A DNA stretch of 64,000 nt, taken from contig JACPTB010000002.1 in the NCBI GenBank assembly GCA_016192995.1, positions 1 through 64,000 of the forward strand, written 5' to 3'. This DNA comes from Candidatus Woesearchaeota archaeon (lineage in GTDB: Archaea; Nanobdellota; Nanobdellia; Woesearchaeales; DSVV01). Positions within the stretch are counted from its first letter, which is position 1. Each line of letters opens with the position of its first letter. Below are positions 1-64,000 of this stretch, piece after piece. Under the pieces are notes generated by a model, which did no database searches, was not told where the DNA came from, and was given only the letters and a program-made list of their open reading frames with translations. Position numbers and translations under genes: made by a program.

Positions 1-13
1 GAGAACAATTGCT

Positions 14-1720
14 ATGAACATATTAGGATTATCATGCCATTTTCACGACAGCTCTGCTGCAATTGTGGGAGAGAGTGGACAAGTTTTAGCAGCTGTATCC
101 GAAGAAAGATTCACGAGAAAAAAACATGATAATAGTTTCCCAGAAAATGCTGTTGCCTATTGTTTCGAAGAAGCTGGAGTCACTCCAGGAACGCTTGATG
201 CCATTGTTTTTTATGAAAAACCAATAGTAACATTAGAACGAGATCTTTATGTTGCTGGACGAGGATTTCCAGGATCATGGCGATGGCATAATACTGCATT
301 AGGAAGATGGCTAAATAAGTTATTGAATACGAGTCATGATTTTAGAAAAAAAATCCATGGGTTTGCTGGAGATATTTATTATCCCTTCCATCATCAATCT
401 CATGCAGCCCATACTTTTTTTGCATCACCATTTGAAGAAGCAGTGATATTAACCGTAGATGGTGTTGGCGAGTGGACAACAACTGCTGTTGGTTATGGAC
501 ATGAAAATCAGGTTACTTTGGAGAAAGAACTGCGTTTTCCTCATTCATTAGGATTATTTTACAGCGCTTTTACCCATTTTCTTGGCTTTGCAATAAATGA
601 TGCTGAATACAAAGTAATGGGACTTGCACCGTATGGTGAAAAAAAATATGTTGATATGATTAAACAGCATCTCATTCATATTCTCGATGATGGAACATTC
701 AGATTAAACATGAATTATTTTGGTCATCATGATTCACTGCGAGCAGTAAAGGTAAGAAAGTTTCAAAAATTGTTTGGTATGAGACTAAGAAAGCCTGGCG
801 AGCCTTTAACACAACAGCACAAAGATCTTGCGAGATCAATGCAGGCAGTAACTGAAGAGGTAATGGTAAAACTAGCTCGAGATGCTCAAAAACAGTATGG
901 TCTTGATAATCTTTGTTTAGCAGGTGGTGTTGCTTTGAATTGTGTTGCAAATAGCGCTATATTGCGAGAAAGCGGTTTTAAAAACATCTTTATACCGCCT
1001 GGAGCTGGAGATGATGGCGGAGCCATTGGCGCAGCATTATTTGCATATCATTGTTTGATGGGAAGACCAAGAGTGTACCAGCCTGAACTTACTTATTTAG
1101 GACCAAAATATACTGATCATGAAATACAAGCTGCGCTTGATAAAAAAGGTTTGAACTATCAACGCATTGATGATGAAAGAACATTAACTGATATGGTCTC
1201 TGACTTAATAATTAAGCAAAAAGTAGTTGGATGGTTTCAAGGAAGAATGGAATTTGGTGCAAGAGCATTAGGAAACAGAAGCATACTTGCTGATCCAAGA
1301 AATTATGAAAATTGGCAAAGGGTAAATTTAAAAATTAAATTTAGAGAAAGTTTTAGGCCATTTGCTCCAGTTGTAACATACGAAGAAGCAGGAGATTATT
1401 TTGATACAACACAGGAAAGCCCCTACATGACATTAGTAGCAGATGTCCATAAAGATAAAAGATCAGTTATTCCTGCTACAACACATGTTGACGGAACAGC
1501 GCGGCTGCAAACAATAACACAAGATCAAAATAGCCTGTATTATAGATTAATAAAACATTTTGGTGATAAAACAGGTGTACCAGTATTAATAAATACTTCA
1601 TTTAACAGAAGTGGAGAACCAATTGTTTGTGAACCGCATGATGCAGTAGAATGTTTTTTAGGAACAGAGATGGATGTTTTAGTAATTGGCAAGTATGTTG
1701 TGGATAAACAGAGTAAATAA
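14..1720 (+). CDS. NodU/CmcH-family carbamoyltransferase
   Basis: This 568-residue protein is a complete NodU/CmcH/TobZ-type O-carbamoyltransferase, which transfers a carbamoyl group from carbamoyl phosphate (via carbamoyl-AMP) to a hydroxyl of a small molecule or sugar. The N-terminal Kae1-like half shows the His-containing start CHFHDSSAAI (residues 8-17), a second metal-binding histidine stretch HHQSHAAH (about 126-133), and the ATP-binding loop LAGGVALN (about 302). The C-terminal YrdC-like half carries EFGARALGNRSIL (about 411) and FRPFAP. The length is normal for the family. The gene is convergent with a membrane-anchored SGNH-like protein. The acceptor substrate cannot be read from the sequence; a cell-surface glycan or secondary metabolite is a guess. 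Confidence 0.92.
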   Translation: MNILGLSCHFHDSSAAIVGESGQVLAAVSEERFTRKKHDNSFPENAVAYCFEEAGVTPGTLDAIVFYEKPIVTLERDLYVAGRGFPGSWRWHNTALGRWLNKLLNTSHDFRKKIHGFAGDIYYPFHHQSHAAHTFFASPFEEAVILTVDGVGEWTTTAVGYGHENQVTLEKELRFPHSLGLFYSAFTHFLGFAINDAEYKVMGLAPYGEKKYVDMIKQHLIHILDDGTFRLNMNYFGHHDSLRAVKVRKFQKLFGMRLRKPGEPLTQQHKDLARSMQAVTEEVMVKLARDAQKQYGLDNLCLAGGVALNCVANSAILRESGFKNIFIPPGAGDDGGAIGAALFAYHCLMGRPRVYQPELTYLGPKYTDHEIQAALDKKGLNYQRIDDERTLTDMVSDLIIKQKVVGWFQGRMEFGARALGNRSILADPRNYENWQRVNLKIKFRESFRPFAPVVTYEEAGDYFDTTQESPYMTLVADVHKDKRSVIPATTHVDGTARLQTITQDQNSLYYRLIKHFGDKTGVPVLINTSFNRSGEPIVCEPHDAVECFLGTEMDVLVIGKYVVDKQSK

Positions 1721-1738
1721 ATAAAAAATGTATTTTAG

Positions 1739-2920
1739 TTATTTAACCAAAAACTGTTGACCTCGCAAATGCTCTGCAAGCACTTCTGCAACTTGACCTT
1801 GCCATTCACCAGTGCGATCATAACCATGGTAAAGATCAAGTCCTAATCGATATGCATTTTGCAATGAAGGCGTTAGATTTATCAAGGAAACTGATCGTGA
1901 GCGTAAATACCTTTCGACAGTAGCATAAAGTTGAAATTCTATTTGAAGTTTTTCTTGACCTTCAGGAACAAGCTGTTGATATTTATCACATAACACCATT
2001 CCTTTGCTCGGCGAAAGAACAAACACCATGTCAGAATTTAATTTGTCAGCAATATCAATAGCTTCCCCAAGCATTGCTAATGAATGTGACATGGATTGTG
2101 GATTTAAAACAGCATGCGTAAGAAGATTATCAAGGGTTTTTGCTTCAGGATCAGGTACAGTGCCATATCTTCGCATAACTTCTTTTGATGCTGCGATTTC
2201 AGCTTCTGAAGTGAAAGCTAAATTCCAAAGATATGTTGTTAAAAAACGATCCTTGAAAGGTATATCTGGAAGCTCGTCATCGAATGTTTTTTCAGGAGGT
2301 GTTGGATCCTTGTATTTGTCCCAGCCCATTGCTGCATAATAATGTGCTGGATCAAATATAGGTTCTGGAACAAAATCCTCTGGTGAAATACAATAAACTA
2401 TAGTTCTATTCTTAAAATAATCGGGAAATTCTCTCATTACTGTATTAAATTGCCAAGGCTTATAGCCAAGCATGGAAAAATTTGAAACGGTAGTGCCTAA
2501 TCGTACTTCCAGTTGTTCAGAGAAAGACTCTGCAGGATAGAGAGAACCAAATGATGATGTTCCACCGACAACAGCAACAGGAGCAGTTTTTCTATCATCA
2601 CCCTCATCTCTAAAACCTAATTGATCCGCAAGAATAAGAAATGTACCGTGAGGACTTCCTTGGAGTGTATAATGTTCTTGATTATGTCTTCCATAATTGT
2701 GTGACGAAAGAACAAAGCCAAGCCGAGGATGAGGTTCAAAAAGTCCATAATAAAAATCATGCTGTTTAGCATAAGCAATTTTATGTCTTTCAGCAAGATC
2801 TTCCTGATGAGCCTCAGATTCACCTTTATGAACTACATCAGTCGAAACTACTGCCACTTCAATTCCTGCATAACCAGCAAAAAAAGCAAGAATCCCTTTT
2901 AATAAGTTTTTTATTCTCAT
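1739..2920 (-). CDS. membrane-anchored SGNH-hydrolase-like protein
   Basis: The 393-residue product begins with a hydrophobic segment (about residues 7-27) that should anchor it in the membrane. Two blocks resemble the SGNH/GDSL hydrolase fold: VVGGTSSFG (about 116-124) at the place of the GDS nucleophile block, and DLYHGYDRTGEW near the C-terminus at the place of the catalytic DxxH block. Between them, NFSMLGYKPWQF matches the usual block with a conserved Gly. The GDS motif is replaced by GTS, so the serine could still act but activity is uncertain. Such proteins often modify acyl groups on surface glycans. It lies convergent to the carbamoyltransferase with only 18 bases between the stops; this closeness does not prove a shared pathway. 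Confidence 0.6.
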   Translation of the reverse strand: MRIKNLLKGILAFFAGYAGIEVAVVSTDVVHKGESEAHQEDLAERHKIAYAKQHDFYYGLFEPHPRLGFVLSSHNYGRHNQEHYTLQGSPHGTFLILADQLGFRDEGDDRKTAPVAVVGGTSSFGSLYPAESFSEQLEVRLGTTVSNFSMLGYKPWQFNTVMREFPDYFKNRTIVYCISPEDFVPEPIFDPAHYYAAMGWDKYKDPTPPEKTFDDELPDIPFKDRFLTTYLWNLAFTSEAEIAASKEVMRRYGTVPDPEAKTLDNLLTHAVLNPQSMSHSLAMLGEAIDIADKLNSDMVFVLSPSKGMVLCDKYQQLVPEGQEKLQIEFQLYATVERYLRSRSVSLINLTPSLQNAYRLGLDLYHGYDRTGEWQGQVAEVLAEHLRGQQFLVK

Positions 2921-3072
2921 AATTGTCGATTTATATTAGAAAAAAGTCCCAAACCAACCGTTTCTCTAACATAAATACTAACCCCAACAAAGTTACCACT
3001 AGGTAGTAATTTAAAATATATAAATGTTTCGATAAAATAAAACCAAATAAGAGATAAAAATGAATAAATAAA

Positions 3073-5427
3073 CTATTTTTTATCTGTTTTTTTCTTAGCC
3101 ATTCTTTTAGAAACTGTTTTTTTAGCAGGCTTTTCAGCTGAAGCAACTTCAGTTTCAGAAGCAGTTTCTTTTTTAGACTCTTTAATTTTCTTCTCCTTTG
3201 GCTTGCTTTGATAAGGCGCTCCTATAGTTCCATCTTTGTTAATCTTGGCAACGGTTCTGCATGCTGGATAACCAGAACACCCATAAAATTGCCCGTAAAA
3301 TGACTTTCTCAAGATAATTTCTTTGCCACAGTTTGGGCAGGGCTGAGGTAATTTTTCAGGTAATTGCTGGACTGAATTAATTGTTTGTGTATCCTGAACT
3401 TTAGAAGCGCAGTCTGGACCAATGCAAAACAATTGAGGGCGTTTTCCTCTTCTGATAACATTGACTTTTGGCAATCCACAAGTATCGCATACTTGGTCAG
3501 ATGTTTTAATAAGAGCATTGCTTGGCAAAGTAATAGTGACATCACATTGAGGATATTGATCACAAGCAATAAAAAAACCGTATTTCCCACGTTTAATCAT
3601 TAATACCCCTTTATGGCATTTATGGCATTCACCAACAGTATTCGCAATTCGATCTGATTCACGATAGGCATCAATAAGCTCACTTCCTATTTCTTTTTCT
3701 TCCTGCTTAAATTTATGAAGAAGTTTTGTTAAAACATCTTTTGCTTCATCCAAAACTTCCTGATTTTTTTTAGTTCCTTGTTCAATCTGATCCATTTCTT
3801 CTTCAAAGTGGCGTGTTAATTCTTGATCCAAAATTTGAGGAGAATGTTTTTCTAAAGTTTCAACGGTATTAATTCCTAATTTAGTCGCTTGAATTGGCTG
3901 ACCAGTTACATAACCTCTATCAAAAAGTGTTTCAATAACAGTAGCTCGCGTTGCTTTGGTGCCAAGATTTTGCCGCTCTAATTCTTTAATGATAGATGCT
4001 GGTGTGTATCGCTTAGGCGGTTGTGTTTCTTTATCATGTAGCAATACATCGTTTACTTGCACGGATTCTTTTTCTTGAACATGAGGAAGTTCAAGCTCTT
4101 CTAATTTAACATATGGTTCATAAAAAATATGCCATCCTTTTTCAATAGTGCGAGTTCCTTTTGAAAGAAAAGCTTCTCGTTCAATATCTAAGGTGATAAC
4201 TACGGTCTCTCGTTTAGCAGGATCTGCAAACGTCGCAAGAAAACGCTTAGTAATAAGATCATAGATTTTCTGCTGGCGCTCATCAAGAGAAGCATTCTCT
4301 CCTGTTGGATAAATTGCCGGATGTGCTGAATCAGTTTTCTTGCCTTCATGAGGAATCAATTCTTTTTTTGCAAGGAGCTTGGTTGCTAATTCTTTATAAA
4401 CCAAATTACTTTGCAATTTTGTTAACAGAGTTTTATAACCAAGCTCTTTAGGTAATTTCTGTGAAGAGGTTCTTGGATAGGAAATAACACCGGCAAGATA
4501 TAATTCTTGGGCAATAGCAAGCGTGATATTTGGTTGAATTCTAAAGCAGCGATAAGCTTCAATTTGCAGACTCGTTAAATCAAAAGGTGTTGGCGGTGAC
4601 TGGTCAAATTGAGAAGTCTCTAATTTAACAACATAACAAGGCTTGCCTTTGACTTTTTCAAAAATCTCAACTGCTTTTTGCCGCTCATCAAATTTATCTT
4701 GAATATGCCATGCTTCAACAACTGTTTTATTTTTTTCCCATAACAGCTGCAATTGCCAATAAGGCACAGGCACAAAAGCAGCAATTTCCTTTTCCCGGTC
4801 AACTACTATTTTTAAAGCTGGACCTTGAACTCTGCCCGAAGAAAGAATTTTGAATGAACCAGCTGATTTTACTGCTAAGGACAATGCTCTGCTAAGATTA
4901 ATGCCGTAATACCAATCTAATTCATGGCGAGTAAGCCCTGCATTCCCCAAACCCCAATTTAAAGTTTTTGATTTAGTTTCATAGGCTTTTCGCAATTCAT
5001 CTTTAGTTAGAGTTGAGAATTTCATACGCTGCGCATCATTACGCTTGCAGACATATTTCACAATATTTAATCCAATAACCTCTCCTTCAATATCATAATC
5101 GCAAGCTACAGTAATCTCACGAGCATCTTTTGCAAGTTTTTTTAAGGCAGAGACATATTTAGAAGTATATGCTGCGCCTTTAGAAGATTTACTCGTTTGC
5201 TCCCAATAAACATCAAAGATAGGATATGTCCACCCTTTTTTGTCTTTTTCAACAACAGTAAATAAATGACCAACAGCGCAGCCAACAACAATATCTTTAT
5301 TGCCATGAGTTACTTTGTAGTATGGTGCGCCTTGATGATTTTCTTTAATAGGCTTGCCATCTGCCAAAGCTTCAGCTATTTTTTGAGCTGCATTAGGTTT
5401 TTCAGTTATTATTAACTCATAAGTCAT
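3073..5427 (-). CDS. topA: DNA topoisomerase I (type IA)
   Basis: The 784-residue protein relaxes negative supercoils by a covalent 5'-phosphotyrosine intermediate. The N-terminal TOPRIM domain starts at ELIITEKPNAAQKIAEAL (residues 4-21) and carries the acidic motif ACDYDIEGEVIG. The active-site tyrosine lies in ISYPRTSS (about residue 316). Three four-cysteine zinc ribbons follow: CHKCHKG...CDQYPQC, CDTCG...CIGPDC and CPNCG...CSGYPAC. The last 45 residues are a lysine- and alanine-rich tail likely to bind DNA. It sits 33 bases downstream of nadC on the same strand and may be cotranscribed. No reverse-gyrase helicase domain is present. Confidence 0.97.
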   Translation of the reverse strand: MTYELIITEKPNAAQKIAEALADGKPIKENHQGAPYYKVTHGNKDIVVGCAVGHLFTVVEKDKKGWTYPIFDVYWEQTSKSSKGAAYTSKYVSALKKLAKDAREITVACDYDIEGEVIGLNIVKYVCKRNDAQRMKFSTLTKDELRKAYETKSKTLNWGLGNAGLTRHELDWYYGINLSRALSLAVKSAGSFKILSSGRVQGPALKIVVDREKEIAAFVPVPYWQLQLLWEKNKTVVEAWHIQDKFDERQKAVEIFEKVKGKPCYVVKLETSQFDQSPPTPFDLTSLQIEAYRCFRIQPNITLAIAQELYLAGVISYPRTSSQKLPKELGYKTLLTKLQSNLVYKELATKLLAKKELIPHEGKKTDSAHPAIYPTGENASLDERQQKIYDLITKRFLATFADPAKRETVVITLDIEREAFLSKGTRTIEKGWHIFYEPYVKLEELELPHVQEKESVQVNDVLLHDKETQPPKRYTPASIIKELERQNLGTKATRATVIETLFDRGYVTGQPIQATKLGINTVETLEKHSPQILDQELTRHFEEEMDQIEQGTKKNQEVLDEAKDVLTKLLHKFKQEEKEIGSELIDAYRESDRIANTVGECHKCHKGVLMIKRGKYGFFIACDQYPQCDVTITLPSNALIKTSDQVCDTCGLPKVNVIRRGKRPQLFCIGPDCASKVQDTQTINSVQQLPEKLPQPCPNCGKEIILRKSFYGQFYGCSGYPACRTVAKINKDGTIGAPYQSKPKEKKIKESKKETASETEVASAEKPAKKTVSKRMAKKKTDKK

Positions 5428-5460
5428 AAAAAATAAAAAACTAAGTTATCATTTATAAAT

Positions 5461-6342
5461 TTATGGTAAAGAAGTTATAGCAATATCCATATCTAACGAC
5501 AAAGCATTCATAGTTAATGCTGCCCCGACTGAAATAAAATCCACGCCTGTTTCCGCAATACTGCGAATAGTATCAAGATTAATGCCGCCGGAAGCCTCAA
5601 TCTTAATATTTTTGTGATGCTTGATATTAAAATGTTTAACAAGAGCTACGCCATCTTTAATATCATTAGCTGACATGTTGTCAAACATGATCATATCAAT
5701 AATAACATCCTTAACTTTAATAAGCAAAAGCAATTCATCTAATTGTTCTAAAGATTCAATTTCAACTTCGATAGTCATATGGGGATCTTGCTCTCGGATA
5801 ATTTGAACTTTTTCAACGGCATTAGTCAATGAGCCTGCAAGCGATATATGATTATCTTTAACTAAAACCATATCATAAAGTCCAAAGCGATGATTACTGC
5901 CACCGCCAACTTTAACAGCATACTTCTCAAGGATGCGATAGCCTGGAATTGTTTTTCTCGTGTCTAATAATACTGCGGAAGTATGGGCAATCTGTTCAAC
6001 AAAGATATGCGCTGTTGTTGCAACTCCTGATAACCTTTGCAAGAAATTAAGCAGGGTTCTCTCAATAGTTAAGAGGGCATTAACATTTCCCTGAAGTTTG
6101 AGAATTTTATCGCCTTGATGTATCATATCTCCATCCTGCTTCAATGGTTGAAAATTAATATCTGGATTATACAAGGCAACAAGCCGTTTAACAACTTCGA
6201 TACCGCAAAGAATTCCAGGAGCTTTTGCTCCAACAACTGCTTCTGCCTGTTTATCAGGAGTGGCAATAAGATTAGTAGTAATATCACCATTCCCAATATC
6301 TTCATCAAGCGCTAATTTCAAGAGAGTATCTAAAGCATCCAT
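5461..6342 (-). CDS. nadC: quinolinate phosphoribosyltransferase
   Basis: This 293-residue enzyme makes nicotinate mononucleotide from quinolinate and PRPP, the committed entry into de novo NAD synthesis. It opens with the family signature LALDEDIGNGDITT (residues 9-22), and shows RLSGVATTAH, the PRPP/quinolinate-binding run TRKTIPGYR...VGGGSNHR and the C-terminal barrel motif EASGGINLD...ISVGALT-like (ISVGAALT). The length is normal. No nadA or nadB lies in the window, so the quinolinate source is not visible here. It is divergent from nurA; the two starts are only 46 bases apart and share a promoter region. Confidence 0.96.
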   Translation of the reverse strand: MDALDTLLKLALDEDIGNGDITTNLIATPDKQAEAVVGAKAPGILCGIEVVKRLVALYNPDINFQPLKQDGDMIHQGDKILKLQGNVNALLTIERTLLNFLQRLSGVATTAHIFVEQIAHTSAVLLDTRKTIPGYRILEKYAVKVGGGSNHRFGLYDMVLVKDNHISLAGSLTNAVEKVQIIREQDPHMTIEVEIESLEQLDELLLLIKVKDVIIDMIMFDNMSANDIKDGVALVKHFNIKHHKNIKIEASGGINLDTIRSIAETGVDFISVGAALTMNALSLDMDIAITSLP

Positions 6343-6388
6343 CAGCTTAAGAAAAAGAATGCAATTTATATATATTACGAAGTTACAG

Positions 6389-7483
6389 ATGACTATGGAT
6401 ATACTAAAAGAATTATTAGGAACATTAGCAATAAAATCACCTGCGCCTAGTTCACCGAATGAAGAAAAAATGATGTTTTCTTCACAAGGATATGAAGCGC
6501 TGCCATTGCGCCAAGAAAATTTCCACCCTATTCACGACAATAATTATAATTATTGCCGCAATGATAAAATTTGCTTTATTGATGGAGGAAATAATGAATT
6601 GCTGGAAGCACCAAATTTCTCAATTCAACTAATAAGAGTCGCAGCAGTAGTGATAGAAGAAAATAAAACAAGAAAAATAATAAAAGAGGAATATTACTTG
6701 CTCGCAAGAACAATCATAAAAAATAATGCTATTTTTTTTAGTGTTGATTTCTTTCCTTTAAGCAAGCAAAGCGCATCTATTTTTCCAGAGAAAGATGATC
6801 TCTTGATAAATGCAAATGATATAACGATAAAAACGGGAAATGAACGTGCTGAAATCGCAAAAATGGGGGAAATAGCAAGAAAATTTTCAGAATTGCGCTT
6901 GGCAAAGAACATGATAGCAGAATTGAACAAAAATGATATCATTATCCTCGACAATCATTTAAAAAGTATGATCACCAATGAAGATAAATATTGGCAGGAA
7001 TTATATGAGGAAGGAATTAAGAACAATGTTGTTATCGCAGGATTATCTAAGACAACAAATCTATTGACAACATCAGGAAATAGTGCTATTGGAGCATTGT
7101 ATGAATTAGCGCCAAAAAACATTAGATCATGGTATTATTATCCTTCAGTTAAGATTACCAACACTCAGCATCAAGCAGAGATGTATTTTGTAAAATTACA
7201 TGAAAAAAGCAACTATATTTTTAAATTTGAAATATACCAAAAACAACATACACCGGATGCAGTAAAAGATATTCTTGAAAACATGGCTAAAAATAGCAAA
7301 GATTACATTTTCCCCGGTTATCCTTATGGATTAATAGTTGTCGACAAAGAAGCGCGTGTTTCTGAACAAGAAAAACAATATTATAAAATGAAATTAACCG
7401 TAATAACAGGAAAACAAGATGAAGCATTGCAAACATCAGTGAGAGCAGAAAATGCGCACGATATACTAGATAGCATTCAGTAA
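6389..7483 (+). CDS. nurA: NurA-domain 5'-3' nuclease
   Basis: The protein of about 364 residues matches NurA, the nuclease that works with the HerA translocase in archaeal double-strand break end resection. The signature CFIDGGNNELLEAPNF (about residues 60-75) supplies the catalytic aspartate, and the C-terminal part has VIAGLSKTTNLL (about 213-224) and a conserved SWYYYPSVKI stretch. The open frame extends upstream to 6260, but that would overlap nadC; ATG at 6389 (or 6395) follows a TATA-like TTTATATATA box at about 6365 at the spacing of a leaderless transcript. No herA, mre11 or rad50 is present in the window. Confidence 0.85.
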   Translation: MTMDILKELLGTLAIKSPAPSSPNEEKMMFSSQGYEALPLRQENFHPIHDNNYNYCRNDKICFIDGGNNELLEAPNFSIQLIRVAAVVIEENKTRKIIKEEYYLLARTIIKNNAIFFSVDFFPLSKQSASIFPEKDDLLINANDITIKTGNERAEIAKMGEIARKFSELRLAKNMIAELNKNDIIILDNHLKSMITNEDKYWQELYEEGIKNNVVIAGLSKTTNLLTTSGNSAIGALYELAPKNIRSWYYYPSVKITNTQHQAEMYFVKLHEKSNYIFKFEIYQKQHTPDAVKDILENMAKNSKDYIFPGYPYGLIVVDKEARVSEQEKQYYKMKLTVITGKQDEALQTSVRAENAHDILDSIQ

Positions 7484-7489
7484 GATTAC

Positions 7490-7652
7490 AGAGAACTTTG
7501 CAAAATTATGGTTACTGCCCATTTCGTGAGCATTTTCGAAAGACTTATCGAGCAATTTTCGAGGTTCCAGAGAGAAAATTGCCTTGTTAAAAGATTATCT
7601 CAATGCGAACTGGCAGTAACCCGAGCTTTGCGAGTATTTTGCAAAGTTCTCT
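7490..7652 (+). repeat. palindromic element, divergent relative of the 155-bp family
   Basis: A 163-bp non-coding palindrome begins just after nurA. Outer arms 7490-7506 and 7636-7652 pair perfectly (17 bp, core AACTTTGCAAAAT). The second stem is GGTTACTGCC / GGCAGTAACC, followed on the left by the internal junction GTGA+GCATT facing AATGC+GAAC on the right. The apical hairpin is GCAATTTTC, loop GAGGTTCCAGAGA, GAAAATTGC. This is the same layout as the elements at 12.8, 17.0, 58.8 and 61.9 kb, with different but compensated stem sequences. No clear target-site duplication flanks this copy. Confidence 0.8.
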
Positions 7653-7701
7653 ACAGAGTTATAGAAAAACTTTATATACGACCATTCTTAGAACAGAAAC
7701 C

Positions 7702-7947
7702 ATGGCTACGGGAAGTGAATTTGGAGTATTAGAACCATTAGTAAAACTAGTTTCATCGGCAATAGGAAGCTTAAAATATGTTCTTGGAGGTATTTTTGGC
7801 ATTTATGTTGTTCTGGTGATTGTAAAAATATATCAGGGATTTGTTTTTAGAAGAGAATTAAAAGAATTAAGAACTGATATTAAAAAAATGCGCGAAAGCG
7901 TGCAGCGGATTGAAGATTTTCAAGAAAGACATGTAAGGAAAGTATAA
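7702..7947 (+). CDS. small single-span membrane protein with coiled coil
   Basis: The 81-residue product starts MATGSEFGVLEP. A hydrophobic stretch VLGGIFGIYVVLVIVKIYQG (about residues 21-40) should span the membrane, and the rest (RRELKELRTDIKKMRESVQR and on) is a charged amphipathic helix likely to be a coiled coil facing the cytoplasm. The frame is open further upstream into the palindromic element, but ATG 7702 follows a TATA-like CTTTATATAC at 7669-7678, the right distance for a leaderless start. No family is recognised. Its role is unknown. Confidence 0.6.
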   Translation: MATGSEFGVLEPLVKLVSSAIGSLKYVLGGIFGIYVVLVIVKIYQGFVFRRELKELRTDIKKMRESVQRIEDFQERHVRKV

Positions 7948-7966
7948 TTATTTATTTAATACGTAC

Positions 7967-8581
7967 CTATTTGCGATCATAAGGTCGTTCTGCACCAACA
8001 GGTGGTATTTCAAGCAATCCTGAATCACGTCTCCTTTCAGCAGCAAGAAACTGATGAGGAGCTGGAACAACAGTCACAGCTTTTTGATCATAAGGAAGAT
8101 GAGTTGCTACCATTTCAACAAGAGCATTAAAGCTTTTCCTAACAAGATCTTTATCAAAAACTCCATTTGCACCTCGTGAAAGATAGGGCGCCAAATCTAC
8201 TCCTGATGAATATAACATCATTGGTCTTGCAGACGCGCCTAATGATTGATGAAATCCTGCATGTATTGCATCTATTCCTCTTCGATCTCCACCAAAATAT
8301 CTTGCTGCTGTATCTTGTGGAGACCGAACACCTCTTACGATCTCTAAAAATATATCTCCATCAAATTCAGGCATCTCAAAATCGCTAAGAATACCATCAG
8401 GAAGTTTGCTCTCAAGACCAGCTTCCGCTAATCTGAGAAGCCCATGTTTGCCGCTGTCAGCAGTAATAATCCCATAGTGTCTCCCGAGAACAACACTTGA
8501 TAATTCCAGATCTATAGGATTATCATCTACAATTAATAACAATGGTTTTGGTGGTTGATAAAGATTGGACATAATATTCAC
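7967..8581 (-). CDS. response-regulator receiver-domain protein
   Basis: The 204-residue protein has a receiver fold: LLLIVDDNPID (residues 14-24) gives the acidic pocket, D67 in ILSDFEMPEFDG is the expected phosphoacceptor, and GVFDKDL carries the conserved lysine. An insertion around residues 85-110 lengthens the domain, and a tail of about 45 residues follows without a recognisable output domain. It begins directly after the stop of another receiver-like gene on the same strand, so the two are probably one transcript. No histidine kinase lies in the window. Confidence 0.8.
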   Translation of the reverse strand: MNIMSNLYQPPKPLLLIVDDNPIDLELSSVVLGRHYGIITADSGKHGLLRLAEAGLESKLPDGILSDFEMPEFDGDIFLEIVRGVRSPQDTAARYFGGDRRGIDAIHAGFHQSLGASARPMMLYSSGVDLAPYLSRGANGVFDKDLVRKSFNALVEMVATHLPYDQKAVTVVPAPHQFLAAERRRDSGLLEIPPVGAERPYDRK

Positions 8582-9223
8582 TTAAACATACCCAGGCGCA
8601 TGAACTCTTTGGGCGAATTCACGGCGTGCTTTCTCAGATATTGCTGAATAAGGATCAAGTGGACGGGATAATAATTTGTTAGCTTCTGTACGTAATCTAG
8701 TTTCATCAACAGTATAATCTCCCTTATTAAGAGGTATATCACGAGGAAGACTTCCTACACGCTGCCTGCTTCTGCGAGAAAGTATTGAATTAAAGGTAGT
8801 AGCTAAATCTCTAGTTTCAGCATCAATATATGAACTTGGTAGCAGAAGAACATTAGTTGGTTGATCATGTTGAGAATAATGTTTTTTAAAATCAGCATAT
8901 TCTTGCTCGTCTCCTTCAAAAAGATATGTTTCAATATCTGATTCATGCGGTATTGTGCCAACTCCAGTAATCAAGGTGGTCAGATCCAAGCCGGTAATAT
9001 CAAGTGCGTGATCAAGAGAAGGATGATCAACTACCGGAAGATCGACATTTGTTACGACTAAGGGAAGCTTAAAACCATGCTCCGCCATAAATTTCATAAG
9101 CACTAAAGCTTGTAAACCATCACCAGCTGTTACTATAGGATAACCTCTATGACGAAGATCTCCTAATAAAGCATCCCTTATTTCTATTTCTGGTTCTACA
9201 ACAAGTATACTTGGTTTGTACAT
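8582..9223 (-). CDS. degenerate receiver-domain protein
   Basis: The 213-residue protein starts SILVVEPEIEIRDALL (residues 5-20), the first strand and acidic turn of a receiver domain. The expected phosphoacceptor position in VVTNVDLPVVD is an asparagine (N59) and the DD pair of the acidic pocket is EP, so it probably cannot be phosphorylated on aspartate. The C-terminal 80 residues are basic and have no recognised fold. It lies immediately upstream of a receiver gene with an intact Asp, which suggests a heteromeric or antagonistic pair; this is inference. Confidence 0.65.
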   Translation of the reverse strand: MYKPSILVVEPEIEIRDALLGDLRHRGYPIVTAGDGLQALVLMKFMAEHGFKLPLVVTNVDLPVVDHPSLDHALDITGLDLTTLITGVGTIPHESDIETYLFEGDEQEYADFKKHYSQHDQPTNVLLLPSSYIDAETRDLATTFNSILSRRSRQRVGSLPRDIPLNKGDYTVDETRLRTEANKLLSRPLDPYSAISEKARREFAQRVHAPGYV

Positions 9224-9297
9224 AAGATGAAATTTCAGGAGGTAGTATTTAAACCTTTGTATTTATTTATAAACATTATATAATTTATATATGGCAA

Positions 9298-9330
9298 TTT
9301 AAATGTACTCTGAAGCAGAATACATTTAAA
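9298..9330. promoter_or_regulatory. inverted repeat overlapping the argS promoter
   Basis: TTTAAATGTA (9298-9307) and TACATTTAAA (9321-9330) are perfect inverted arms, and inside them TCTG/CAGA (9309-9312 and 9316-9319) pairs around a 3-base loop. The right arm contains a TTTAAA at 26-31 bases before the argS ATG, the expected TATA-box distance. A repressor binding this palindrome, or a hairpin ending transcription from the other side, are both possible. Confidence 0.5.
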
Positions 9331-9355
9331 GGTGTATAATCTATTTATAAACAGT

Positions 9356-11065
9356 ATGGATAAATATCGTAAAGAAATCGAGGATCTTTTAGAGAAAGAG
9401 CTTAACAAAAAAGAGATTGTTCTTGAAATCCCTAAAGAGAGCAACCTTGGAGACTATGCTTTTCCTTGCTTTATATTAAGCAAAGAACTTAAAAAAAGTC
9501 CCATGATTATTGCGCAGGAATTAGTGCAAAAACTGACACCTTCTGAGCATATGCAGAAAATAACGGCAAATGGCCCTTATGTAAATTTTTTCATGAACAA
9601 AAAAAGCTTGGCGAAAACAGTAGTAAAGGAAATTTTCACAAAAAAAGAAGATTATGGAAAAGGAGAAGAGAAAAAAGAGCGTGTGATGATTGAGTTTAGC
9701 CAGGCAAACACTCACAAAGCATTCCATGTTGGTCATGTGAGAGGTACTTCTATTGGTGAGAGTTTAGTGCGAATATTACACCACTATGGCCATGAAGTGA
9801 TTAGAGTAAATTATCAAGGGGACACTGGTATGCATGTTGCAAAATGGCTGTGGTGTTATTTAAAATACCATCAGAACGATGCGTTTGATAAACATACCAA
9901 AGCAACATGGATAGCAAGTGTCTATGTTGATGCAGTAAAAAGATTATCTGAAAGCAAAGATGCTGCCAATAAAGAATTTGAACAAGAAGTGCTTGAAATA
10001 AATAAAAAACTTGACAATAAATCAGATAAAGAGCTTCTTAAACTCTGGAAAAAAACACGGGCATGGAGTTTAGAAGAATTTGAAAGAATCTATCAAGACC
10101 TTAACACGAGGTTTGACCATTATTTTTTTGAAGGCGAGATGGATGAGCCTGCAAAGAATATTGTTCATCGGATGATAGAAAAAGGCATTGCAAAAATAGA
10201 TGAAGGGGCAGCAATTATAAATCTTGAAAAATATAATCTAGGAATTTTTGTGCTTCTCAGAAAAGACGGCACTGCTCTTTACTCTTCAAAAGATCTTGCA
10301 TTGGCAGAAATTAAATTCAACAAATACAATATTGATAAAAGCATTTATGTTGTGGGAGCAGCGCAAACACTTCATTTAAAGCAGGCCTTTAAAACATTAG
10401 AAATAATGGGATTTAAGCAGGGAGAACTTTGCCGGCACGTTGCATTTGCTGAAGTAAGATTGCCATCTGGAAAAATGTCTTCCCGTACAGGAGAAAATAT
10501 TCTTTATGAAGACATGAAACAAATGGTGTTTGATTACACACGAGAAGAAACACTGAAACGGCATATTGATTGGGAGAAAGATAAGATCGAAAAGACAGTC
10601 AAGGCAATTAGCATTGCTGCAATAAAATTTGATATGCTTAATAGGGACAACAATAAAATGATAGTATTTGATGTCAAAACCGCTTGTGATTTTGAGGGCG
10701 AAACAGGTCCTTATCTACAATATGCTAATGCAAGGATTAACAGTGTGTTAAAAAAATACGGAAAAAAAGCAGCAGGAGATATAGACGTTGCATTATTCAA
10801 TGAACAAGAACAAAAATTAATCGTATTGCTAAGCAGATTTCCTCTTGCAGTCGAAGAAGCAAGCCTTCAATTAAAACCAAGTATCATATGCAGATATCTG
10901 CTGGATCTGTGCCAGTTATTTAATGAGTATTATCATCAAACACCTATTTTGAAAGCAGAACATGAAGCATTAGTAAAAGCAAGAACTTTATTGTGCTATA
11001 ATATAGGGACTGTTATCAAAAAGGGGCTCGATTTATTAGGAATAGAAACACCAGAAGAGATGTAA
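9356..11065 (+). CDS. argS: arginyl-tRNA synthetase
   Basis: The protein of 569 residues charges tRNA-Arg. The N-terminal Add-1 domain contains LEIPKESNLGDYAFPCF (residues 22-38), the class I HIGH motif appears as HVGH in the run NTHKAFHVGHVRG (about 114-126), and the KMSKS-type loop is KMSSR (about 375). The C-terminal DALR anticodon-binding domain begins at EGETGPYLQYANARI and ends LLGIETPEEM. A GTG eight codons upstream (9332) is open, but ATG 9356 gives the usual short N-terminus and sits about 28 bases after a TTTAAA box. It is followed by mnmH after 42 bases. Confidence 0.97.
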   Translation: MDKYRKEIEDLLEKELNKKEIVLEIPKESNLGDYAFPCFILSKELKKSPMIIAQELVQKLTPSEHMQKITANGPYVNFFMNKKSLAKTVVKEIFTKKEDYGKGEEKKERVMIEFSQANTHKAFHVGHVRGTSIGESLVRILHHYGHEVIRVNYQGDTGMHVAKWLWCYLKYHQNDAFDKHTKATWIASVYVDAVKRLSESKDAANKEFEQEVLEINKKLDNKSDKELLKLWKKTRAWSLEEFERIYQDLNTRFDHYFFEGEMDEPAKNIVHRMIEKGIAKIDEGAAIINLEKYNLGIFVLLRKDGTALYSSKDLALAEIKFNKYNIDKSIYVVGAAQTLHLKQAFKTLEIMGFKQGELCRHVAFAEVRLPSGKMSSRTGENILYEDMKQMVFDYTREETLKRHIDWEKDKIEKTVKAISIAAIKFDMLNRDNNKMIVFDVKTACDFEGETGPYLQYANARINSVLKKYGKKAAGDIDVALFNEQEQKLIVLLSRFPLAVEEASLQLKPSIICRYLLDLCQLFNEYYHQTPILKAEHEALVKARTLLCYNIGTVIKKGLDLLGIETPEEM

Positions 11066-11107
11066 TTCTGAAAGAGACTTTATAAATTAAAACAAGTTCT
11101 TACCAAT

Positions 11108-12121
11108 ATGGTTGAAAAGATAACTATCCAAAAATGTATTGATCAAAACTTTGTCTTTTTCGACACAAGAACGCCAAACGAGTTTGCCGAAGATCATATC
11201 CCAGGAGCCATAAGCTTGCCTTTATTTTCTAATGAAGAACGGGCGATAGTTGGAACGATATACAAGCAAGTGGGAAAAGAGCAGGCGATTGAAGAAGGAA
11301 TTAAATATTTTTCAGCAAAACTTGATACTTTTTTTAAAGAAGTTAAACAGTATAAACAACAAAAAATAGTGATCTATTGCTGGCGTGGAGGGATGCGTTC
11401 AAAAGCAGTTGCTAGTTTTCTTGAAAGCATTGGTTTTGATGTTTTTCAGCTTGAAGGAGGACATAAAGCATATAGAACTTATGTTCGAGAGCAACTGCCA
11501 AAAATAAGCCTCCCTAAAAACATCTTGGTGCTGTGGGGATTAACAGGTGTTGGAAAAACTGAATTATTAATCACGCTAAAAAAACAAGAGTATAATACTC
11601 TTGATCTTGAAGGATTAGCCCAGCATAGAAGTTCAATGTTTGGAGGCATTGGCTTAAAACCAAGAACGCAAAAGATGTTCGAATCATATTTATTTCAAGC
11701 ATTAAAAACCCTAGAAAATAAAAATTATGTTTTTACTGAAGGTGAGAGCAAGAAGATTGGGAATGTGCAGATACCTGATTTTTTAATGGAAAGTATAAAA
11801 AAAGGAATTAATATTCGCGTTAACGAGAATATTGAAAAAAGAGCAAAAAGAATAACAAAAGAATATTATCAAGACCCTGAGATGATTGAAGAAATTAAAA
11901 AGATAATTCCAAAAACAAAGCAAAAAGTCGGTAAACAACAGGTGCAAATGATGCTTAATGCGTTAGAACAAAAAGATTTTATAACAACCAATAAAATTCT
12001 TTTAGAATATTATTATGATCCATTATATAAATACACCATAGATGCCATTAAATATGAATCTATTATTACTAATGACATAGAAGGATTGAAAAAATTAAAA
12101 GAACTTGTAATAACAATATGA
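11108..12121 (+). CDS. mnmH: tRNA 2-selenouridine synthase
   Basis: The 337-residue protein matches MnmH/SelU, which geranylates and then selenates 2-thiouridine at the wobble position of tRNAs for Lys, Glu and Gln. The N-terminal rhodanese domain carries FDTRTPNEFAEDHIPGA (about 18-34) and the catalytic cysteine in YCWRGGMRSKA (about 90-100). The C-terminal P-loop NTPase domain starts WGLTGVGKTELL (about 142-153). The protein is full length, not split as in some methanogens. It overlaps the following helicase fragment by four bases. Selenophosphate synthetase (SelD) is not in the window. Confidence 0.9.
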   Translation: MVEKITIQKCIDQNFVFFDTRTPNEFAEDHIPGAISLPLFSNEERAIVGTIYKQVGKEQAIEEGIKYFSAKLDTFFKEVKQYKQQKIVIYCWRGGMRSKAVASFLESIGFDVFQLEGGHKAYRTYVREQLPKISLPKNILVLWGLTGVGKTELLITLKKQEYNTLDLEGLAQHRSSMFGGIGLKPRTQKMFESYLFQALKTLENKNYVFTEGESKKIGNVQIPDFLMESIKKGINIRVNENIEKRAKRITKEYYQDPEMIEEIKKIIPKTKQKVGKQQVQMMLNALEQKDFITTNKILLEYYYDPLYKYTIDAIKYESIITNDIEGLKKLKELVITI

Positions 12122-12780
12122 AATTAGAAAAATTAAAGGACAAAATCCCTGAAAAAGTATACGCCAAATTAGTAGAAAGAAAATTTAATGAGCTTTTGCC
12201 TTGCCAAGTCAAAGCAATACAACAGGGGCTTTTTGAAGACAAAAATCTATTGGTTTGTACACCAACTGGTTCAGGAAAAACCTTAGTTGCAGAATTGGGG
12301 ATTATTAATGCTATTTTCCATGATATTGGTAAAGCGATTTACATTGTGCCATTAAAATCATTAGCTTCTGAAAAATTCAAAGAATTTAAACAACGGTATC
12401 CAAACATTAAGATTGCGCTTTCCATTGGGGATATTGATAGTTCAGACAGTTATCTTAAAGAATATGATCTTATTTTATGCACCTCTGAAAAGTTAGATTC
12501 ATTAATAAGGCATCAAACACCTTGGTTAAAAGATATTAAAGTAGTAATCGTTGATGAAATACATTTGCTCCATGATCCAGAACGCGGACCAACACTTGAA
12601 ATTATGATTACTCTTTTGCGCCATGTATTAAAGAATATTCAGATCATAGGATTATCTGCCACTATTGGCAATCCAGACGAATTAGCAGCATGGCTTGATG
12701 CAGAACTGGTGATAGATACTTGGAGACCAGTAAGATTAGACAAAGGTATTTATTTAGAGGGGAACATTGAGTTTGTATAA
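12118..12780 (+). pseudogene. truncated Hel308/Ski2-like DNA helicase, N-terminal part
   Basis: The 220 residues cover only the first RecA domain of a superfamily 2 helicase: Q-like LPCQVKAIQQGLF, Walker A TPTGSGKT (48-55), motif Ia IVPLKSLASEKFKEF, motif Ib TSEKLDSLIR, Walker B DEIH (about 145-148) and motif III GLSATIGN. The match continues to RPVRLDKGIYLEG and then meets a stop. Hel308 proteins run to about 700 residues, so the second RecA domain, winged helix and ratchet are missing. The stop lies in the target duplication shared by both sides of the palindromic element at 12784, so it predates that insertion. A short standalone protein is possible but it could not unwind DNA. Confidence 0.8.
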
Positions 12781-12783
12781 ACA

Positions 12784-12936
12784 GTTCGTAATAAGTCCTC
12801 TTTGTTTTTAGTGCCAGTTCAGCTTTTGAAGAGTATTTCAATTGGATTTTTCTCTCTGGCACTCCGAAAAATCCCCAATCTCAATTTGAGAAGAGCTTCA
12901 CGAAAGAGGCACTAAAAACCCAGACTTATTACGAAC
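12784..12936 (-). mobile_element. 155-bp palindromic MITE-like element, copy A1 (reverse orientation)
   Basis: Terminal arms GTTCGTAATAAGTC (12784-12797) and GACTTATTACGAAC (12923-12936) are perfect inverted repeats. The element is flanked by a perfect 8-bp direct repeat TATAAACA at 12776-12783 and 12937-12944, exactly abutting the arms, which is the mark of transposition. Read on the minus strand it shows the family layout: GGTTTTTAGTGCC stem, GTGAAGCT / AGCTGAAC junction, and apical hairpin GGATTTTTC, loop GGAGTGCCAGAGA, GAAAAATCC. It has no open frame of its own and lies after the helicase fragment. Confidence 0.88.
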
Positions 12937-12979
12937 TATAAACAGAAAACTATAAAAAAGACTATAGCTCAAACAAAGC

Positions 12980-13492
12980 ATGACACAGAATTATAATCCA
13001 CTAGTATATGGATTAGTGCTTATGGTGATTGCATTAAGCGCAATATTCCTTTTAGGCAATAACTTAACAAAAGTAACCTTAGTAACCTTTGAAGTTGATG
13101 AGATTGGAGGCTTTAGTGACAAAGGTTTTACGATGAATGGCACAGTTACTTTAAAAAACCCGAGCAGAATAAGTGTCTCTATTGATAGTATCAACTACGA
13201 CATTAGCCTGAAAGAAACAGGTGATATACTCAGCTCAGGAGTTATACCAAGCTTTGTTTTGGAAAAGAACGCGGTAACTACTGTTCCTTTCCAGCAAAAT
13301 GTTGGTTGGAATATTGGCTTAAAACAGGCATTTTCTTTAAGTAGAAAAGAAAAAGTTGAAGTACGCATCAATGGCATGATTAATATTAATGTTCCTGGTG
13401 AAAATTCGTATCAAATACCTTTTGAAAAGACAATTGATATTAAAGAAAAAGTCAAGGAAATTCTCAAAGATAAATTAAGCTTCTGGAATTAA
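12980..13492 (+). CDS. LEA14/WHy-domain membrane-anchored protein
   Basis: The 170-residue protein has one N-terminal membrane span (LVYGLVLMVIALSAIFLLG, about residues 8-26) followed by a single LEA-2/WHy (water stress and hypersensitive response) beta-sandwich. Typical features are GTVTLKNPSRISVSIDSINYD, in which a hydrophobic strand is followed by an Asn-Pro turn, and the regular strand pattern up to EVRINGMINI. Such proteins are common in archaea with unknown function, perhaps in envelope or stress tolerance. It is followed by acylphosphatase after 35 bases on the same strand. Confidence 0.75.
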   Translation: MTQNYNPLVYGLVLMVIALSAIFLLGNNLTKVTLVTFEVDEIGGFSDKGFTMNGTVTLKNPSRISVSIDSINYDISLKETGDILSSGVIPSFVLEKNAVTTVPFQQNVGWNIGLKQAFSLSRKEKVEVRINGMININVPGENSYQIPFEKTIDIKEKVKEILKDKLSFWN

Positions 13493-13527
13493 TAAAATAT
13501 AAGAAGAAGAAGAGTAAACAGTAATAT

Positions 13528-13800
13528 ATGATAAGACATAACCAGATCATTGTTCACGGAAGAGTACAAGGTGTTTTCTATAGAAGACATACCTTGCAAA
13601 AAGCAATAGAATTAGGAATAAAAGGTTTTGTGCAAAACAAAGATGATGGAGCAGTGTATATCGAAGCAGAAGGAACAATTGACCAATTAAAAAAATTAAT
13701 AGAGTGGTGCAAACAAGGTCCTGATGCTGCTAAAGTAGATAAGATTGAAGTTAAAGAAGATAGTATCAAACAATACCATGATTTTATTATCAAGTATTAA
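13528..13800 (+). CDS. acyP: acylphosphatase
   Basis: The 90-residue enzyme hydrolyses acyl phosphates. It has the family pattern VHGRVQGVFYRR (residues 8-19), in which the arginine after Tyr binds the phosphate, and GFVQNKDDGAVYIEAEG (about 32-48), where the Asn before Lys-Asp-Asp-Gly is the catalytic asparagine. The usual GFR is replaced by FYR as in many archaeal members. Length is normal. It is probably cotranscribed with the LEA14-like gene upstream. Confidence 0.92.
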   Translation: MIRHNQIIVHGRVQGVFYRRHTLQKAIELGIKGFVQNKDDGAVYIEAEGTIDQLKKLIEWCKQGPDAAKVDKIEVKEDSIKQYHDFIIKY

Positions 13801-13802
13801 GG

Positions 13803-14423
13803 TTAAGGATGCTGTTGAGAAACAAACTTATCAATAGCTTGTGGAATTGCAGTTCTAAGAATGTCAATATAATCTCTCCCTACACGGTTAATTGATTGTT
13901 CTTCTAAATTAGGTAATGGTCTTATCCCAAGTAAATAATCTGGAAGTGAAACAATTTTTGGATGACTATTTGCACCATTATAAAGTTGTTCTGCGCGTAG
14001 AACATGCTCTTCTCTCAAACCTAAAACAAGTGCAACGCCATCTCGCACTTCAGTTTGTTTAGGTGTAAAAGATAGGGGTGAATTTAATATCCGATGAAAT
14101 TCTAAACGATGAGTAATATTAATTCCAAGCAATGTTTGATGTTGTTCTTTTGCACGCTGATTAATATCAGTTCTATAATCCAGATCACTATCATATCTCT
14201 CTCGGTCTGGTTTTAGTACTTGAGAGAAAACTCTTGCATGATCAAAAATATAACAAACAAGATCATAATTCCAAGCATCATCTGGAATTTCTATCAATAA
14301 ACCTGAAGAAGCCAAGGTTACTTTATCTCCTAAATGTTGATCTCGAATATGAACATCTCCAATACACTGTGCAACTTCAGCGCCAGTATGAAAATCTGAG
14401 ACAATTTCTATAAGTTTTGACAT
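13803..14423 (-). CDS. hypothetical protein
   Basis: The product of about 206 residues is not recognised. ATG 14423 is chosen over an upstream start at 14456 because GGTGGTG, a Shine-Dalgarno-like sequence, lies directly before it. The protein is soluble by composition, with no signal peptide or membrane span, and has a central stretch IGDVHIRDQHLGDKVTLASSG and a C-terminal helix-rich part. It is convergent with acylphosphatase, two bases from its stop. The style of composition resembles the other lineage-specific proteins in this window, such as those at 8.6 and 40.0 kb. Confidence 0.55.
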   Translation of the reverse strand: MSKLIEIVSDFHTGAEVAQCIGDVHIRDQHLGDKVTLASSGLLIEIPDDAWNYDLVCYIFDHARVFSQVLKPDRERYDSDLDYRTDINQRAKEQHQTLLGINITHRLEFHRILNSPLSFTPKQTEVRDGVALVLGLREEHVLRAEQLYNGANSHPKIVSLPDYLLGIRPLPNLEEQSINRVGRDYIDILRTAIPQAIDKFVSQQHP

Positions 14424-14524
14424 CACCACCAACTCGCTACTTACAAGGAAATGCATACGGATTTATAAATACTTATGGAATATTTTTAAATAGAGTAGTA
14501 GTATAACGTAGTATCGCATAATAC

Positions 14525-14980
14525 CTACGCTGTTATTTCTGATTTATCAAGGGTTAACAAAGTAGATAAAAAGGCTTCAACAACATCTAAAGCTTGACTA
14601 TCAATAGGCGCCATTTTCAAATGACGAGCTTCTGACAAAGAAAACAACCCTAACCCATCTCCTTCGTGTACATGAAATTGGCTGAGATCGCCTGAAATAG
14701 GAGTAACAAAGATTTCATAAGTAATATACCATAATTCCAAATCTTTGATATGTTTCATAATTTTATTAATCCCGCCAAGATATGGTAAATTTTGAACATC
14801 AAAATCTAATTCTTCTTTTAACTCTCTTCGAGCAGCTTGCTCTTTAGTTTCTCCTGGATCTATGCCACCACCCCAAAATGACCATTCTTCGCCCCATTTG
14901 CTAATAGAATGACGTTTTTGAAGAAGAACCTTGCCTTCTTTAGTGTAAGGTACAATAATAGCAATAGTCCGTGTTTTCAT
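14525..14980 (-). CDS. NUDIX hydrolase
   Basis: The 151-residue protein has a complete NUDIX box from the Gly of GGIDPGETKEQA to RELKEELDF (about residues 38-60), with metal-binding glutamates in REL-KEE. The glycine near the end of the box is an aspartate (ELDF), a variant seen in some members. These enzymes hydrolyse nucleoside diphosphates linked to a moiety X; the substrate cannot be told here. A flanking WSFWGGGID run suggests a dNTP or ADP-ribose type pyrophosphatase. It is transcribed divergently from the nucleotidyltransferase gene at 15088. Confidence 0.88.
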   Translation of the reverse strand: MKTRTIAIIVPYTKEGKVLLQKRHSISKWGEEWSFWGGGIDPGETKEQAARRELKEELDFDVQNLPYLGGINKIMKHIKDLELWYITYEIFVTPISGDLSQFHVHEGDGLGLFSLSEARHLKMAPIDSQALDVVEAFLSTLLTLDKSEITA

Positions 14981-15062
14981 AGATCATTATTACAATAAAT
15001 AATATATGAATTTATGGTATATATAGTATATTCAAATTGGTGAGAAAACACAATATTTATAA

Positions 15063-15087
15063 AATAGTTCCCATTACAGGAACTATT
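15063..15087. promoter_or_regulatory. operator-like palindrome before the MNT-type gene
   Basis: AATAGTTCC (15063-15071) and GGAACTATT (15079-15087) form a perfect 9-bp inverted repeat with a 7-base spacer, ending at the base before ATG 15088. A TATA-like ATATTTATAAAAT lies at 15053-15065 and partly overlaps the left arm. Because the encoded protein has an N-terminal winged helix, autorepression at this site is the simplest reading. Confidence 0.6.
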
Positions 15088-15636
15088 ATGGAAAGTAAGG
15101 AAAAGAAATTATTACAATTATTTTTTGAAGAACCAACAAGAGAATGGCATTTTGAAGAGATATTGAGAGAAGCTGAAATAACTCGAAGCAAAGCAGACAG
15201 ATGGCTCAAACAATTCATAAAAGAAGGATTGATTAAAAGGATAAAAGAAAAAAGAAAAATGCCTTATTACATGAGTGATTATGAAGCTTCAGCATATAAA
15301 AATAGGAAAAAATTATTTGCATTAGATATATTATATCAAAGTGGACTTTTAAATCACCTTAGTTCATTAAAAAAAGCAGAGACTATTATTATTTTTGGGA
15401 GTTTTGCACGTTCAGACTGGTATAAAAATAGTGATCTGGATATTTTTATTTATGGAAATGCAGATGGTTTGAAGATAGCAGATTATGAATTAAAACTACA
15501 TCATGAGATACAACTATTTATCTGTCAAACGAAAAAAGAACTAATTAAATTAGGCATCGGCTTAGTAAAAAATATTATTAAAGGAAATATCATTAAAGGA
15601 AATATTGACTTTGTAAAGGTGAATATAAATGCCTGA
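15088..15636 (+). CDS. winged-helix plus minimal nucleotidyltransferase (MNT-type antitoxin-like)
   Basis: The 182-residue protein joins an N-terminal winged helix (about residues 5-65, with ILREAEITRSKADRWLKQFIKEGLI) to a minimal nucleotidyltransferase domain whose signature is IIIFGSFARSDWYKNSDLDIFIYG (G-S-x10-D-x-D). MNT proteins usually pair with HEPN toxins and AMPylate them. No HEPN gene follows; only a 31-codon frame does. The frame is open to 15037, but ATG 15088 follows the operator-like palindrome and TATA box. The wHTH-NTase fusion resembles the gene at 45975 that does have a HEPN partner. Confidence 0.75.
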   Translation: MESKEKKLLQLFFEEPTREWHFEEILREAEITRSKADRWLKQFIKEGLIKRIKEKRKMPYYMSDYEASAYKNRKKLFALDILYQSGLLNHLSSLKKAETIIIFGSFARSDWYKNSDLDIFIYGNADGLKIADYELKLHHEIQLFICQTKKELIKLGIGLVKNIIKGNIIKGNIDFVKVNINA

Positions 15637-15724
15637 GTACTTAACGCAAAAAGAAGCATTTCTAAAATGTAAAAAAGAAGGAAAATTTATGGTAATAGAA
15701 GAGATTAAAAAAAGATTAAAATAA
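15629..15724 (+). CDS. 31-residue hypothetical ORF coupled to the MNT gene
   Basis: ATG 15629 overlaps the end of the nucleotidyltransferase gene by eight bases and opens a 31-codon frame starting MPEYLTQKEAFLKCKKEG and ending in a lysine-rich helix. It is in the position of a toxin or partner gene, but is far too short for HEPN. It may be a real small protein, a truncated partner, or chance. No homology is recognised. Confidence 0.35.
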   Translation: MPEYLTQKEAFLKCKKEGKFMVIEEIKKRLK

Positions 15725-15734
15725 AAAATAATTT

Positions 15735-16847
15735 CTAATCAGTTTTCCTAACCAGTTCTACTATCGCTTCACTATGCGGTGTTTGAGGAAATAAATCAAA
15801 CAGTGCTGCGCTTTTAAGCTGGTATTTTTTAAATTTTTTAACATCTTTTCCAAGCTGCTCAATATTACAAGAAACATAGATAATCACTTCTGGTTCGAGA
15901 TTCTTAAGTAGTTCAATAGTTTTCTCACTCATACCTGAACGAGGAGGATCTGTTATAACAAATAATGGTTGTTGGAGATTTAATCGTTTAATATGTTGCG
16001 CGTCTAAGACAAATGCTTGTACATTTTTAACCTCGTTATTAACAATATTTTGATTTGCAGCATCAATGCATTCTTTAACGCTTTCAATCATAGTAACCGT
16101 CTTAAACAGCCCAGCATTAATAATCCCAAAGGTGCCAACACCTGCGTAAAGATCAAGAAGATGTTTGTGAGCAGGTTTATAAGATTTTAAAATAGCATGA
16201 ACGTGCTGGTGCATTTTTTCTGCCATCCTGAAATTGTTTTGGAAAAATCCTTGCACTGAGTAAAGAAATTTTTTTCCTAAGTACGTTTCCTCAAGCATAT
16301 CCTTGCCTTTGACAACAAAAAAATCAGATGAAATACTGACATCACTTTCAGGATTCGCATAGGTAATGATAATATTATTCGCTATTATTTTTGCAGCAAA
16401 CGCTTTAATCTTTTCATGAGCTTCTGCTATTTTTGTTGATTTTTCGTTGAGAACAAATGAAATAGATGAATCATACTCAGGAGTTCTAATCACCGCATAT
16501 CTATACGTCCCAGTATGTTTATGGAGATCAAAACTATCAACACCTTTGAAGAAATCTCTGATTTCATTCAATAATTGATTTAATTTGCTATTTGATATTA
16601 CACATTGTTGTATGTCAACAATGCTATACCATTTTCCTTTTTCTCTAAAGCCTAATCCATGAGGATGAAAGATGAGATCCATACGATTGCGATAATAATA
16701 GGGTTGATCATCAACTACCGTAATATCAGAAAAATCAATGCTTCTTGCTAATTGATTTTTTTTATTGATGATTTGTGTTTCATATTCAATATGCTGGCTT
16801 GTACAGCCACCGCATTTACCAAAGTATTGACAGAGTGGAGATGACAT
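15735..16847 (-). CDS. RNA (uracil-C5)-methyltransferase, TrmA/RlmD family
   Basis: This 370-residue enzyme puts a methyl group on C5 of a uridine, in archaea often U54 of tRNA or a 23S rRNA site. Cysteines at 6, 12 and 15 (CQYFGKCGGCTSQH) and one near residue 89 (VDIQQCVIS) form the [4Fe-4S] site. The SAM motif is LLDLYAGVGTFGI, the next motif is TDPPRSGM, and the catalytic cysteine is in YVSCNIEQL. It lacks an N-terminal TRAM domain, as in the shorter archaeal members. RNA target is not determined by sequence. Confidence 0.9.
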   Translation of the reverse strand: MSSPLCQYFGKCGGCTSQHIEYETQIINKKNQLARSIDFSDITVVDDQPYYYRNRMDLIFHPHGLGFREKGKWYSIVDIQQCVISNSKLNQLLNEIRDFFKGVDSFDLHKHTGTYRYAVIRTPEYDSSISFVLNEKSTKIAEAHEKIKAFAAKIIANNIIITYANPESDVSISSDFFVVKGKDMLEETYLGKKFLYSVQGFFQNNFRMAEKMHQHVHAILKSYKPAHKHLLDLYAGVGTFGIINAGLFKTVTMIESVKECIDAANQNIVNNEVKNVQAFVLDAQHIKRLNLQQPLFVITDPPRSGMSEKTIELLKNLEPEVIIYVSCNIEQLGKDVKKFKKYQLKSAALFDLFPQTPHSEAIVELVRKTD

Positions 16848-16891
16848 AATATTGAAAAATAAGTAAGGATTAATAAAGCTAACTTTATTTT

Positions 16892-17279
16892 GTATGTATT
16901 AAGTATGGGGTTTTAGTGCCTACATTCTTAGTTCTGTCCTGAATGTATTGCGCAGCAATATACCATCAAAGAAAGTCAAATGTTATCAAACACTTTCTTT
17001 GATCAGTAAAGTTTTTGGTGCCATGCTGGTGATTATCCTTCAAATTAATACGTGGGAAAAAAGGAAGTTCCAGTGGGAATTTTTTCTTTGTTACACACAA
17101 ACGGGATAATCACGGCACCAAAACCGAGGCTATGCCGAGATTCAGGACAGAACTCCTTTTTGTGAAGCTCTTCTTAAATTTATATTGGGGATTTTTCGGA
17201 GTGCCAGAGAGAAAAATCCAATTGATATACACTTCAGAAGCTGAACCGGCACTAAAACCGAAGAAGACTTAATACGTAC
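16892..17279 (+). mobile_element. palindromic MITE-like element, copy A2, interrupted by a second element
   Basis: The outer arms are GTATGTATTAAGT (16892-16904) and ACTTAATACGTAC (17267-17279), one mismatch in 13. Next inside are GGTTTTAGTGCC and GGCACTAAAACC. The rest of the left arm resumes only after 17155 with TTTTTGTGAAGCT, because 16930-17154 is a different structured element. Without that insert the copy would be about 160 bp like the others. The apical hairpin is GGATTTTTC, loop GGAGTGCCAGAGA, GAAAAATCC. Flanks TTTATTTT (16884-16891) and TTTAGTTT (17280-17287) match at 7 of 8 positions, a probable aged target duplication. Confidence 0.82.
16930..17154 (+). mobile_element. 225-bp structured element B nested in copy A2
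   Basis: Perfect 15-bp terminal inverted repeats AGTTCTGTCCTGAAT (16930-16944) and ATTCAGGACAGAACT (17140-17154) bound this non-coding segment. Inside are a small hairpin ATTGC/GCAAT, a 12-bp hairpin ATCAAAGAAAGT (16965-16976) with ACTTTCTTTGAT (16992-17003), paired arms TTTTGGTGCC (17013-17022) with GGCACCAAAA (17114-17123), then GTGATTATCC (17029-17038) with GGATAATCAC (17104-17113), and an apical hairpin around GGAAGTTCCAGTGGGAA. It shares the apical GTTCCAG core and inner-stem placement with family A but is longer and carries side hairpins. Target duplication is unclear. Confidence 0.75.
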
Positions 17280-17290
17280 TTTAGTTTAAG

Positions 17291-18925
17291 TTATCGCACT
17301 ATTTTACTATACACATTTCCCTTGAAAGCTTCTTTAATAGTATGCTCAAGATAAGCTTTCCACCCACCTTCAGGAAGTTGAATAACATGATCTTGATCAA
17401 TAACATGCCTGTATCTATTTGAAGTGCCCTCTTGAACATACATTTCTTCAGGAGCAATGTGAACAACAACAATTTCTTTAACCTTCTTGCATTTATCACG
17501 GAAATAACGCAATGCAGAATCTTCCATTAAATGCCCGGCTGTTCCATCTGCTACACCAGTATAATAATTAGTTCCTTCACGAGAAATGCGTCCTTCTAAA
17601 AGATCATCAACTTCAACAACACCATAGGAATTATTATGTGCTTGAACTTCTTTCCAACTCTCTAAATCCGCGCATTTATTATTGTTAGGATTAAAAACAA
17701 AACCACGATAAGGATCAAAATCATAAATACGATCGGTTCTTTTAATTAAAACAACTCGTTCAGCGCCATAAAACTCTGCAAGAGCAATCGTATGAGTGTC
17801 TGAATCCTGCAAGGGAATTTTATCTCTAATGACTATCCAATGTGGTGCAGTACCAAGAAGAAGTATCCTGCGTGAAGAAGAATCTTTACTCACGTAATAA
17901 AATGCATCACCGGGAACGTATTTCGCTCTTCCATGTTTTTCTGGATGATCACGATCAAATAATTGCTTAAGAATTTTTAGATTAAGCTCTAATGCTTCTG
18001 AAATACGTTTAGGATGATCCCAAGCAAACGAAGGATCATCCCCATATTTTGCATAGCTATCTTTAAGGATATCACCAAACTGACCAGCACCAGTGGTAAC
18101 TAAAATCCTATTGACCTGAGTTTTTTGTCTTACCCTAAGAGATTCTGGACGATCCTGATGAATTTTACTTAGTGCTTGGCAAACTGTTCTTAAATTAGTA
18201 CTGCCTCTATTCTGACGATCATAATCATAAGCACTTCCTCCTATTTTAACAACGATGAGATTTGCCAAAACAGATGGTTGTCGAAAAATTTTAGCAAAGG
18301 TAGCATCGTGTAATTCTCTTTCACTGGATATAAAGTAATGCAATCCAGCACGTGCACATCTTCCTGCTAAAGCATCATCTAAACTATATTTTGCAAGAAC
18401 TTTTTGTACTTGTTTACAAACATACTCACGTATAGGAAATTTTTCAGCAGGTCGAGACCTTGCTAGTTTCTTTCCCTCTTTTTCAGCTGTTCTTGTTGTT
18501 TCAACTATAGTATCTGCCAAGTATTCTAATGGTTCACCAAGAGCCATCTGTGGCATAAAAGGATCAATAGCATGAACACTTCCAATAGTTCCTCCGCTTC
18601 CTTCTAAACGTAAAGCATCAAGTGTATACGCAACAAGGGAGTAACTCAAAGGACTTGCTTTTAATGTTTCAATAATTTGTTTTAAATCAGTAACTATTTC
18701 AATCTTAATCGGATCAAAACCACCGTAACCAAAAACAGCATGTAATAAATTACTACTCCTATCTGAAGCTACCTTGAACCTTGAATCTATTTCTTTACGG
18801 AAATATTCAGGAAGAAGAGCTACAGAAGGCAATAGTTGTTCTCTTTGATTTGGATCACAAACAAGAATTCGCGCTTCAAGATTTCGATCATCTTCTCCAA
18901 TTGCTACTTCATCTTCAACTCTCAT
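17291..18925 (-). CDS. amino-acid-kinase-fold protein of the UMP kinase/molybdenum storage type, paralogue B
   Basis: The product (about 544 residues) has a C-terminal amino-acid-kinase domain: VVKIGGSAYDYD (about 224-235), LVTTGAGQFGD, and SDTHTIALAEFYGAERVVLIKRTDRIYDFDP, which match the UMPK/MosA-MosB branch. The first 200 residues are a separate region; RILVCDPNQREQLL followed by YSLVAYTLDAL resembles a receiver fold whose phosphoacceptor Asp is lost. ATG 18925 is preceded by GGTGA; a GTG at 18934 is also open. It is one of a tandem pair with the gene at 19037 and shares a nearly identical promoter. Molybdate or tungstate storage is a possible function, UMP or other phosphoryl transfer another; neither is shown. 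Confidence 0.7.
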   Translation of the reverse strand: MRVEDEVAIGEDDRNLEARILVCDPNQREQLLPSVALLPEYFRKEIDSRFKVASDRSSNLLHAVFGYGGFDPIKIEIVTDLKQIIETLKASPLSYSLVAYTLDALRLEGSGGTIGSVHAIDPFMPQMALGEPLEYLADTIVETTRTAEKEGKKLARSRPAEKFPIREYVCKQVQKVLAKYSLDDALAGRCARAGLHYFISSERELHDATFAKIFRQPSVLANLIVVKIGGSAYDYDRQNRGSTNLRTVCQALSKIHQDRPESLRVRQKTQVNRILVTTGAGQFGDILKDSYAKYGDDPSFAWDHPKRISEALELNLKILKQLFDRDHPEKHGRAKYVPGDAFYYVSKDSSSRRILLLGTAPHWIVIRDKIPLQDSDTHTIALAEFYGAERVVLIKRTDRIYDFDPYRGFVFNPNNNKCADLESWKEVQAHNNSYGVVEVDDLLEGRISREGTNYYTGVADGTAGHLMEDSALRYFRDKCKKVKEIVVVHIAPEEMYVQEGTSNRYRHVIDQDHVIQLPEGGWKAYLEHTIKEAFKGNVYSKIVR

Positions 18926-18983
18926 GTCACTCACCGAGAAACACTTCTTTATTTTTAAATCTTAACCAATTTACCACTAAGAA
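18926..18983 (-). promoter_or_regulatory. promoter of paralogue B, duplicated from paralogue A
   Basis: The 61 bases from the ATG outward (18923-18983) match 20681-20741 before the sister gene at 60 of 61 positions. On the minus strand the segment contains a TATA-like TTTAAAAATAAAG and a GGTGA just before the ATG. Identity in a non-coding stretch while the proteins have diverged widely suggests selection for co-expression or recent gene conversion. Confidence 0.7.
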
Positions 18984-19020
18984 TAGAACAATATATACTA
19001 TATATAGCAAATCGATATAT
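18978..19020. repeat. 43-bp direct repeat shared with the phoU promoter, copy 1
   Basis: This segment matches 21013-21055 at 39 of 43 positions, with the longest identical run TATATATAGCAAATCGATAT. Here it lies directly beyond the duplicated promoter of paralogue B; at the second site it forms the promoter region of the AbrB-PhoU gene. It may be a shared regulator site or a by-product of the tandem gene duplication. Confidence 0.7.
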
Positions 19021-19036
19021 AATGCTTTTATAGACG

Positions 19037-20683
19037 CTACTGCCTGACAATAGTGCTGTTTGCTCTTCCTCTCACTGCGTCTCGAATTGTTCGTCTAAGA
19101 TAAACCGGCCAACCACCTCTTGAAAGTTGAAGTTGTTCTCGTGTAATAACATGACTAAAACCATCATAGTTACTTTGATGGTAAAGTTCATGAGGAGCAA
19201 CATGAACAACGACAATTTCTTTTAAACGAGTACAACGATCTCGAAAATATTCTAAAGCTGAAGTTTCCATCAGATGGTCTCTTGTTCCATCAGCAAGTCC
19301 TGTTATTCCGGTTCCCTCTCGTAAAATCTCATTATTGATAATTCCATTTACATTGACAACTGCATGTCTCCTGTTATGTCTTTGTGCAGAACGCCATGCA
19401 TTTAAATCTGCACAACCATAGGGTGGTTTATAATCAGGCTTAAAACCCCTATACGGATCAAAATTGTAAATTCCATCAGTTCGTTTTAAGAGAATTACTC
19501 GTTCAGCTCCATATAAATCAGCTAAAGCAAGTGTTTGCGTATCTGAATCTGTCAGAGGGATTCCTTGCTTTACCATGATCCAATGCGGAGCAGTAGGTAT
19601 TAAGGGAATAGCTTGCGAAGTTTGAGTTTCATTAATACGATAATAAGCACCAGAAGTAAGTAACTCTGGTTTTCCATAGCTAGTTGATTTATCTGGCTTA
19701 AATACTGGATTAAATAAACAACTTACTGCCTGTAGATTATTTTCGAGAACATGAGCAATTAATAGGGGGAATTCCTCTGGTAAACGTGGGTGTGATCTTG
19801 AATATACTTTAAAGAGTGTTTTATAAAAATCACCAGCAGGACCTGCGCCAACAGTAATCAATATTCTCTGAACACGAGTAACCTCTCTTCTCACTCTTCT
19901 CCCTGGTTTGTGAATAACATCTTTATGGACATGTCCATCTGAATCTTTCCAAGTTTTCGTTTGTGAATAAGGTGGAATATACACCTCTTCATAGCATAAA
20001 CGTTGAGCATGAAGTTGACTAAGTTCAGAACAAACAATTCCCAAGTTAGCTTCTAAAGTATTTTGGATAGTAAAATCTAACGCACTGCCACCTATCTTTA
20101 CCACAACAAGATTAGGTAAAGGATGAAGCTGTTTGAAAATCATTCCATGAATAGCTGCTTTTAATTGCTCATCATTTGCAGCAGAATATAATATACCTGC
20201 ACGCTCAGATTTACCTAAAACAGTAGTATCTACAACGTGTTCGTTTACTGCTGCTTTAACCCAAGTATCAATTAGGAGTTTAAGATGCTCTGCACTCATC
20301 TCATTATCAAATGATTCTAGACTTATAAAAACATCAGTAATAATAGCATCAGTTAATTCAGCTCTGTAATCACCTAAAACCATCTGTGGCATAAAAGGAT
20401 CGTATTTATGAATTCTAGCAACAGAACCCATACTTCCAGATTCCTTAAAGATACTAACAGGATAAACAACGAGAGAATAATAAACAGGATCATGATTTAA
20501 GACGCGTGTAACAAGATCATCAATGTAATTAATAGTTGATAATTCTACTGGCTTACCGCTGCCTTCCACATCAACAGTACCTTTACCAAAACGTTCTTCG
20601 AGATGGTGTACTACTTGTTCAGTAATCCCATATTCAGGATCATAAACCAGTACTCTTGCTTCTAAACCGTTTACTGTTGACAT
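19037..20683 (-). CDS. amino-acid-kinase-fold protein of the UMP kinase/molybdenum storage type, paralogue A
   Basis: The product (about 548 residues) is the sister of the gene at 17291. Kinase-fold motifs are VVKIGGSALDF (about 192-202), LITVGAGPAGDF and SDTQTLALADLYGAERVILLKRTDGIYNFDP. The N-terminal region again reads like a receiver without phosphoacceptor (ARVLVYDPEYG, then YSLVVYPVSIF) and shares DPFMPQM with its sister. The tail LKEIVVVHVAPHELY is conserved between both. The proteins are far diverged yet collinear, as MosA and MosB are in the heterohexameric molybdenum storage protein, so a hetero-oligomer is plausible. ATG 20683 is preceded by GGTGA. It is divergent from the AbrB-PhoU regulator. 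Confidence 0.7.
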   Translation of the reverse strand: MSTVNGLEARVLVYDPEYGITEQVVHHLEERFGKGTVDVEGSGKPVELSTINYIDDLVTRVLNHDPVYYSLVVYPVSIFKESGSMGSVARIHKYDPFMPQMVLGDYRAELTDAIITDVFISLESFDNEMSAEHLKLLIDTWVKAAVNEHVVDTTVLGKSERAGILYSAANDEQLKAAIHGMIFKQLHPLPNLVVVKIGGSALDFTIQNTLEANLGIVCSELSQLHAQRLCYEEVYIPPYSQTKTWKDSDGHVHKDVIHKPGRRVRREVTRVQRILITVGAGPAGDFYKTLFKVYSRSHPRLPEEFPLLIAHVLENNLQAVSCLFNPVFKPDKSTSYGKPELLTSGAYYRINETQTSQAIPLIPTAPHWIMVKQGIPLTDSDTQTLALADLYGAERVILLKRTDGIYNFDPYRGFKPDYKPPYGCADLNAWRSAQRHNRRHAVVNVNGIINNEILREGTGITGLADGTRDHLMETSALEYFRDRCTRLKEIVVVHVAPHELYHQSNYDGFSHVITREQLQLSRGGWPVYLRRTIRDAVRGRANSTIVRQ

Positions 20684-20741
20684 GTCACTCACCGAGAAAC
20701 ACTTCTTTATTTTTAAATCTTAACCAATTTACTACTAAGAA
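20684..20741 (-). promoter_or_regulatory. promoter of paralogue A
   Basis: Together with the ATG this is the second copy of the 61-bp segment described at 18923-18983, with one mismatch. Beyond TAAGAA at 20736-20741 the two loci diverge: here a 271-bp segment intervenes before the 43-bp repeat resumes at 21013, again with TAAGAA. Confidence 0.7.
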
Positions 20742-21012
20742 AGAGAAAAATAATCATTTTTGCTGTCTGCTTCTTCAACGTCAGAATCAGACAGCTTCTT
20801 GTCACGCACCTTTCATGTTCTCGTACAGCATCAGCAAATGACTGCCAGCTGTACGTTCAGAAGCCCTGCCGCTTGGTTTAGCATTCAATTTACTCCCATT
20901 GTGTTCAACAACTTCATTTGTTTTGTTTTGCATAAGATTCACCTCATATATGTTATCCATAACAACATATATAGTAAAAGTATTATATATCATTTTGGTA
21001 TATAGTATATAG
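20742..21012. other. 271-bp segment that separates two promoter blocks, flanked by TAAGAA
   Basis: At the sister locus the 61-bp and 43-bp blocks are joined through a single TAAGAA; here they are separated by this segment and TAAGAA occurs at both edges (20736-20741 and 21013-21018). The segment holds a small gene on the minus strand (20802-20933) and a hairpin GCTGTCTG (20762-20769) with CAGACAGC (20788-20795), which may end its transcript. An insertion with 6-bp duplication, or loss of the segment at the sister locus, would both explain the arrangement. Confidence 0.55.
20802..20933 (-). CDS. 43-residue hypothetical protein
   Basis: The small product starts MQNKTNEVVEHNGSKLNAK and ends in a short amphipathic stretch. 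ATG 20933 is chosen because GAGGTG, a strong Shine-Dalgarno site, lies six bases upstream; the frame is open to 20993. The sequence is polar with a basic middle (SGRASERTAG). No family is recognised. It lies in a segment that seems inserted between promoter blocks of the neighbouring genes. Confidence 0.45.
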   Translation of the reverse strand: MQNKTNEVVEHNGSKLNAKPSGRASERTAGSHLLMLYENMKGA

Positions 21013-21055
21013 TAAGAATAGAGCGATATATCTTATATATAGCAAATCGATATAT
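21013..21055. repeat. 43-bp direct repeat, copy 2, in the phoU promoter
   Basis: This copy matches 18978-19020 at 39 of 43 positions. It leads directly into the palindrome at 21047-21066 and the AbrB-PhoU start codon at 21079, so in this place it serves as promoter region. Confidence 0.7.
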
Positions 21056-21066
21056 TTATATATCGA
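21047..21066. promoter_or_regulatory. operator-like palindrome at the phoU TATA box
   Basis: TCGATATAT (21047-21055) and ATATATCGA (21058-21066) are perfect inverted arms around two bases, 12 bases before the phoU-like ATG. The spacer region includes the TATA-like TATATTTATATA. The encoded protein has an AbrB-type DNA-binding domain, so autoregulation is likely. Confidence 0.5.
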
Positions 21067-21078
21067 AATAGATAACAT

Positions 21079-22008
21079 ATGATTGTGAAAAGGAAATTAG
21101 TAAAACAGGGGGTGCGTGCATTAACCATCACCCTGCCTTCTGCATGGGTGCAGAAGAATAACCTCAATGCAGGCGATGAAATAGATATTGATGAAATAGA
21201 TAATAGTATAACTATTAGTACTGAAAAACAGCAAGCTCTTAAAGATATTATGGTTGATGTTTCTGGTTTAGTTCCAAAACTAGCAGATCGTTTTATTGCG
21301 CGCGCGTATCAAAAAGGATATGATAAAATAGTTCTCAACTGCGACAATCAAGACATACTCCAAGCTGTTAAAAATAAAGTAACTGAATTAATGGGTTTTG
21401 AGATATTGGATATTGGCAAAGACAAAATCGAGATACAAGTTATTTCTTCTAATTTAAACCTTGATTTTGATACATTACTACGAAGAGCATTCCTTATTTT
21501 AATGGACATGGCAAAAACCTGCGAAGAGGCTTGGAAAGCAAATGATAAGAAAGCATTAGAAAATATTTTTTACCAGGATTTCGATGTTAATAAATTCACG
21601 TATTTTTGTTTGCGGGAGTTAAATAAAAACCAGAAAAGAATTAATTTTGGAAAAACACTTCTTTATTATCTCATTGAAAGCGCAGAAGATTTAGGAGATG
21701 AGCTTAAAGAATTAGGAAAAATATTAGCAGGAACAAAGCTTGATAAAGATTTAGTTCAATTAATTCATAACATGAATGATCTTTTTAGAATAAGCTATGA
21801 ATTTTTTTACACACCAAAGAAAGAAAATGCTATCAAAGCGTTTAAAATTTATAAGCAAATCTCTACTGACATCGAAAAACTCTATGGCACTAAAGATAAA
21901 GAATTAACAAAAGCATTGGTAGGAATAGATTTCTCCAACAGAATTATATATCATTTTACCACAATGAGACTGGATACGCTGAAAGAGTTGAGCGGAGAAA
22001 AAGAATAA
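21079..22008 (+). CDS. AbrB-PhoU fusion, phosphate-uptake-type regulator
   Basis: The 309-residue protein starts with a SpoVT/AbrB DNA-binding domain (residues 1-45: KRKLVKQGVRALTITLPSAW, then LNAGDEIDIDE) and continues with a helical PhoU domain (about 130-300) containing repeated acidic helices such as ESAEDLGDELKELGKIL. The combination is typical of archaeal PhoU-like regulators. No phosphate transporter lies nearby; instead it is divergent from the pair of molybdenum-storage-like genes and shares a 43-bp promoter repeat with one of them, suggesting that it controls them. mutY follows after 34 bases. Confidence 0.85.
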   Translation: MIVKRKLVKQGVRALTITLPSAWVQKNNLNAGDEIDIDEIDNSITISTEKQQALKDIMVDVSGLVPKLADRFIARAYQKGYDKIVLNCDNQDILQAVKNKVTELMGFEILDIGKDKIEIQVISSNLNLDFDTLLRRAFLILMDMAKTCEEAWKANDKKALENIFYQDFDVNKFTYFCLRELNKNQKRINFGKTLLYYLIESAEDLGDELKELGKILAGTKLDKDLVQLIHNMNDLFRISYEFFYTPKKENAIKAFKIYKQISTDIEKLYGTKDKELTKALVGIDFSNRIIYHFTTMRLDTLKELSGEKE

Positions 22009-22042
22009 TAAGATTAAAAAGAGCGAGAGATTAACTTTATTA

Positions 22043-22867
22043 ATGAGAACGGCAAAACTTTCAAAAAAAGAAATAGCTGCATTCCAAAACAAAATCTACG
22101 CGTATTATAACGCCAACAAACGTTCGTTTCCTTGGCGTGAAACTACTGATGCTTACAAAATATTAGTGTCAGAAATTATGCTCCAACAAACACAAACCGA
22201 TCGCGTTATCAATTTTTATAACAAGTTCTTAGAACAATTTCCCACAATATATAGTTTAGCGCAAGCAGAATTAGGGGACGTGCTTAGAGCATGGCAAGGA
22301 CTTGGTTATAACAGAAGAGCAAAAGCATTGCATCAATGCGCAAAAGAAATTATGAGAAAATATTATGGAAAATTTCCTGAAAACGTAGAAGCATTAACTG
22401 CATTACCTGGTATTGGACATTACACTACCGCTGCAATACAAACATTTGCCTTCAATCTGCCAACAGTAGTCATTGAAACAAATATTAGGACTGTTTATAT
22501 TCATCATTTTCTAAATAAACGAAAAAATATTGATGATAAACAGCTTATTCCTCTGATTTTGCAAACCATGAATAAACAAAATCCTCGGCGATGGTATAAT
22601 GCATTAATGGATTATGGCGCCATGCTTAAGAAAAAACACGGCAATCTCAGCAGAAAAAGCAAACAGTATACTAAACAAAGCAAATTTCAAGGATCAGATA
22701 GACAGATCAGAGGAATGATTATAAGGTTATTAACAGAAAAGAAAAGAATATCTGAATTACAAATAATTAAAAAATTGAAAATGGACTCAATAAAAATAAA
22801 AAAAATACTTTTATACTTAGAAAGAGAGGAGCTTATCAAAAAAGAGAAAAGCAACTATGTTCTTTGA
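22043..22867 (+). CDS. mutY: MutY-type adenine DNA glycosylase without Fe-S cluster
   Basis: The 274-residue protein removes adenine opposite 8-oxoguanine if active. The catalytic glutamate is in SEIMLQQTQ (about residue 43), the helix-hairpin-helix is LPGIGHYTTAAI (about 119-130) and the second catalytic site reads IETNIRTV (about 143-150) where E. coli MutY has LDGNVKRV, so Asp is replaced by Glu. All four cysteines of the usual [4Fe-4S] loop are missing after MDYGAML. The family ending FQGSDRQIRG is present. Instead of the NUDIX-like 8-oxoG domain the C-terminus is a short winged helix (ISELQIIKKLKMDSIKIKKI). Clusterless MutY proteins are known in some anaerobes. Confidence 0.85.
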   Translation: MRTAKLSKKEIAAFQNKIYAYYNANKRSFPWRETTDAYKILVSEIMLQQTQTDRVINFYNKFLEQFPTIYSLAQAELGDVLRAWQGLGYNRRAKALHQCAKEIMRKYYGKFPENVEALTALPGIGHYTTAAIQTFAFNLPTVVIETNIRTVYIHHFLNKRKNIDDKQLIPLILQTMNKQNPRRWYNALMDYGAMLKKKHGNLSRKSKQYTKQSKFQGSDRQIRGMIIRLLTEKKRISELQIIKKLKMDSIKIKKILLYLEREELIKKEKSNYVL

Positions 22868-22949
22868 CAATAAATTCATCATGTCTAAAATACTTCGAAA
22901 GAAATGCCCCTGCTTTTTTTGCTACGCTTATTACAAATCAGTTCATACT

Positions 22950-23333
22950 TTACACTAATCTCAATCCATGATGCTGTAAACGTTCAAAATGTTTTTTATT
23001 CAAGGTCAAGAAACTAACATTCTCAACAATACAAATTGAACCAATCAACAAATCCTTAATATCCAATGTATTCCCTTTTATCTTCAGAGCGCGCTGGATA
23101 TTTGCAGCAAGTATTGCCGACCGATAATCTAATGATAAAATAGCACATGTTGATAAAAACTGAGTGATTGTTTCAGATTCTTTTCTCCCATACCATAACT
23201 CAAATAAGTTTATTGAGGTAATACAGAAATCAGCCCGTAAATGTTGCAAAACATCCCTAATAGATTCATCACCGCGTAGATGATTAATAACAATATCTGA
23301 ATCTAAACAAATTTGTCTTCCCACGTTTGCCAC
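22950..23333 (-). CDS. vapC: PIN-domain toxin (VapC)
   Basis: The 127-residue PIN protein is a likely VapC ribonuclease toxin. Catalytic acids appear in CLDSDIVINHL (Asp10/Asp12 region), INLFELWYG (Glu) and LDIKDLLIGSI (Asp); the fourth position reads LTLNKKHF with Asn in place of the usual Asp. The start is GTG 23333, overlapping the antitoxin gene by about 30 bases, or GTG 23324. It is translationally coupled to the antitoxin. Confidence 0.87.
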   Translation of the reverse strand: MANVGRQICLDSDIVINHLRGDESIRDVLQHLRADFCITSINLFELWYGRKESETITQFLSTCAILSLDYRSAILAANIQRALKIKGNTLDIKDLLIGSICIVENVSFLTLNKKHFERLQHHGLRLV

Positions 23334-23515
23334 ATCTCACGAGCTTCTCTTACCTTAGCTTCGTCAATACCACCCTTTCCAAAAAAAGACATGAACCGTT
23401 GTTTGCTATCTTTTTGATGAATCATTCTACGTAATACCTGGGAAAAACTTTGTTTACCTTTTATTTTTTTAAGAGACGCGTACACATCATCAGAGACACT
23501 TATGATTTGCGACAT
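23303..23515 (-). CDS. vapB: VapB-type antitoxin
   Basis: The 70-residue antitoxin starts MSQIISVSDDVYASLKKIKG and continues SFSQVLRRMI, a pattern of the archaeal DUF217/VapB family whose N-terminus binds operator DNA and whose C-terminus blocks the PIN toxin. ATG 23515 is used rather than the upstream frame because a TATA-like ATATATAAATATT lies at about 23535-23547. The gene overlaps vapC. A related orphan antitoxin is at 50815. Confidence 0.82.
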   Translation of the reverse strand: MSQIISVSDDVYASLKKIKGKQSFSQVLRRMIHQKDSKQRFMSFFGKGGIDEAKVREAREMWQTWEDKFV

Positions 23516-23598
23516 AAGTAATATACATATATACATATATATAAATATTTCGATCTAAAAACCGTTAATTATTTAATCTTCAAAAACACAGTGATACT

Positions 23599-24252
23599 AT
23601 GAAGAGAAAAATCCTCAGGTTACTTGTTGTTTTTACCTTTATCATTATTATAATAGGTTGCAACCCACAACAAAAACAATCGTTAATTACAACAAACGAT
23701 CAAGAAAAAATTGAAAATAAATCTCATATTCCTGAATATACTGAAGAAGAACAAACAATACCTATTGAAAAACAAGATTCAGAGGTGAATACTATGAAAA
23801 AATTAACTATAACAAGCAGCACATTTAAACATAATGGAAAAATTCCCAGCAAATATACCTGTGACGGAGAAAATGTAAACCCACCGTTAAAAATAGAAGG
23901 TATTCCAAGTGAAACCAAAAGTTTAGTCTTGATTATGGATGATCCTGATGCCATTAAACCAGCAGGCAAAGTATGGGATCATTGGATTGTATTTAATATT
24001 CCACCAAAAGTTACTGAAATCCATGAACATGAAGAACCAGAAGGTAGGCACGGGAAAGGAACAGGAGGGAACTTGAATTACAAAGGTCCTTGTCCGCCTG
24101 ATGCAGAACATAGGTATTTCTTTAAAGTTTATGCATTAAATAGTATGATTGAATTACCCGAAGGAAGTGCAAAAGCAGAGATTGAAAAAGCAATGAATAA
24201 CCACATACTTGCGAAAGGAGAATTAATAGGAGTGTATGAAAGGAAGAAGTGA
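23599..24252 (+). CDS. PEBP/YbhB-YbcL family lipoprotein
   Basis: The 217-residue protein has a lipoprotein signal (LRLLVVFTFIIIIIGC, lipobox cysteine at residue 21), a polar linker to about residue 65, and a phosphatidylethanolamine-binding-protein domain starting at KLTITSSTF. Domain landmarks are KYTCDGENVNPPLKIEG, the DDPDA ligand-pocket motif with AGKVWDHWIVFNIP, and GPCPPDAEHRYFFKVYAL. An internal ATG at 23794 could produce the domain alone. Function is unknown; surface attachment is inferred from the lipobox. Confidence 0.88.
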   Translation: MKRKILRLLVVFTFIIIIIGCNPQQKQSLITTNDQEKIENKSHIPEYTEEEQTIPIEKQDSEVNTMKKLTITSSTFKHNGKIPSKYTCDGENVNPPLKIEGIPSETKSLVLIMDDPDAIKPAGKVWDHWIVFNIPPKVTEIHEHEEPEGRHGKGTGGNLNYKGPCPPDAEHRYFFKVYALNSMIELPEGSAKAEIEKAMNNHILAKGELIGVYERKK

Positions 24253-24273
24253 TAAACCACATTAAGAGAAGTA

Positions 24274-24453
24274 TTATTCGTTTGTAGGATATTGTGAGTA
24301 GTAAGTATCAATAATTTCTTTTTTAATATTTTTATATTCCTGTTGTGTGATTATTTTTTTTCTTAAAAGTATTGTGAGAATAGTATCTATATTAAGTTTT
24401 GTGTTAAGTATTTCATTCCCAATATCCAATCCACCTAATGTAACTCTTGCCAT
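24274..24453 (-). CDS. 59-residue hypothetical protein
   Basis: The product starts MARVTLGGLDIGNEILNTKL and is mostly one or two helices ending KKEIIDTYYSQYP. ATG 24453 has GAGGG seven bases upstream. It begins two bases after the stop of the membrane protein gene at 24455 and is surely cotranscribed. No family is recognised; the middle part, with a KIITQQEYKNI pattern, resembles a short helical oligomerisation domain (SHOCT-like), which is only a suggestion. Confidence 0.5.
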   Translation of the reverse strand: MARVTLGGLDIGNEILNTKLNIDTILTILLRKKIITQQEYKNIKKEIIDTYYSQYPTNE

Positions 24454-24454
24454 G

Positions 24455-24715
24455 TTAATACCCTCTACCAAAATAATAACCAATGATAATAAACACTAAA
24501 ACCTTTAATTGTTCCATTACTTCTCGGAATTGATTATCATAAAACAAGCTTATGATCATTACGATTAGATAAGATGATATGACGACTAAGGCAATATAAT
24601 TTGTAACTTTGAGTTTGCTCCTTTCCCTTTCTGCTTGTAACCTTAGTTGAACGGTCTCTCCTATGTCTCCCTTCAAAAAGTAGGATCTATTCGATTTATT
24701 AAAGGTATTTTTCAT
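24455..24715 (-). CDS. small two-span membrane protein
   Basis: The 86-residue protein has a basic N-terminal half, then two hydrophobic segments (VTNYIALVVISSYLIVMIIS and LKVLVFIIIGYYFG) separated by a short loop. AAGGAG lies before ATG 24715, a strong ribosome site unusual for this genome. The shape recalls holins and small phage or TA-linked membrane proteins, but no family match is claimed. It forms a two-gene unit with the 59-residue protein. Confidence 0.55.
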   Translation of the reverse strand: MKNTFNKSNRSYFLKGDIGETVQLRLQAERERSKLKVTNYIALVVISSYLIVMIISLFYDNQFREVMEQLKVLVFIIIGYYFGRGY

Positions 24716-24923
24716 TACAAAATCTCCTTAGTATTTCATCACCTCTAATAAAAGATATAGTTCTGAAATATATAAATATTGTGTAAAGCCACGGGACATT
24801 TTTCCCACTGAGCAGGGTGGCGTAGGACATATAAATAGAAGATCAGCTAGGTTGTAGGGGTGATAAAAATAGATAACTTTAAATATAATAAAGTTATACT
24901 ACAAGTTATACAAGGTGATTACT
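24716..24923. other. intergenic region between divergent units
   Basis: The segment carries the promoter of the small membrane unit on one side and, on the other, AACTTTA/TAAAGTT arms and two direct copies of AAGTTATAC just before the AbrB-type antitoxin gene, which may be its operator. A GC-richer patch at about 24785-24830 (GCCACGGGACATTTTTCCC and following) stands out from the AT-rich surroundings; no RNA family is recognised there. Confidence 0.4.
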
Positions 24924-25127
24924 ATGCAAACACTGAGCAAAACACGAAGAATAGGTGGTTCATTAGTAGTCACTATACCTAAAAGAATTGTTGAACAAGA
25001 AGGATTGATAGAAAATGAGACCGTAACCATCGAGGTTAAAAAAGTAAGAAGAAGCTTTTTTGGAATAACAAAAGGAAAAGTTTCTTTTTCAAAAGAAGAT
25101 AAACTAAGAGGACAATTGGAAAAATGA
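24924..25127 (+). CDS. vapB: AbrB-type antitoxin
   Basis: The 67-residue protein starts MQTLSKTRRIGGSLVVTIPK, a swapped-hairpin SpoVT/AbrB domain, followed by a toxin-binding tail. ATG 24924 has AAGGTG six bases upstream. Its stop overlaps the ATG of the PIN toxin gene by four bases. Direct repeats AAGTTATAC upstream are candidate operator half-sites. Confidence 0.85.
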   Translation: MQTLSKTRRIGGSLVVTIPKRIVEQEGLIENETVTIEVKKVRRSFFGITKGKVSFSKEDKLRGQLEK

Positions 25128-25513
25128 ATAAATACGTTATTGATGCTTGTGGATGGATTGAATATTGTAATGGAACTGAAGCAGGAAAGAAAGTAAAGGA
25201 AATAATCGATAATCCTAAAAATGAAATAGTAACTAATATCGTAACTATTGCAGAATTAACAAGTTGCTTTAGAAGAAATAATGCTGTTTTTGAAGAAGAA
25301 AAAAAAGGAATTTTATCACGATCAAAGATTTTTGAAATCAATCTTGAATTTGCTTCAGAAGCAGGTGTTCTTCATGCTGAAACAAAACAAAAAAGAAAGA
25401 ACTTAAGTTTATCAGATGCCTTTGTTTTGCTAACTGCCAGGAGAATAGGTGGAAAAATAGTCACTTGCGATGAAGATTTTAGAGGGATGAAAGAAGCGAT
25501 AATGATCAAATAA
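25124..25513 (+). CDS. vapC: PIN-domain toxin (VapC)
   Basis: The 129-residue PIN ribonuclease shows all expected acids: YVIDACGWIEY (Asp7), IAELTSCF (Glu), SLSDAFVLLTAR (Asp) and IVTCDEDFRGM (Asp). It overlaps its AbrB-type antitoxin gene and is convergent, three bases apart, with the inositol-phosphate synthase gene. Confidence 0.9.
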   Translation: MNKYVIDACGWIEYCNGTEAGKKVKEIIDNPKNEIVTNIVTIAELTSCFRRNNAVFEEEKKGILSRSKIFEINLEFASEAGVLHAETKQKRKNLSLSDAFVLLTARRIGGKIVTCDEDFRGMKEAIMIK

Positions 25514-25515
25514 GT

Positions 25516-26583
25516 TCATAAAAGGAAATTCTTATTCTCCACTATTTGATTAAACATCTCAAATGCTTCTCTATCAGACATTTGTTGGGGAGGAGCTTTC
25601 ATTAAAAATGCGCAAGCATATGCTGCTTTAGGTTGTTGGTTTGTATCAACAAGCAATTTTGCCACTCTTATTGCATCAACAATGGTGCCTGCGCCATTAA
25701 TACTGATTTCATCTTCGATAACTGAAGTTATGGTTATCGGCATGCAGCCAAATATTTTTCCTTCAAGAGTAATGGTAACCATTTTATGACCTGATGGTTT
25801 TCCTTCATATGAAAAATTTACTGTAGGTTTAGCATCTGATGTTTGTAAAAACTGAGTGAGCGCTTCGCTTTTTGATGTTTGTTTTGCTTTAGACCGATAT
25901 AATAAATTGAAATGATCTGCATTGCTTCCACAATTCTCTTGATGAGATTTAGTGATTATTATGCCGCGCATTTTAAGCAATTCTAATAAACTGCGATTAA
26001 GCATCGTAGCGCCTAATTGACTTTTGATATCATCGCCTAAAACAACCAATCCTTTTTCTTCAAAGCGTTTTCTCCACGTTGGAATTACTGCAAGATGAGT
26101 AGGAATTGCATTAATAAAACTACATCTTGCTTGAAGACTAGCTTCTGCATAAAAAAGCGTTGCTTGATCACTACCGGTGGGAATAAGATTGATAACAATA
26201 TCAGTTCTTGTCTTTTTAAGAATTTCCACAACATCAACTACAGGATCTTTACTCTCATAAACAAAAGATCCTTTCATTTCATCAATTATTCCATCGAACG
26301 TTGGACCTCGATATACAACAGCATCGTAATCAAACGGTAAAGTAATTTCTTGAGTAACATTAGCTCCCATAGAAATTGCTTCATGAAGTTTTTTGCCAAC
26401 TTTTCTTTCATCAACATCAAAAGCGCAGACAAAATTAATATCTTTTACTTTGTAATTGCCGATGAGAAGGTGTAATAATCCTGTTGTTTCATTTGGATTT
26501 TTGGTGTAGAAAGACACTCCTTCAACCAAAGCTTTAGCAAAACTTCCAACGCCAATAATTGCTACATTAATTTTGTTCATCAT
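25516..26583 (-). CDS. ino1: myo-inositol-1-phosphate synthase
   Basis: The 355-residue NAD-dependent enzyme turns glucose 6-phosphate into 1L-myo-inositol 1-phosphate, the precursor of the inositol head group of archaeal lipids. The Rossmann start is VAIIGVGSFAKALVEGVSFY (residues 7-26); CAFDVDERKVGKKLHEAI and the catalytic-domain stretch DDIKSQLGATMLNRSLLELL with GSNADHFNLL follow. Length fits the short prokaryotic form. ATG 26583 or the next codon starts the protein. A CCTACATATGTAGG palindrome lies about 85 bases upstream. Confidence 0.93.
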   Translation of the reverse strand: MMNKINVAIIGVGSFAKALVEGVSFYTKNPNETTGLLHLLIGNYKVKDINFVCAFDVDERKVGKKLHEAISMGANVTQEITLPFDYDAVVYRGPTFDGIIDEMKGSFVYESKDPVVDVVEILKKTRTDIVINLIPTGSDQATLFYAEASLQARCSFINAIPTHLAVIPTWRKRFEEKGLVVLGDDIKSQLGATMLNRSLLELLKMRGIIITKSHQENCGSNADHFNLLYRSKAKQTSKSEALTQFLQTSDAKPTVNFSYEGKPSGHKMVTITLEGKIFGCMPITITSVIEDEISINGAGTIVDAIRVAKLLVDTNQQPKAAYACAFLMKAPPQQMSDREAFEMFNQIVENKNFLL

Positions 26584-26668
26584 AGTACACCAAAGTTAAC
26601 ACTAATTATGTTTTATAGAGATCACCCAACACACGCTGAGTAATTCATCAGCATATTTCTTATTTTAC

Positions 26669-26682
26669 CCTACATATGTAGG
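26669..26682. promoter_or_regulatory. 14-bp perfect palindrome upstream of ino1
   Basis: CCTACATATGTAGG is a perfect palindrome in the 136-bp gap between ino1 and the methyltransferase gene. It lies upstream of a TATA-like CTATAAAAC (minus strand, about 26612-26620), the position for an activator site. The half-site ATGTAG also occurs near the Fic and HTH_10 genes. Confidence 0.35.
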
Positions 26683-26719
26683 TATTCAATGATGAAGACA
26701 TAAGTAATGTAAATAAATA

Positions 26720-27574
26720 TTATTTTTGCAACACATGCAACGTATGATATTCAGGAACTAAAGCCTGATCAATGCCCAAATAGATTACCTTATCTTGCCG
26801 CAATCCTTTGCTTTCAAAAATCCGTTTCCATTGATCAGGACTATTAAAATTAAAAGGAACATTTACTTTTTTATAGGGATTATCATTATAATGAATAATT
26901 CTATTGTAAAAATGATCAAAGAATATATTGACGGCAAATTGCTGATCAGGAGTTAGTCTACCAAAATCAGTTTGATCTTCAATATTGTATACAGATTCGA
27001 TAACAATAATCCTTCCATTCTGTCGTGTAGCTTGAACTGCAGTGTTCAATGTTTGCAATGGATCATCGCTGTGATGCAATACTGTTAACAAAAGTGTTGT
27101 ATCGTATTGTTGTCCAAGAGATAACTTTACTTCTCTTCGTACTAAACGAAATGGTAATCCGATAATTGGAACATGATGATGTTGATAAATATCAGCAAGT
27201 GTTACTTCTAAACCATCATCTGCAAGCAATTCTCCAACTTTTCCATCGCCACAACCAAGATCTAAAACTGTTGAACCAACAACATAAGGTTTTACTTGAT
27301 CATAGATTAATTGTGAACGTCCTTCCAATGCTGAGGGCAATCGCTCAGTTACTGCTGCTTTTTCTAAAGCACCCCTCGCTTTATATTCATATAAAAATTG
27401 ATTTTGCTCAGCATACGCAAAAATCTTGCCTATAAGTTTTATACTTCTTGACTCGTTAATTCCAATAGAGCTGAATATAGTGCCTAAGGTTCTTCCAATA
27501 TAAGCTCTACAAATAGGATCATCTACAATATCCTTAATTTCTTTGATTTCCTTCCCAAACGTGTTGTTTACCAT
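26720..27574 (-). CDS. class I SAM-dependent methyltransferase
   Basis: The 284-residue protein has a helical N-terminal region of about 90 residues and then a Rossmann methyltransferase: VLDLGCGDGKVGELL (motif I, about 113-127), VTLADIYQHH (motif II), and TTLLLTVLHHSDDPLQTL (motif IV). The C-terminus includes a variable substrate domain. The substrate is unknown; the HHSDDP pattern occurs in small-molecule methyltransferases of the UbiE type. Divergent from the TrmB-like gene at 27676. Confidence 0.82.
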   Translation of the reverse strand: MVNNTFGKEIKEIKDIVDDPICRAYIGRTLGTIFSSIGINESRSIKLIGKIFAYAEQNQFLYEYKARGALEKAAVTERLPSALEGRSQLIYDQVKPYVVGSTVLDLGCGDGKVGELLADDGLEVTLADIYQHHHVPIIGLPFRLVRREVKLSLGQQYDTTLLLTVLHHSDDPLQTLNTAVQATRQNGRIIVIESVYNIEDQTDFGRLTPDQQFAVNIFFDHFYNRIIHYNDNPYKKVNVPFNFNSPDQWKRIFESKGLRQDKVIYLGIDQALVPEYHTLHVLQK

Positions 27575-27675
27575 ATTTTCACTACTTGATAGAACTAAAT
27601 AAATAACAAGTATATAAACATTATTCTCCCATTAGGGGGATAAAGTTTAAATAAGAGTGATTATCATTATTATAT

Positions 27676-28437
27676 ATGATAGGAGATATAAATCTTGAAC
27701 CACTTAGGCAGCTTGGTTTAACAGAAGGAGAGATTAAAGTATATATTGCCTTAACCAAGCTAGGAGAAACTACCTCAGGGCCAATAGTAGATGAATCCAA
27801 TGTTTCTGTTTCAAAAGTGTACAAAATTCTCGAAAAGCTGGCAAAAAAAGGATTAGTCAGCCACATAGTAAAAAACAAAACAAAATATTTCCAAGCTGCT
27901 GATCCCGAACGATTGCTGGTGTATAGCCAACAATTACAGGAAAAAATGCAAGCCCAGCAAGAGACCTTGAAAAAAATAATTCCAACCTTGCAAATGGAAA
28001 CAAAAACAACTGCTACTTCAGCCCAAGTATTCGATGGCTTGCGTGGCATTCAAACTGCGAGGGAAAGAACTTTGGAGATCATGAAAAAAGGCGATGAAAT
28101 GTGGATCATCGGCATCGCGCGAACTCCATATGACAGATTAACGCCTTATTCTGCAGAATATCACCAGCGAAGATATAAAAAAGGGATCAAATGTTATTAT
28201 TTGTATAATGATTATGCACGCGAACCTTTTGGAAAACAATCTGCATCATATCCATTAAGCAAAGTACGTTATATGGATGAAGGATTAATTACCCCTGCAT
28301 GGATGGAAATTTATGCAGACACCATTACCATCGGCATTAACAAAGGAAAAGCATTTTCTATCGTTATTCAAAACCAAGATGTTGCAGATTCATTTAAGAT
28401 ATATGCCAAGTTATTGTGGAGCATGGCGAAGGAATAA
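27676..28437 (+). CDS. TrmB-family transcriptional regulator
   Basis: The 253-residue protein has an N-terminal winged helix (LRQLGLTEGEIKVYIALTKL, then SVSKVYKILEKLAKKGLV) and a C-terminal TrmB effector domain (from about residue 110; TARERTLEIMKKGDEMWIIG, ending IVIQNQDVADSFKIYAKLLW). TrmB proteins commonly sense sugars in archaea. A TATA-like TTTAAATAAG is 28 bases upstream. It is a paralogue of the gene at 45184 and of the remnant at 47303. Confidence 0.88.
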   Translation: MIGDINLEPLRQLGLTEGEIKVYIALTKLGETTSGPIVDESNVSVSKVYKILEKLAKKGLVSHIVKNKTKYFQAADPERLLVYSQQLQEKMQAQQETLKKIIPTLQMETKTTATSAQVFDGLRGIQTARERTLEIMKKGDEMWIIGIARTPYDRLTPYSAEYHQRRYKKGIKCYYLYNDYAREPFGKQSASYPLSKVRYMDEGLITPAWMEIYADTITIGINKGKAFSIVIQNQDVADSFKIYAKLLWSMAKE

Positions 28438-28503
28438 ACGATATATTTATATATTTACACATATTATACATATCTAAACATAATGTTATATGGAGGTGAT
28501 ATT

Positions 28504-28734
28504 ATGACTACAATGACATTAGCTGTCCCAAATGAATTAAAGCAAAAAATGGATTCATTTCCTGAAATGAATTGGTCTGAGGTAGCTCGGCAAGCATTTA
28601 CACAAAAAATACATGACATGGAAGTATTAAGAAAATTCAAAGAGAAAAGTAAGTTTACTGAAACTGATGCTTTAAGATTAGGTAAAGAAGTTAGCAAAGC
28701 TGTAAGCAACCGACTTCGAAGACTAGGCAAATAA
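28504..28734 (+). CDS. antitoxin of a PIN-toxin pair
   Basis: The 76-residue protein starts MTTMTLAVPNELKQKMDSF and continues EMNWSEVARQAF, a ribbon-helix-helix-like pattern (beta strand, then helices). ATG 28504 has the strong site GGAGGTGAT just before it. It ends one base before the PIN gene. The C-terminal basic stretch VSKAVSNRLRRLGK should contact the toxin or DNA. Confidence 0.8.
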   Translation: MTTMTLAVPNELKQKMDSFPEMNWSEVARQAFTQKIHDMEVLRKFKEKSKFTETDALRLGKEVSKAVSNRLRRLGK

Positions 28735-28735
28735 T

Positions 28736-29134
28736 ATGAACCTTGTAGTGGATGCTAATGTTATTTTTGCTGCTCTGATTAGAAATAGTTTTAGTTATAA
28801 TCTTCTATTTACAGATAAATTTAATCTTTTTACCTCTGAATACATATTTACAGAATTTGAAGATCATAAAGAAGAAATCCTTGAAAAAACTGAGAGAACA
28901 ACAGAAGAGTTTTTCAATATTCTTAATATATTAAAACGAAGAATTACACTTATTCCTCTTGAAGAATTAACTCAATACATTAAGGAAGCACAAGAACTTA
29001 CACCTGATCCAGATGATATGGTTTATTTTGCTCTCGCATTAAAGTTAAACTGCCCAATATGGAGTAATGATAAAAAGTTAAAACAACAAAATAAGATAAT
29101 AATTTATCATACACATGAATTAGCAAGATTATAA
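28736..29134 (+). CDS. PIN-domain toxin
   Basis: The 132-residue protein belongs to the archaeal PIN branch with MNLVVDANVIFAALIR (Asp6), FTEFEDH (Glu), DPDDMVYFALAL (Asp) and CPIWSNDKKL (Asp). It is one base downstream of its antitoxin and convergent with the HTH_10 gene. Confidence 0.85.
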   Translation: MNLVVDANVIFAALIRNSFSYNLLFTDKFNLFTSEYIFTEFEDHKEEILEKTERTTEEFFNILNILKRRITLIPLEELTQYIKEAQELTPDPDDMVYFALALKLNCPIWSNDKKLKQQNKIIIYHTHELARL

Positions 29135-29147
29135 TTTTTAACCATAT

Positions 29148-29858
29148 CTATTCAACATTCTCTCCAAATATTCCCGATAATACTTTACTTTCTGCTTTAC
29201 GCAGATGTTCTTGATAAGTTACCCGAGAAACACCAATAATTTTAGATAAGCCCCCCAAATTAATATGTCGTGGAAAATGATAATAACCTTCATTGATTGC
29301 GAGACGCAATGCTTGCTTTTGCTTTTCAGTGATTTTCGGCATAACATGAGGGATAAATACATCAGCAATATCCTTTTCTTCAATAGCTAATAATTCAACA
29401 TGAAAATGTTTTTTAAAAATATCATACATGTCAGTAACAATGGATTTTTCCCATGCACCAAAATACCAGTCTTCTTTGCAGTCTTTATGAACAATAGGTT
29501 TGAGAAAAAATATTTTTTGAGAATAATAATTAGTGGTGTGATAATCTTTGGTTTCAAATTTCATATAGGACAAGTAAACATTGCCCGAACCTTTAAAATG
29601 AAGACAGCGTTTATCTTTACGAACAGCTTTGACAAATTTATCAATGTCCTCTTTTTTGCCGGCAAGAATGTTAACATTAGTATGAAAACGATATTTTCCT
29701 TCAACATAGGAGTTTAAAGGATACATTGAGATAACAACATTATATTTGACTGCATTGCTAAGATAAATGCAATTTTTATGACTGACGTTAAAAATGACCG
29801 ATCCACATACTAAGAAATAGGGGTAATCCATTTTTATATTTTCTCTTAATCTTTGCAT
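29148..29858 (-). CDS. HTH_10 (bacterio-opsin activator type) regulator
   Basis: The 236-residue regulator has a sensor-like N-terminal part (residues 1-170, no recognised ligand domain) and a C-terminal HTH_10 domain: ITEKQKQALRLAINEGYYHF, LGGLSKIIGVSRVTYQEHLR and KAESKVL. This is an archaea-specific class. ATG 29858 or 29831 may start it. A GCATATGTAGGCAT motif lies across the start. It is divergent from the first Fic gene; no obvious target gene is adjacent. Confidence 0.85.
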   Translation of the reverse strand: MQRLRENIKMDYPYFLVCGSVIFNVSHKNCIYLSNAVKYNVVISMYPLNSYVEGKYRFHTNVNILAGKKEDIDKFVKAVRKDKRCLHFKGSGNVYLSYMKFETKDYHTTNYYSQKIFFLKPIVHKDCKEDWYFGAWEKSIVTDMYDIFKKHFHVELLAIEEKDIADVFIPHVMPKITEKQKQALRLAINEGYYHFPRHINLGGLSKIIGVSRVTYQEHLRKAESKVLSGIFGENVE

Positions 29859-29889
29859 ATGTAGGCATAAATTTCGAAAAATTTAAATA

Positions 29890-29901
29890 TGTAGTCACCT
29901 A
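29890..29901 (+). repeat. TGTAGTCACCTA motif upstream of the first Fic gene
   Basis: TGTAGTCACCTA lies between a TATA-like ATTTAAATA and the Fic ATG (10 bases downstream). The same 12 bases recur after the gene at 30864-30875. The arrangement matches that of TGTAGACCCTAA around the second Fic gene. It is a candidate operator or cassette end. Confidence 0.65.
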
Positions 29902-29911
29902 TTATAAGTAT

Positions 29912-30847
29912 ATGCATCTTGAAATAAGAACACAAAATAAGAAGAAAAAGTATTATTTAGCACATTCACTCAGGGAAGGTAGAAAAGTGCATAAATTAAG
30001 AAAATTTCTTGGCATTGACCTAAACACAAAACTTCTAGAAGAGCGAAAGAAAATAGCTGAAAAGCTTATGTTAGATGAAATAAAAAGATATAATCTGATA
30101 AAAGACCCCCTACATGTCGTGCTTTCTAAAGAAGATCTTGATGTTATTAAGAAACTGCAAACTAAAATTCCTATTAGGATAAAACATCTTTCTGAAGATG
30201 ATTGGATCCATTTTACTGAAATATTTACTTATAACACAAATGCAATAGAAGGAAGCGAGTTAACTGACAAAGAAGTAAAAGAAATCATAGAAAGAGATAT
30301 CTGGCCGGATAAATCTAAAGATGATATTGCAGAAGCATACGGTGTTCAAGAAGCAATTGCCTATATTAGAAAAACAAAAGAACATCTATCAATAAAATTA
30401 ATTAAAGATGCCCATAAAATTGTTTTCAAAAATTCAAAGCATTTTGCTGGAAAATTACGGAGAATTGGAGAAGAAGTAGTTATTAGAGACGGTTTTGGCA
30501 ATATTGTTCATGAAGGCGCACCTCAAACAAGAATTATTTTTCTGCTGAATGAATTAATTGACTGGTATAACAAAAATAGAAGAAAATATCCTGCACTATT
30601 GCTTGCTGCTGTTGTGCACAATCAATTTGAAAATATTCATCCCTTTGCAGATGGCAATGGAAGAGTAGGAAGAATTCTTTTAAATAATATACTTTTAAAA
30701 CAAGGATTTCCCCCCATAAATATAGAACTTAGCAACCGAATGCAATACTATACTTCATTGCAGGCTTACGAGAAAAATCATGATTTACATCCAACATTGG
30801 AATTGTTTATAAAAGAATATAAAGCATTGGAAAAATCATTCAGGTGA
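29912..30847 (+). CDS. Fic-family protein (class II)
   Basis: The 311-residue protein has an N-terminal basic domain (residues 1-60) shared with the second Fic gene, the inhibitory helix motif NTNAIEGSELT (about 107-117) that places it in class II, and the full catalytic motif HPFADGNGRVGR (about 242-253). Fic enzymes usually transfer AMP from ATP to a hydroxyl of a target protein. The gene stands alone, flanked by TGTAGTCACCTA on both sides, and its stop lies within an inverted repeat. Confidence 0.9.
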   Translation: MHLEIRTQNKKKKYYLAHSLREGRKVHKLRKFLGIDLNTKLLEERKKIAEKLMLDEIKRYNLIKDPLHVVLSKEDLDVIKKLQTKIPIRIKHLSEDDWIHFTEIFTYNTNAIEGSELTDKEVKEIIERDIWPDKSKDDIAEAYGVQEAIAYIRKTKEHLSIKLIKDAHKIVFKNSKHFAGKLRRIGEEVVIRDGFGNIVHEGAPQTRIIFLLNELIDWYNKNRRKYPALLLAAVVHNQFENIHPFADGNGRVGRILLNNILLKQGFPPINIELSNRMQYYTSLQAYEKNHDLHPTLELFIKEYKALEKSFR

Positions 30848-30875
30848 CTACAAAGTGTTAAAGTGTAGTCACCTA
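30842..30875. repeat. inverted repeat at the end of the first Fic gene
   Basis: AGGTGACTACA (30842-30852) and TGTAGTCACCT (30864-30874) are perfect 11-bp arms with an 11-base spacer, overlapping the stop codon. The right arm is also a direct copy of the motif before the gene. As an RNA hairpin it lacks a T-run, so a protein site or mobile-cassette boundary is more likely than a terminator. Confidence 0.65.
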
Positions 30876-30883
30876 AAATAGAA

Positions 30884-31075
30884 TCAATAAACCCTATTCC
30901 CTAATTTCGCTTTTTTCCCAGGCATCAACAACGTAATGCCATCATGCTCTGTATCAACACCCATAACTAACACTTCTGATTTGAAAGGACCAATTTGTTT
31001 GGTAGGAAAATTAACCACACAAATAATTTGCCTTTCTAAAAGCTCTTCCTTAGCATGATTAATGCATTGTACTGA
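30884..31075 (-). pseudogene. 3' fragment of a CsaA-like tRNA-binding protein gene
   Basis: Reading the minus strand from 31075 gives 63 codons without an ATG near the 5' end: SVQCINH, then EELLERQIICVVNFPTK and QIGPFKSEVLVMGV, ending GKKAKLGNRVY and a stop. This matches the second half of CsaA/EMAP-II type tRNA-binding domains (usual length about 110 residues). An in-frame TAG immediately precedes it and the upstream sequence is the end of the kinase gene at 31083. The N-terminal half is missing, so it is a remnant. Confidence 0.75.
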
Positions 31076-31082
31076 CTATTGT

Positions 31083-31799
31083 TTAATCTAGCTTGAAATA
31101 AGTTCGAGGAACTGTGCCAGTCACAATATCTCTCAAAGTGTATTTTATATTTCCTATAATCATTTCTTTTCCTTCAGCTAATACTTGTCGTGCTGCATCA
31201 AGCTTAGTAGCAAACCCGCCATTTCCATGGGTTGAAACACCACGACACATTGTATACAAATCATCTGAAACCCTGTTTACATAGGGTATAACTTTGCCAT
31301 CTTCACCAAGCATGCCATCATAATGACCGAGAATAACCAATCTATCTGCGCCGCAACAGCGTAAAATAGTTGCTGCCAAAGTATCGTTATCTTTTCTTAA
31401 TTGTTCAAAATCAACTCCATCATTATAATTAACAACGGTTATTCTTCTCCTGCCAATATTGTGATAAACTAAACCACTAATATGGTTTTCATGATGCAAC
31501 AGATCATGCGATGTTAATAAAAGTTGGCTTACCTGTTGAGTAAATAAATCAGCATATAATTGCATTAATTTTGGCTGACCAAGACATGCATAACCTTGTA
31601 ATTCTACGGCTGTTAAATCAGCATTTTTTCTTGCTTCACCTTCATGCATTTTTCCTAAGGCAATTGCGCCAGATACAACTAAAACTACGTCATCCAGTGT
31701 TTCTTCAATCTCCTGTGCTTTTGTTCTAAGAGTATCAAAAGCAATTCCTCCATATGCATCAAACAAACATGCGGAACCTAATTTAATTATTTGTAACAT
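31083..31799 (-). CDS. glutamate 5-kinase-like amino acid kinase
   Basis: The 238-residue protein has IKLGSACLFD (residues 5-14), VVSGAIALGKM, ELQGYACLGQPKLMQLYADLF, NYNDGVDFEQLRKDNDTLAA and GNGGFATKLDAARQVL, which are the ProB glutamate/acetylglutamate-kinase landmarks. It lacks the C-terminal PUA domain of bacterial ProB (about 367 residues) and is shorter than usual at the N-terminus. No proA or proC is in the window, so proline synthesis is uncertain; another small acid could be the substrate. Confidence 0.75.
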   Translation of the reverse strand: MLQIIKLGSACLFDAYGGIAFDTLRTKAQEIEETLDDVVLVVSGAIALGKMHEGEARKNADLTAVELQGYACLGQPKLMQLYADLFTQQVSQLLLTSHDLLHHENHISGLVYHNIGRRRITVVNYNDGVDFEQLRKDNDTLAATILRCCGADRLVILGHYDGMLGEDGKVIPYVNRVSDDLYTMCRGVSTHGNGGFATKLDAARQVLAEGKEMIIGNIKYTLRDIVTGTVPRTYFKLD

Positions 31800-32123
31800 T
31801 TTTTCCCTCCATAGCTATCGCTATTTTATATTCAAAGTGAAATATTATTATTAGAAATTAAAGTGACCATTTGGGAATTACATAAGAAAGAGAACAACCT
31901 TTTTTATAATCAATATTAAATGAGAAAAACAAAAAAAAATTCAGTCGACAATAGTTAATAGAATTATAAATACGCACAAGGAAGGCAATCACGGCCATTA
32001 AGCCTTTGGATGCAATTATATTGTTTCATAAAGATAAGAATAACCTCTAAGTTTAAATATCTTTTGATTTTTGTCAGTAAAAATTTTAAAATTAATAAAT
32101 CAAAATAGAAAAGATAATAAAAA
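31800..32123. other. 324-bp AT-rich gene-free region
   Basis: No credible open frame is seen here. A TATA-like ATTATAAATACG at about 31964-31975 precedes a GC-richer stretch (AAGGAAGGCAATCACGGCC and following, to about 32015), which could be the start of a small transcript on the plus strand, but no RNA family is recognised. A second TATA-like TTTAAATATC lies at about 32051. GAGGGA before the kinase gene on the minus strand is a ribosome site. Confidence 0.35.
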
Positions 32124-33245
32124 TTATCCATAACCAACAGCTTTATCCCCTTTAATCACTTTTACCTTAAACTGAGGATTTTTCAAATCACCAATATCAT
32201 CAAAGCTAATAATTTTAGATGAAACACCTTCAATAAGTGTATGTTCAAGCGCTTGTTGAATCTTAACCTTATCATCACCAGCTTGTTCAATAGCTGATAA
32301 CATAACGTTACCAGCATCATAACCTAATGCGCTGACAAATGAAACTTCAAATGGCTGATAACCTTGTAATTGGACTTGTTTAACACGCTGTTTAAACTCC
32401 TCAGGAAATAACACATCAGGAACAGTAAAGATAACATTATCAGCATAACCGCTTTTAATTACTTCATCGCTATCCAACACATCTCCTCCAACAACTTGAA
32501 TATCAAATTTAATTTCCTTCATCTGTTTAAAAGCTGCGACAGCATTGGTTGGATAAACAGGAAAATATAAAACATCAGCTCCGCTATTCTTTACTTTCAA
32601 CAATTCAGTCTTAAAATCTTTTTCATCTTGAGAAACACCTGCTTGATATACTACATCTCCGTCCAACTCCATGAAACGTTTGCTAAAAACCTGCTGCAAA
32701 CCTTCTCCCCAAGCATTCTGAACATAAATTAAGGCAACTTTTTTCTTTTGCAGTTTGCCAAAAATAAAATCTGCTGCATACACACCTTGTGCTGAATCTG
32801 AAGGATAAACACGAAAAATATATTCACCAATCTTTGTTAATTCTGGAGCAGAAGCTGTTGGTGTTATTGTTGGGACACCATATTGCTGAGCAATAGGCAT
32901 TGCAGGAGCTGCTGCTGAACTGCAAATTGGCCCAATAATACCGACTACTTTATCAACACTGATTAATTTAGTAATTGCATTGACACTATCCTGCTTGCAT
33001 TTGTCATCTTCAACAATAAGCTCAACTTTTCTGCCGTTAATACCACCAGCATTATTTATTTCGTTAACTGCTAGCTGCGCACCAGCCAAAGCATTTAATC
33101 CCCAACTTGCAATTTCTTCAGTTAATGGTCCAACAAAACCAATCTTGATTGGTTCCTGATTTTGTTCAGTATTAGCTGAACAACTGAGTAAGAAGATAAG
33201 CATAACACTTAAAGCTAAAGCTATGATAGGTAATCTTTTCATCAT
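32124..33245 (-). CDS. branched-chain-amino-acid-type ABC solute-binding lipoprotein
   Basis: The product (about 373 residues) has a lipoprotein signal with lipobox FLLSC and a type I periplasmic-binding fold of the LivJ/LivK class: IKIGFVGPLTEEIASWGLN, AVNEINNAGGINGRKVEL, VVGIIGPICSSAAAPAMPIA, and VALIYVQNAWGEG. ATG 33245 has GGAGGG six bases upstream. No permease or ATPase genes are nearby, so it may serve a distant transporter or act as a sensor. It is divergent from a double Lrp-like regulator at 33366. Confidence 0.88.
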   Translation of the reverse strand: MMKRLPIIALALSVMLIFLLSCSANTEQNQEPIKIGFVGPLTEEIASWGLNALAGAQLAVNEINNAGGINGRKVELIVEDDKCKQDSVNAITKLISVDKVVGIIGPICSSAAAPAMPIAQQYGVPTITPTASAPELTKIGEYIFRVYPSDSAQGVYAADFIFGKLQKKKVALIYVQNAWGEGLQQVFSKRFMELDGDVVYQAGVSQDEKDFKTELLKVKNSGADVLYFPVYPTNAVAAFKQMKEIKFDIQVVGGDVLDSDEVIKSGYADNVIFTVPDVLFPEEFKQRVKQVQLQGYQPFEVSFVSALGYDAGNVMLSAIEQAGDDKVKIQQALEHTLIEGVSSKIISFDDIGDLKNPQFKVKVIKGDKAVGYG

Positions 33246-33365
33246 AATCAACCCTCCAAACGCATAAAATAGGATAAGAAGCCAATAATAGTATATAAAA
33301 TATTATGTAATATATTTTATCAAAACAATAATATTTATAAATTATATATCATTATAATAAAAAAT

Positions 33366-34364
33366 ATGAGTAATAATATCATAAAAAAAGCAATCGTAAA
33401 ATTAGACAAGAAAGATAGGAAAATACTGTATCAACTTGATCTTGATGCACGGCAAAGTTTTTCTCAGATTGGAAAAAAGGTTGGTTTAAGCAAAGAAGTA
33501 GTCAATTATCGGATTAAACGATTGGAACAAGAAGGCGTTATTAAAGGATATTACACTATTATTAATATGAGCAGGCTTGGCTATATGTGTAATCGGTTTT
33601 TTATTAAATTCAAAAATGATGATCCTGATAAAGAACAAGAAATCATTACTTATTTTGTCAAGCATCCTAAATATTGGTGGGTTGACAGCATGGATGGCTT
33701 TAGAGATTTAGGCGTAGGAAGCTGGGAAAAAACAATTCTTGACTGCCATAAGATGAAAGAAGAATTGCTTGCCAAACTTAAACCATATATTCTTGAGATT
33801 GAACAATCAATCTATACAACCTTCCAGATTTATAAGCGAGCTTACCTGATTAATAAAAAAACAAAAGAGAGTAAAGCAATTAATTATATAACTGATGAAA
33901 CTGCAACCATCGATGAAACAGATGAAAAAATCTTGAGATGCATTGCAGCTGATGGAAGAATGCCACTCCTTGATATTGCTAAAAAACTAAATTTGACTGG
34001 GATGATAGTCAAATATCGTATCAAAAAAATGATAGAACAAAAAATCATTCAGGGATTTAGAGCAATGATCGACATCAGCAAAATAGGCTATTATTGGTAC
34101 AAAATTGAATTCATGCTCAAAGATTACAGCAAAAAACAGGAGATGCTGAACTATTTTGCAGTGCATCCCAATATTGTTTATAGTTATGAAAGTACTGCCC
34201 AAGCTGATTTAGAAGTTGAGTTGGAAGTTGAAAGTTATGAACAGTTCAGGAGTATTCTTAATGAATTACGTCACAAATTCAAAGATATTATTGAAAGTTA
34301 TAAACATCTATTGTGGTATAAGGAGCATAAGATTGTGTACTTTCCTTCAGAAAAAATAGAATAG
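33366..34364 (+). CDS. double Lrp/AsnC-type transcriptional regulator
   Basis: The 332-residue protein contains two tandem Lrp-like units. Each has an HTH (KKDRKILYQLDLDARQSFSQ with SKEVVNYRIKRLEQEGVI; and DETDEKILRCIAADGRMPLL with TGMIVKYRIKKMIEQKII) followed by a ligand-binding-like half. Fused duplicates would act as pseudo-dimers. The gene is divergent from the solute-binding protein gene, with a 120-bp shared promoter region that includes TATA-like TTTATAAATTATATA at about 33332, so it probably controls it. Confidence 0.85.
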   Translation: MSNNIIKKAIVKLDKKDRKILYQLDLDARQSFSQIGKKVGLSKEVVNYRIKRLEQEGVIKGYYTIINMSRLGYMCNRFFIKFKNDDPDKEQEIITYFVKHPKYWWVDSMDGFRDLGVGSWEKTILDCHKMKEELLAKLKPYILEIEQSIYTTFQIYKRAYLINKKTKESKAINYITDETATIDETDEKILRCIAADGRMPLLDIAKKLNLTGMIVKYRIKKMIEQKIIQGFRAMIDISKIGYYWYKIEFMLKDYSKKQEMLNYFAVHPNIVYSYESTAQADLEVELEVESYEQFRSILNELRHKFKDIIESYKHLLWYKEHKIVYFPSEKIE

Positions 34365-34371
34365 GAAATAA

Positions 34372-37300
34372 TTAAGATATAATAACAGTATTCGTAAACT
34401 TAGTTATTCCATCCTTAACACCATTGTTAGCTGTTACTGCAGCTTGCCATTGTTGTTGAGGAACTGTTTCCTGATGTACTAATAGATCTTCTTTTCCATT
34501 AGCTAATTGACTGATTTGCTCTGGTGATAGAACTCTGTTATATACTTTAACTCCATCAATATAACCTTTGAAATCATAAGCTGACTGATCTCGATCTCCA
34601 ACAACTAATATTCCAAGAAGAGGCAATACTTTTATTCTCGCATCATATACACCATTTTGATAGACATTGCCTTCTGAAGTGATAGTAATATGAGTCCAAG
34701 TATTTATCGCGGGTGCTTTTTTAGTGCATGACCATATTGTTCCTGTCCAACTGCAAACTCCATTGTTAATGCTAAAGTATCGCTTTGTTTCTGGGATATA
34801 GATGAAATTTCTATATCCTGTTACTACTTCTGGTTTTACCCACAAGCTTACGGTATATTTCGATACATTTATTGGCTGTGCTGTGGTGATTCCAGTATTT
34901 GTTGTAAAATAATAAGCGCCTTTCCCATCATAACCAGTATTTGATTTAAACATTGCACCATTGACAACTGCATCATTCTTATTTGTTGAATAGTCTTTTA
35001 CTTTAGTTGCAGATTCTGCATGTGCTTCCAATGGTAAATTAAGTGAAGCAATTGATATTCCATTCACTCTCCAATCAATGATATTTTTCAAAGGCGGCTC
35101 TACTAACTGAGTAAGCAAAAGATTGCTGGTATCTGTTGTTTGTTCTCCATCTGATGAAACAAGCATCGGTGTAAATGAATTAATACCATGTTTAATAGTA
35201 ATTGTATTTGATATTATTGTTTCAGCGTCTTCAGCGCCATCATTATTAGTTGCTGCAACACTCCAAACATCGTTTGGTTGTGTTTCTTCTGATACAATTA
35301 TGTTTTGTTGTTTATTAGCAAGTTTTTGAATCTGTTGAAGTGATAACACTTTGTTGTAGATTTTAATATCATCAATAAGTCCTTTAAAATCATAAGCAGA
35401 TTGATCGCGATCGCCAAAAGAAGCTATCCCTGTAAGCGGTAAAACCCTAATTCTTCCGTCATAGACACCATTTTGATACACATTTCCATCTGACGTTATT
35501 GCAATATGTGTCCACGTGTTTATTAAAGGTGCTTTTTTCGTACATGACCATATTGTTCCTGTCCAGCTGCAAACACCATTGGAAATTGCAAAATAGCGTT
35601 TTGATTCTGGAATATAGATGAAATTCTTGAAGCCTGATACTATTTCTGGTTTTATCCATAAGCTTACCGTGTATTTTGATAGATCTATTGGTTGTGTGGA
35701 GATAATTGCAGCATTATTACCAGCAAAATAATAAGCCCCTTTACCATCATGACCTTCTGTTGGTTTGAACAAAGCACTATTAACAACCGCATCATTCTTG
35801 TTTTCTGAATAATCTTTTACTTTCGTTGTTGATTCTGTATGTGGTTCAAACGGTAAATTAAGCGAAGCAATTGATAGATCATTAACACGCCAGTCAAGAA
35901 TTGCTTGATTTCCTACATAGGATAATTCTGCATCATCTGTAGTGTCAGGTGTTGAAATCAGCGTATTACAAGCTCCATTTTGACATCCATAGCTGCAACT
36001 ATTTATTTTTGCAGTTGTTGTTTCGGTTACACATTGGGATTGCAATGTTCCTGGATTAACACAAGTAGGTGTTGTTGTTTCTTGATATGAATGGCCATCA
36101 GCGCCGCAATAAAGAGACGTTGTTGGATCTCCGCATTGAAGATCAGTTATACAATCAACGTAAAATGTGACTTTTTCTGAAGCCAAAGTAACTCCATTGT
36201 TATTCAATGCGACAATTTGAACAAAATAATTTTTATCTTTTTTAAGAGTAATGTCTGTTAGCGTATGTTGTTTCACTATATTTCCTTGATTAGGATCACC
36301 AAGCTCTTTGGTAAAGATGAGATTGCTTTCTATATCTTCGAAAATGTTAATGGTATAGCTTATTGGTAATTGACCAACAATAGCATTCCATTTGAAGGTT
36401 GGATTTTGAGTGTTAGTTATATCATTTTGTTGAGGATAGGTTATTTGTGGAGAATTATGGTAAAGTGTTATTGGAATGGTTTTGTAGACAGTGTCATATC
36501 CATCAGTAACATACAAGGTTAAATTATATGTTCCTGCTTCGCCTTGTTTTGTAGTAAATAAAAAATTACAATGCTTGCTTCCTGCAAAGTCTTTTTCACA
36601 ACCAGACAATCCTAAAAACGTGAATAATGAATAATCAACAATTCCGACTTGCACTATGTCGTTGTCATCTAAATCTGAAACTATAAATTCAATGGATATA
36701 TTTTCACCTTCATAAAAAATGCTTTGATAAGAGATATCATTAAGTTTAATGTCATTGATAATAGGTGGATTGTTGTCCAAAGTAAAATTTAGATCATAGC
36801 TTGTCTGAAAAGCTTCATAATTGCAACAGCCATCTTTATAGCATCCGCTTGCATCTTCACATCCAAATGTACATTGATACCAGAGTTTTGTAGTTAGAAT
36901 ATATTCTTTGTTTTTATCAAGATTCTGTTTAGATAAAGAAACTGACTGTACTTCACCTGGAGCAAAGTTCAATTCCTTCCAAGGTAAGTTGCAAGAATAG
37001 CCATTACGATCAGAAATAGTCGCTCCAAGAAATATTTTCCCACCTATGAGCTGTTGCCAGTAATTCTTAACAGTGATTAGGAAATTAATACTATTGTTTT
37101 TTGCTGAATAATCTGCATTAGTAATAAAGGTAAGTGGATGAGTGAATACGTCATTAATTGTCATGATACAACTAATCCATTTCCAAAAACCAAGACATGT
37201 ATCGCCATTTTTGTTTGAAACTTTGAAGGTGTCTAAGAAATTTCCAAGATCTTTGAGGGGAGTATTAATATGAATTAATCCATATGAATGAATATAAACA

Positions 37301-39414
37301 GCATTTGAAATCTCCTCATCCGCAAAAATAAGCATATTCTTATAACCATCTACTATTTCTTCTCCAGCATAGACCAACGCAACAAAGATCTGATCTTCAG
37401 TAGTACTTTCGTTTGCTTTCTCAAATCCGTGAATAAGCGCTAAACTGACATCCAAAATATTAATTGCACTATCAGCGGTGCCAAAAAAGTTTTTTACTCT
37501 CTTTGCCAGAGGATTATTCTTTACAAGATTACTCATATCATCACTAATCTTCCCTATCTCTGTTTGAGGTCCAACGCTATACACTTTTACTTTACCATAT
37601 TCAGAACTATCAATGATGACTTCTTTTGCAACGTATTCATATTGTCCGAGCTCCAACAAGAAATCATCAAGAACACCTGCAAAATTTTTCATCTGCTGCC
37701 CTGTTAAGAGAACCGCAGAATATTTTGGTTCATATTCATCAAATATTTCTTCAAAAACAGTAGTTTCATAAGCGTTAGTTTTGTCTGCTACAAAGATAAA
37801 ACCTTTTGTATTTATAAAAATGTAATCTACATCTTCACTATTTATAGAACATTGTTTACTATCATAATTACAACTCATTCCATTTTCACAATTATCATCT
37901 TTAGTATTTACATTACAATCATTATCTAATTGATCGCAAAGCAATTCACTTTTTTTGGGATTAACATTGTTGTTACTATCATCACAATCAGTTCCTTGGA
38001 TCAAAGTACAACCACTTGGAAGACAATTAAAGGTTGAACACGTACCAGAAACTGACTTGCTTATACTGCCATCACCATCATTATCACAGTAATACGTCAT
38101 AGCAGAACAAACATTATTTTCATCTTTTTGAAGATCACAATTGTTATCAACTCCATCACATACTTCAACCGGTACTGAAGGACATTGATTTATACAAAGT
38201 TGATGAATTCCACAACTATTTCCATCATACAAACATGTTTTAGAAGAAGAAGCACTTGCATCATTATCATTGCAGTCTCCCTGACAGGTTGTTACGCCGT
38301 CATTATCTTTATCGTAACAAGTTGATCCGACATAAAATATTTTTTCGACACTACAAGTACTCGGTGCTTTGCAGTTTTGAACATTTGCAACAGCTTTATA
38401 TTGTCCTTGTTTAAAGGAACTATCAATAATTACTGGCCATTTTACAACATCACCATTGCCAAAAGAAGGGCTAGTTCTTGTTTCTGTGTAAGGATTGTTA
38501 GATAGAGAAACAATATTATTATTACTATCATAAACAGTAATTGTAGTGGTATAACTCCCAGGTTTCCCATTGGCATTTTCTGTTGAAAGATAGAATGTTG
38601 TTTTATCATTCTCGACAAAAGAAGTTTCTGGTTGAATATAATTATCATTTTTATAGATGTTGAATCCAGCAATGTTCATCAAAGGATATTTATATAGACA
38701 AGAACCAGTTTCACAAACGTAATCTCCTGAGCAGGTTTGGAGGTATTGCTTACTACAGTCAGCATAGATCTGAACAATTTGATTATTTTCGCAGATTTTA
38801 TCTTCTTTACAGGTTGGTTGTGGAGTATAACCTAAAACCTTAAAAGAAAAATCCTTAATTTGAAAAGACGCTGGTTTAGCAGATGCTTGACCACCTGAAT
38901 AAACATCCGAAGTGCTGCCTGCTAAAGCAAACGCAGGATTTGTTTCTGAGCTGGATGAACAAACATTAGTATAAATTCTTAGTTGATATTGCTTGCCGCT
39001 CATCAGATTATCTTTTGTCGTATCAAGCAATGGAATTTTGACGAAATCAAAGTAATTATTTAGATAACCATATCCTGGAAAATTATAATACAAAGATCCT
39101 GCGGCGTTTTCAAAGTCTCCTAACCAACCACTATCAGTAACATAATTCCCATTTTGATCGAGAACTTCAATTCTAAGTAATTTGACACCACAACCTTGCG
39201 GATTCAAAGCCTTCAAATTTAATGCTATTGCAGTAATCGTGAAATCCTGTGGTGCAACAAATGTTTGCTGAACATCTTTATAAGAAGGTGAACCACTAAA
39301 CGCAAAATAAGAATTCTCCTGATCTTGTGTAATATAATATACTTCCCCAGCTAAAGCGAAATCTATTAAGAATAAGAATATAGCAAAATACAACCATAAT
39401 CGTTTTTTACTCAT
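34372..39414 (-). CDS. giant secreted protein with MopE-like repeats and two LamG domains
   Basis: The 1680-residue protein has a signal peptide (LWLYFAIFLFLIDFALA, cleavage about 22), a beta-rich N-terminal domain, cysteine-rich repeats with the MopE-like metal-binding pattern (CYDKDNDGVTTCQGDCND about 370; CDGVDNNCD about 421; CDQLDNDCN about 498), a middle domain of unknown type (about 530-720), Ig-like strands (about 880-1140), and two near-identical concanavalin-like LamG domains (about 1175-1440 and 1445-1680) that share WTGTIWSCTKKAP and DRDQSAYDFKG. No transmembrane anchor is evident at the C-terminus. It is likely an extracellular adhesin or glycan-binding protein; ligand is unknown. 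Confidence 0.85.
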   Translation of the reverse strand: MSKKRLWLYFAIFLFLIDFALAGEVYYITQDQENSYFAFSGSPSYKDVQQTFVAPQDFTITAIALNLKALNPQGCGVKLLRIEVLDQNGNYVTDSGWLGDFENAAGSLYYNFPGYGYLNNYFDFVKIPLLDTTKDNLMSGKQYQLRIYTNVCSSSSETNPAFALAGSTSDVYSGGQASAKPASFQIKDFSFKVLGYTPQPTCKEDKICENNQIVQIYADCSKQYLQTCSGDYVCETGSCLYKYPLMNIAGFNIYKNDNYIQPETSFVENDKTTFYLSTENANGKPGSYTTTITVYDSNNNIVSLSNNPYTETRTSPSFGNGDVVKWPVIIDSSFKQGQYKAVANVQNCKAPSTCSVEKIFYVGSTCYDKDNDGVTTCQGDCNDNDASASSSKTCLYDGNSCGIHQLCINQCPSVPVEVCDGVDNNCDLQKDENNVCSAMTYYCDNDGDGSISKSVSGTCSTFNCLPSGCTLIQGTDCDDSNNNVNPKKSELLCDQLDNDCNVNTKDDNCENGMSCNYDSKQCSINSEDVDYIFINTKGFIFVADKTNAYETTVFEEIFDEYEPKYSAVLLTGQQMKNFAGVLDDFLLELGQYEYVAKEVIIDSSEYGKVKVYSVGPQTEIGKISDDMSNLVKNNPLAKRVKNFFGTADSAINILDVSLALIHGFEKANESTTEDQIFVALVYAGEEIVDGYKNMLIFADEEISNAVYIHSYGLIHINTPLKDLGNFLDTFKVSNKNGDTCLGFWKWISCIMTINDVFTHPLTFITNADYSAKNNSINFLITVKNYWQQLIGGKIFLGATISDRNGYSCNLPWKELNFAPGEVQSVSLSKQNLDKNKEYILTTKLWYQCTFGCEDASGCYKDGCCNYEAFQTSYDLNFTLDNNPPIINDIKLNDISYQSIFYEGENISIEFIVSDLDDNDIVQVGIVDYSLFTFLGLSGCEKDFAGSKHCNFLFTTKQGEAGTYNLTLYVTDGYDTVYKTIPITLYHNSPQITYPQQNDITNTQNPTFKWNAIVGQLPISYTINIFEDIESNLIFTKELGDPNQGNIVKQHTLTDITLKKDKNYFVQIVALNNNGVTLASEKVTFYVDCITDLQCGDPTTSLYCGADGHSYQETTTPTCVNPGTLQSQCVTETTTAKINSCSYGCQNGACNTLISTPDTTDDAELSYVGNQAILDWRVNDLSIASLNLPFEPHTESTTKVKDYSENKNDAVVNSALFKPTEGHDGKGAYYFAGNNAAIISTQPIDLSKYTVSLWIKPEIVSGFKNFIYIPESKRYFAISNGVCSWTGTIWSCTKKAPLINTWTHIAITSDGNVYQNGVYDGRIRVLPLTGIASFGDRDQSAYDFKGLIDDIKIYNKVLSLQQIQKLANKQQNIIVSEETQPNDVWSVAATNNDGAEDAETIISNTITIKHGINSFTPMLVSSDGEQTTDTSNLLLTQLVEPPLKNIIDWRVNGISIASLNLPLEAHAESATKVKDYSTNKNDAVVNGAMFKSNTGYDGKGAYYFTTNTGITTAQPINVSKYTVSLWVKPEVVTGYRNFIYIPETKRYFSINNGVCSWTGTIWSCTKKAPAINTWTHITITSEGNVYQNGVYDARIKVLPLLGILVVGDRDQSAYDFKGYIDGVKVYNRVLSPEQISQLANGKEDLLVHQETVPQQQWQAAVTANNGVKDGITKFTNTVIIS

Positions 39415-39544
39415 AATCCCACACCACCAATGATAGTCAACTTATTATACAGAACATCCTTATTAATCTTTTCATCAAAAAATCGAACAAATGTTCAAAA
39501 ATAAACGAAATATTTATATAATATGGAACAAATAATTCATATTA

Positions 39545-39994
39545 ATGGATATAATAGATGAAATAGACAAAAGAATCATCGAGCTGCTGAAAGATAATGC
39601 TAAATTATCCACAAGGGCAATAGGAAAGAAAACCGGTATTCCGATAACAACAGTATATCATCGCATCAGGAAATTAGAACAACAAGGTATCATCAAAAAG
39701 TATACCGCGATTATTGATGAGGAGAAGTTAGGAAGAGGACTTTGTGGTTATACACTCATCCATTATGACGCTTCAACCTTGGGTGATGATAAAGTGCGAG
39801 AAGATTTGAAAAAAAAACTTTGTGCGTTGCCTGAAGTTGAAGAAATAAAATACTTAACTGGAAGATTTGATATCTTGTTAAAAGCTAGAGCTAAGGATAT
39901 TAAAGAGTTTGGTGAGTTATTATCAGTAAAATTACATAAAATACCTGGTGTAAAAAACTCTGAAACGTTCTTTGTTATTAATGATATAAAATAG
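39545..39994 (+). CDS. Lrp/AsnC-family regulator
   Basis: The 149-residue protein is a standard feast/famine regulator: HTH domain DEIDKRIIELLKDNAKLSTR with TTVYHRIRKLEQQGIIKKY, then the RAM domain from about residue 65 (AIIDEEKLGRGLCGYTLIHY). A TATA-like ATATTTATATAATATGG lies about 25-35 bases upstream. It is divergent from the giant secreted protein gene and could regulate it. Confidence 0.92.
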   Translation: MDIIDEIDKRIIELLKDNAKLSTRAIGKKTGIPITTVYHRIRKLEQQGIIKKYTAIIDEEKLGRGLCGYTLIHYDASTLGDDKVREDLKKKLCALPEVEEIKYLTGRFDILLKARAKDIKEFGELLSVKLHKIPGVKNSETFFVINDIK

Positions 39995-40042
39995 ATCATA
40001 TCTATATATTTTATAAATAGTAAGGTATTTCTCTCTAAAACT

Positions 40043-40795
40043 ATGTTAGATGATATAGTAACAAAAGAAGAAGCAACAACATATGAGGGTGTAACTAGTT
40101 TAGCACCATTAGTAGGATATGGATTGTTTGGACTTATAGTAGCAAGACCGTTAGTGCAAATCGCAAGATTTTATGCTGATCATTTTAGAAGAAAAAAACA
40201 AGTACAACGAAATTTACCAGAAGCTGTGGAACTTGTTGAAGAAGATCCTGTAACAGCTTATAAAACTTTAAAAGATGTTGCATTAATCAATAATGGAGAT
40301 CAAAAAGAAGCACAAAGATTAGAGCGACTACGTCTATATGTTAAAGGAAGAGTAGAAAATGTTATTAGAACAGAAATAGAAACAAGCTTAAAAGATGATA
40401 ATTTGCTAATAACCGGAACAACAACAATTGCTGATTTATCACCTTCGTACAAAGCTATTTATGGAGATAAACTATTAAAATACAAACATGCCTGCCTAAG
40501 TTCAGGCATTGCCGAAGGAGATTTTATAAGCTTAGAACATGATGCTGAAGCAAAACCCATCCTAATTTACAGAAAACTCTTAGAAACAAACCAGGGATTA
40601 ATTAATATTTATATAAAACATATTATTGGTGTACCTCGCAGCAGGTTGCATAGATTAAAAAGAAAAATCGAAGAAAGATTACAACGATGGATAAAAGAAG
40701 AAATAAGAGCAAATCTTGATCGTGTTCAAATTAATGAAGAACTTTCATTAGATGATCTCTCTGAAACATATCGCGCAGCTTATAGATTAAAATAA
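40043..40795 (+). CDS. hypothetical protein with one possible membrane span
   Basis: The 250-residue protein has a moderately hydrophobic segment at residues 18-43 (VTSLAPLVGYGLFGLIVARP) and then long charged helices. Two similar patterns, IADLSPSYKAIYGDKLL and LDDLSETYRAAYRLK, suggest an internal repeat. No family is recognised. A TATA-like TTTATAAATAG lies at about 40010-40020. Its composition resembles the hypothetical gene at 13803. Confidence 0.6.
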   Translation: MLDDIVTKEEATTYEGVTSLAPLVGYGLFGLIVARPLVQIARFYADHFRRKKQVQRNLPEAVELVEEDPVTAYKTLKDVALINNGDQKEAQRLERLRLYVKGRVENVIRTEIETSLKDDNLLITGTTTIADLSPSYKAIYGDKLLKYKHACLSSGIAEGDFISLEHDAEAKPILIYRKLLETNQGLINIYIKHIIGVPRSRLHRLKRKIEERLQRWIKEEIRANLDRVQINEELSLDDLSETYRAAYRLK

Positions 40796-40803
40796 AAATT
40801 AGA

Positions 40804-42537
40804 CTATTTTATATTAAGTATTTTTTGAATTTGATGCGATACCTGTGTATTCAATATATTTTTCCCTTCTAACCATCCTCGCCGCGCATTAATAACACCA
40901 TATTTTAGAAACAATAATTGCTCAGCACTATGCGCATCAGAACTAATAACAAACTTGCATCCTAATTCACGCGCAGTATGAATGTGAACATCAGGCAAAT
41001 CCATTCTTGTCGGTTGACCGTTAATTTCAAGATAAACATTATTATCTTTTGCAGCTTGGAATACTTTTTCAACATCAAACTCTATTGGTTCACGCTTATT
41101 AATATGCCGTGCAAAGGGATGTCCAAAAACATGGACAGGATAATCCTCAAAACAAGTTATTAAACGTTTGGTCATGTCCTCTTTTGACATTCTGAAAGCT
41201 GAATGAATTGAAGCAAGAACAACATCAAGTTTGTTGCAAACTATTTTTGATAGCCAAAGTTGGCCATCTTTTTTAATGTCTATTTCTGCTCCTTTAAAAA
41301 TATGAAAATCAATTTTTTGTTGATCAAATTTCTTATTAAGTTTATCAATCTCCACTCCTTGTTTTAACAAACGTTTTTCATCCAAAGGATTTGCTATACC
41401 AATGCCACCTACATGATCGGTAATAACAAGATAGTTCCAACCTAACGACTGAGCTTGTTTTGCCATTGCTTCAATACTATCCTGACCATCACTCCAATCA
41501 GTTTGTGTTTGAAAATCACCTTTAATATCTTTAAATTCAATGAGTTGAGGAATCTTGTTTTTAGCTGCTAACTCTATTTCTCCTCTGTTTTCCCGCATTT
41601 CAGGAGGAATATATTGCAAACCGAGTTTAGCATACACCTCATTTTCAGTTTTACTGGCAACTAATTTTTTATCTTTAACACGATAAATACCATATTCATT
41701 CATAGTCAAGCCCTTTTTTAACGCAATTTTCCGCAAAGCAATAGAATGTTCTTTGCTGCCAGTAAAATATTGCAGGCAAGCACCATACTGCTCTTGTTTA
41801 ACGACTCTTAAATCAACCTGAAGATTATTCTGCAGTTTAACACTGCTTTTGGTTTCTCCTCGAGCAAGAACTTCCTGCACTGATTCCATACTGACAAAAC
41901 GTTCCATCACTGCAGCAGCATTTTTCGCAACGGCAAGAATGTCTAAATCACCAACTGTTTCTTTGCCTCTTCTAAAAGAACCTGCAACAGTTACTTGTTC
42001 AACACCTGAAACTTTTTTTAGTATACTAACAATCTCATCTGCTATTGGCTCTGCAAATCCCAAAGGCATTCGTCCTTGATCTTGATGATGCAATGCTTCC
42101 AAATGATGCAATATAAGCTGCTGACGTTTTTCACCCATGCCTTCAAGCTGTGCAATTTTGTTAGTTTTAGCTGCTTGTTCAAGCTGCTGAAGATTTTTTA
42201 CTTTGAGTTGATTATATAATAATTTTACTGTTTTTGGTCCTAAACCTTCTATCCTGAACAAATTTTGTGTATCAACAGGAACTTCTTTTCTTAATTGTTC
42301 AAGATATTTTAGTTTACCAGTTGTGACAATTTCTTTGATTTTTTCAGCAATTGCTTCTCCAATGCCAGGCAATTCCTGAACAGTTTCCTGCTTGACAAGC
42401 TCAGCAATATCCTCAGAAAGATTCTCTATAGTTTGAGCAGCTCTTCTGTAAGCAATTGGCTTCCATTGGACATCTTGAATTTCCAATAAGTCTGCTATTT
42501 CATACAATATTTTAGCAACTTGAAGGTTCTTGCGCAT
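40804..42537 (-). CDS. polX: family X DNA polymerase with PHP domain
   Basis: The 577-residue repair polymerase has helix-hairpin-helix motifs (ELPGIGEAIAEKI about 54-66; IEGLGPKTVKLL about 94-105), the polymerase palm with GSFRRGKETVGDLDIL (about 182-197) and VDLRVV, and a C-terminal PHP domain (from about 330). The first PHP motif, HxH or QxH in relatives, reads GDFQTQTDWSDG, so both metal-ligand histidines are glutamine. Later PHP histidines remain (ITDHVGG, FGHPFARH, SSDAHSA). Polymerase activity should be intact; the PHP nuclease may be weakened. Confidence 0.92.
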   Translation of the reverse strand: MRKNLQVAKILYEIADLLEIQDVQWKPIAYRRAAQTIENLSEDIAELVKQETVQELPGIGEAIAEKIKEIVTTGKLKYLEQLRKEVPVDTQNLFRIEGLGPKTVKLLYNQLKVKNLQQLEQAAKTNKIAQLEGMGEKRQQLILHHLEALHHQDQGRMPLGFAEPIADEIVSILKKVSGVEQVTVAGSFRRGKETVGDLDILAVAKNAAAVMERFVSMESVQEVLARGETKSSVKLQNNLQVDLRVVKQEQYGACLQYFTGSKEHSIALRKIALKKGLTMNEYGIYRVKDKKLVASKTENEVYAKLGLQYIPPEMRENRGEIELAAKNKIPQLIEFKDIKGDFQTQTDWSDGQDSIEAMAKQAQSLGWNYLVITDHVGGIGIANPLDEKRLLKQGVEIDKLNKKFDQQKIDFHIFKGAEIDIKKDGQLWLSKIVCNKLDVVLASIHSAFRMSKEDMTKRLITCFEDYPVHVFGHPFARHINKREPIEFDVEKVFQAAKDNNVYLEINGQPTRMDLPDVHIHTARELGCKFVISSDAHSAEQLLFLKYGVINARRGWLEGKNILNTQVSHQIQKILNIK

Positions 42538-42622
42538 GTTTAGTTTATAAGGAAAGAGGTTTATATAGTTTTAGTTGAAATTTGGAGATTAAATTTATAA
42601 TAAAGAACATCCTTACTAGTAT

Positions 42623-43294
42623 ATGCCATTATTAACAGAGATTATAATAAGTATTACAATAACATTGATGATCTTAATAGTAATATTTGGTTTATTAACA
42701 ATCAATAGTTCAGAACGCAAAGTATTTATTAATGATTTAAAATTATTTTTTAGATGCAAAAAGAAATTTGGTACAGTATACTCAGATAACAAAGAAACTA
42801 TCTCTAACTTAAAAGGGTTTATTTACTTTGTTGCAGAGATAGTTACTATTTTTTCTATAATTTTTGCAATTGTTACATATTATCAAGATAGAGAAAGAGA
42901 ATTAGATAAAGAAGAAATAATTATTGAACAATTAAAATTTGAAATAAATTTTAACTTAATAGTTGTTAAACAAATTGAAGATAATACTAACCAATGGAAA
43001 AATGATTTAACTTTATTTGAGCATAGGTTTAGATACAGTTTTTTAGAAAAAAGTTCTGAAATTTTACAAACAAGAGAACTAAGAGAAGATTCAATTAAAA
43101 TACTTGATACATTAATACAAGCTAATGCACTAATGGATAAATATTATAAAGAAAGAATATTGCTGATTGACAAAGAGAATTTATCACCTTGGAAAGAATC
43201 ATTTAATCTTACATTAGATGAGATATATATTGGTAGTCAAGAGGCTAAACAAAGATTACTCATTTTTCAAAAAAAGCTTGAAATGATTAATTGA
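42623..43294 (+). CDS. two-span membrane protein of unknown function
   Basis: The 223-residue protein has an N-terminal span (IIISITITLMILIVIFGLLT, about residues 6-25) and a second (FVAEIVTIFSIIFAIVTYY, about 69-87), followed by a cytoplasmic or external helical region of 130 residues rich in acidic and basic residues (coiled-coil-like). No family is recognised. Codon and base composition are AT-rich, even for this genome, which fits recent acquisition next to the TA pair downstream. Confidence 0.6.
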   Translation: MPLLTEIIISITITLMILIVIFGLLTINSSERKVFINDLKLFFRCKKKFGTVYSDNKETISNLKGFIYFVAEIVTIFSIIFAIVTYYQDRERELDKEEIIIEQLKFEINFNLIVVKQIEDNTNQWKNDLTLFEHRFRYSFLEKSSEILQTRELREDSIKILDTLIQANALMDKYYKERILLIDKENLSPWKESFNLTLDEIYIGSQEAKQRLLIFQKKLEMIN

Positions 43295-43322
43295 TCAGAA
43301 GTTAAGATATAATTGAAATACA

Positions 43323-43685
43323 TCAATCTCTAATTTTAATCATTTTTGATTTTACAATAGTGATTGAATTATTTAGTCTTTCTAAATTCACTTTTTTAGT
43401 TAAATAATTAAACGCTTGAATCATAGAACTCGTACCTTGATTTTTTAACTTAAAAACAACAATTCCCGGATGAGTTTTAGGCGGATAATTAAGGGTATTT
43501 TCAAAATCAGAGTCTTGAGTAATGAGAATGAAACCTTCTTTTTTGCAAGTTTGAAAAATCTGATCATCACTTTTACCTGAAAGATTTTGTTGATAAACAT
43601 CACAAACATAATACCCTAATTGTTTAATAACAATTCCTAAAGAAAGAGGAATATTTTCATCTAATTTAAACTTCAAGGCAATCAC
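43323..43685 (-). CDS. DUF5615 PIN-like toxin
   Basis: The 120-residue protein starts FKLDENIPLSLGIVIKQLG, the DUF5615/Mut7-C PIN-like signature (LDEN), and has SDDQIFQTCKKEGFILITQD and SDFENTL, giving the acidic residues of the active site. Members pair with DUF433 antitoxins, exactly as here: the antitoxin gene lies directly upstream with no spacer. Confidence 0.88.
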   Translation of the reverse strand: MIALKFKLDENIPLSLGIVIKQLGYYVCDVYQQNLSGKSDDQIFQTCKKEGFILITQDSDFENTLNYPPKTHPGIVVFKLKNQGTSSMIQAFNYLTKKVNLERLNNSITIVKSKMIKIRD

Positions 43686-45093
<1,408 letters not shown>

Positions 45094-45183
45094 CTAAAAA
45101 GGGAGATAAATCGATTATATAACCTTTTGTTGTAATATACTATAACAACAATATTTATAAGCAGTAAGAGAGTACTTTACAAA

Positions 45184-45936
45184 ATGAATGCAAATCAAAC
45201 GATACAGCCAATATTAGAAGAGATAGGCTTGGCAGGAAATGAAGCAAAAGTATATCTTGCATTATTGGAAAAAGGTCCAAACTTGGCAGGTGAAATAACC
45301 AAAATATCAGGTGTTAATAGAACTAACGTATACGACGCATTGGAGAAATTAACGCAAAAAGGATTAGTCAGCTACATCAATACAGCAAACAGAAAATGTT
45401 TTCAGGCAGCAGAGCCAAAAAGATTCATGCTTTATTTGGAAGATAAACAAAAACAGTTAGAACATAAAAAGCAGTTATTCAGCAAAGTTCTCCCGGAATT
45501 GCAAGCAAGGAAAAAACTATCAAAACAAGGGCAGGAAGCAACGCTTTACAAAGGAAAAAAAGGACTGCAGTCAATTACTGAAGATGTTCTTAATACTAAA
45601 AAAGAACTGTTAGTCTTTGGAGCCGAAGGAAAATTAGTTGAAGTATTCAAACATTATGCAGAACAATGGCATATACGAAGAGCAAAATTAAATATTATCA
45701 TTAAAATTATTTTCAACGAAACAGTAAAAAAGAAAAAAGCAGGATCGCCTTGGAAAAAATGCATAATGAGATTCACCAAACAAGAAGCAACGCCAGCAAC
45801 AACATGGGTTTACGGCGACAAAGTAGCAATCATTGTCTGGAGTGAACAACCTATTGCAACATTGCTCCAAAGCAAAGAAATAGCAGATTCTTACAAGGAA
45901 TTCTTTAAAGTGTTGTGGAAGAATGCTAAGGAATAG
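45184..45936 (+). CDS. TrmB-family transcriptional regulator
   Basis: The 250-residue protein has the TrmB winged helix (LEEIGLAGNEAKVYLALLEK; GVNRTNVYDALEKLTQKGLV) and C-terminal effector domain (GKKGLQSITEDVLNTKKELL; YGDKVAIIVWSEQPIATLLQ). A TATA-like AATATTTATAAGC lies about 30 bases upstream in the gap shared with the divergent solute-binding protein gene. Paralogous to 27676; the remnant at 47303 is closest to this type. Confidence 0.88.
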   Translation: MNANQTIQPILEEIGLAGNEAKVYLALLEKGPNLAGEITKISGVNRTNVYDALEKLTQKGLVSYINTANRKCFQAAEPKRFMLYLEDKQKQLEHKKQLFSKVLPELQARKKLSKQGQEATLYKGKKGLQSITEDVLNTKKELLVFGAEGKLVEVFKHYAEQWHIRRAKLNIIIKIIFNETVKKKKAGSPWKKCIMRFTKQEATPATTWVYGDKVAIIVWSEQPIATLLQSKEIADSYKEFFKVLWKNAKE

Positions 45937-45974
45937 AAACATTTAAATATTAAAGTTATCAACTATAATAACAT

Positions 45975-46835
45975 ATGTTATCAAAAATAATAACAAAAGT
46001 AAACGAACGGATATTAAGGCATCTCATAGACCAAAAAGCAAGTTTAACTGAAATAGCAACTGCTACAAAAACAACAAAAGCAAATATATCGCGATCATTA
46101 AAAATATTGGAAAAAGAAGATCTTATAAGGAAAGAAATTAAAGGAAAAACCCATATATATAGATTTAATTATTTCCATAGGTATGCAAATACTATTCTTA
46201 AGTTGTTCTTAGATGATATTAAAAAAAAATATGATCAGAAATTATGTTACAAACCAGCGTTATTAAATGGATTACTGAAACAGATGCTTAATGATAATTA
46301 TGTAGGCGTAATTTTTTTCGGTTCAAGTATAAACAGAAATTTTAATGATATTGATATTTTTATTCTCCTTAAAAAAACAGATGGCAGCAAGGCGTTGATA
46401 GAACGCATTAAAAAAATAGATTTTAGATTTTCACCCATCATTGGCACACTTCAAGAAATAGAGAACGGCTTAAGTCATGAAGATATGCTTTTTAAAAATA
46501 TCACCAACGGCCTACCATACTCTTGTGAACAAGAGGTCATTTATCTAAAGTATAGATCATTCTTCTTGAAAAAGCAAGATATTGAAGAGAGATTTATAAT
46601 AGGTTATAGAGAGATCTTGTCATGCCTTGAGTTTTCTGAAAAAGAATATTTAAAAAGACATTTAGAAAAGGGTATTAGGGATATTATGTATGCAGCGATG
46701 AATTATAAAGATTTAAGCCCTAAGGATGACAGAGAATTAGATGTAATGTTCAAGAAATCCTATAAAATGAAGCTTCCTGACAAGGTAAATAAAGCACTGC
46801 AGTTTGCAGAGAAAATAGGTGGATCAATTTTATGA
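45975..46835 (+). CDS. winged-helix plus MNT nucleotidyltransferase antitoxin
   Basis: The 286-residue protein has a winged helix (residues 5-65; KASLTEIATATKTTKANISR, LKILEKEDLIRKEIKG) and a minimal nucleotidyltransferase domain with GVIFFGSSINRNFNDIDIFI (G-S-S then D-x-D, about 113-132), followed by a helical tail. Together with the overlapping HEPN gene it forms an MNT-HEPN toxin-antitoxin pair, in which MNT AMPylates the HEPN RNase. The winged helix probably binds the operator. Confidence 0.85.
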   Translation: MLSKIITKVNERILRHLIDQKASLTEIATATKTTKANISRSLKILEKEDLIRKEIKGKTHIYRFNYFHRYANTILKLFLDDIKKKYDQKLCYKPALLNGLLKQMLNDNYVGVIFFGSSINRNFNDIDIFILLKKTDGSKALIERIKKIDFRFSPIIGTLQEIENGLSHEDMLFKNITNGLPYSCEQEVIYLKYRSFFLKKQDIEERFIIGYREILSCLEFSEKEYLKRHLEKGIRDIMYAAMNYKDLSPKDDRELDVMFKKSYKMKLPDKVNKALQFAEKIGGSIL

Positions 46836-47290
46836 GAGAAGAAGAAATTAAAACAGAATTAGGTTTAGGAGTACGTTGTTTTCTTGAAGTTAAAGAGAGA
46901 AGCAAGAGAGTTACCATAGATCATTTTGAAGAGCTGCAGCTATTAGAATCATCATTCAGCAGATTATTTCTCTGTGTTGAACATGTATCTAATGCATTAC
47001 TTGTTTTTGAAACTGGAAATTTCAGTAAGAAACATTTTGGAGATTTTGCAAAACTAGAAAACATAAAACAGAAATATAGTCTTGATTTGCAAAAACTTTA
47101 TCACAAAACATATTCGTTTAGAGCTTATGCTGATTATAGAAAATTTCCTGAAATTGAAAAAGATTTTAATCGAGAAACTCTTAAACAAGAGCTTAAAACT
47201 GTCGAAACAACCATAAGCACTGTAATTAATATTATCAAACAAAAGATAAATTTAGAACAACTAGAGTTAAAAATTAAAGAACAAAAATAA
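46832..47290 (+). CDS. HEPN-domain toxin
   Basis: The 152-residue all-helical protein overlaps the MNT gene by four bases. Its HEPN signature is SFRAYADYRKFPEI (about 95-108), with the Arg-x-x-x-Asp-Tyr RNase motif and the tyrosine that MNT partners modify. The N-terminal helix LQLLESSFSRLFLCVEHVSNALL is typical of the family. Confidence 0.87.
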   Translation: MREEEIKTELGLGVRCFLEVKERSKRVTIDHFEELQLLESSFSRLFLCVEHVSNALLVFETGNFSKKHFGDFAKLENIKQKYSLDLQKLYHKTYSFRAYADYRKFPEIEKDFNRETLKQELKTVETTISTVINIIKQKINLEQLELKIKEQK

Positions 47291-47302
47291 AACAATTAAG
47301 AG

Positions 47303-47440
47303 CTATTTTGTGTCTTTATTTTTCCAGAAATAATCAAAATAACCTTTAAAGCTCGCACGTATTTCTTCAGATTCAATAACAAAAGCAAAAGGCTGTTTAG
47401 TCCACAATATTTGTGCAACTTTATTCCCAAAAATAATAAT
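47303..47440 (-). pseudogene. 3' fragment of a TrmB-family regulator gene
   Basis: The minus strand from 47440 reads 45 codons and a stop: IIIFGNKVAQILWTKQPFAF, then VIESEEIRASFKGYFDYFWK and NKDTK. It aligns with the end of the TrmB at 45184 (VYGDKVAIIVWSEQP, LQSKEIADSYKEFFKVLW). The preserved part stops exactly where the TGTAGACCCTAA motif begins at 47441, so the rest of the gene was lost when the Fic segment arrived or by deletion at its edge. Confidence 0.75.
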
Positions 47441-47483
47441 TGTAGACCCTAAAACACAATCTTTAAATATATGTAGACCCTAA
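47441..47483 (+). repeat. pair of TGTAGACCCTAA motifs upstream of the second Fic gene
   Basis: Identical copies at 47441-47452 and 47472-47483 are 31 bp apart, start to start. The second lies between a TATA-like CTTTAAATATA and the Fic ATG at 47494. The intervening bases differ from those of the downstream pair, so only motif and spacing are conserved. Confidence 0.8.
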
Positions 47484-47493
47484 TAATCATACC

Positions 47494-48471
47494 ATGCACA
47501 TTGAAAAGAAGAACATACAAGGAAAAAACTATTATTATGCCCGTGTTTCAGCTAGAGTAGGTAATAAAGTAAAAAAGAAAACCGTTGCTTATTTAGGCAA
47601 AGATCCTATTTCTAAAAAAGAATTAAATAAGAAAATAAAGAGAATTTCTTCAACAAAAGTTAATTTTATTCTCAAAAATATGAAAGAAGATAAGGAAGAT
47701 TGGAACATAGTGTTTCTCTCATCTGAAGAGCTTAAGAAAATCGAAGAAATCAAGCAAGATTTCAAGAAAAAGTTGGATATAGATGATGAAAAACTAAAAG
47801 AAGATATGTTTAAAGATTTTAAAACAGAATATATTTACAACACCAATGCCATTGAAGGAAATTCATTAACATTGCAGGAAACTAATCTGCTGCTTAATGA
47901 AAACATAACACCAAAAGGTAAGGATTTGCGGGAGATTTACGACCATATTAATGAAAAGGATACCTTTGATTATATTATTAAAGAAAAACCAACAATAAAC
48001 AAGGAAATAATTATAGATATTCATCAAAGACTGGTTAAAAATATTGACCAGAGGACAGGATCGTTTAGAAAGCAAAACGTAAGAGTATTTGGTGCTGAAT
48101 TTACGCCGACTGAAGCAAAATACGTTGAAATTGATATGAACATTTTATTAAAATGGCATGAACAACATAAGAGAAAACTGCATCCATTAATTCTTGCCAG
48201 TATTTTTCATGAAAAGTTTGAAAAGATACATCCATTTTATGATGGGAATGGAAGAACAGGAAGAATGTTAATCAATCTTATCATATTGCAGAATAATCTG
48301 CCACCATTAGTAATCAAAAACAAAACCAGAAACGAATATTATACAGCTCTATCTGAAGGTCACAAAGCTGATTTAACTAAATTAGAGCCTGAAAAATATC
48401 AAAAGATAGTAACATTTTGCTATAAAGCATTTATTGATACTTATGAAAAAATATTTTCAAAGTGGGGATAA
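47494..48471 (+). CDS. Fic-family protein (class II)
   Basis: The 325-residue protein has a basic N-terminal domain (MHIEKKNIQGKNYYYARVSA), the inhibitory motif NTNAIEGNSLT (about 115-125), and HPFYDGNGRTGR (about 245-256) as catalytic loop. It is a paralogue of the gene at 29912. It stands alone within a 1079-bp segment bounded on each side by two copies of TGTAGACCCTAA. AMP transfer onto a protein is the usual activity; target unknown. Confidence 0.9.
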   Translation: MHIEKKNIQGKNYYYARVSARVGNKVKKKTVAYLGKDPISKKELNKKIKRISSTKVNFILKNMKEDKEDWNIVFLSSEELKKIEEIKQDFKKKLDIDDEKLKEDMFKDFKTEYIYNTNAIEGNSLTLQETNLLLNENITPKGKDLREIYDHINEKDTFDYIIKEKPTINKEIIIDIHQRLVKNIDQRTGSFRKQNVRVFGAEFTPTEAKYVEIDMNILLKWHEQHKRKLHPLILASIFHEKFEKIHPFYDGNGRTGRMLINLIILQNNLPPLVIKNKTRNEYYTALSEGHKADLTKLEPEKYQKIVTFCYKAFIDTYEKIFSKWG

Positions 48472-48476
48472 TCATT

Positions 48477-48519
48477 TGTAGACCCTAATTAATAAAATAA
48501 ATATTAATGTAGACCCTAA
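48477..48519 (+). repeat. pair of TGTAGACCCTAA motifs downstream of the second Fic gene
   Basis: Copies at 48477-48488 and 48508-48519 are again exactly 31 bp apart and in the same orientation as the upstream pair. They fall after the Fic stop and just before the end of the receiver gene at 48530. Confidence 0.8.
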
Positions 48520-48529
48520 AAATAGCCAA

Positions 48530-48883
48530 TTATTTGCTTGTCATTATTTCGCCAATTTTTCTAACTAAATCATCAATCCCAAATGGCTTTTTTAAAAAAG
48601 AGTCAGCATCAGGTGCTTTTTCAGGATAACAAGAAATTGAAAGAATAGGTCTTCGAGAATATTTTTGTTTTAATGCAATAACAAGATCATCACCACTATA
48701 ACGCACGCCAAGTTCGCGATCAACAATCGCAAGATCATACCGCAAATCTAAATCTCTTAAATCATCCAAGCAAGCTTCGGCTGAATCATAATGAAAAACA
48801 AAGTGACCTCTTTTTTCGAGCATCCTCTTTACCATACTGCCGGCTATTGCTTCATTTTCAACATAAAGTATTCCATAGGACAT
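48530..48883 (-). CDS. single-domain response regulator
   Basis: The 117-residue protein is a stand-alone receiver: ILYVENEAIAG (acidic turn reduced to EN), phosphoacceptor D55 in LAIVDRELG, conserved Ser/Thr in ILSIS, and lysine in FLKKPF. No output domain. It lies six bases after the aldo-keto reductase gene on the same strand and may be cotranscribed with it. Confidence 0.85.
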   Translation of the reverse strand: MSYGILYVENEAIAGSMVKRMLEKRGHFVFHYDSAEACLDDLRDLDLRYDLAIVDRELGVRYSGDDLVIALKQKYSRRPILSISCYPEKAPDADSFLKKPFGIDDLVRKIGEIMTSK

Positions 48884-48889
48884 GTATAA

Positions 48890-49726
48890 TTACCTCACTT
48901 TCTTCGGCAGCAATTCATCTTCATCAATAAACCAACACATCCGTAGATCTTCATTCATTGCATCCAACTGCTGCATATCTTCTTTGCTCAGCTGAAAATC
49001 AAACACATCTGCATTAGATGTAATTCTCCCAGGATGAACTGATTTGGGAATAGCAACGAGATTGTGCTGCAAGCTCCATCTTATTAATATTTGTGCAGGA
49101 TCTTTATTATATTTTCGAGCTATTGCTGCAAGCTTTTTATCAGCCAATTTTTTGCCATGTGCTAATGGAGAATACGCTTCCAACTGAATACCATGTTTCT
49201 GGCAGAATTTCAAAAGATCTTTTTGATATAAATAAGGATTAAATTCAACTTGGTTAATGGCAGGAACTATATCGCAAACAGATAATAATTCTTCCAAATG
49301 ATGCACGAGAAAATTGCTAACCCCAATTGCCTTGCACTTTCCTTCATCATACAATTCCTCTAAATTTCGCCAGGCATCAAGCCTATTTTTAACCGGCCAA
49401 TGAATAAGATACAAATCAACATAATCAGTTTGCAATTTTTTCAGGCTCTGTTCAAGCGCTAACCGCGGATCATTAGTATCATCGTTCCATAATTTAGTAG
49501 TAAGAAAAATATCTTTCCGAGGAATACCACTTTTTTTAATCGCTGCTCCAACGCTTTCCTCATTGCGATAAATTGCAGCAGTATCAATATGACGATACCC
49601 TACTTTTAATGCATCTAAAACAGCTTGCTCGCATTCCTTTCCAGGAGCAGTCTTCCACGTTCCCAAGCCCAATCGTGGAATATTGATGCCATTATTGAGT
49701 TGGATAGTTGATTGAAGATTAAGCAT
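48890..49726 (-). CDS. aldo/keto reductase
   Basis: The 278-residue NADPH-dependent oxidoreductase has the catalytic tetrad: Asp and Tyr in HIDTAAIYRNEESVG (about 46-60), Lys in LTTKLWND, and His in LIHWPVKN. GVSNFLVHHLEELL and the coenzyme loop IPKSVHPGRI are typical of the 2,5-diketogluconate reductase group. ATG 49726 is preferred to TTG 49732. Substrates are usually small aldehydes or ketones; none is determined here. Confidence 0.93.
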   Translation of the reverse strand: MLNLQSTIQLNNGINIPRLGLGTWKTAPGKECEQAVLDALKVGYRHIDTAAIYRNEESVGAAIKKSGIPRKDIFLTTKLWNDDTNDPRLALEQSLKKLQTDYVDLYLIHWPVKNRLDAWRNLEELYDEGKCKAIGVSNFLVHHLEELLSVCDIVPAINQVEFNPYLYQKDLLKFCQKHGIQLEAYSPLAHGKKLADKKLAAIARKYNKDPAQILIRWSLQHNLVAIPKSVHPGRITSNADVFDFQLSKEDMQQLDAMNEDLRMCWFIDEDELLPKKVR

Positions 49727-49817
49727 AAACAATAGGTCTTTGACTTACTATAAATAATTAATCATTTTTCATAAACTTTATAAGTAAGTATATCTTATTA
49801 TCTTATTAGGTGAGAAT

Positions 49818-50081
49818 ATGACTCAAACGGTTTTAACAAAATTATCATCGCGAGGACAAATAGTTATACCTATGAATATACGAAATCAACTTGGTTTAAA
49901 GGATGGAGAGACATTTGCTATTACTGGAAAACATGATACCTTAATTCTCAAAAAGATTAAAACACCATCATCTAAAGAATTATTCGAAGATATTCATGCA
50001 TGGGGTGTATCTTTTGCAAAGAAAAGAAATCTTAGAGAAAAATATCTTCAAGAATTAATTAAAAAAGGCAGGCAACTTTGA
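49818..50081 (+). CDS. vapB: AbrB-type antitoxin
   Basis: The 87-residue protein has TKLSSRGQIVIPMNIRNQLG, the swapped-hairpin AbrB domain, then GETFAITGKHDTLILKK and a helical toxin-binding tail. GGTGAGAAT lies just before the ATG. It overlaps the toxin gene by four bases. Confidence 0.88.
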   Translation: MTQTVLTKLSSRGQIVIPMNIRNQLGLKDGETFAITGKHDTLILKKIKTPSSKELFEDIHAWGVSFAKKRNLREKYLQELIKKGRQL

Positions 50082-50488
50082 TCCGTATTGTAGTAGATAC
50101 TAATATCTTAATCTCAAGTATTTTCTGGAATGGTGATCCTTATAAAATTGTACAGCTTTGTCTTGATTCAGAGCTACAAATAATTATATCAAATGAAATA
50201 ATTGCTGAAACAACAAGAGTTTTGAAAAGAGATTTTCATCTTGAAGAAACAGAAATTCATGATATTTTAGAATGTATTAAAAGTTATGCAACTATTTGTA
50301 AAAATATTATAACTATCGAAAAAATTAGTAGAGATCCCCTTGATGACCATATCATAGCTTGTGCGACTGCATCGAAATCAGACATTATTGTTACAAGAGA
50401 TCAGGATTTATTAGTATTAAAAGAATATTTTAACATAAAAATAGTAACGCCAGAACAATTTTTACAAGACTTTCACGTACAAAAATAA
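50078..50488 (+). CDS. vapC: PIN-domain toxin (COG1569 type)
   Basis: The 136-residue PIN protein starts at TTG 50078 (IRIVVDTNILISSIFW, Asp6), with SNEIIAETTRVL (Glu), DDHIIACATASKSD (Asp) and IVTRDQDLLVL (Asp). It is coupled to the AbrB antitoxin. Complete active site. Confidence 0.88.
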   Translation: MIRIVVDTNILISSIFWNGDPYKIVQLCLDSELQIIISNEIIAETTRVLKRDFHLEETEIHDILECIKSYATICKNIITIEKISRDPLDDHIIACATASKSDIIVTRDQDLLVLKEYFNIKIVTPEQFLQDFHVQK

Positions 50489-50526
50489 ACAACATTTAAA
50501 TATAAGTATCGCCATTCGTGTTAGTT

Positions 50527-50646
50527 ATGCAGAAACAATCATCAGCTAAAACACAGAACAAAACTGAATACCAGTACATTTCTTTAGCTAAAGCAACCAG
50601 TGTTTCTGAATACTTTAAACAATTCTTCTATTATTTCTTTAACTAG
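50527..50646 (+). CDS. 39-residue hypothetical ORF
   Basis: A TATA-like ATTTAAATATAAG at about 50493-50505 precedes ATG 50527 at leaderless distance. The frame encodes MQKQSSAKTQNKTEYQYISL and an aromatic end (FKQFFYYFFN). Whether it is translated is uncertain; it may be a decayed gene end or a small membrane-active peptide. Confidence 0.3.
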   Translation: MQKQSSAKTQNKTEYQYISLAKATSVSEYFKQFFYYFFN

Positions 50647-50814
50647 GTCTGAGATAGTATAAACTACATCTTCAGGACCAAAAGAGCAATTATATCAATG
50701 ATAATTTATTTATTTTTTCTTTTAAGTGTATAGTTTCAGAAATTATAGGGATATGGATGAAGTATAATAGCTAAACCGTAAAATATAACTACATGTACAT
50801 ACATTTACATTAAT

Positions 50815-50979
50815 ATGGCAACAAAATGTATTACCATTACAGAAAGTTCCTATAAAAAATTATTACTGAAAAAGGAAAATAATGAGAGTTTTAGTGAAGT
50901 TATTGACAGGCTTGCCTCTGGAAATTCATTTAGTAAACTAATAGGAATCTTAACGACAGAGGAAGGAGAAGAATATTAA
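50815..50979 (+). CDS. orphan VapB-type antitoxin
   Basis: The 54-residue frame starts MATKCITITESSYKKLLLKK and continues NNESFSEVIDRLASG, the same strand-helix-helix pattern as the antitoxin at 23303 (SQVLRRMI). No PIN gene follows; 51024 begins a different gene. Upstream lies CTACATGTACATACATTTACAT, a likely operator with repeated ACAT half-sites. It may be a remnant of a VapBC pair or an anti-addiction module. Confidence 0.6.
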   Translation: MATKCITITESSYKKLLLKKENNESFSEVIDRLASGNSFSKLIGILTTEEGEEY

Positions 50980-51023
50980 AGATAATAGAAACATATTAAA
51001 ATTCTGTTGATTAACTAAGTTGA

Positions 51024-52376
51024 ATGCCTCCATTTCAAGAAGATTATAATAAAAATTACGAATTCATTCTTAAACGTGAATATTCCTTCTTGTATGGCTA
51101 TTCCGCAGTGGTCGGAGAAGCAAGATTATTAAAACAAGAATTAGGTAAAGAAGATGCAGTAAGGGCAGATGGCAAAGACGGCTGGATTAGTCTATATCGT
51201 GAAAAAGGCGCACAGAAAAAACTGAATAAGAAACTGTACCATGACTTAAAAAAAGACCCGCTATTAATGAATGTTATTATCAACGAATTAGAAGAAAAAG
51301 GCAGTCATTTTATTGCAGTTGTAAATAACATGGTGATTTCAGAGCAAACTTCTGTTGAACAGTTGAAAAGTTATTATAAGGATTATTATAATGGGTTGAT
51401 TAATTTTTGTGTCATATTGTGGAAATCATTTTATTTAGTTGATATTATGGCAATTATTTTCAAAGAAGCTTTAGAACAGGAATTGCCACCAGAAAAAGTA
51501 GAAGATGCAATCAAACATTATTCACATCCTTCTGAAAAAGCAGTTCTACTGAGAATTGCAGATTATTTCAAAAAAGAACATGACACCAATAAAAGAATAG
51601 AGTATGTAAAAGAACATGCGCCTTGGATTGGTAATACAGATCCCTTTGTAAAACCATTAGATAGTACACAAATCCGTGAATATGTGCTTTCATTCAAAAT
51701 AAATAATAATGAACAATATGAAAATCATCCTGATTTTCATGTTAAAAATAAGGAGATTATAAAAGTATACCAGAAATTCCTTTATATTAAAGACAAACGT
51801 GATGAATACCGCAGAGAAGCATTCTATCTTGGACAAAAGCTTGTAACACAACTTGCAAAGAGATTACATTTAGTTAATGACAAAGATCTCGGTTATTTAC
51901 TTCCTGAAGAAACAATGCTATCTAAAAAACAGATTGATGCAATTATTGAAAAACGAAAAGAAGCTTTTATTGTTGAGATGCATGGAGAGACTATAACAAC
52001 ACAACAAGGAAAAGAAATATTAAATAATTTTATTGAGAAACAGCTCACTGAACAAATACATGAAATTAAAGGGATCGTAGGAAGCAAAGGCAAAACCATC
52101 GGAAAAGTGCAGGTAATAACTAAAAGAGAAGACTTACAAAGATTTGAAGAAGGAAATATATTGGTTGCTGTTACAACAAACCCAGAATACATTGTTGCCA
52201 TGCAGAAAGCATCAGCCTTTATCACTGATGAAGGTGGCATAACTTGCCATGCAGCCATTGTTGCAAGAGAGATGAATAAGCCTTGCATTGTGGGAACGAA
52301 GATTGCAACTAAGGTTTTCAAAAACAATGATATGATTGAAGTTGATGGAGAGAAAGGAATTATAAGGAAAATATAG
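51024..52376 (+). CDS. stand-alone PEP-utilizing (phosphohistidine) domain protein
   Basis: The 450-residue protein has an uncharacterised helical N-terminal region (about 1-345) and a C-terminal swivelling phosphohistidine domain of PEP synthase type: GIVGSKGKTIGKVQVI, then AFITDEGGITCHAAIVAREM with the phosphorylated histidine (about 414), and VDGEKGIIRKI. It lacks both the ATP-grasp and the PEP-barrel domains of PEP synthase and pyruvate phosphate dikinase. A paralogue lies at 57629. Function is unknown; rifampin phosphotransferase-like modules share this domain. Confidence 0.8.
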   Translation: MPPFQEDYNKNYEFILKREYSFLYGYSAVVGEARLLKQELGKEDAVRADGKDGWISLYREKGAQKKLNKKLYHDLKKDPLLMNVIINELEEKGSHFIAVVNNMVISEQTSVEQLKSYYKDYYNGLINFCVILWKSFYLVDIMAIIFKEALEQELPPEKVEDAIKHYSHPSEKAVLLRIADYFKKEHDTNKRIEYVKEHAPWIGNTDPFVKPLDSTQIREYVLSFKINNNEQYENHPDFHVKNKEIIKVYQKFLYIKDKRDEYRREAFYLGQKLVTQLAKRLHLVNDKDLGYLLPEETMLSKKQIDAIIEKRKEAFIVEMHGETITTQQGKEILNNFIEKQLTEQIHEIKGIVGSKGKTIGKVQVITKREDLQRFEEGNILVAVTTNPEYIVAMQKASAFITDEGGITCHAAIVAREMNKPCIVGTKIATKVFKNNDMIEVDGEKGIIRKI

Positions 52377-52434
52377 ATTACCGATTCTAAAAAAAATCTG
52401 TTTAAAAATTAGAAAAATTTATATAGTAAAAAAG

Positions 52435-52450
52435 ACTACATAAATGTAGT
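52435..52450. promoter_or_regulatory. operator-like palindrome before the DUF4258-type gene
   Basis: ACTACAT (52435-52441), AA, ATGTAGT (52444-52450) is a perfect inverted repeat ending five bases before ATG 52456. A TATA-like TTTATATAG lies at about 52418-52426. Position and form fit autoregulation by the TA pair. Confidence 0.55.
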
Positions 52451-52455
52451 ACAAG

Positions 52456-52674
52456 ATGAAAAACATTGTTTATTTTACTGAAATACGTCCAACTAAACAT
52501 TATCTTGAGGAACATGCTAAGGACGTACCTTGGGATAAAGTAGTTGAATTAATTTTTAGTATAAAAAACCCTCGAAAAAAGGGTGATGTGTTTGAAATTG
52601 AAAAAGATGGTTATTATCTTGTATTTAAAATTGAAGATGATGTACTATCTGTTATAAATGCAAAACTAATGTAG
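52456..52674 (+). CDS. DUF4258-like small toxin candidate
   Basis: The 72-residue protein reads TEIRPTKHYLEEHAKDVPWD, with KVVELIFSIKNPRKKGDVFE and YYLVFKIEDDVLSVINAK, a RelE/BrnT-like alpha-beta fold of the DUF4258 kind. The histidine and basic residues could be an RNase active site. It is followed after 11 bases by a zinc-finger protein in the position of an antitoxin. Confidence 0.6.
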   Translation: MKNIVYFTEIRPTKHYLEEHAKDVPWDKVVELIFSIKNPRKKGDVFEIEKDGYYLVFKIEDDVLSVINAKLM

Positions 52675-52685
52675 GTGATACTACT

Positions 52686-52997
52686 ATGAAATGCCCAAAA
52701 TGTAACACTAACTTAAAGGAAGTAGAGGTAGCAATTTACGGCGCTAAAAATAAATCTCTAAGCTATCAATGTCCAAACTGCGACTATTTTGAGTTTGAAA
52801 AAACATCAAGCAAGAAAGTGCTTGAAGAATTACGAGAAGCTCCTCTTAAAATAAAGCAGAGAATAGTCAAATTATCAGGAGAGCGACTTGGTATTTATTT
52901 GAATAATAATGTAGTAAGAAGTTTAGATTTAAAAAAAGGTGAAGAGGTGTATGTTTCTGTCCCTGACAAAAAACATATTTTAGTAGAACTTGAGTAA
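52686..52997 (+). CDS. zinc-ribbon plus AbrB-like antitoxin candidate
   Basis: The 103-residue protein has an N-terminal zinc ribbon (CPKC at 3-6 and CPNC at about 29-32) and a C-terminal half ending RSLDLKKGEEVYVSVPDKKH, which resembles an AbrB/SpoVT swapped hairpin. The zinc-ribbon plus DNA-binding arrangement recalls MqsA/YgiT antitoxins of MqsR toxins. It is cotranscribed with the DUF4258-like gene; the methyltransferase-like gene begins 16 bases later. Confidence 0.65.
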   Translation: MKCPKCNTNLKEVEVAIYGAKNKSLSYQCPNCDYFEFEKTSSKKVLEELREAPLKIKQRIVKLSGERLGIYLNNNVVRSLDLKKGEEVYVSVPDKKHILVELE

Positions 52998-53013
52998 AGA
53001 CAGGTCATAGGTA

Positions 53014-53844
53014 ATGGAACCAAGTATCCACAATATACAATACTGGAACAAAATTTTCAATGAAGAGAATTATTACGCATCAAAACCGTCTGATGAAGAA
53101 ATTGAGATATATAAACATTTGATCGAGAAATATACAAAAGGAAAAAATTCTGCATTAATTCTTGGTGCTACTGCTTCATTACGCGATATTTGTCTTGAAG
53201 CAGGTTTCAAAACCACAGTAGTTGATATCAATAAAGACGTTATTGAAAATATGAAAAATTTCATGATACCTAATAATCAGAATAATGAGAGAATTATGAT
53301 TAAAAACTGGCTTGAAATTGATGAAAAAAATAGGTATGACTTAGTAATCGGTGACGCTTCTTTTAATAACATTGCTTGGGAAGAATATACAAAACTTCTT
53401 TTGATAATTAGAAGAGCTCTTAAAAATGAAGGAATTTTTATTCTCCGACAATTTGTTTACAACAAAAACATTAAATTAAGAAAACCAGAAGAGATTATTG
53501 AAGAATTTAGAACAACAAGAAAATTAAGAAATTTAAAATACAATCTCAGGATGAACTCAAAGATTTCATGGTCAAGTACGTGGTATAATCAACAAAATTT
53601 TGAATCATATTGGAGAGTATATTTTGATTATATTAGGGAATTATTTGAGAAAAAACTTCTTACTGAAAATGAATTCAATAATGTTTACAAAGAAGCTCAT
53701 AAAATAATTTCAGTGTTTCCACCTATTGAACTATGGGAAAAATTATTAAGAGAAAATAATTTTTTTATACTTGCAAAAGAAAGAGCTGAAGAATATTCCT
53801 ACACAGTGTATGCACCAATCTATGTTGCAAAGGTGACCACATGA
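53014..53844 (+). CDS. methyltransferase-like protein 1 (LGAT-type)
   Basis: The 276-residue protein has a Rossmann methyltransferase layout with an unusual motif I: ALILGATASLRDICLEAG (about 49-66), then TTVVDINKDVIENMKNF (motif II, acidic residue) and DLVIGDASFNNI (motif IV). The N-terminus starts YWNKIFNEENYYASKPSDEE, a pattern shared by three neighbours. Glycine-rich GxGxG of normal motif I is replaced by LGAT. It overlaps the next paralogue by four bases. Confidence 0.65.
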   Translation: MEPSIHNIQYWNKIFNEENYYASKPSDEEIEIYKHLIEKYTKGKNSALILGATASLRDICLEAGFKTTVVDINKDVIENMKNFMIPNNQNNERIMIKNWLEIDEKNRYDLVIGDASFNNIAWEEYTKLLLIIRRALKNEGIFILRQFVYNKNIKLRKPEEIIEEFRTTRKLRNLKYNLRMNSKISWSSTWYNQQNFESYWRVYFDYIRELFEKKLLTENEFNNVYKEAHKIISVFPPIELWEKLLRENNFFILAKERAEEYSYTVYAPIYVAKVTT

Positions 53845-54638
53845 AAGGAGACTGGAGTGATGAATTTGTGCATCATTGGGAATATTATACCGGACCTGCG
53901 CGAGCATCAAAAAAAGATTTAGAGATTATAAAGTCAAAAATAAAATTAGTTGGCAAAGAGTGCAAAGTTTTAATTCTCGGCGCAACGCCAGAATACAGAA
54001 ATCTCTGTGGTGAATTAAAGGTTCAAATTGCCTGCCTTGATTTCAGCAGATATAATTTTGAATACCTTAAACAAGAAGTAACAGCAAAACCACATGAAAA
54101 ATTAGTCGAAGGCAATTGGCTGCAAACGGTTTTAGATGAGAAATTTGATATTATTCTAGCGGATAATGTAATCAATTTAGTTCAAAGAGAAGGAATCAAC
54201 ATACTTTTAAAGAATGTACAAAAAATGCTTAAGCCTCATGGTATTTTTATGCCAAGAATATACATTAGAAAGGAGCATGAAACAATCAATGAAGAACAAG
54301 TAATTAAAGAGTATCGAAAAAAAGGAAGTAAAAAACCATTATATAATTATATTGGAAGAAATTTGTATCTAACTGTTTATAACACTGAAAACGAACGAGT
54401 AATGTTAAAAAATGTTTATAACGCTGCAGAAAAATTGTTTCAAAAAGGCATTATTACTAAAGAAGAATTTGCATTCTTTGAGAAAGCTGGTATGAAAGAC
54501 AGGGAATTTACATTTTATATGCCTACTGAAAAAGATATTGAAAGCGCAATGAAAAAATACTTTGATATTATTAATACATGTTATAATGCAGAAGTTGATC
54601 CAGAATTATATCCCTTGTACATTTTAAAGCTTAAATAA
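53841..54638 (+). CDS. methyltransferase-like protein 2 (LGATPE-type)
   Basis: The 265-residue paralogue has HHWEYYTGPARASKKDLEII at the N-terminus, VLILGATPEYRNLCGEL (motif I, about 46-62), IACLDFSRYNFEYLK (motif II) and FDIILADNVINLV (motif IV). It is translationally coupled to the upstream paralogue. The conserved LGxTPExR loop in place of GxGxG suggests a distinct family, perhaps with different nucleotide or SAM binding. Confidence 0.65.
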   Translation: MKGDWSDEFVHHWEYYTGPARASKKDLEIIKSKIKLVGKECKVLILGATPEYRNLCGELKVQIACLDFSRYNFEYLKQEVTAKPHEKLVEGNWLQTVLDEKFDIILADNVINLVQREGINILLKNVQKMLKPHGIFMPRIYIRKEHETINEEQVIKEYRKKGSKKPLYNYIGRNLYLTVYNTENERVMLKNVYNAAEKLFQKGIITKEEFAFFEKAGMKDREFTFYMPTEKDIESAMKKYFDIINTCYNAEVDPELYPLYILKLK

Positions 54639-54668
54639 CCAAACTTAGTTATTTTCTAGTTAATAAAT

Positions 54669-55478
54669 TTATTTTTTCTTCAATACATAAATAGGATGAT
54701 GCTCATGAAATTCAAAATCTGCGCCATGTACTTTTTTTTCAATATGAAAATAGTTGCTTAATAGCAGCTCAAACAATTCTTTATCCATCATATAAGCGCG
54801 CAATCCACTTTTTCCTATATCATCAACATGATACAAAAAACGCTGATAGCATTCAGAAGAAACTATGCTTCTTTTAAAAAGATCAGTAACATACGTTACA
54901 CTATCACCAATGCAAAGACTATTATTAGTCAATGGCAATAACGAACCAAAAGCTTTGAGTTTAATATAAGCAAGATCATAATTTCTTTTTTTAAACGTAG
55001 ACAAAATACTCTTTTCGTCACCGGGTTTTCGCATCATAATTTTGAGAACAAATCTGCCATTTGGTTCCAAGACACGAAAAACATTTTGCAAAAAATGCTC
55101 CCATTGCTCTAAGGGAAGAACATTGATAGATTGCTCACCATAAACAAGAGCAAAACTACTATCTTGAAACGGCAATGCCAACCAATTACAGGCAACTAAT
55201 TGCTCATGAGTATTTTTATAATACATTAATTGCTTCATGCCTTCAAGCATATCAGAATTTGCATCTGCGCAAGTAACCTGAAGATTATTTTTTGCTCCCA
55301 AATCACGAAATTCTGGAGTAGAACCGAGAATAAGTAATTTTTTATGTTTAAAATCACGCATCAGTTCATCAAAAATATCTATTTCTTGCAGACTTGGACG
55401 CGCAGGATAAATAGCTTTATGCCAAGCATCAACAAATTTGCTGTAGCATGCTGAATTGTTAGGTTGTTCCATAAACAT
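54669..55478 (-). CDS. methyltransferase-like protein 3 (LGSTPE-type)
   Basis: The 269-residue paralogue lies on the opposite strand, convergent with the other two. It shows DAWHKAIYPARPSLQEIDIF, LLILGSTPEFRDLGAKNN (motif I), VTCADANSDMLEGMKQ (motif II) and FALVYGEQSINVL (motif IV), plus GRFVLKIMMRKPGDE. The PARPS stretch near the N-terminus is shared in altered form by all three. Substrate is unknown. Confidence 0.65.
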   Translation of the reverse strand: MFMEQPNNSACYSKFVDAWHKAIYPARPSLQEIDIFDELMRDFKHKKLLILGSTPEFRDLGAKNNLQVTCADANSDMLEGMKQLMYYKNTHEQLVACNWLALPFQDSSFALVYGEQSINVLPLEQWEHFLQNVFRVLEPNGRFVLKIMMRKPGDEKSILSTFKKRNYDLAYIKLKAFGSLLPLTNNSLCIGDSVTYVTDLFKRSIVSSECYQRFLYHVDDIGKSGLRAYMMDKELFELLLSNYFHIEKKVHGADFEFHEHHPIYVLKKK

Positions 55479-55503
55479 AAGTAGTTACACCGTTAATTTA
55501 AAT

Positions 55504-56811
55504 TTAATGTGTTTTGTAAACATGATTCAATGCTGTATCTAAAAACGTTATTACTCTGCCTACTTCAAACGTTCTTCCGATCGCAAACCTTACAAGTCCT
55601 GGTTCATGTGAAGTAAGATAACCTAAAGTGTTTAAACCAATCATACGATATTGCGTATCGCCTAAACCTACTGAAAAACTAATTGGAGCAGAATCTTTAT
55701 GCGTGATTAAATATTGAATTAATGCTTTTTCACGAGCAATTTTTTCAGACCCATCAACGCCTTTTAAAACAAAACTTAACACACCGCCTGCAGTACCAGA
55801 TCTTGTTCCATTGCCTAAATCTGGATAATAAACTCGTTCAACAAATTCTGAGTTGTCTAAATAATCAGCAGCATGACAAGCATTAGTTACGTGATCTTCC
55901 ATACGTAAACCAAGATGTTGAACCCTTTCTGCGAGAGTAAAAGCTAACTTTGGATCAAGCACTCTTCCTGCTCTTTCTTGCACTTCTTTCATGCCTGTTA
56001 CTGAACCATTTCCATGGACAAAACTAAGAGGTGCAACAACAACACCCGCCAACATGTCTCCTGCTCCATTGAGATATTTAGTAGCGCTATGAATAACAAT
56101 ATCTGCTCCCATTCTCAATGGCTGTTGTTCATAAGGCGTTAAAAAAGTGGCATCAACAATTACCGGAACATCAAAAGAATGTGCTAATGCAGCCAAGGCT
56201 CTTGTATCAGTATATTGAATGGTAGGATTAGTTACAGGTTCATAAAATATGCCTACCACTTTTCGGTTATGTCGTTGTAATACATCTTGTACTTCACCTA
56301 AATTAGTTGTGTCAATTTTTACTGAAGGCAATAAACCTTTTTCCTCTAAGCCCTCACCAAGAACTTTATACGTTTGTGGATAGACTTGTTTTCCTTGAAG
56401 AAATAAAATATTTTTTCTATTTGCCTTAGGAATATGCCTTACTAATTCTTCAATAACAGTATCAATTGCAGACATTCCTGCAGGAAAAGATGCTGCTGCT
56501 ACATGCTGTTCAACATCTGAAATATAGCCTGCTTCTGCCCGTAATAACATATAATGTAAAGCATCATGACTTGGACTGCCAGAACGAGCATAAAAATGTC
56601 CTGGATCCTGCCATGCCCTAATAGCTGCTAATTGACCAATTCTACTCATAGGAATATTTATTTGTGAAGGTTCAGAAACATCTTTTACTTTTTCCCAAGC
56701 ATCAGCTAGTCTTTGATTAAATTCACTAAAATCAGGATCATAATTCTGGGGAGTAACTAAAATACTATCTCTTGCCCTTTTCCATACTCGATTAAACCAA
56801 TGTTCATGCAT
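55504..56811 (-). CDS. Cys/Met-metabolism PLP-dependent enzyme
   Basis: The protein of about 435 residues belongs to the cystathionine gamma-synthase/gamma-lyase/methionine gamma-lyase family. The PLP lysine is in HSATKYLNGAGDMLAG (about 243-258), preceded by VPVIVDATFLTPYEQQPLRM and followed at the C-terminus by EPGLVRFAIG. An unusually long N-terminal arm of about 60 residues is present. ATG 56811 is chosen since a TATA-like TTTAAATATAAG lies about 20-31 bases upstream; GTG 56829 is open. Which elimination or replacement reaction it runs is not clear. Confidence 0.85.
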   Translation of the reverse strand: MHEHWFNRVWKRARDSILVTPQNYDPDFSEFNQRLADAWEKVKDVSEPSQINIPMSRIGQLAAIRAWQDPGHFYARSGSPSHDALHYMLLRAEAGYISDVEQHVAAASFPAGMSAIDTVIEELVRHIPKANRKNILFLQGKQVYPQTYKVLGEGLEEKGLLPSVKIDTTNLGEVQDVLQRHNRKVVGIFYEPVTNPTIQYTDTRALAALAHSFDVPVIVDATFLTPYEQQPLRMGADIVIHSATKYLNGAGDMLAGVVVAPLSFVHGNGSVTGMKEVQERAGRVLDPKLAFTLAERVQHLGLRMEDHVTNACHAADYLDNSEFVERVYYPDLGNGTRSGTAGGVLSFVLKGVDGSEKIAREKALIQYLITHKDSAPISFSVGLGDTQYRMIGLNTLGYLTSHEPGLVRFAIGRTFEVGRVITFLDTALNHVYKTH

Positions 56812-56932
56812 CCTATGAGTAAAAACCACTTATATTTAAATATTCACTTAACAGTAGTTATATATAATTGGAAAAATAAATTTGTAGAAGGAGCATCAGA
56901 AATACCAAGAACCAAAAAGTATTTATATCACA

Positions 56933-56946
56933 TAAGATTAATCTTA
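56933..56946. promoter_or_regulatory. operator-like palindrome before the AbrB-RelE pair
   Basis: TAAGATTAATCTTA is a perfect 14-bp palindrome, just after TATA-like TATTTATATC (56920-56929) and 14 bases before ATG 56961. It is the probable autoregulatory site of the AbrB antitoxin. Confidence 0.6.
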
Positions 56947-56960
56947 CTTGGTGATAATAT

Positions 56961-57227
56961 ATGGAAGTTGCAATAACAAGAATGAGTTCCAGGGGACAAG
57001 TAGTGATACCTACTGAAATGAGAGAAGATATGCAGGAAGGTGATAAACTGATTATTATAAGGAATAACAACCAAATCATCATGAAGAAAGCTGATAACCT
57101 TGATAAGAACTTTAAAGATGATTTAGAATTTGCACGACGGACTGAGGAAGCATTCAAGCGAATTGAGGAAGGCAAAGGTATAAGTATGGGATTTGATGAA
57201 TTCATAGAGGAAATGAAAAAGTGGTAG
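56961..57227 (+). CDS. AbrB-type antitoxin
   Basis: The 88-residue protein has TRMSSRGQVVIPTEMREDM, the AbrB swapped hairpin, then GDKLIIIRNNNQIIMKK and a helical tail. GGTGATAAT lies before the ATG. It overlaps the RelE-type toxin gene (GTG 57221) by seven bases. Confidence 0.88.
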   Translation: MEVAITRMSSRGQVVIPTEMREDMQEGDKLIIIRNNNQIIMKKADNLDKNFKDDLEFARRTEEAFKRIEEGKGISMGFDEFIEEMKKW

Positions 57228-57462
57228 ATGCCATATTTGATCTTCAGTTTAGGAAGGAATTTGAAAAGATTAAGAATAAAGACTTGAAAGAGAAGATTAT
57301 TAAGCAAGTAAGTAAAATAAAAAATAATCCAGAGATTGGAAAACCTATGCGATACAGTAGAAAAGGAACAAGAGAATTATATATGGGTTCATCTCGTCTG
57401 TCTTACATAATTGAAGGAATATTGTTTACGTATTGGCACTTTACCATAAAGATGAACAATAG
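57221..57462 (+). pseudogene. relE: RelE-type toxin gene with one-base frameshift
   Basis: From GTG 57221 the frame reads VDAIFDLQFRKEFEKI and continues MRYSRKGTRELYMGSSRLSY to IIEG, then departs. In another frame the next codons give NIVYVLALYHKDEQ and a stop at 57460-57462, the standard RelE ending. Adding one A in GAAGGAATATTG (57413-57424) restores an 80-residue toxin. Either a true inactivating deletion in a short A run or a sequencing error. As it stands translation would run into the palindromes at 57481 and end at 57553. Confidence 0.85.
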
Positions 57463-57480
57463 CTTCCTGTCCTTGCTTTT

Positions 57481-57554
57481 GTCAAGAACCACCGGTCAAA
57501 GACCGGATGGCATGAACGAAGTTCACGACGGACTTCCATCGGGTGGTTCTTGAC
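57481..57554 (+). repeat. cloverleaf-like inverted repeat after relE
   Basis: GTCAAGAACCACC (57481-57493) pairs perfectly with GGTGGTTCTTGAC (57542-57554). Inside are a GGTC-AAA-GACC hairpin (57494-57504), a stem GATGG/CCATC (57506-57510 and 57536-57540) and a TGAAC-GAA-GTTCA hairpin (57513-57525). GC content is far above the surroundings. It has no apical GTTCCAG core, so it is not a member of the 155-bp family. Confidence 0.65.
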
Positions 57555-57560
57555 GCTTAC

Positions 57561-57595
57561 GAATTCCACCACCAATCAATAGATTAGTGGAATTC
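57561..57595 (+). repeat. second hairpin after relE
   Basis: GAATTCCAC (57561-57569) pairs with GTGGAATTC (57587-57595), with an inner AATC-AATA-GATT hairpin (57574-57585). It stands six bases after the preceding cloverleaf-like repeat and 34 bases before the next gene. Confidence 0.6.
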
Positions 57596-57628
57596 GAATT
57601 GTTTAAAACTTCATAAAAGTGATATTGT

Positions 57629-58753
57629 ATGTACATCAAAATCCAAACCAAAACAAACTGTTATTTAGATGCAAATCTTCAAATGATTGCCAAGCTTTAT
57701 GGTCCATTTATCTATTTCCCTTTATGTATCGAACCATTGCTCGAACAAGAAACAAAAAACATTCTAAAAAAGTATTTTTCAAACAATCTTGATGAATATT
57801 TTAATGTCGTATTGACACCAGTCAAATTTGGAGTTCAATTAGAAGAACGAAAGTCATTATTAAAAATAGCCATTAAACTAAAAGAAAGTAAAAACATTGA
57901 CAAAGAAATAAATGAGCATGTTACATTATTTTCCTTCATGAAAGAAAAAGGTATGTTCATGAATTTTTATGATGAAGAGTATTATCTGCAACAAGCAAAA
58001 AAAATAAAAAATCCAGAACAAGAACTCAAACTTCTAGAAGATGAAGAACAAAAAAGGAAAAAAACATTTGAAAAATTGATTAATAAGTTAGACCATAATG
58101 ATCAACTAAGGTTAAAAACAGTAAATGAATGTATTTATTTTAGAAGCTGGCGTGTTGAACATGTGGAACAAACATCATATTATGTGAAAGATATGTTTGA
58201 AGAAATAGCAAAGAGATTAGAGTTAGATAGCAATAAAGAAATTGTATGGTTATTACCTGATGAAATAACAATCTTACTAACCTCAAAACAAAAAGGAGAT
58301 AAAGAATTAATTAAACAACGAAAGCAAGCATTTGTCTACCTTACCCAAGAAAACAATGATGATATTATTCTCCAAGGAAAAGAAGCATTTGATTTTTTCA
58401 AGAAAATAAAGATCAATAAAAACGAAGGTAATGAGATTAAGGGAGTTTCCGCATATCCTGGCAAAGTAACAGGAACTGCCATAGTGATTCACCATAACGA
58501 AGATTACAAATATATCAAAAAAGGAGAAATCCTTGTTATTCATGCAACATCTCCTGATATTATTCCTTACTTAACCAACATCAAAGCTATTATCACCGAA
58601 GAAGGCGGCATCTTAAGCCATGCTGCAGTCATAAGCAGGGAAATGAAGATTCCAGCTATTATTGGCACAGGAAATTGCACCAAGATAATAAAAACTTGTG
58701 AAGTGGTGGAAGTTAATACTCATAAAGGAATTGCGAAGATAATTAAGAGATAA
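57629..58753 (+). CDS. stand-alone PEP-utilizing (phosphohistidine) domain protein, paralogue 2
   Basis: The 374-residue protein has an unknown helical N-terminal region (about 1-270, MYIKIQTKTNCYLDANLQMI at the start) and a C-terminal phosphohistidine swivelling domain: GVSAYPGKVTGTAIVIHHNE, then AIITEEGGILSHAAVISREM with the active histidine (about 330). Like its paralogue at 51024 it lacks ATP-grasp and PEP-barrel domains. An element of the 155-bp family follows 16 bases after its stop. Confidence 0.8.
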   Translation: MYIKIQTKTNCYLDANLQMIAKLYGPFIYFPLCIEPLLEQETKNILKKYFSNNLDEYFNVVLTPVKFGVQLEERKSLLKIAIKLKESKNIDKEINEHVTLFSFMKEKGMFMNFYDEEYYLQQAKKIKNPEQELKLLEDEEQKRKKTFEKLINKLDHNDQLRLKTVNECIYFRSWRVEHVEQTSYYVKDMFEEIAKRLELDSNKEIVWLLPDEITILLTSKQKGDKELIKQRKQAFVYLTQENNDDIILQGKEAFDFFKKIKINKNEGNEIKGVSAYPGKVTGTAIVIHHNEDYKYIKKGEILVIHATSPDIIPYLTNIKAIITEEGGILSHAAVISREMKIPAIIGTGNCTKIIKTCEVVEVNTHKGIAKIIKR

Positions 58754-58768
58754 ATAGTCTATTTCTTC

Positions 58769-58921
58769 GTACGTAATAAGTCTGGGGTTTTAGCGCCTGC
58801 TTTTGTGAAGCTCCTCAATATCTTTATTGGGGATTTTTCGGAGTTCCAGAGAGAAAAATCCAATTAATAATCACATGAAAAGCTGAACCGGCGCTAAAAC
58901 CTAAGAAGACTTATTACGTAC
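58769..58921 (+). mobile_element. 155-bp palindromic MITE-like element, copy A3
   Basis: Perfect 15-bp terminal inverted repeats GTACGTAATAAGTCT (58769-58783) and AGACTTATTACGTAC (58907-58921) are flanked by a perfect 8-bp direct repeat ATTTCTTC at 58761-58768 and 58922-58929. Inner stem GGTTTTAGCGCC / GGCGCTAAAACC, junction GTGAAGCT / AGCTGAAC, apical hairpin GGATTTTTC, loop GGAGTTCCAGAGA, GAAAAATCC. This is the best-preserved copy and lies between two convergent genes. Confidence 0.9.
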
Positions 58922-58932
58922 ATTTCTTCCAG

Positions 58933-60798
58933 CTATGTTCTCCTGAAAAATTCATCGATCAATGGTTCATAATCACGAGTTACTTCCATCTCCAAATATT
59001 CAGGAAAACAACGATAATACATAGGCAATATATACCGTTTATCAAGAAAAACAATAACACCTTTATCTGTTTCTGTGCGTATGCATCTTCCAGCATTTTG
59101 TAAACATTTTTGAAATGCGGGATAGACATAGCCATAATTCCATCCTTGCGCATATTTCAAATCGAAATATTTGATAAGCTCCTGCGTTTCAAGATCTGGT
59201 TGTTGTAAGGGCAAACCAACAACAATAACACCTTGCAAAAGATCACCAGGAAGATCAATCCCTTCACCAAAACTTCCTGAAGCAGCGCATAACAATACAG
59301 CACCAGTATTTTTATAAGACTTAAATTTATCCAATAGCTTAGTTTTATCATCTTTAGTGAGACGAGGACTTTCTTCAAATATTGTTTTAGTGACTTTTGA
59401 AGAAAAATAACGTTTAACATTTCCCATAATCGCATAGCTCGGGAAAAAAATCAAGACATTTCCTTTGATAACATTGCTTAATCTTGCGCAATGTTGTGCT
59501 ATTTCCATAAATTGCTGCTCGCTTCGTTCAGTAAACTTCGTTGTAGTCAATGGCACAACCATGTCTAGCCTGTTCAATAAAGAAAAACCACTTTTGTACT
59601 CTTTTTCAAGACATCTCTCAACACCTAACAAATCACGATACATTTCTGTTGGGGTTAAGGTTCCTGACATCAAAATAGTGCTGTAGGCGTTATTAACAAC
59701 AACAGAAGAAACAACTGCTGGATCTAAGCACCGATAAGATAATAAGTAATAATTTCCTTCTCGTCCATATTCTGAAGATAATATGCGAGTAAAGCCATCA
59801 TCAGTGCCTAACCACGATTTAAGAAATCGAGCAATGCTTGCAATAAAGCTTCTTTTTTGCGTTTCTTTTATTGCATCGCCAACAAACTCAAGATCATTGA
59901 TAAGAAGCAAATAGTCCCGGACTTTATTAATTTCATCAACAAAAGTTTGCTTTGGCAAAAGCATCTCTTTTCTCTCGCCTAATTTCTGCATTAAAGAAAC
60001 AATAACTTCATTAATACCTGCAAGATATCCCATAGTTTCAGTATAATTAAATTTTTTTGCCTCTTTAATGGCATTCTTCATAACAATCCCAGATAATTTT
60101 TCAGAAGCAAACTCCCGCAAACGTCCTGGAAGATTATGAGCTTCATCAACAATAACAATACATTGTTCTAATTCTTTATCTATCTTCTTAAGAAAATTTT
60201 CGCTAATTGAGGGATTAAAAAGATAATAATAATCACAAATAATTACTTTGGCTGTTTTGCACACCTCAAGAGCAATTTCATAAGGACAAAGATTAGCTGC
60301 TTTCGAAAGAGTAATAATTTTCTCAGTGTCATGTATGCTCGTTTTTATTTGATGCAAAGTATCTTTTGCTTCTACGGTTAATCCCATAGTTTGCTTGCGG
60401 GTTTTTGCATAAAACCCGCATTTAGTGTCTTCGCGCAGTTTTTTGCAAAATTCAGCAAATTCATTGCTGTATAAGGTAGTGACTTCAGGCAATGCGCACA
60501 TCCATTTTTTGCCAATAATATCTCCTACTGAAAAATCAAGGTGATATTTTTCCTGTATTTCTTGCAAAGTCTTTAACGCAATCAAATGCTGCGTATGCCG
60601 AGAAGTTAAGAAGAATACTGTTTTATCTTGTTGAAGAGCATACGTTAAAGCTGGCGCTAAAGCTGCAGCTGTTTTTCCCAAACCAGTAGGAGCATGAGCA
60701 ATGATATTCTTTTGCTGCTGCAAAGAAGCAGAAATATCCTGCATAAGACGCTTTTGTTCGTCACGAACAACATCGAAAGGAAAGTAAATCTGCTCCAT
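58933..60798 (-). CDS. xpd: XPD/Rad3-family DNA helicase
   Basis: The 621-residue superfamily 2 5'-3' helicase has Walker A HAPTGLGKTAAAL (about 34-46), the four iron-sulfur cysteines in WMCALP, TKCGFY, ANLCPYEIALEVC (about 103-175), DEAH (about 220), and motif VI-type QNAGRCIRTETDKG. Archaeal XPD acts in repair. Length fits. Its promoter region shares a long palindrome with the divergent winged-helix gene at 60940. Confidence 0.94.
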   Translation of the reverse strand: MEQIYFPFDVVRDEQKRLMQDISASLQQQKNIIAHAPTGLGKTAAALAPALTYALQQDKTVFFLTSRHTQHLIALKTLQEIQEKYHLDFSVGDIIGKKWMCALPEVTTLYSNEFAEFCKKLREDTKCGFYAKTRKQTMGLTVEAKDTLHQIKTSIHDTEKIITLSKAANLCPYEIALEVCKTAKVIICDYYYLFNPSISENFLKKIDKELEQCIVIVDEAHNLPGRLREFASEKLSGIVMKNAIKEAKKFNYTETMGYLAGINEVIVSLMQKLGERKEMLLPKQTFVDEINKVRDYLLLINDLEFVGDAIKETQKRSFIASIARFLKSWLGTDDGFTRILSSEYGREGNYYLLSYRCLDPAVVSSVVVNNAYSTILMSGTLTPTEMYRDLLGVERCLEKEYKSGFSLLNRLDMVVPLTTTKFTERSEQQFMEIAQHCARLSNVIKGNVLIFFPSYAIMGNVKRYFSSKVTKTIFEESPRLTKDDKTKLLDKFKSYKNTGAVLLCAASGSFGEGIDLPGDLLQGVIVVGLPLQQPDLETQELIKYFDLKYAQGWNYGYVYPAFQKCLQNAGRCIRTETDKGVIVFLDKRYILPMYYRCFPEYLEMEVTRDYEPLIDEFFRRT

Positions 60799-60839
60799 AC
60801 TTGAACCTTAAGAGTAATTTTTATAAAGTTTTGTAATTG

Positions 60840-60885
60840 TTAAGATATATATGTTACAAAAATCTTTGTAACATATATATCTTAA
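60840..60885. promoter_or_regulatory. perfect 21-bp-arm palindrome between xpd and a winged-helix gene
   Basis: Arms 60840-60860 and 60865-60885 are perfect reverse complements around AATC, with core GTTACAAA-AATC-TTTGTAAC and outer TTAAGATATATAT. It lies 41 bases from the xpd start and 54 bases from the winged-helix start; a TATA-like TTTATATAATAG follows at 60899-60910. It is a strong operator candidate. Confidence 0.65.
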
Positions 60886-60939
60886 TATATAGGAAACATT
60901 TATATAATAGCAGTATCTACAAGATAAAGGGTGAGTTGG

Positions 60940-61221
60940 GTGCAAACAGGTCTTAAGAATAAGGAAATATTTAATGTTGTTTTTAGAGAAAAACCAACAA
61001 TGATGTTGCTTGGTCTATACAACACAAAGAATGCAGTTTATGCTTCATCGTTAGCAAAAAATATTGATTGCACGTATTCCCATGTCGTTAAAATTCTGCA
61101 GCAGATGGAAAAGGCTGGTTTAATTGTATTCAATAAACAAGGAAGATTAAAACTTTTAACCTTAACAAAAAAAGGCAATGAAATTGTTGAGCATATTGAT
61201 AAAGTAAGAAATATATTATAA
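60940..61221 (+). CDS. MarR-like winged-helix regulator
   Basis: The product of about 93 residues is a single winged helix: MMLLGLYNTKNAVYASSLAK, CTYSHVVKILQQMEKAGLIV and a wing LKLLTLTKKGNEI. GTG 60940 has GGGTGA six bases upstream; GTG 60931 is also open. The 46-bp palindrome upstream is its likely binding site, and it may control xpd too. Confidence 0.8.
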   Translation: MQTGLKNKEIFNVVFREKPTMMLLGLYNTKNAVYASSLAKNIDCTYSHVVKILQQMEKAGLIVFNKQGRLKLLTLTKKGNEIVEHIDKVRNIL

Positions 61222-61242
61222 ATAATTAAAAAAATTATTTTT

Positions 61243-61698
61243 TTATTCTGCTAACAATTTAACTTTATCAAGATCATATTTCCAATCAGCTGGCAATGCT
61301 CCTGAAGATTTATAATACTTAACAACCCGGTTGATTTTAGAAATAGTTAATTGCAATCCGCGTTTAGCAGTCATATCCTGTTTATGAGCGCCCATATGCT
61401 TTAACAAAGCAACATTTTTCTTCAATAAACTCATTAATTCTTCGGGAATTTCAGGAGACAATTTTTTGTCATGTAATATATCGGTAACAGATTTTCCTGT
61501 AACAACCTTAACACTTGGCACTCCATAAACATCGCGTAAAATCATGCCGATTTCTGAAACAGGATGTTTATCTTTAGCTAATTTTGCCACTAATAATTCA
61601 ACTTCTGGAGCTTTATAGCGCATCCAGCCAGGAACTTTCTTGATTACAGGTTTTGTTGACCCTGATTTACCCCTTTTTCTTGAGTACATTCTTGCCAT
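61243..61698 (-). CDS. rps15: ribosomal protein uS15
   Basis: The 151-residue protein is the archaeal/eukaryotic long form of uS15, a primary 16S rRNA-binding protein. The N-terminal extension MARMYSRKRGKSGSTKP and the core LLKHMGAHKQDMTAKRGLQL are diagnostic, with SKINRVVKYYKSSGALPADW near the end. It stands alone. A TATA-like AAATAAATA is about 45 bases upstream on the minus strand. Confidence 0.97.
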   Translation of the reverse strand: MARMYSRKRGKSGSTKPVIKKVPGWMRYKAPEVELLVAKLAKDKHPVSEIGMILRDVYGVPSVKVVTGKSVTDILHDKKLSPEIPEELMSLLKKNVALLKHMGAHKQDMTAKRGLQLTISKINRVVKYYKSSGALPADWKYDLDKVKLLAE

Positions 61699-61833
61699 AG
61701 TCTTACCTCAAATCGCATAAAGATGTGGAGAATAAGTATTTATTTAATCTTATCTCCGGTGTAGACAAGCATGTGCCGATCCACCCATCATGAATAAAAA
61801 ACCGAGAAGTATTTATAAAGTTATTCTTTAGTT
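61699..61833 (-). other. upstream region of rps15
   Basis: No gene is seen. On the minus strand two TATA-like boxes occur, CTTTATAAATACT (about 61808-61820) and TTAAATAAATAC (about 61735-61748). Between them lies a GC-richer stretch with imperfect GGTG...CACC pairing (61757-61784). It could be a leader RNA or small transcript ahead of rps15; no known family is recognised. Confidence 0.3.
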
Positions 61834-61988
61834 GTACGTAATAAGTTGGGGTTTTAGCACCTACTTTTGTGAAGCTGTTCTTATATTTGCTGTGAGGATT
61901 TTTCGGAGTTCCAGAGAGAAAAATCCAATGTTTAATCACATCTCAAAGCTGAACTGGTGCTAAAACCTAAAGAAGACTTATTACGTAT
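61834..61988 (+). mobile_element. 155-bp palindromic MITE-like element, copy A4
   Basis: Arms GTACGTAATAAGT (61834-61846) and ACTTATTACGTAT (61976-61988) match with one mismatch at the tip. Flanks CTTTAGTT (61826-61833) and CTTTACTT (61989-61996) agree at 7 of 8 bases. Inner stem GGTTTTAGCACC / GGTGCTAAAACC, junction GTGAAGCT / AGCTGAAC, apical hairpin as in A3. The right tip forms the last codon and stop of the HtrA-like gene. Confidence 0.88.
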
Positions 61989-62928
61989 CTTTACTTTCAG
62001 CATAATGAGCAATTGTTTCTTCAACTAATTTTTCAACAGTGTCTGGATTCATGGCAAATCCAATGCCTTCTGATTCTTGTGTTTTAAACGAGTTAATACC
62101 CACTATTCTTCCATTTGCGCTGATTAATGGCCCTCCTGAATTCCCAGGATTAATAGGAACGTCAGTTTGAACAACAGAATAACCATAAGCATTTTTCCGC
62201 TTAAGCGAACTAACAATACCTTCAGTGACGGTAAAGTCGAGCCCAAAAGGACTCCCTAAAGCAATTACTTTTTGCCCGACTTTAAGATCTTCTAAATCAT
62301 CAAATTTAAGGTCAAAAAAAGTGTCATTACTTACTATTTTAAGCACAGCAATGTCAGCAGTATCGCTGTATGACATAATTTTTGCAGCATAGTGTTTGCC
62401 TGAAGAAGTAACAACACTTAATTTACTTATACCTTCAATAACATGATAATTAGTTACAACATAGCCATCTTCAGTAACAATGACACCGCTGCCTACTCCC
62501 TTATTAGTTCTGACACCAACAACGCCTTTAATAACCGTTTCAATAATGGCAGTAAAACTTTCACTTTTAATATTAATATCAAGTATTTTTGACTCTAGTT
62601 CTCCTAATTTTGATTTGCTTTCTTCTTCTAATTGCACTAAATTGGTTGTTAAACCACTGATTTTTTTAGATTGCAGAGATTCAGATTTCTCTAATGCTGT
62701 ATACAACGCAGCAGTTTTTTCATCTAAAGCTGCTTGCAGCTGTTGATTAACCCCTTGCACTTGATTTTCAAGATCAGATTTTGTAGTAACAAGTTGATCT
62801 TGTAAGTTCCCTAACGCTGTATCTAAACGAAGATTCTGCTGGTATTGGTAGTAATAACCATATCCTAACCCTAAAAAGAGTAATAACATAAGAATACTAA
62901 AAATAAGTACCTGTCGTTCTTTATGCAT
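61981..62928 (-). CDS. HtrA/DegP-like serine protease, membrane-anchored, no PDZ
   Basis: The 315-residue protein has an N-terminal membrane span (LIFSILMLLLFLGLGYGYYY, about 8-27), a coiled coil (about 30-120) and a trypsin-like domain with His in VTNYHVIEG (about 158), Asp in YSDTADIAVLKI (about 190) and Ser in NPGNSGGPLI (about 264). The protease domain faces outside. There is no PDZ domain, unlike typical DegP. The final residues and stop come from the tip of the adjacent palindromic element (KDT then TAA). Confidence 0.9.
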   Translation of the reverse strand: MHKERQVLIFSILMLLLFLGLGYGYYYQYQQNLRLDTALGNLQDQLVTTKSDLENQVQGVNQQLQAALDEKTAALYTALEKSESLQSKKISGLTTNLVQLEEESKSKLGELESKILDINIKSESFTAIIETVIKGVVGVRTNKGVGSGVIVTEDGYVVTNYHVIEGISKLSVVTSSGKHYAAKIMSYSDTADIAVLKIVSNDTFFDLKFDDLEDLKVGQKVIALGSPFGLDFTVTEGIVSSLKRKNAYGYSVVQTDVPINPGNSGGPLISANGRIVGINSFKTQESEGIGFAMNPDTVEKLVEETIAHYAESKDT

Positions 62929-62987
62929 GATTAATTTAAACTAAATTACTTAATAAAGGTTACGGATGAAAAAAGATGAAAAAAAAT

Positions 62988-63902
62988 TTATTTCTTCAAT
63001 ACTTTATCATGCAATCCTACTAAAGCATCTAATTTTGGCCCGAAATCACCAAGATGTTCTTGAGTAGTTGCAGTAACCAAACCATCTACACCATAAAGAT
63101 CTTTTAAAACCTGAAGATGTTCTGGTTGATTCAATTTCAGCATTGCAGCGACAAATTTCGCTCTTATTTCAGGTGAAAGATCTTTTCGTACGACAACAGG
63201 ATGAGAAGGAACTTTGCCCAATCTTTCAACAGATTTCAATTTTTTACGATCCCCTTCATCAACATATTTTTCTAAAGCATCATGACTGCCGCCAACAACA
63301 TCAACGGTTCCATCAAGGAGAAGCTGCATTGATTGCTTATAGCCACCTGAAACAACAGTGCTGGTAAATGATTGCTGCAATGCTCTCTCTAAAGCTGGAA
63401 AATCATTTCCTTCAACAGTGATCAAGCCTCGTTCAATTAACGTGCCGATAGGCATAACAAAACCACTGGAACCTGTCCAGCTGGTAAATGCAATTTTTTT
63501 GCCAATTGCATCATTTAAAGAAGCAATATCACTATCAGCTTGTGCAAAAACTTCAGCATAATAAAAAGGAGAACCGTCCTTAATTTCTGTTAAAACAACT
63601 TCTGCGCCGCTTGTTTTATACGCCAACCATGCTGGCCCTCCATCCATGTAAGCCGCATCCAAATGACCAAAACGCAGTCCTTCCATTAATGGTTCATACG
63701 CAGTAGGAACAAGAATTTCCACCTTCATTCCCATTTCCTGCTCAAGAAATTTCCCCAATACTTCTGCTTTTGGGGTTAATTCTGCTGCATTTTCAGCAGG
63801 AATAAAACCCATTTTAAAAACTTGTTCCTGCTGGCTGCATCCCAATAAAAATAAGCTTGTAAACACCATTATCATAATACTGGTCAAAGTAATTTTCATC
63901 AT
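62988..63902 (-). CDS. PhnD-like phosphonate/phosphite-binding lipoprotein
   Basis: The product of about 304 residues has a lipoprotein signal (SIMIMVFTSLFLLGC) and a PhnD-type type II binding fold: FKMGFIPAENAAELTPKAEV, LRFGHLDAAYMDGGPAWLAY, IAFTSWTGSSGFVMPIGTLI and VVGGSHDALEKYV. ATG 63902 is selected because it gives a normal lipoprotein signal length; starts at 63929 and 63935 are open. No PhnC or PhnE gene lies before the window end. The ligand could be phosphonate, phosphite or another oxyanion. Confidence 0.87.
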   Translation of the reverse strand: MMKITLTSIMIMVFTSLFLLGCSQQEQVFKMGFIPAENAAELTPKAEVLGKFLEQEMGMKVEILVPTAYEPLMEGLRFGHLDAAYMDGGPAWLAYKTSGAEVVLTEIKDGSPFYYAEVFAQADSDIASLNDAIGKKIAFTSWTGSSGFVMPIGTLIERGLITVEGNDFPALERALQQSFTSTVVSGGYKQSMQLLLDGTVDVVGGSHDALEKYVDEGDRKKLKSVERLGKVPSHPVVVRKDLSPEIRAKFVAAMLKLNQPEHLQVLKDLYGVDGLVTATTQEHLGDFGPKLDALVGLHDKVLKK

Positions 63903-63940
63903 ATTTATGCCTTGATAAAATTTCTTCATAAGCAATATAA

Positions 63941-63999
63941 AAGTTTATTGGTTTAAATGTTTAACTTAAAAATAGAAAAACATTTAAACCAATAAACTT
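63941..63999. promoter_or_regulatory. 22-bp-arm palindrome upstream of the phnD-like gene
   Basis: Arms 63941-63962 and 63978-63999 are perfect reverse complements (core TTGGTTTAAATGTTT) around 15 bases. The segment ends at the window edge and lies 39 bases before the phnD-like start. TTTAAA inside either arm could be a TATA box. It may be an operator or the end of another element. Confidence 0.55.
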
Positions 64000-64000
64000 A

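What the first reader, a model, noticed from the sequence alone, without database searches (positions are those of the whole stretch)
12776..12944. 8-bp target-site duplications show that the palindromic elements transpose
TATAAACA abuts both ends of the 12.8-kb copy and ATTTCTTC abuts both ends of the 58.8-kb copy, each perfect over 8 bp. The copies at 17.0 kb (TTTATTTT/TTTAGTTT) and 61.9 kb (CTTTAGTT/CTTTACTT) match 7 of 8. Terminal inverted repeats plus a fixed duplication length, with no coding capacity, is the MITE pattern, driven by a transposase elsewhere.
Basis: partly seen in the sequence, partly recalled or inferred. Interest (0 to 1): 0.8.

Follow-up and report, generated by a model that had tools for sequence, protein, structure and literature searches.

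The report
Archaeal hairpin MITEs sharing structured core
The repeated hairpins in this archaeal genome really are small jumping DNA elements that duplicate 8 bases of target when they insert, and they carry a folded core that the same genome also carries inside other jumping elements with different ends and different duplication lengths (9 and 4 bases).

Summary
All four window copies carry the stated flanking 8-mers, two perfect and two 7 of 8. Across 83 copies with recognisable ends in this genome, 37 have a perfect 8-bp duplication, 52 match at 7 or more of 8, and none is longer; about 1% of shuffled flank pairs reach that. These are transposed MITE-like elements.

A structured core of about 113 nt (26 base pairs, 15 with compensatory changes, near-invariant loop TCTCTGGAACTCCG) recurs inside elements with other ends and other duplication lengths in the same genome: GGCTCTGGTGAAAAT with 9 bp, GAGAACTTTGCAAA with 4 bp, GGCACAATCCAA with probably 8 bp. 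A fifth window copy (7491-7651) is of the 4-bp kind. The core occurs in 35 of 353 genomes of the order, was not found outside it, and matches no Rfam family.

The transposase for these ends was not found. The genome does hold another multicopy IS with 8-bp duplications, its interior missing from the assembly. In one relative the core is the right end of a longer element whose left end opens a reading frame. What the core does is unknown.

The parts
12784..12936 (+). family I element (153 bp), ends GTTCGTAATAAGTC/GACTTATTACGAAC; core 12805-12918 (+)
12776..12783 (.). left copy of the target duplication TATAAACA
12937..12944 (.). right copy of the target duplication TATAAACA
16892..17279 (-). 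family I composite (388 bp) with a nested second element; core 17146-17258 (-); flanks TTTATTTT (16884-16891) and TTTAGTTT (17280-17287), 7 of 8
16930..17154 (-). nested element with ends AGTTCTGTCCTGAA/TTCAGGACAGAACT (family V type), type-2 core 17012-17124 (-)
58769..58921 (-). family I element with perfect ends; core 58787-58900 (-)
58761..58768 (.). left copy of the target duplication ATTTCTTC
58922..58929 (.). right copy of the target duplication ATTTCTTC
61834..61988 (-). family I element; core 61851-61966 (-); flanks CTTTAGTT (61826-61833) and CTTTACTT (61989-61996), 7 of 8
7491..7651 (-). family III element (161 bp) with the same core (7509-7622, -) but ends GAGAACTTTGCAAAAT and a perfect 4-bp duplication TACA (7487-7490 / 7652-7655)

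Best explanation
The window elements are non-autonomous DNA transposons (MITE-like). A transposase acting in trans on the paired ends GTACGTAATAAGTC inserted them with an 8-bp staggered cut. The insertion with 8-bp duplication is shown; the enzyme is inferred and not identified. They belong to a wider superfamily in this archaeal order (Woesearchaeales-like, by two named relatives). In it, one folded core of about 113 nt is carried by several kinds of transposon ends, each with its own duplication length (8, 9 and 4 bp shown in this genome), so presumably moved by different transposases. The core moves between ends by recombination and nested insertion: one chimeric copy has a family I left end and a family II right end, and composite elements have been re-inserted as units. 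The core's stems are kept paired by compensatory changes while its loop and internal-loop bases stay nearly fixed, so I infer selection on a single-stranded folded form. In one relative the core is the right end of a longer element whose left end opens a reading frame. My best guess is that the core began as the structured non-coding end of autonomous insertion sequences and now travels as a module. Its biochemical role, and whether DNA or RNA is the folded form, is not established.
For: Target duplication of exactly 8 bp in family I: 37/83 perfect, none longer, about 1% of shuffled pairs reach 7-8. Same core with other ends: of 52 strong core hits in 432 kb of this genome, 25 have family I ends, 13 family II, 7 family III, 3 family IV, 4 mixed or single. 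Duplication length by family: II peaks only at 9 (12 perfect of 39 candidate pairs, some of them chance matches), III only at 4 (10 perfect of 19). Nested insertion: a family III element sits in a family I copy as CCTAAA[element]TAAAGAAG, and six other family I copies, window 61834-61988 among them, hold the undisturbed CCTAAAGAAG. Structure: 98.0% of cells paired, 15 of 26 pairs with two-sided change, covariation 0.385 against at most 0.098 when slid. Core in 35 of 353 genomes in the order, 24 genera, none of the other sampled genomes of its own family. Other genomes have other ends with 8- or 9-bp duplications, e.g. ACAAACAA in G208 and GGCAAATA in G154, read from the sequences. G125: five left/right contig ends share perfect 9-mers. 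An element with family I ends but another interior also has a perfect 8-bp duplication (L053:3806-3959).
Against: No autonomous element with family I ends was found. 26 of 83 copies show a duplication match of 5/8 or less; some of these are explained by nesting or decay, not all were examined. No closely related genome gave an orthologous empty site for family I. G-T and A-C mismatches in the end stems are equally rare (6 and 7), which gives no sign that RNA rather than DNA is the folded form. The G125 reading frame is only 30-31 codons long before the assembly breaks and matches no family.
Confidence: 0.8

Rival explanations
1. Ordinary MITEs: one IS lost its interior and the deletion derivative spread; the core is passive leftover DNA, and its arms stay complementary because hairpins are corrected arm against arm (template switching or gene conversion), without selection.
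For: Substitutions in the ends are symmetric far more often than chance: 16 symmetric pairs seen, 0.25 expected. G-T and A-C mismatches are balanced. No orientation bias to neighbouring genes, 11 same against 13 opposite.
Against: Arm correction cannot keep the asymmetric loop and internal-loop bases fixed across several families of the order. The core sits inside elements with 8-, 9- and 4-bp duplications, which a single parent IS does not give.
Confidence: 0.25
2. The core is a functional RNA (regulatory or protein-binding) that benefits the host or the transposon, spread by transposition much as SINEs spread RNA-derived sequences.
For: Compensatory changes with a near-invariant loop, typical of structured RNA; strand-specific loop sequence; about 195 copies extrapolated for the genome.
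Against: No Rfam match. No excess of G-T over A-C in the end stems. No fixed orientation to genes. No transcript data.
Confidence: 0.25
3. The 8-mers are chance matches at AT-rich sites and the repeats spread by recombination, not transposition.
For: Sites are AT-rich, and 26 of 83 copies lack a good match.
Against: A single sharp peak at n=8 against shuffled flanks, and an exact nested empty site for family III.
Confidence: 0.02

Closest known systems
MITEs of bacteria and archaea, e.g. Sulfolobus solfataricus SM1-SM4 (25-44 copies per family; review PMC10969869)
   Same: Short, no coding capacity, inverted-repeat ends, fixed-length target duplication, AT-rich intergenic sites, stem-loop folding, multicopy.
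   Different: Here the interior, not the ends, is what is shared between families with different duplication lengths, and it is conserved by compensatory change across families of an order. No partner IS identified for these ends.
BOX elements of streptococci (PMC3049150)
   Same: Modular, hairpin-forming intergenic repeats; in S. suis the same boxB module lies between two different pairs of end modules.
   Different: Here each kind of end has its own target-duplication length. No sequence relation was tested.
Rickettsia palindromic elements (from own knowledge)
   Same: Palindromic, structured, multicopy; here too some copies lie inside open reading frames.
   Different: Mostly intergenic here, with clear target duplications. 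In-frame insertion was not established.
IS-associated structured RNAs or ends such as IS200/IS605 omega RNA and IS110 bridge RNA (from own knowledge)
   Same: A structured non-coding segment at one end of a coding transposon, as suggested in G125.
   Different: Those transposons make no 8-9-bp duplications with inverted-repeat ends; no guide function was seen or tested here.

Membership tests
MITE | terminal inverted repeats | tested here: met
   14-bp ends, 1108 of 1134 cells Watson-Crick over 81 copies
MITE | fixed-length target-site duplication | tested here: met
   exactly 8 bp, 37/83 perfect, none longer
MITE | short, no coding capacity, multicopy | tested here: met
   153 bp typical; at least 80 copies with these ends
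MITE | ends match an autonomous IS whose transposase moves it in trans | tested here: not met
   no element with these ends and an ORF in the sequence examined; six transposase families without a hit over cut-off; assembly gaps keep the test weak. Read strictly, only 'MITE-like' is claimed
MITE | orthologous empty site with one copy of the target | not tested
   the other sampled genomes of the family belong to other genera; only a nested (paralogous) empty site, for family III, was shown
known Rfam RNA family | match to a covariance model | tested here: not met
   no match at gathering threshold; one chance-level match at E 0.56
IS1 family (seen in G205, G208, G238) | IS1 ends GGTAGTGT... | tested here: not met
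   the IS1 copies there end in GGTAGTGT-type or similar repeats, unlike any hairpin family

The most novel reading that the evidence does not exclude
A single folded nucleic-acid module acts as a portable cis-acting part of DDE transposition in an archaeal order: it is the structured end of autonomous insertion sequences, and it is exchanged between unrelated transposon ends, so that different transposases with 4-, 8- and 9-bp cuts all move elements built round the same core.
Probability: 0.3. Interest if true: 0.85.

Novelty: new variant of a known kind. Interest (0 to 1): 0.62.

Why it matters
MITEs are usually defined by their ends and assumed to be empty inside. Here the inside is the conserved part, under compensatory change across many genera, while ends and duplication lengths differ. 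That makes a testable case for a transposon module with a function of its own, in DPANN-type archaea where mobile elements have hardly been described. It also shows that standard metagenome assemblies can hide the autonomous partners: both this genome and G125 break exactly at multicopy IS ends.

Tried and rejected
IS1595, IS4/IS5 (DDE_Tnp_1), IS6, IS256, IS1 and rve transposases as partners: no hit over cut-off in this genome. The one weak IS256 hit is a YchF-type GTPase. DDE_Tnp_1 and rve genes in relatives showed no matching ends; one hit inside an IS1634-like ORF is chance. IS1 in G205, G208 and G238: ends do not match. Variable arms V1/V2 considered as guide sequences for target choice: they recur in many combinations and some form small hairpins; no link to the flanks was tested. 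Orthologous empty sites by joined flanks against held relatives: only low-identity matches of no use. Core loop motif in virus contigs: none. A cis-regulatory RNA in fixed orientation to genes: no bias. In G334 the core lies between sufB/sufD-like genes, not behind a transposase. Literature on MITEs in Woesearchaeota: nothing relevant.

Full report
Check of the observation. The 12.8-kb element is a 153-bp palindrome at 12784-12936 with TATAAACA directly on both sides. The whole genome (1,617,290 bases, 16 contigs, 99.6% complete) holds 139 exact CGTAATAAGTC words against 3 for the reversed control. I catalogued 83 elements with these ends. In 37 the flanks match over exactly 8 bases, in 15 at 7 of 8, and no copy has an exact match longer than 8; exchanging the right flanks among copies gives 7-8 matches in about 1% of pairs. 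Flank identity is 0.78 at length 8 and 0.30-0.41 at all other lengths from 3 to 12. The duplication is real and its length is fixed.

Anatomy. Copies differ by up to about 15-18%, yet the ends stay complementary: over 81 copies, 1108 of 1134 end pairs are Watson-Crick, and 16 pairs changed symmetrically where 0.25 would be expected if the two arms mutated independently. Inside lie an 11-bp stem (helix A), a short helix B, a 9-bp hairpin with loop TCTCTGGAACTCCG, and two variable arms found in many combinations. Longer forms (199-388 bp) hold further hairpin modules inside the stem or the central loop, and several of these composites have their own 7-8 of 8 flanking match, so composites were re-inserted as units. 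One element with the same ends and helix A but a different interior (L053:3806-3959) also has a perfect 8-bp duplication, so the CTCTCTGG loop is not needed for insertion, unless the interior was exchanged afterwards.

The core is shared. In relatives the centre of the element is conserved while the ends are not. An alignment of 28 cores from this genome, G051, G057 and a named Woesearchaeota contig gives 98.0% paired cells, 15 of 26 pairs with changes on both sides, and covariation 0.385 against at most 0.098 when one side is slid. A covariance model finds the core in 35 of 353 genomes of the order, in 24 genera, but in none of the other sampled genomes of the window's own family. In a sample of 371 genomes drawn across the phylum all 13 positives are in the same order. 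Rfam has no match. Named relatives are 'Nanoarchaeota archaeon C21_metabat.bin.55' and 'Candidatus Woesearchaeota archaeon NC_groundwater_84'.

The core wears different ends in one genome. In 432 kb of this genome the model gives 52 strong hits, which extrapolates to about 195 per genome. By their ends they are 25 family I (GTACGTAATAAGTC), 13 family II (GGCTCTGGTGAAAAT), 7 family III (GAGAACTTTGCAAA), 3 family IV (GGCACAATCCAA) and 4 mixed or single-ended. Family II flanks match only at length 9, family III only at length 4. Family IV has one perfect 8-bp case and too few copies to judge. The window itself holds a family III copy at 7491-7651 with TACA on both sides. One copy (L100:3125 onward) has a family I left end and a family II right end, so ends and core recombine. 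A family III element inside a family I copy leaves CCTAAA and TAAAGAAG at its borders; six other family I copies, the window copy at 61834-61988 among them, have the uninterrupted CCTAAAGAAG. That is a direct empty-site test for the 4-bp family. Different fixed duplication lengths mean different transposases (established knowledge of DDE enzymes); the enzymes themselves are inferred.

Search for the enzyme. No element with family I ends and coding capacity was found: exact end words were searched genome-wide (the first 100 of 139 shown, the rest looked for in stretches fetched), unpaired ends were read with flanks, and long end pairs were looked for in all held stretches. Six transposase families gave nothing over their cut-off in this genome. 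This is weaker than it looks. Contig ends C2/C7/C15 share the left end of a multicopy IS (GGCGTTGTCCCGAAAGTC plus a reading frame of at least 68 codons) and contig ends C4/C7/C9 share the right end of one (end of a reading frame plus CTCTCGGGACAGAGCC). C15 and C9 carry the same 8-mer ATTATTTC outside these ends, and C2 and C4/C7 carry GATTTAAA, so they look like the two ends of one IS with an 8-bp duplication whose interior is missing from the assembly. Its N-terminus has only a sub-threshold similarity to DUF4372 (E 0.062), so its family is open. Its ends resemble the family V elements (GGCTCTGTCCCGAA), not family I.

A coding relative. In G125 nine identical cores sit at contig ends, always shortly before the end sequence AATGGATGAAGCC; other contigs end in GGCTTCATCCAAT followed by the start of a reading frame (MGEPNIRLNPQIDSIRNRVLLERAVKLLLS). 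Five left and right flanks share perfect 9-mers (TAATTTTTA, TGATAATCC, GGACAAAAA, CTTGACTGC, CTAAAGAGA). So in G125 the core is the right end of a recently active longer element. That this element encodes its transposase is inferred from 30-31 open codons, and no family matches them.

Mechanism. Shown: insertion with fixed duplications, one core with several end types, stem compensation with nearly fixed loop bases, chimeras and nested elements. Inferred: mobilisation in trans by several DDE transposases; selection on a folded single strand; origin of the core as the structured end of autonomous elements. Against an RNA role are the balanced G-T and A-C mismatches and the lack of orientation bias (11 same, 13 opposite); neither excludes it.

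Comparison. The closest known things are prokaryotic MITEs (PMC10969869) and the modular BOX repeats of streptococci, where the same boxB module lies between different end modules in S. suis (PMC3049150). This case differs in that the shared interior is conserved across many genera by compensatory change and in that the end types have different duplication lengths. Filed strictly, it is MITE-like: the defining partner IS was looked for and not found.

Noticed in passing
window 12118-12780: A 220-aa ORF with only the N-terminal DEAD helicase domain ends just before the element, its stop lying in the TATAAACA duplication; the C-terminal half of the helicase does not follow. Possibly a truncated helicase gene.
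   Followed up: partly
contig ends C2, C7, C15 (left end) and C4, C7, C9 (right end) of G000; L106, L228, L098, L231, L235, L239: A multicopy insertion sequence with 8-bp duplications is collapsed and missing from the assembly; only its ends remain at contig edges.
   Followed up: partly
L095:5671-6023: Family IV and family I elements stand side by side with the same 8-mer GTAAATCT three times: two insertions at one target.
   Followed up: no
L089:1909-4008 (element 3086-3238): A family II element lies inside a 699-codon open reading frame without breaking it; 153+9 bases is a multiple of three. Possibly an in-frame insertion like Rickettsia palindromic elements.
   Followed up: partly
family I copies genome-wide: Two variable arms beside the central hairpin occur as recurring variants in many combinations, as if shuffled between copies.
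   Followed up: partly
window 17012-17124; L101:2052-2164; L099:13933-14045: A second core type (hairpin AAAAAATTCC..CTGGAACTTCCTTTTTT) shares the CTGGAACT loop with the main core and sits in family II and V ends.
   Followed up: partly
G238: 49 IS1-family transposase fragments, nearly all at contig ends: a high-copy IS1 that breaks the assembly.
   Followed up: no
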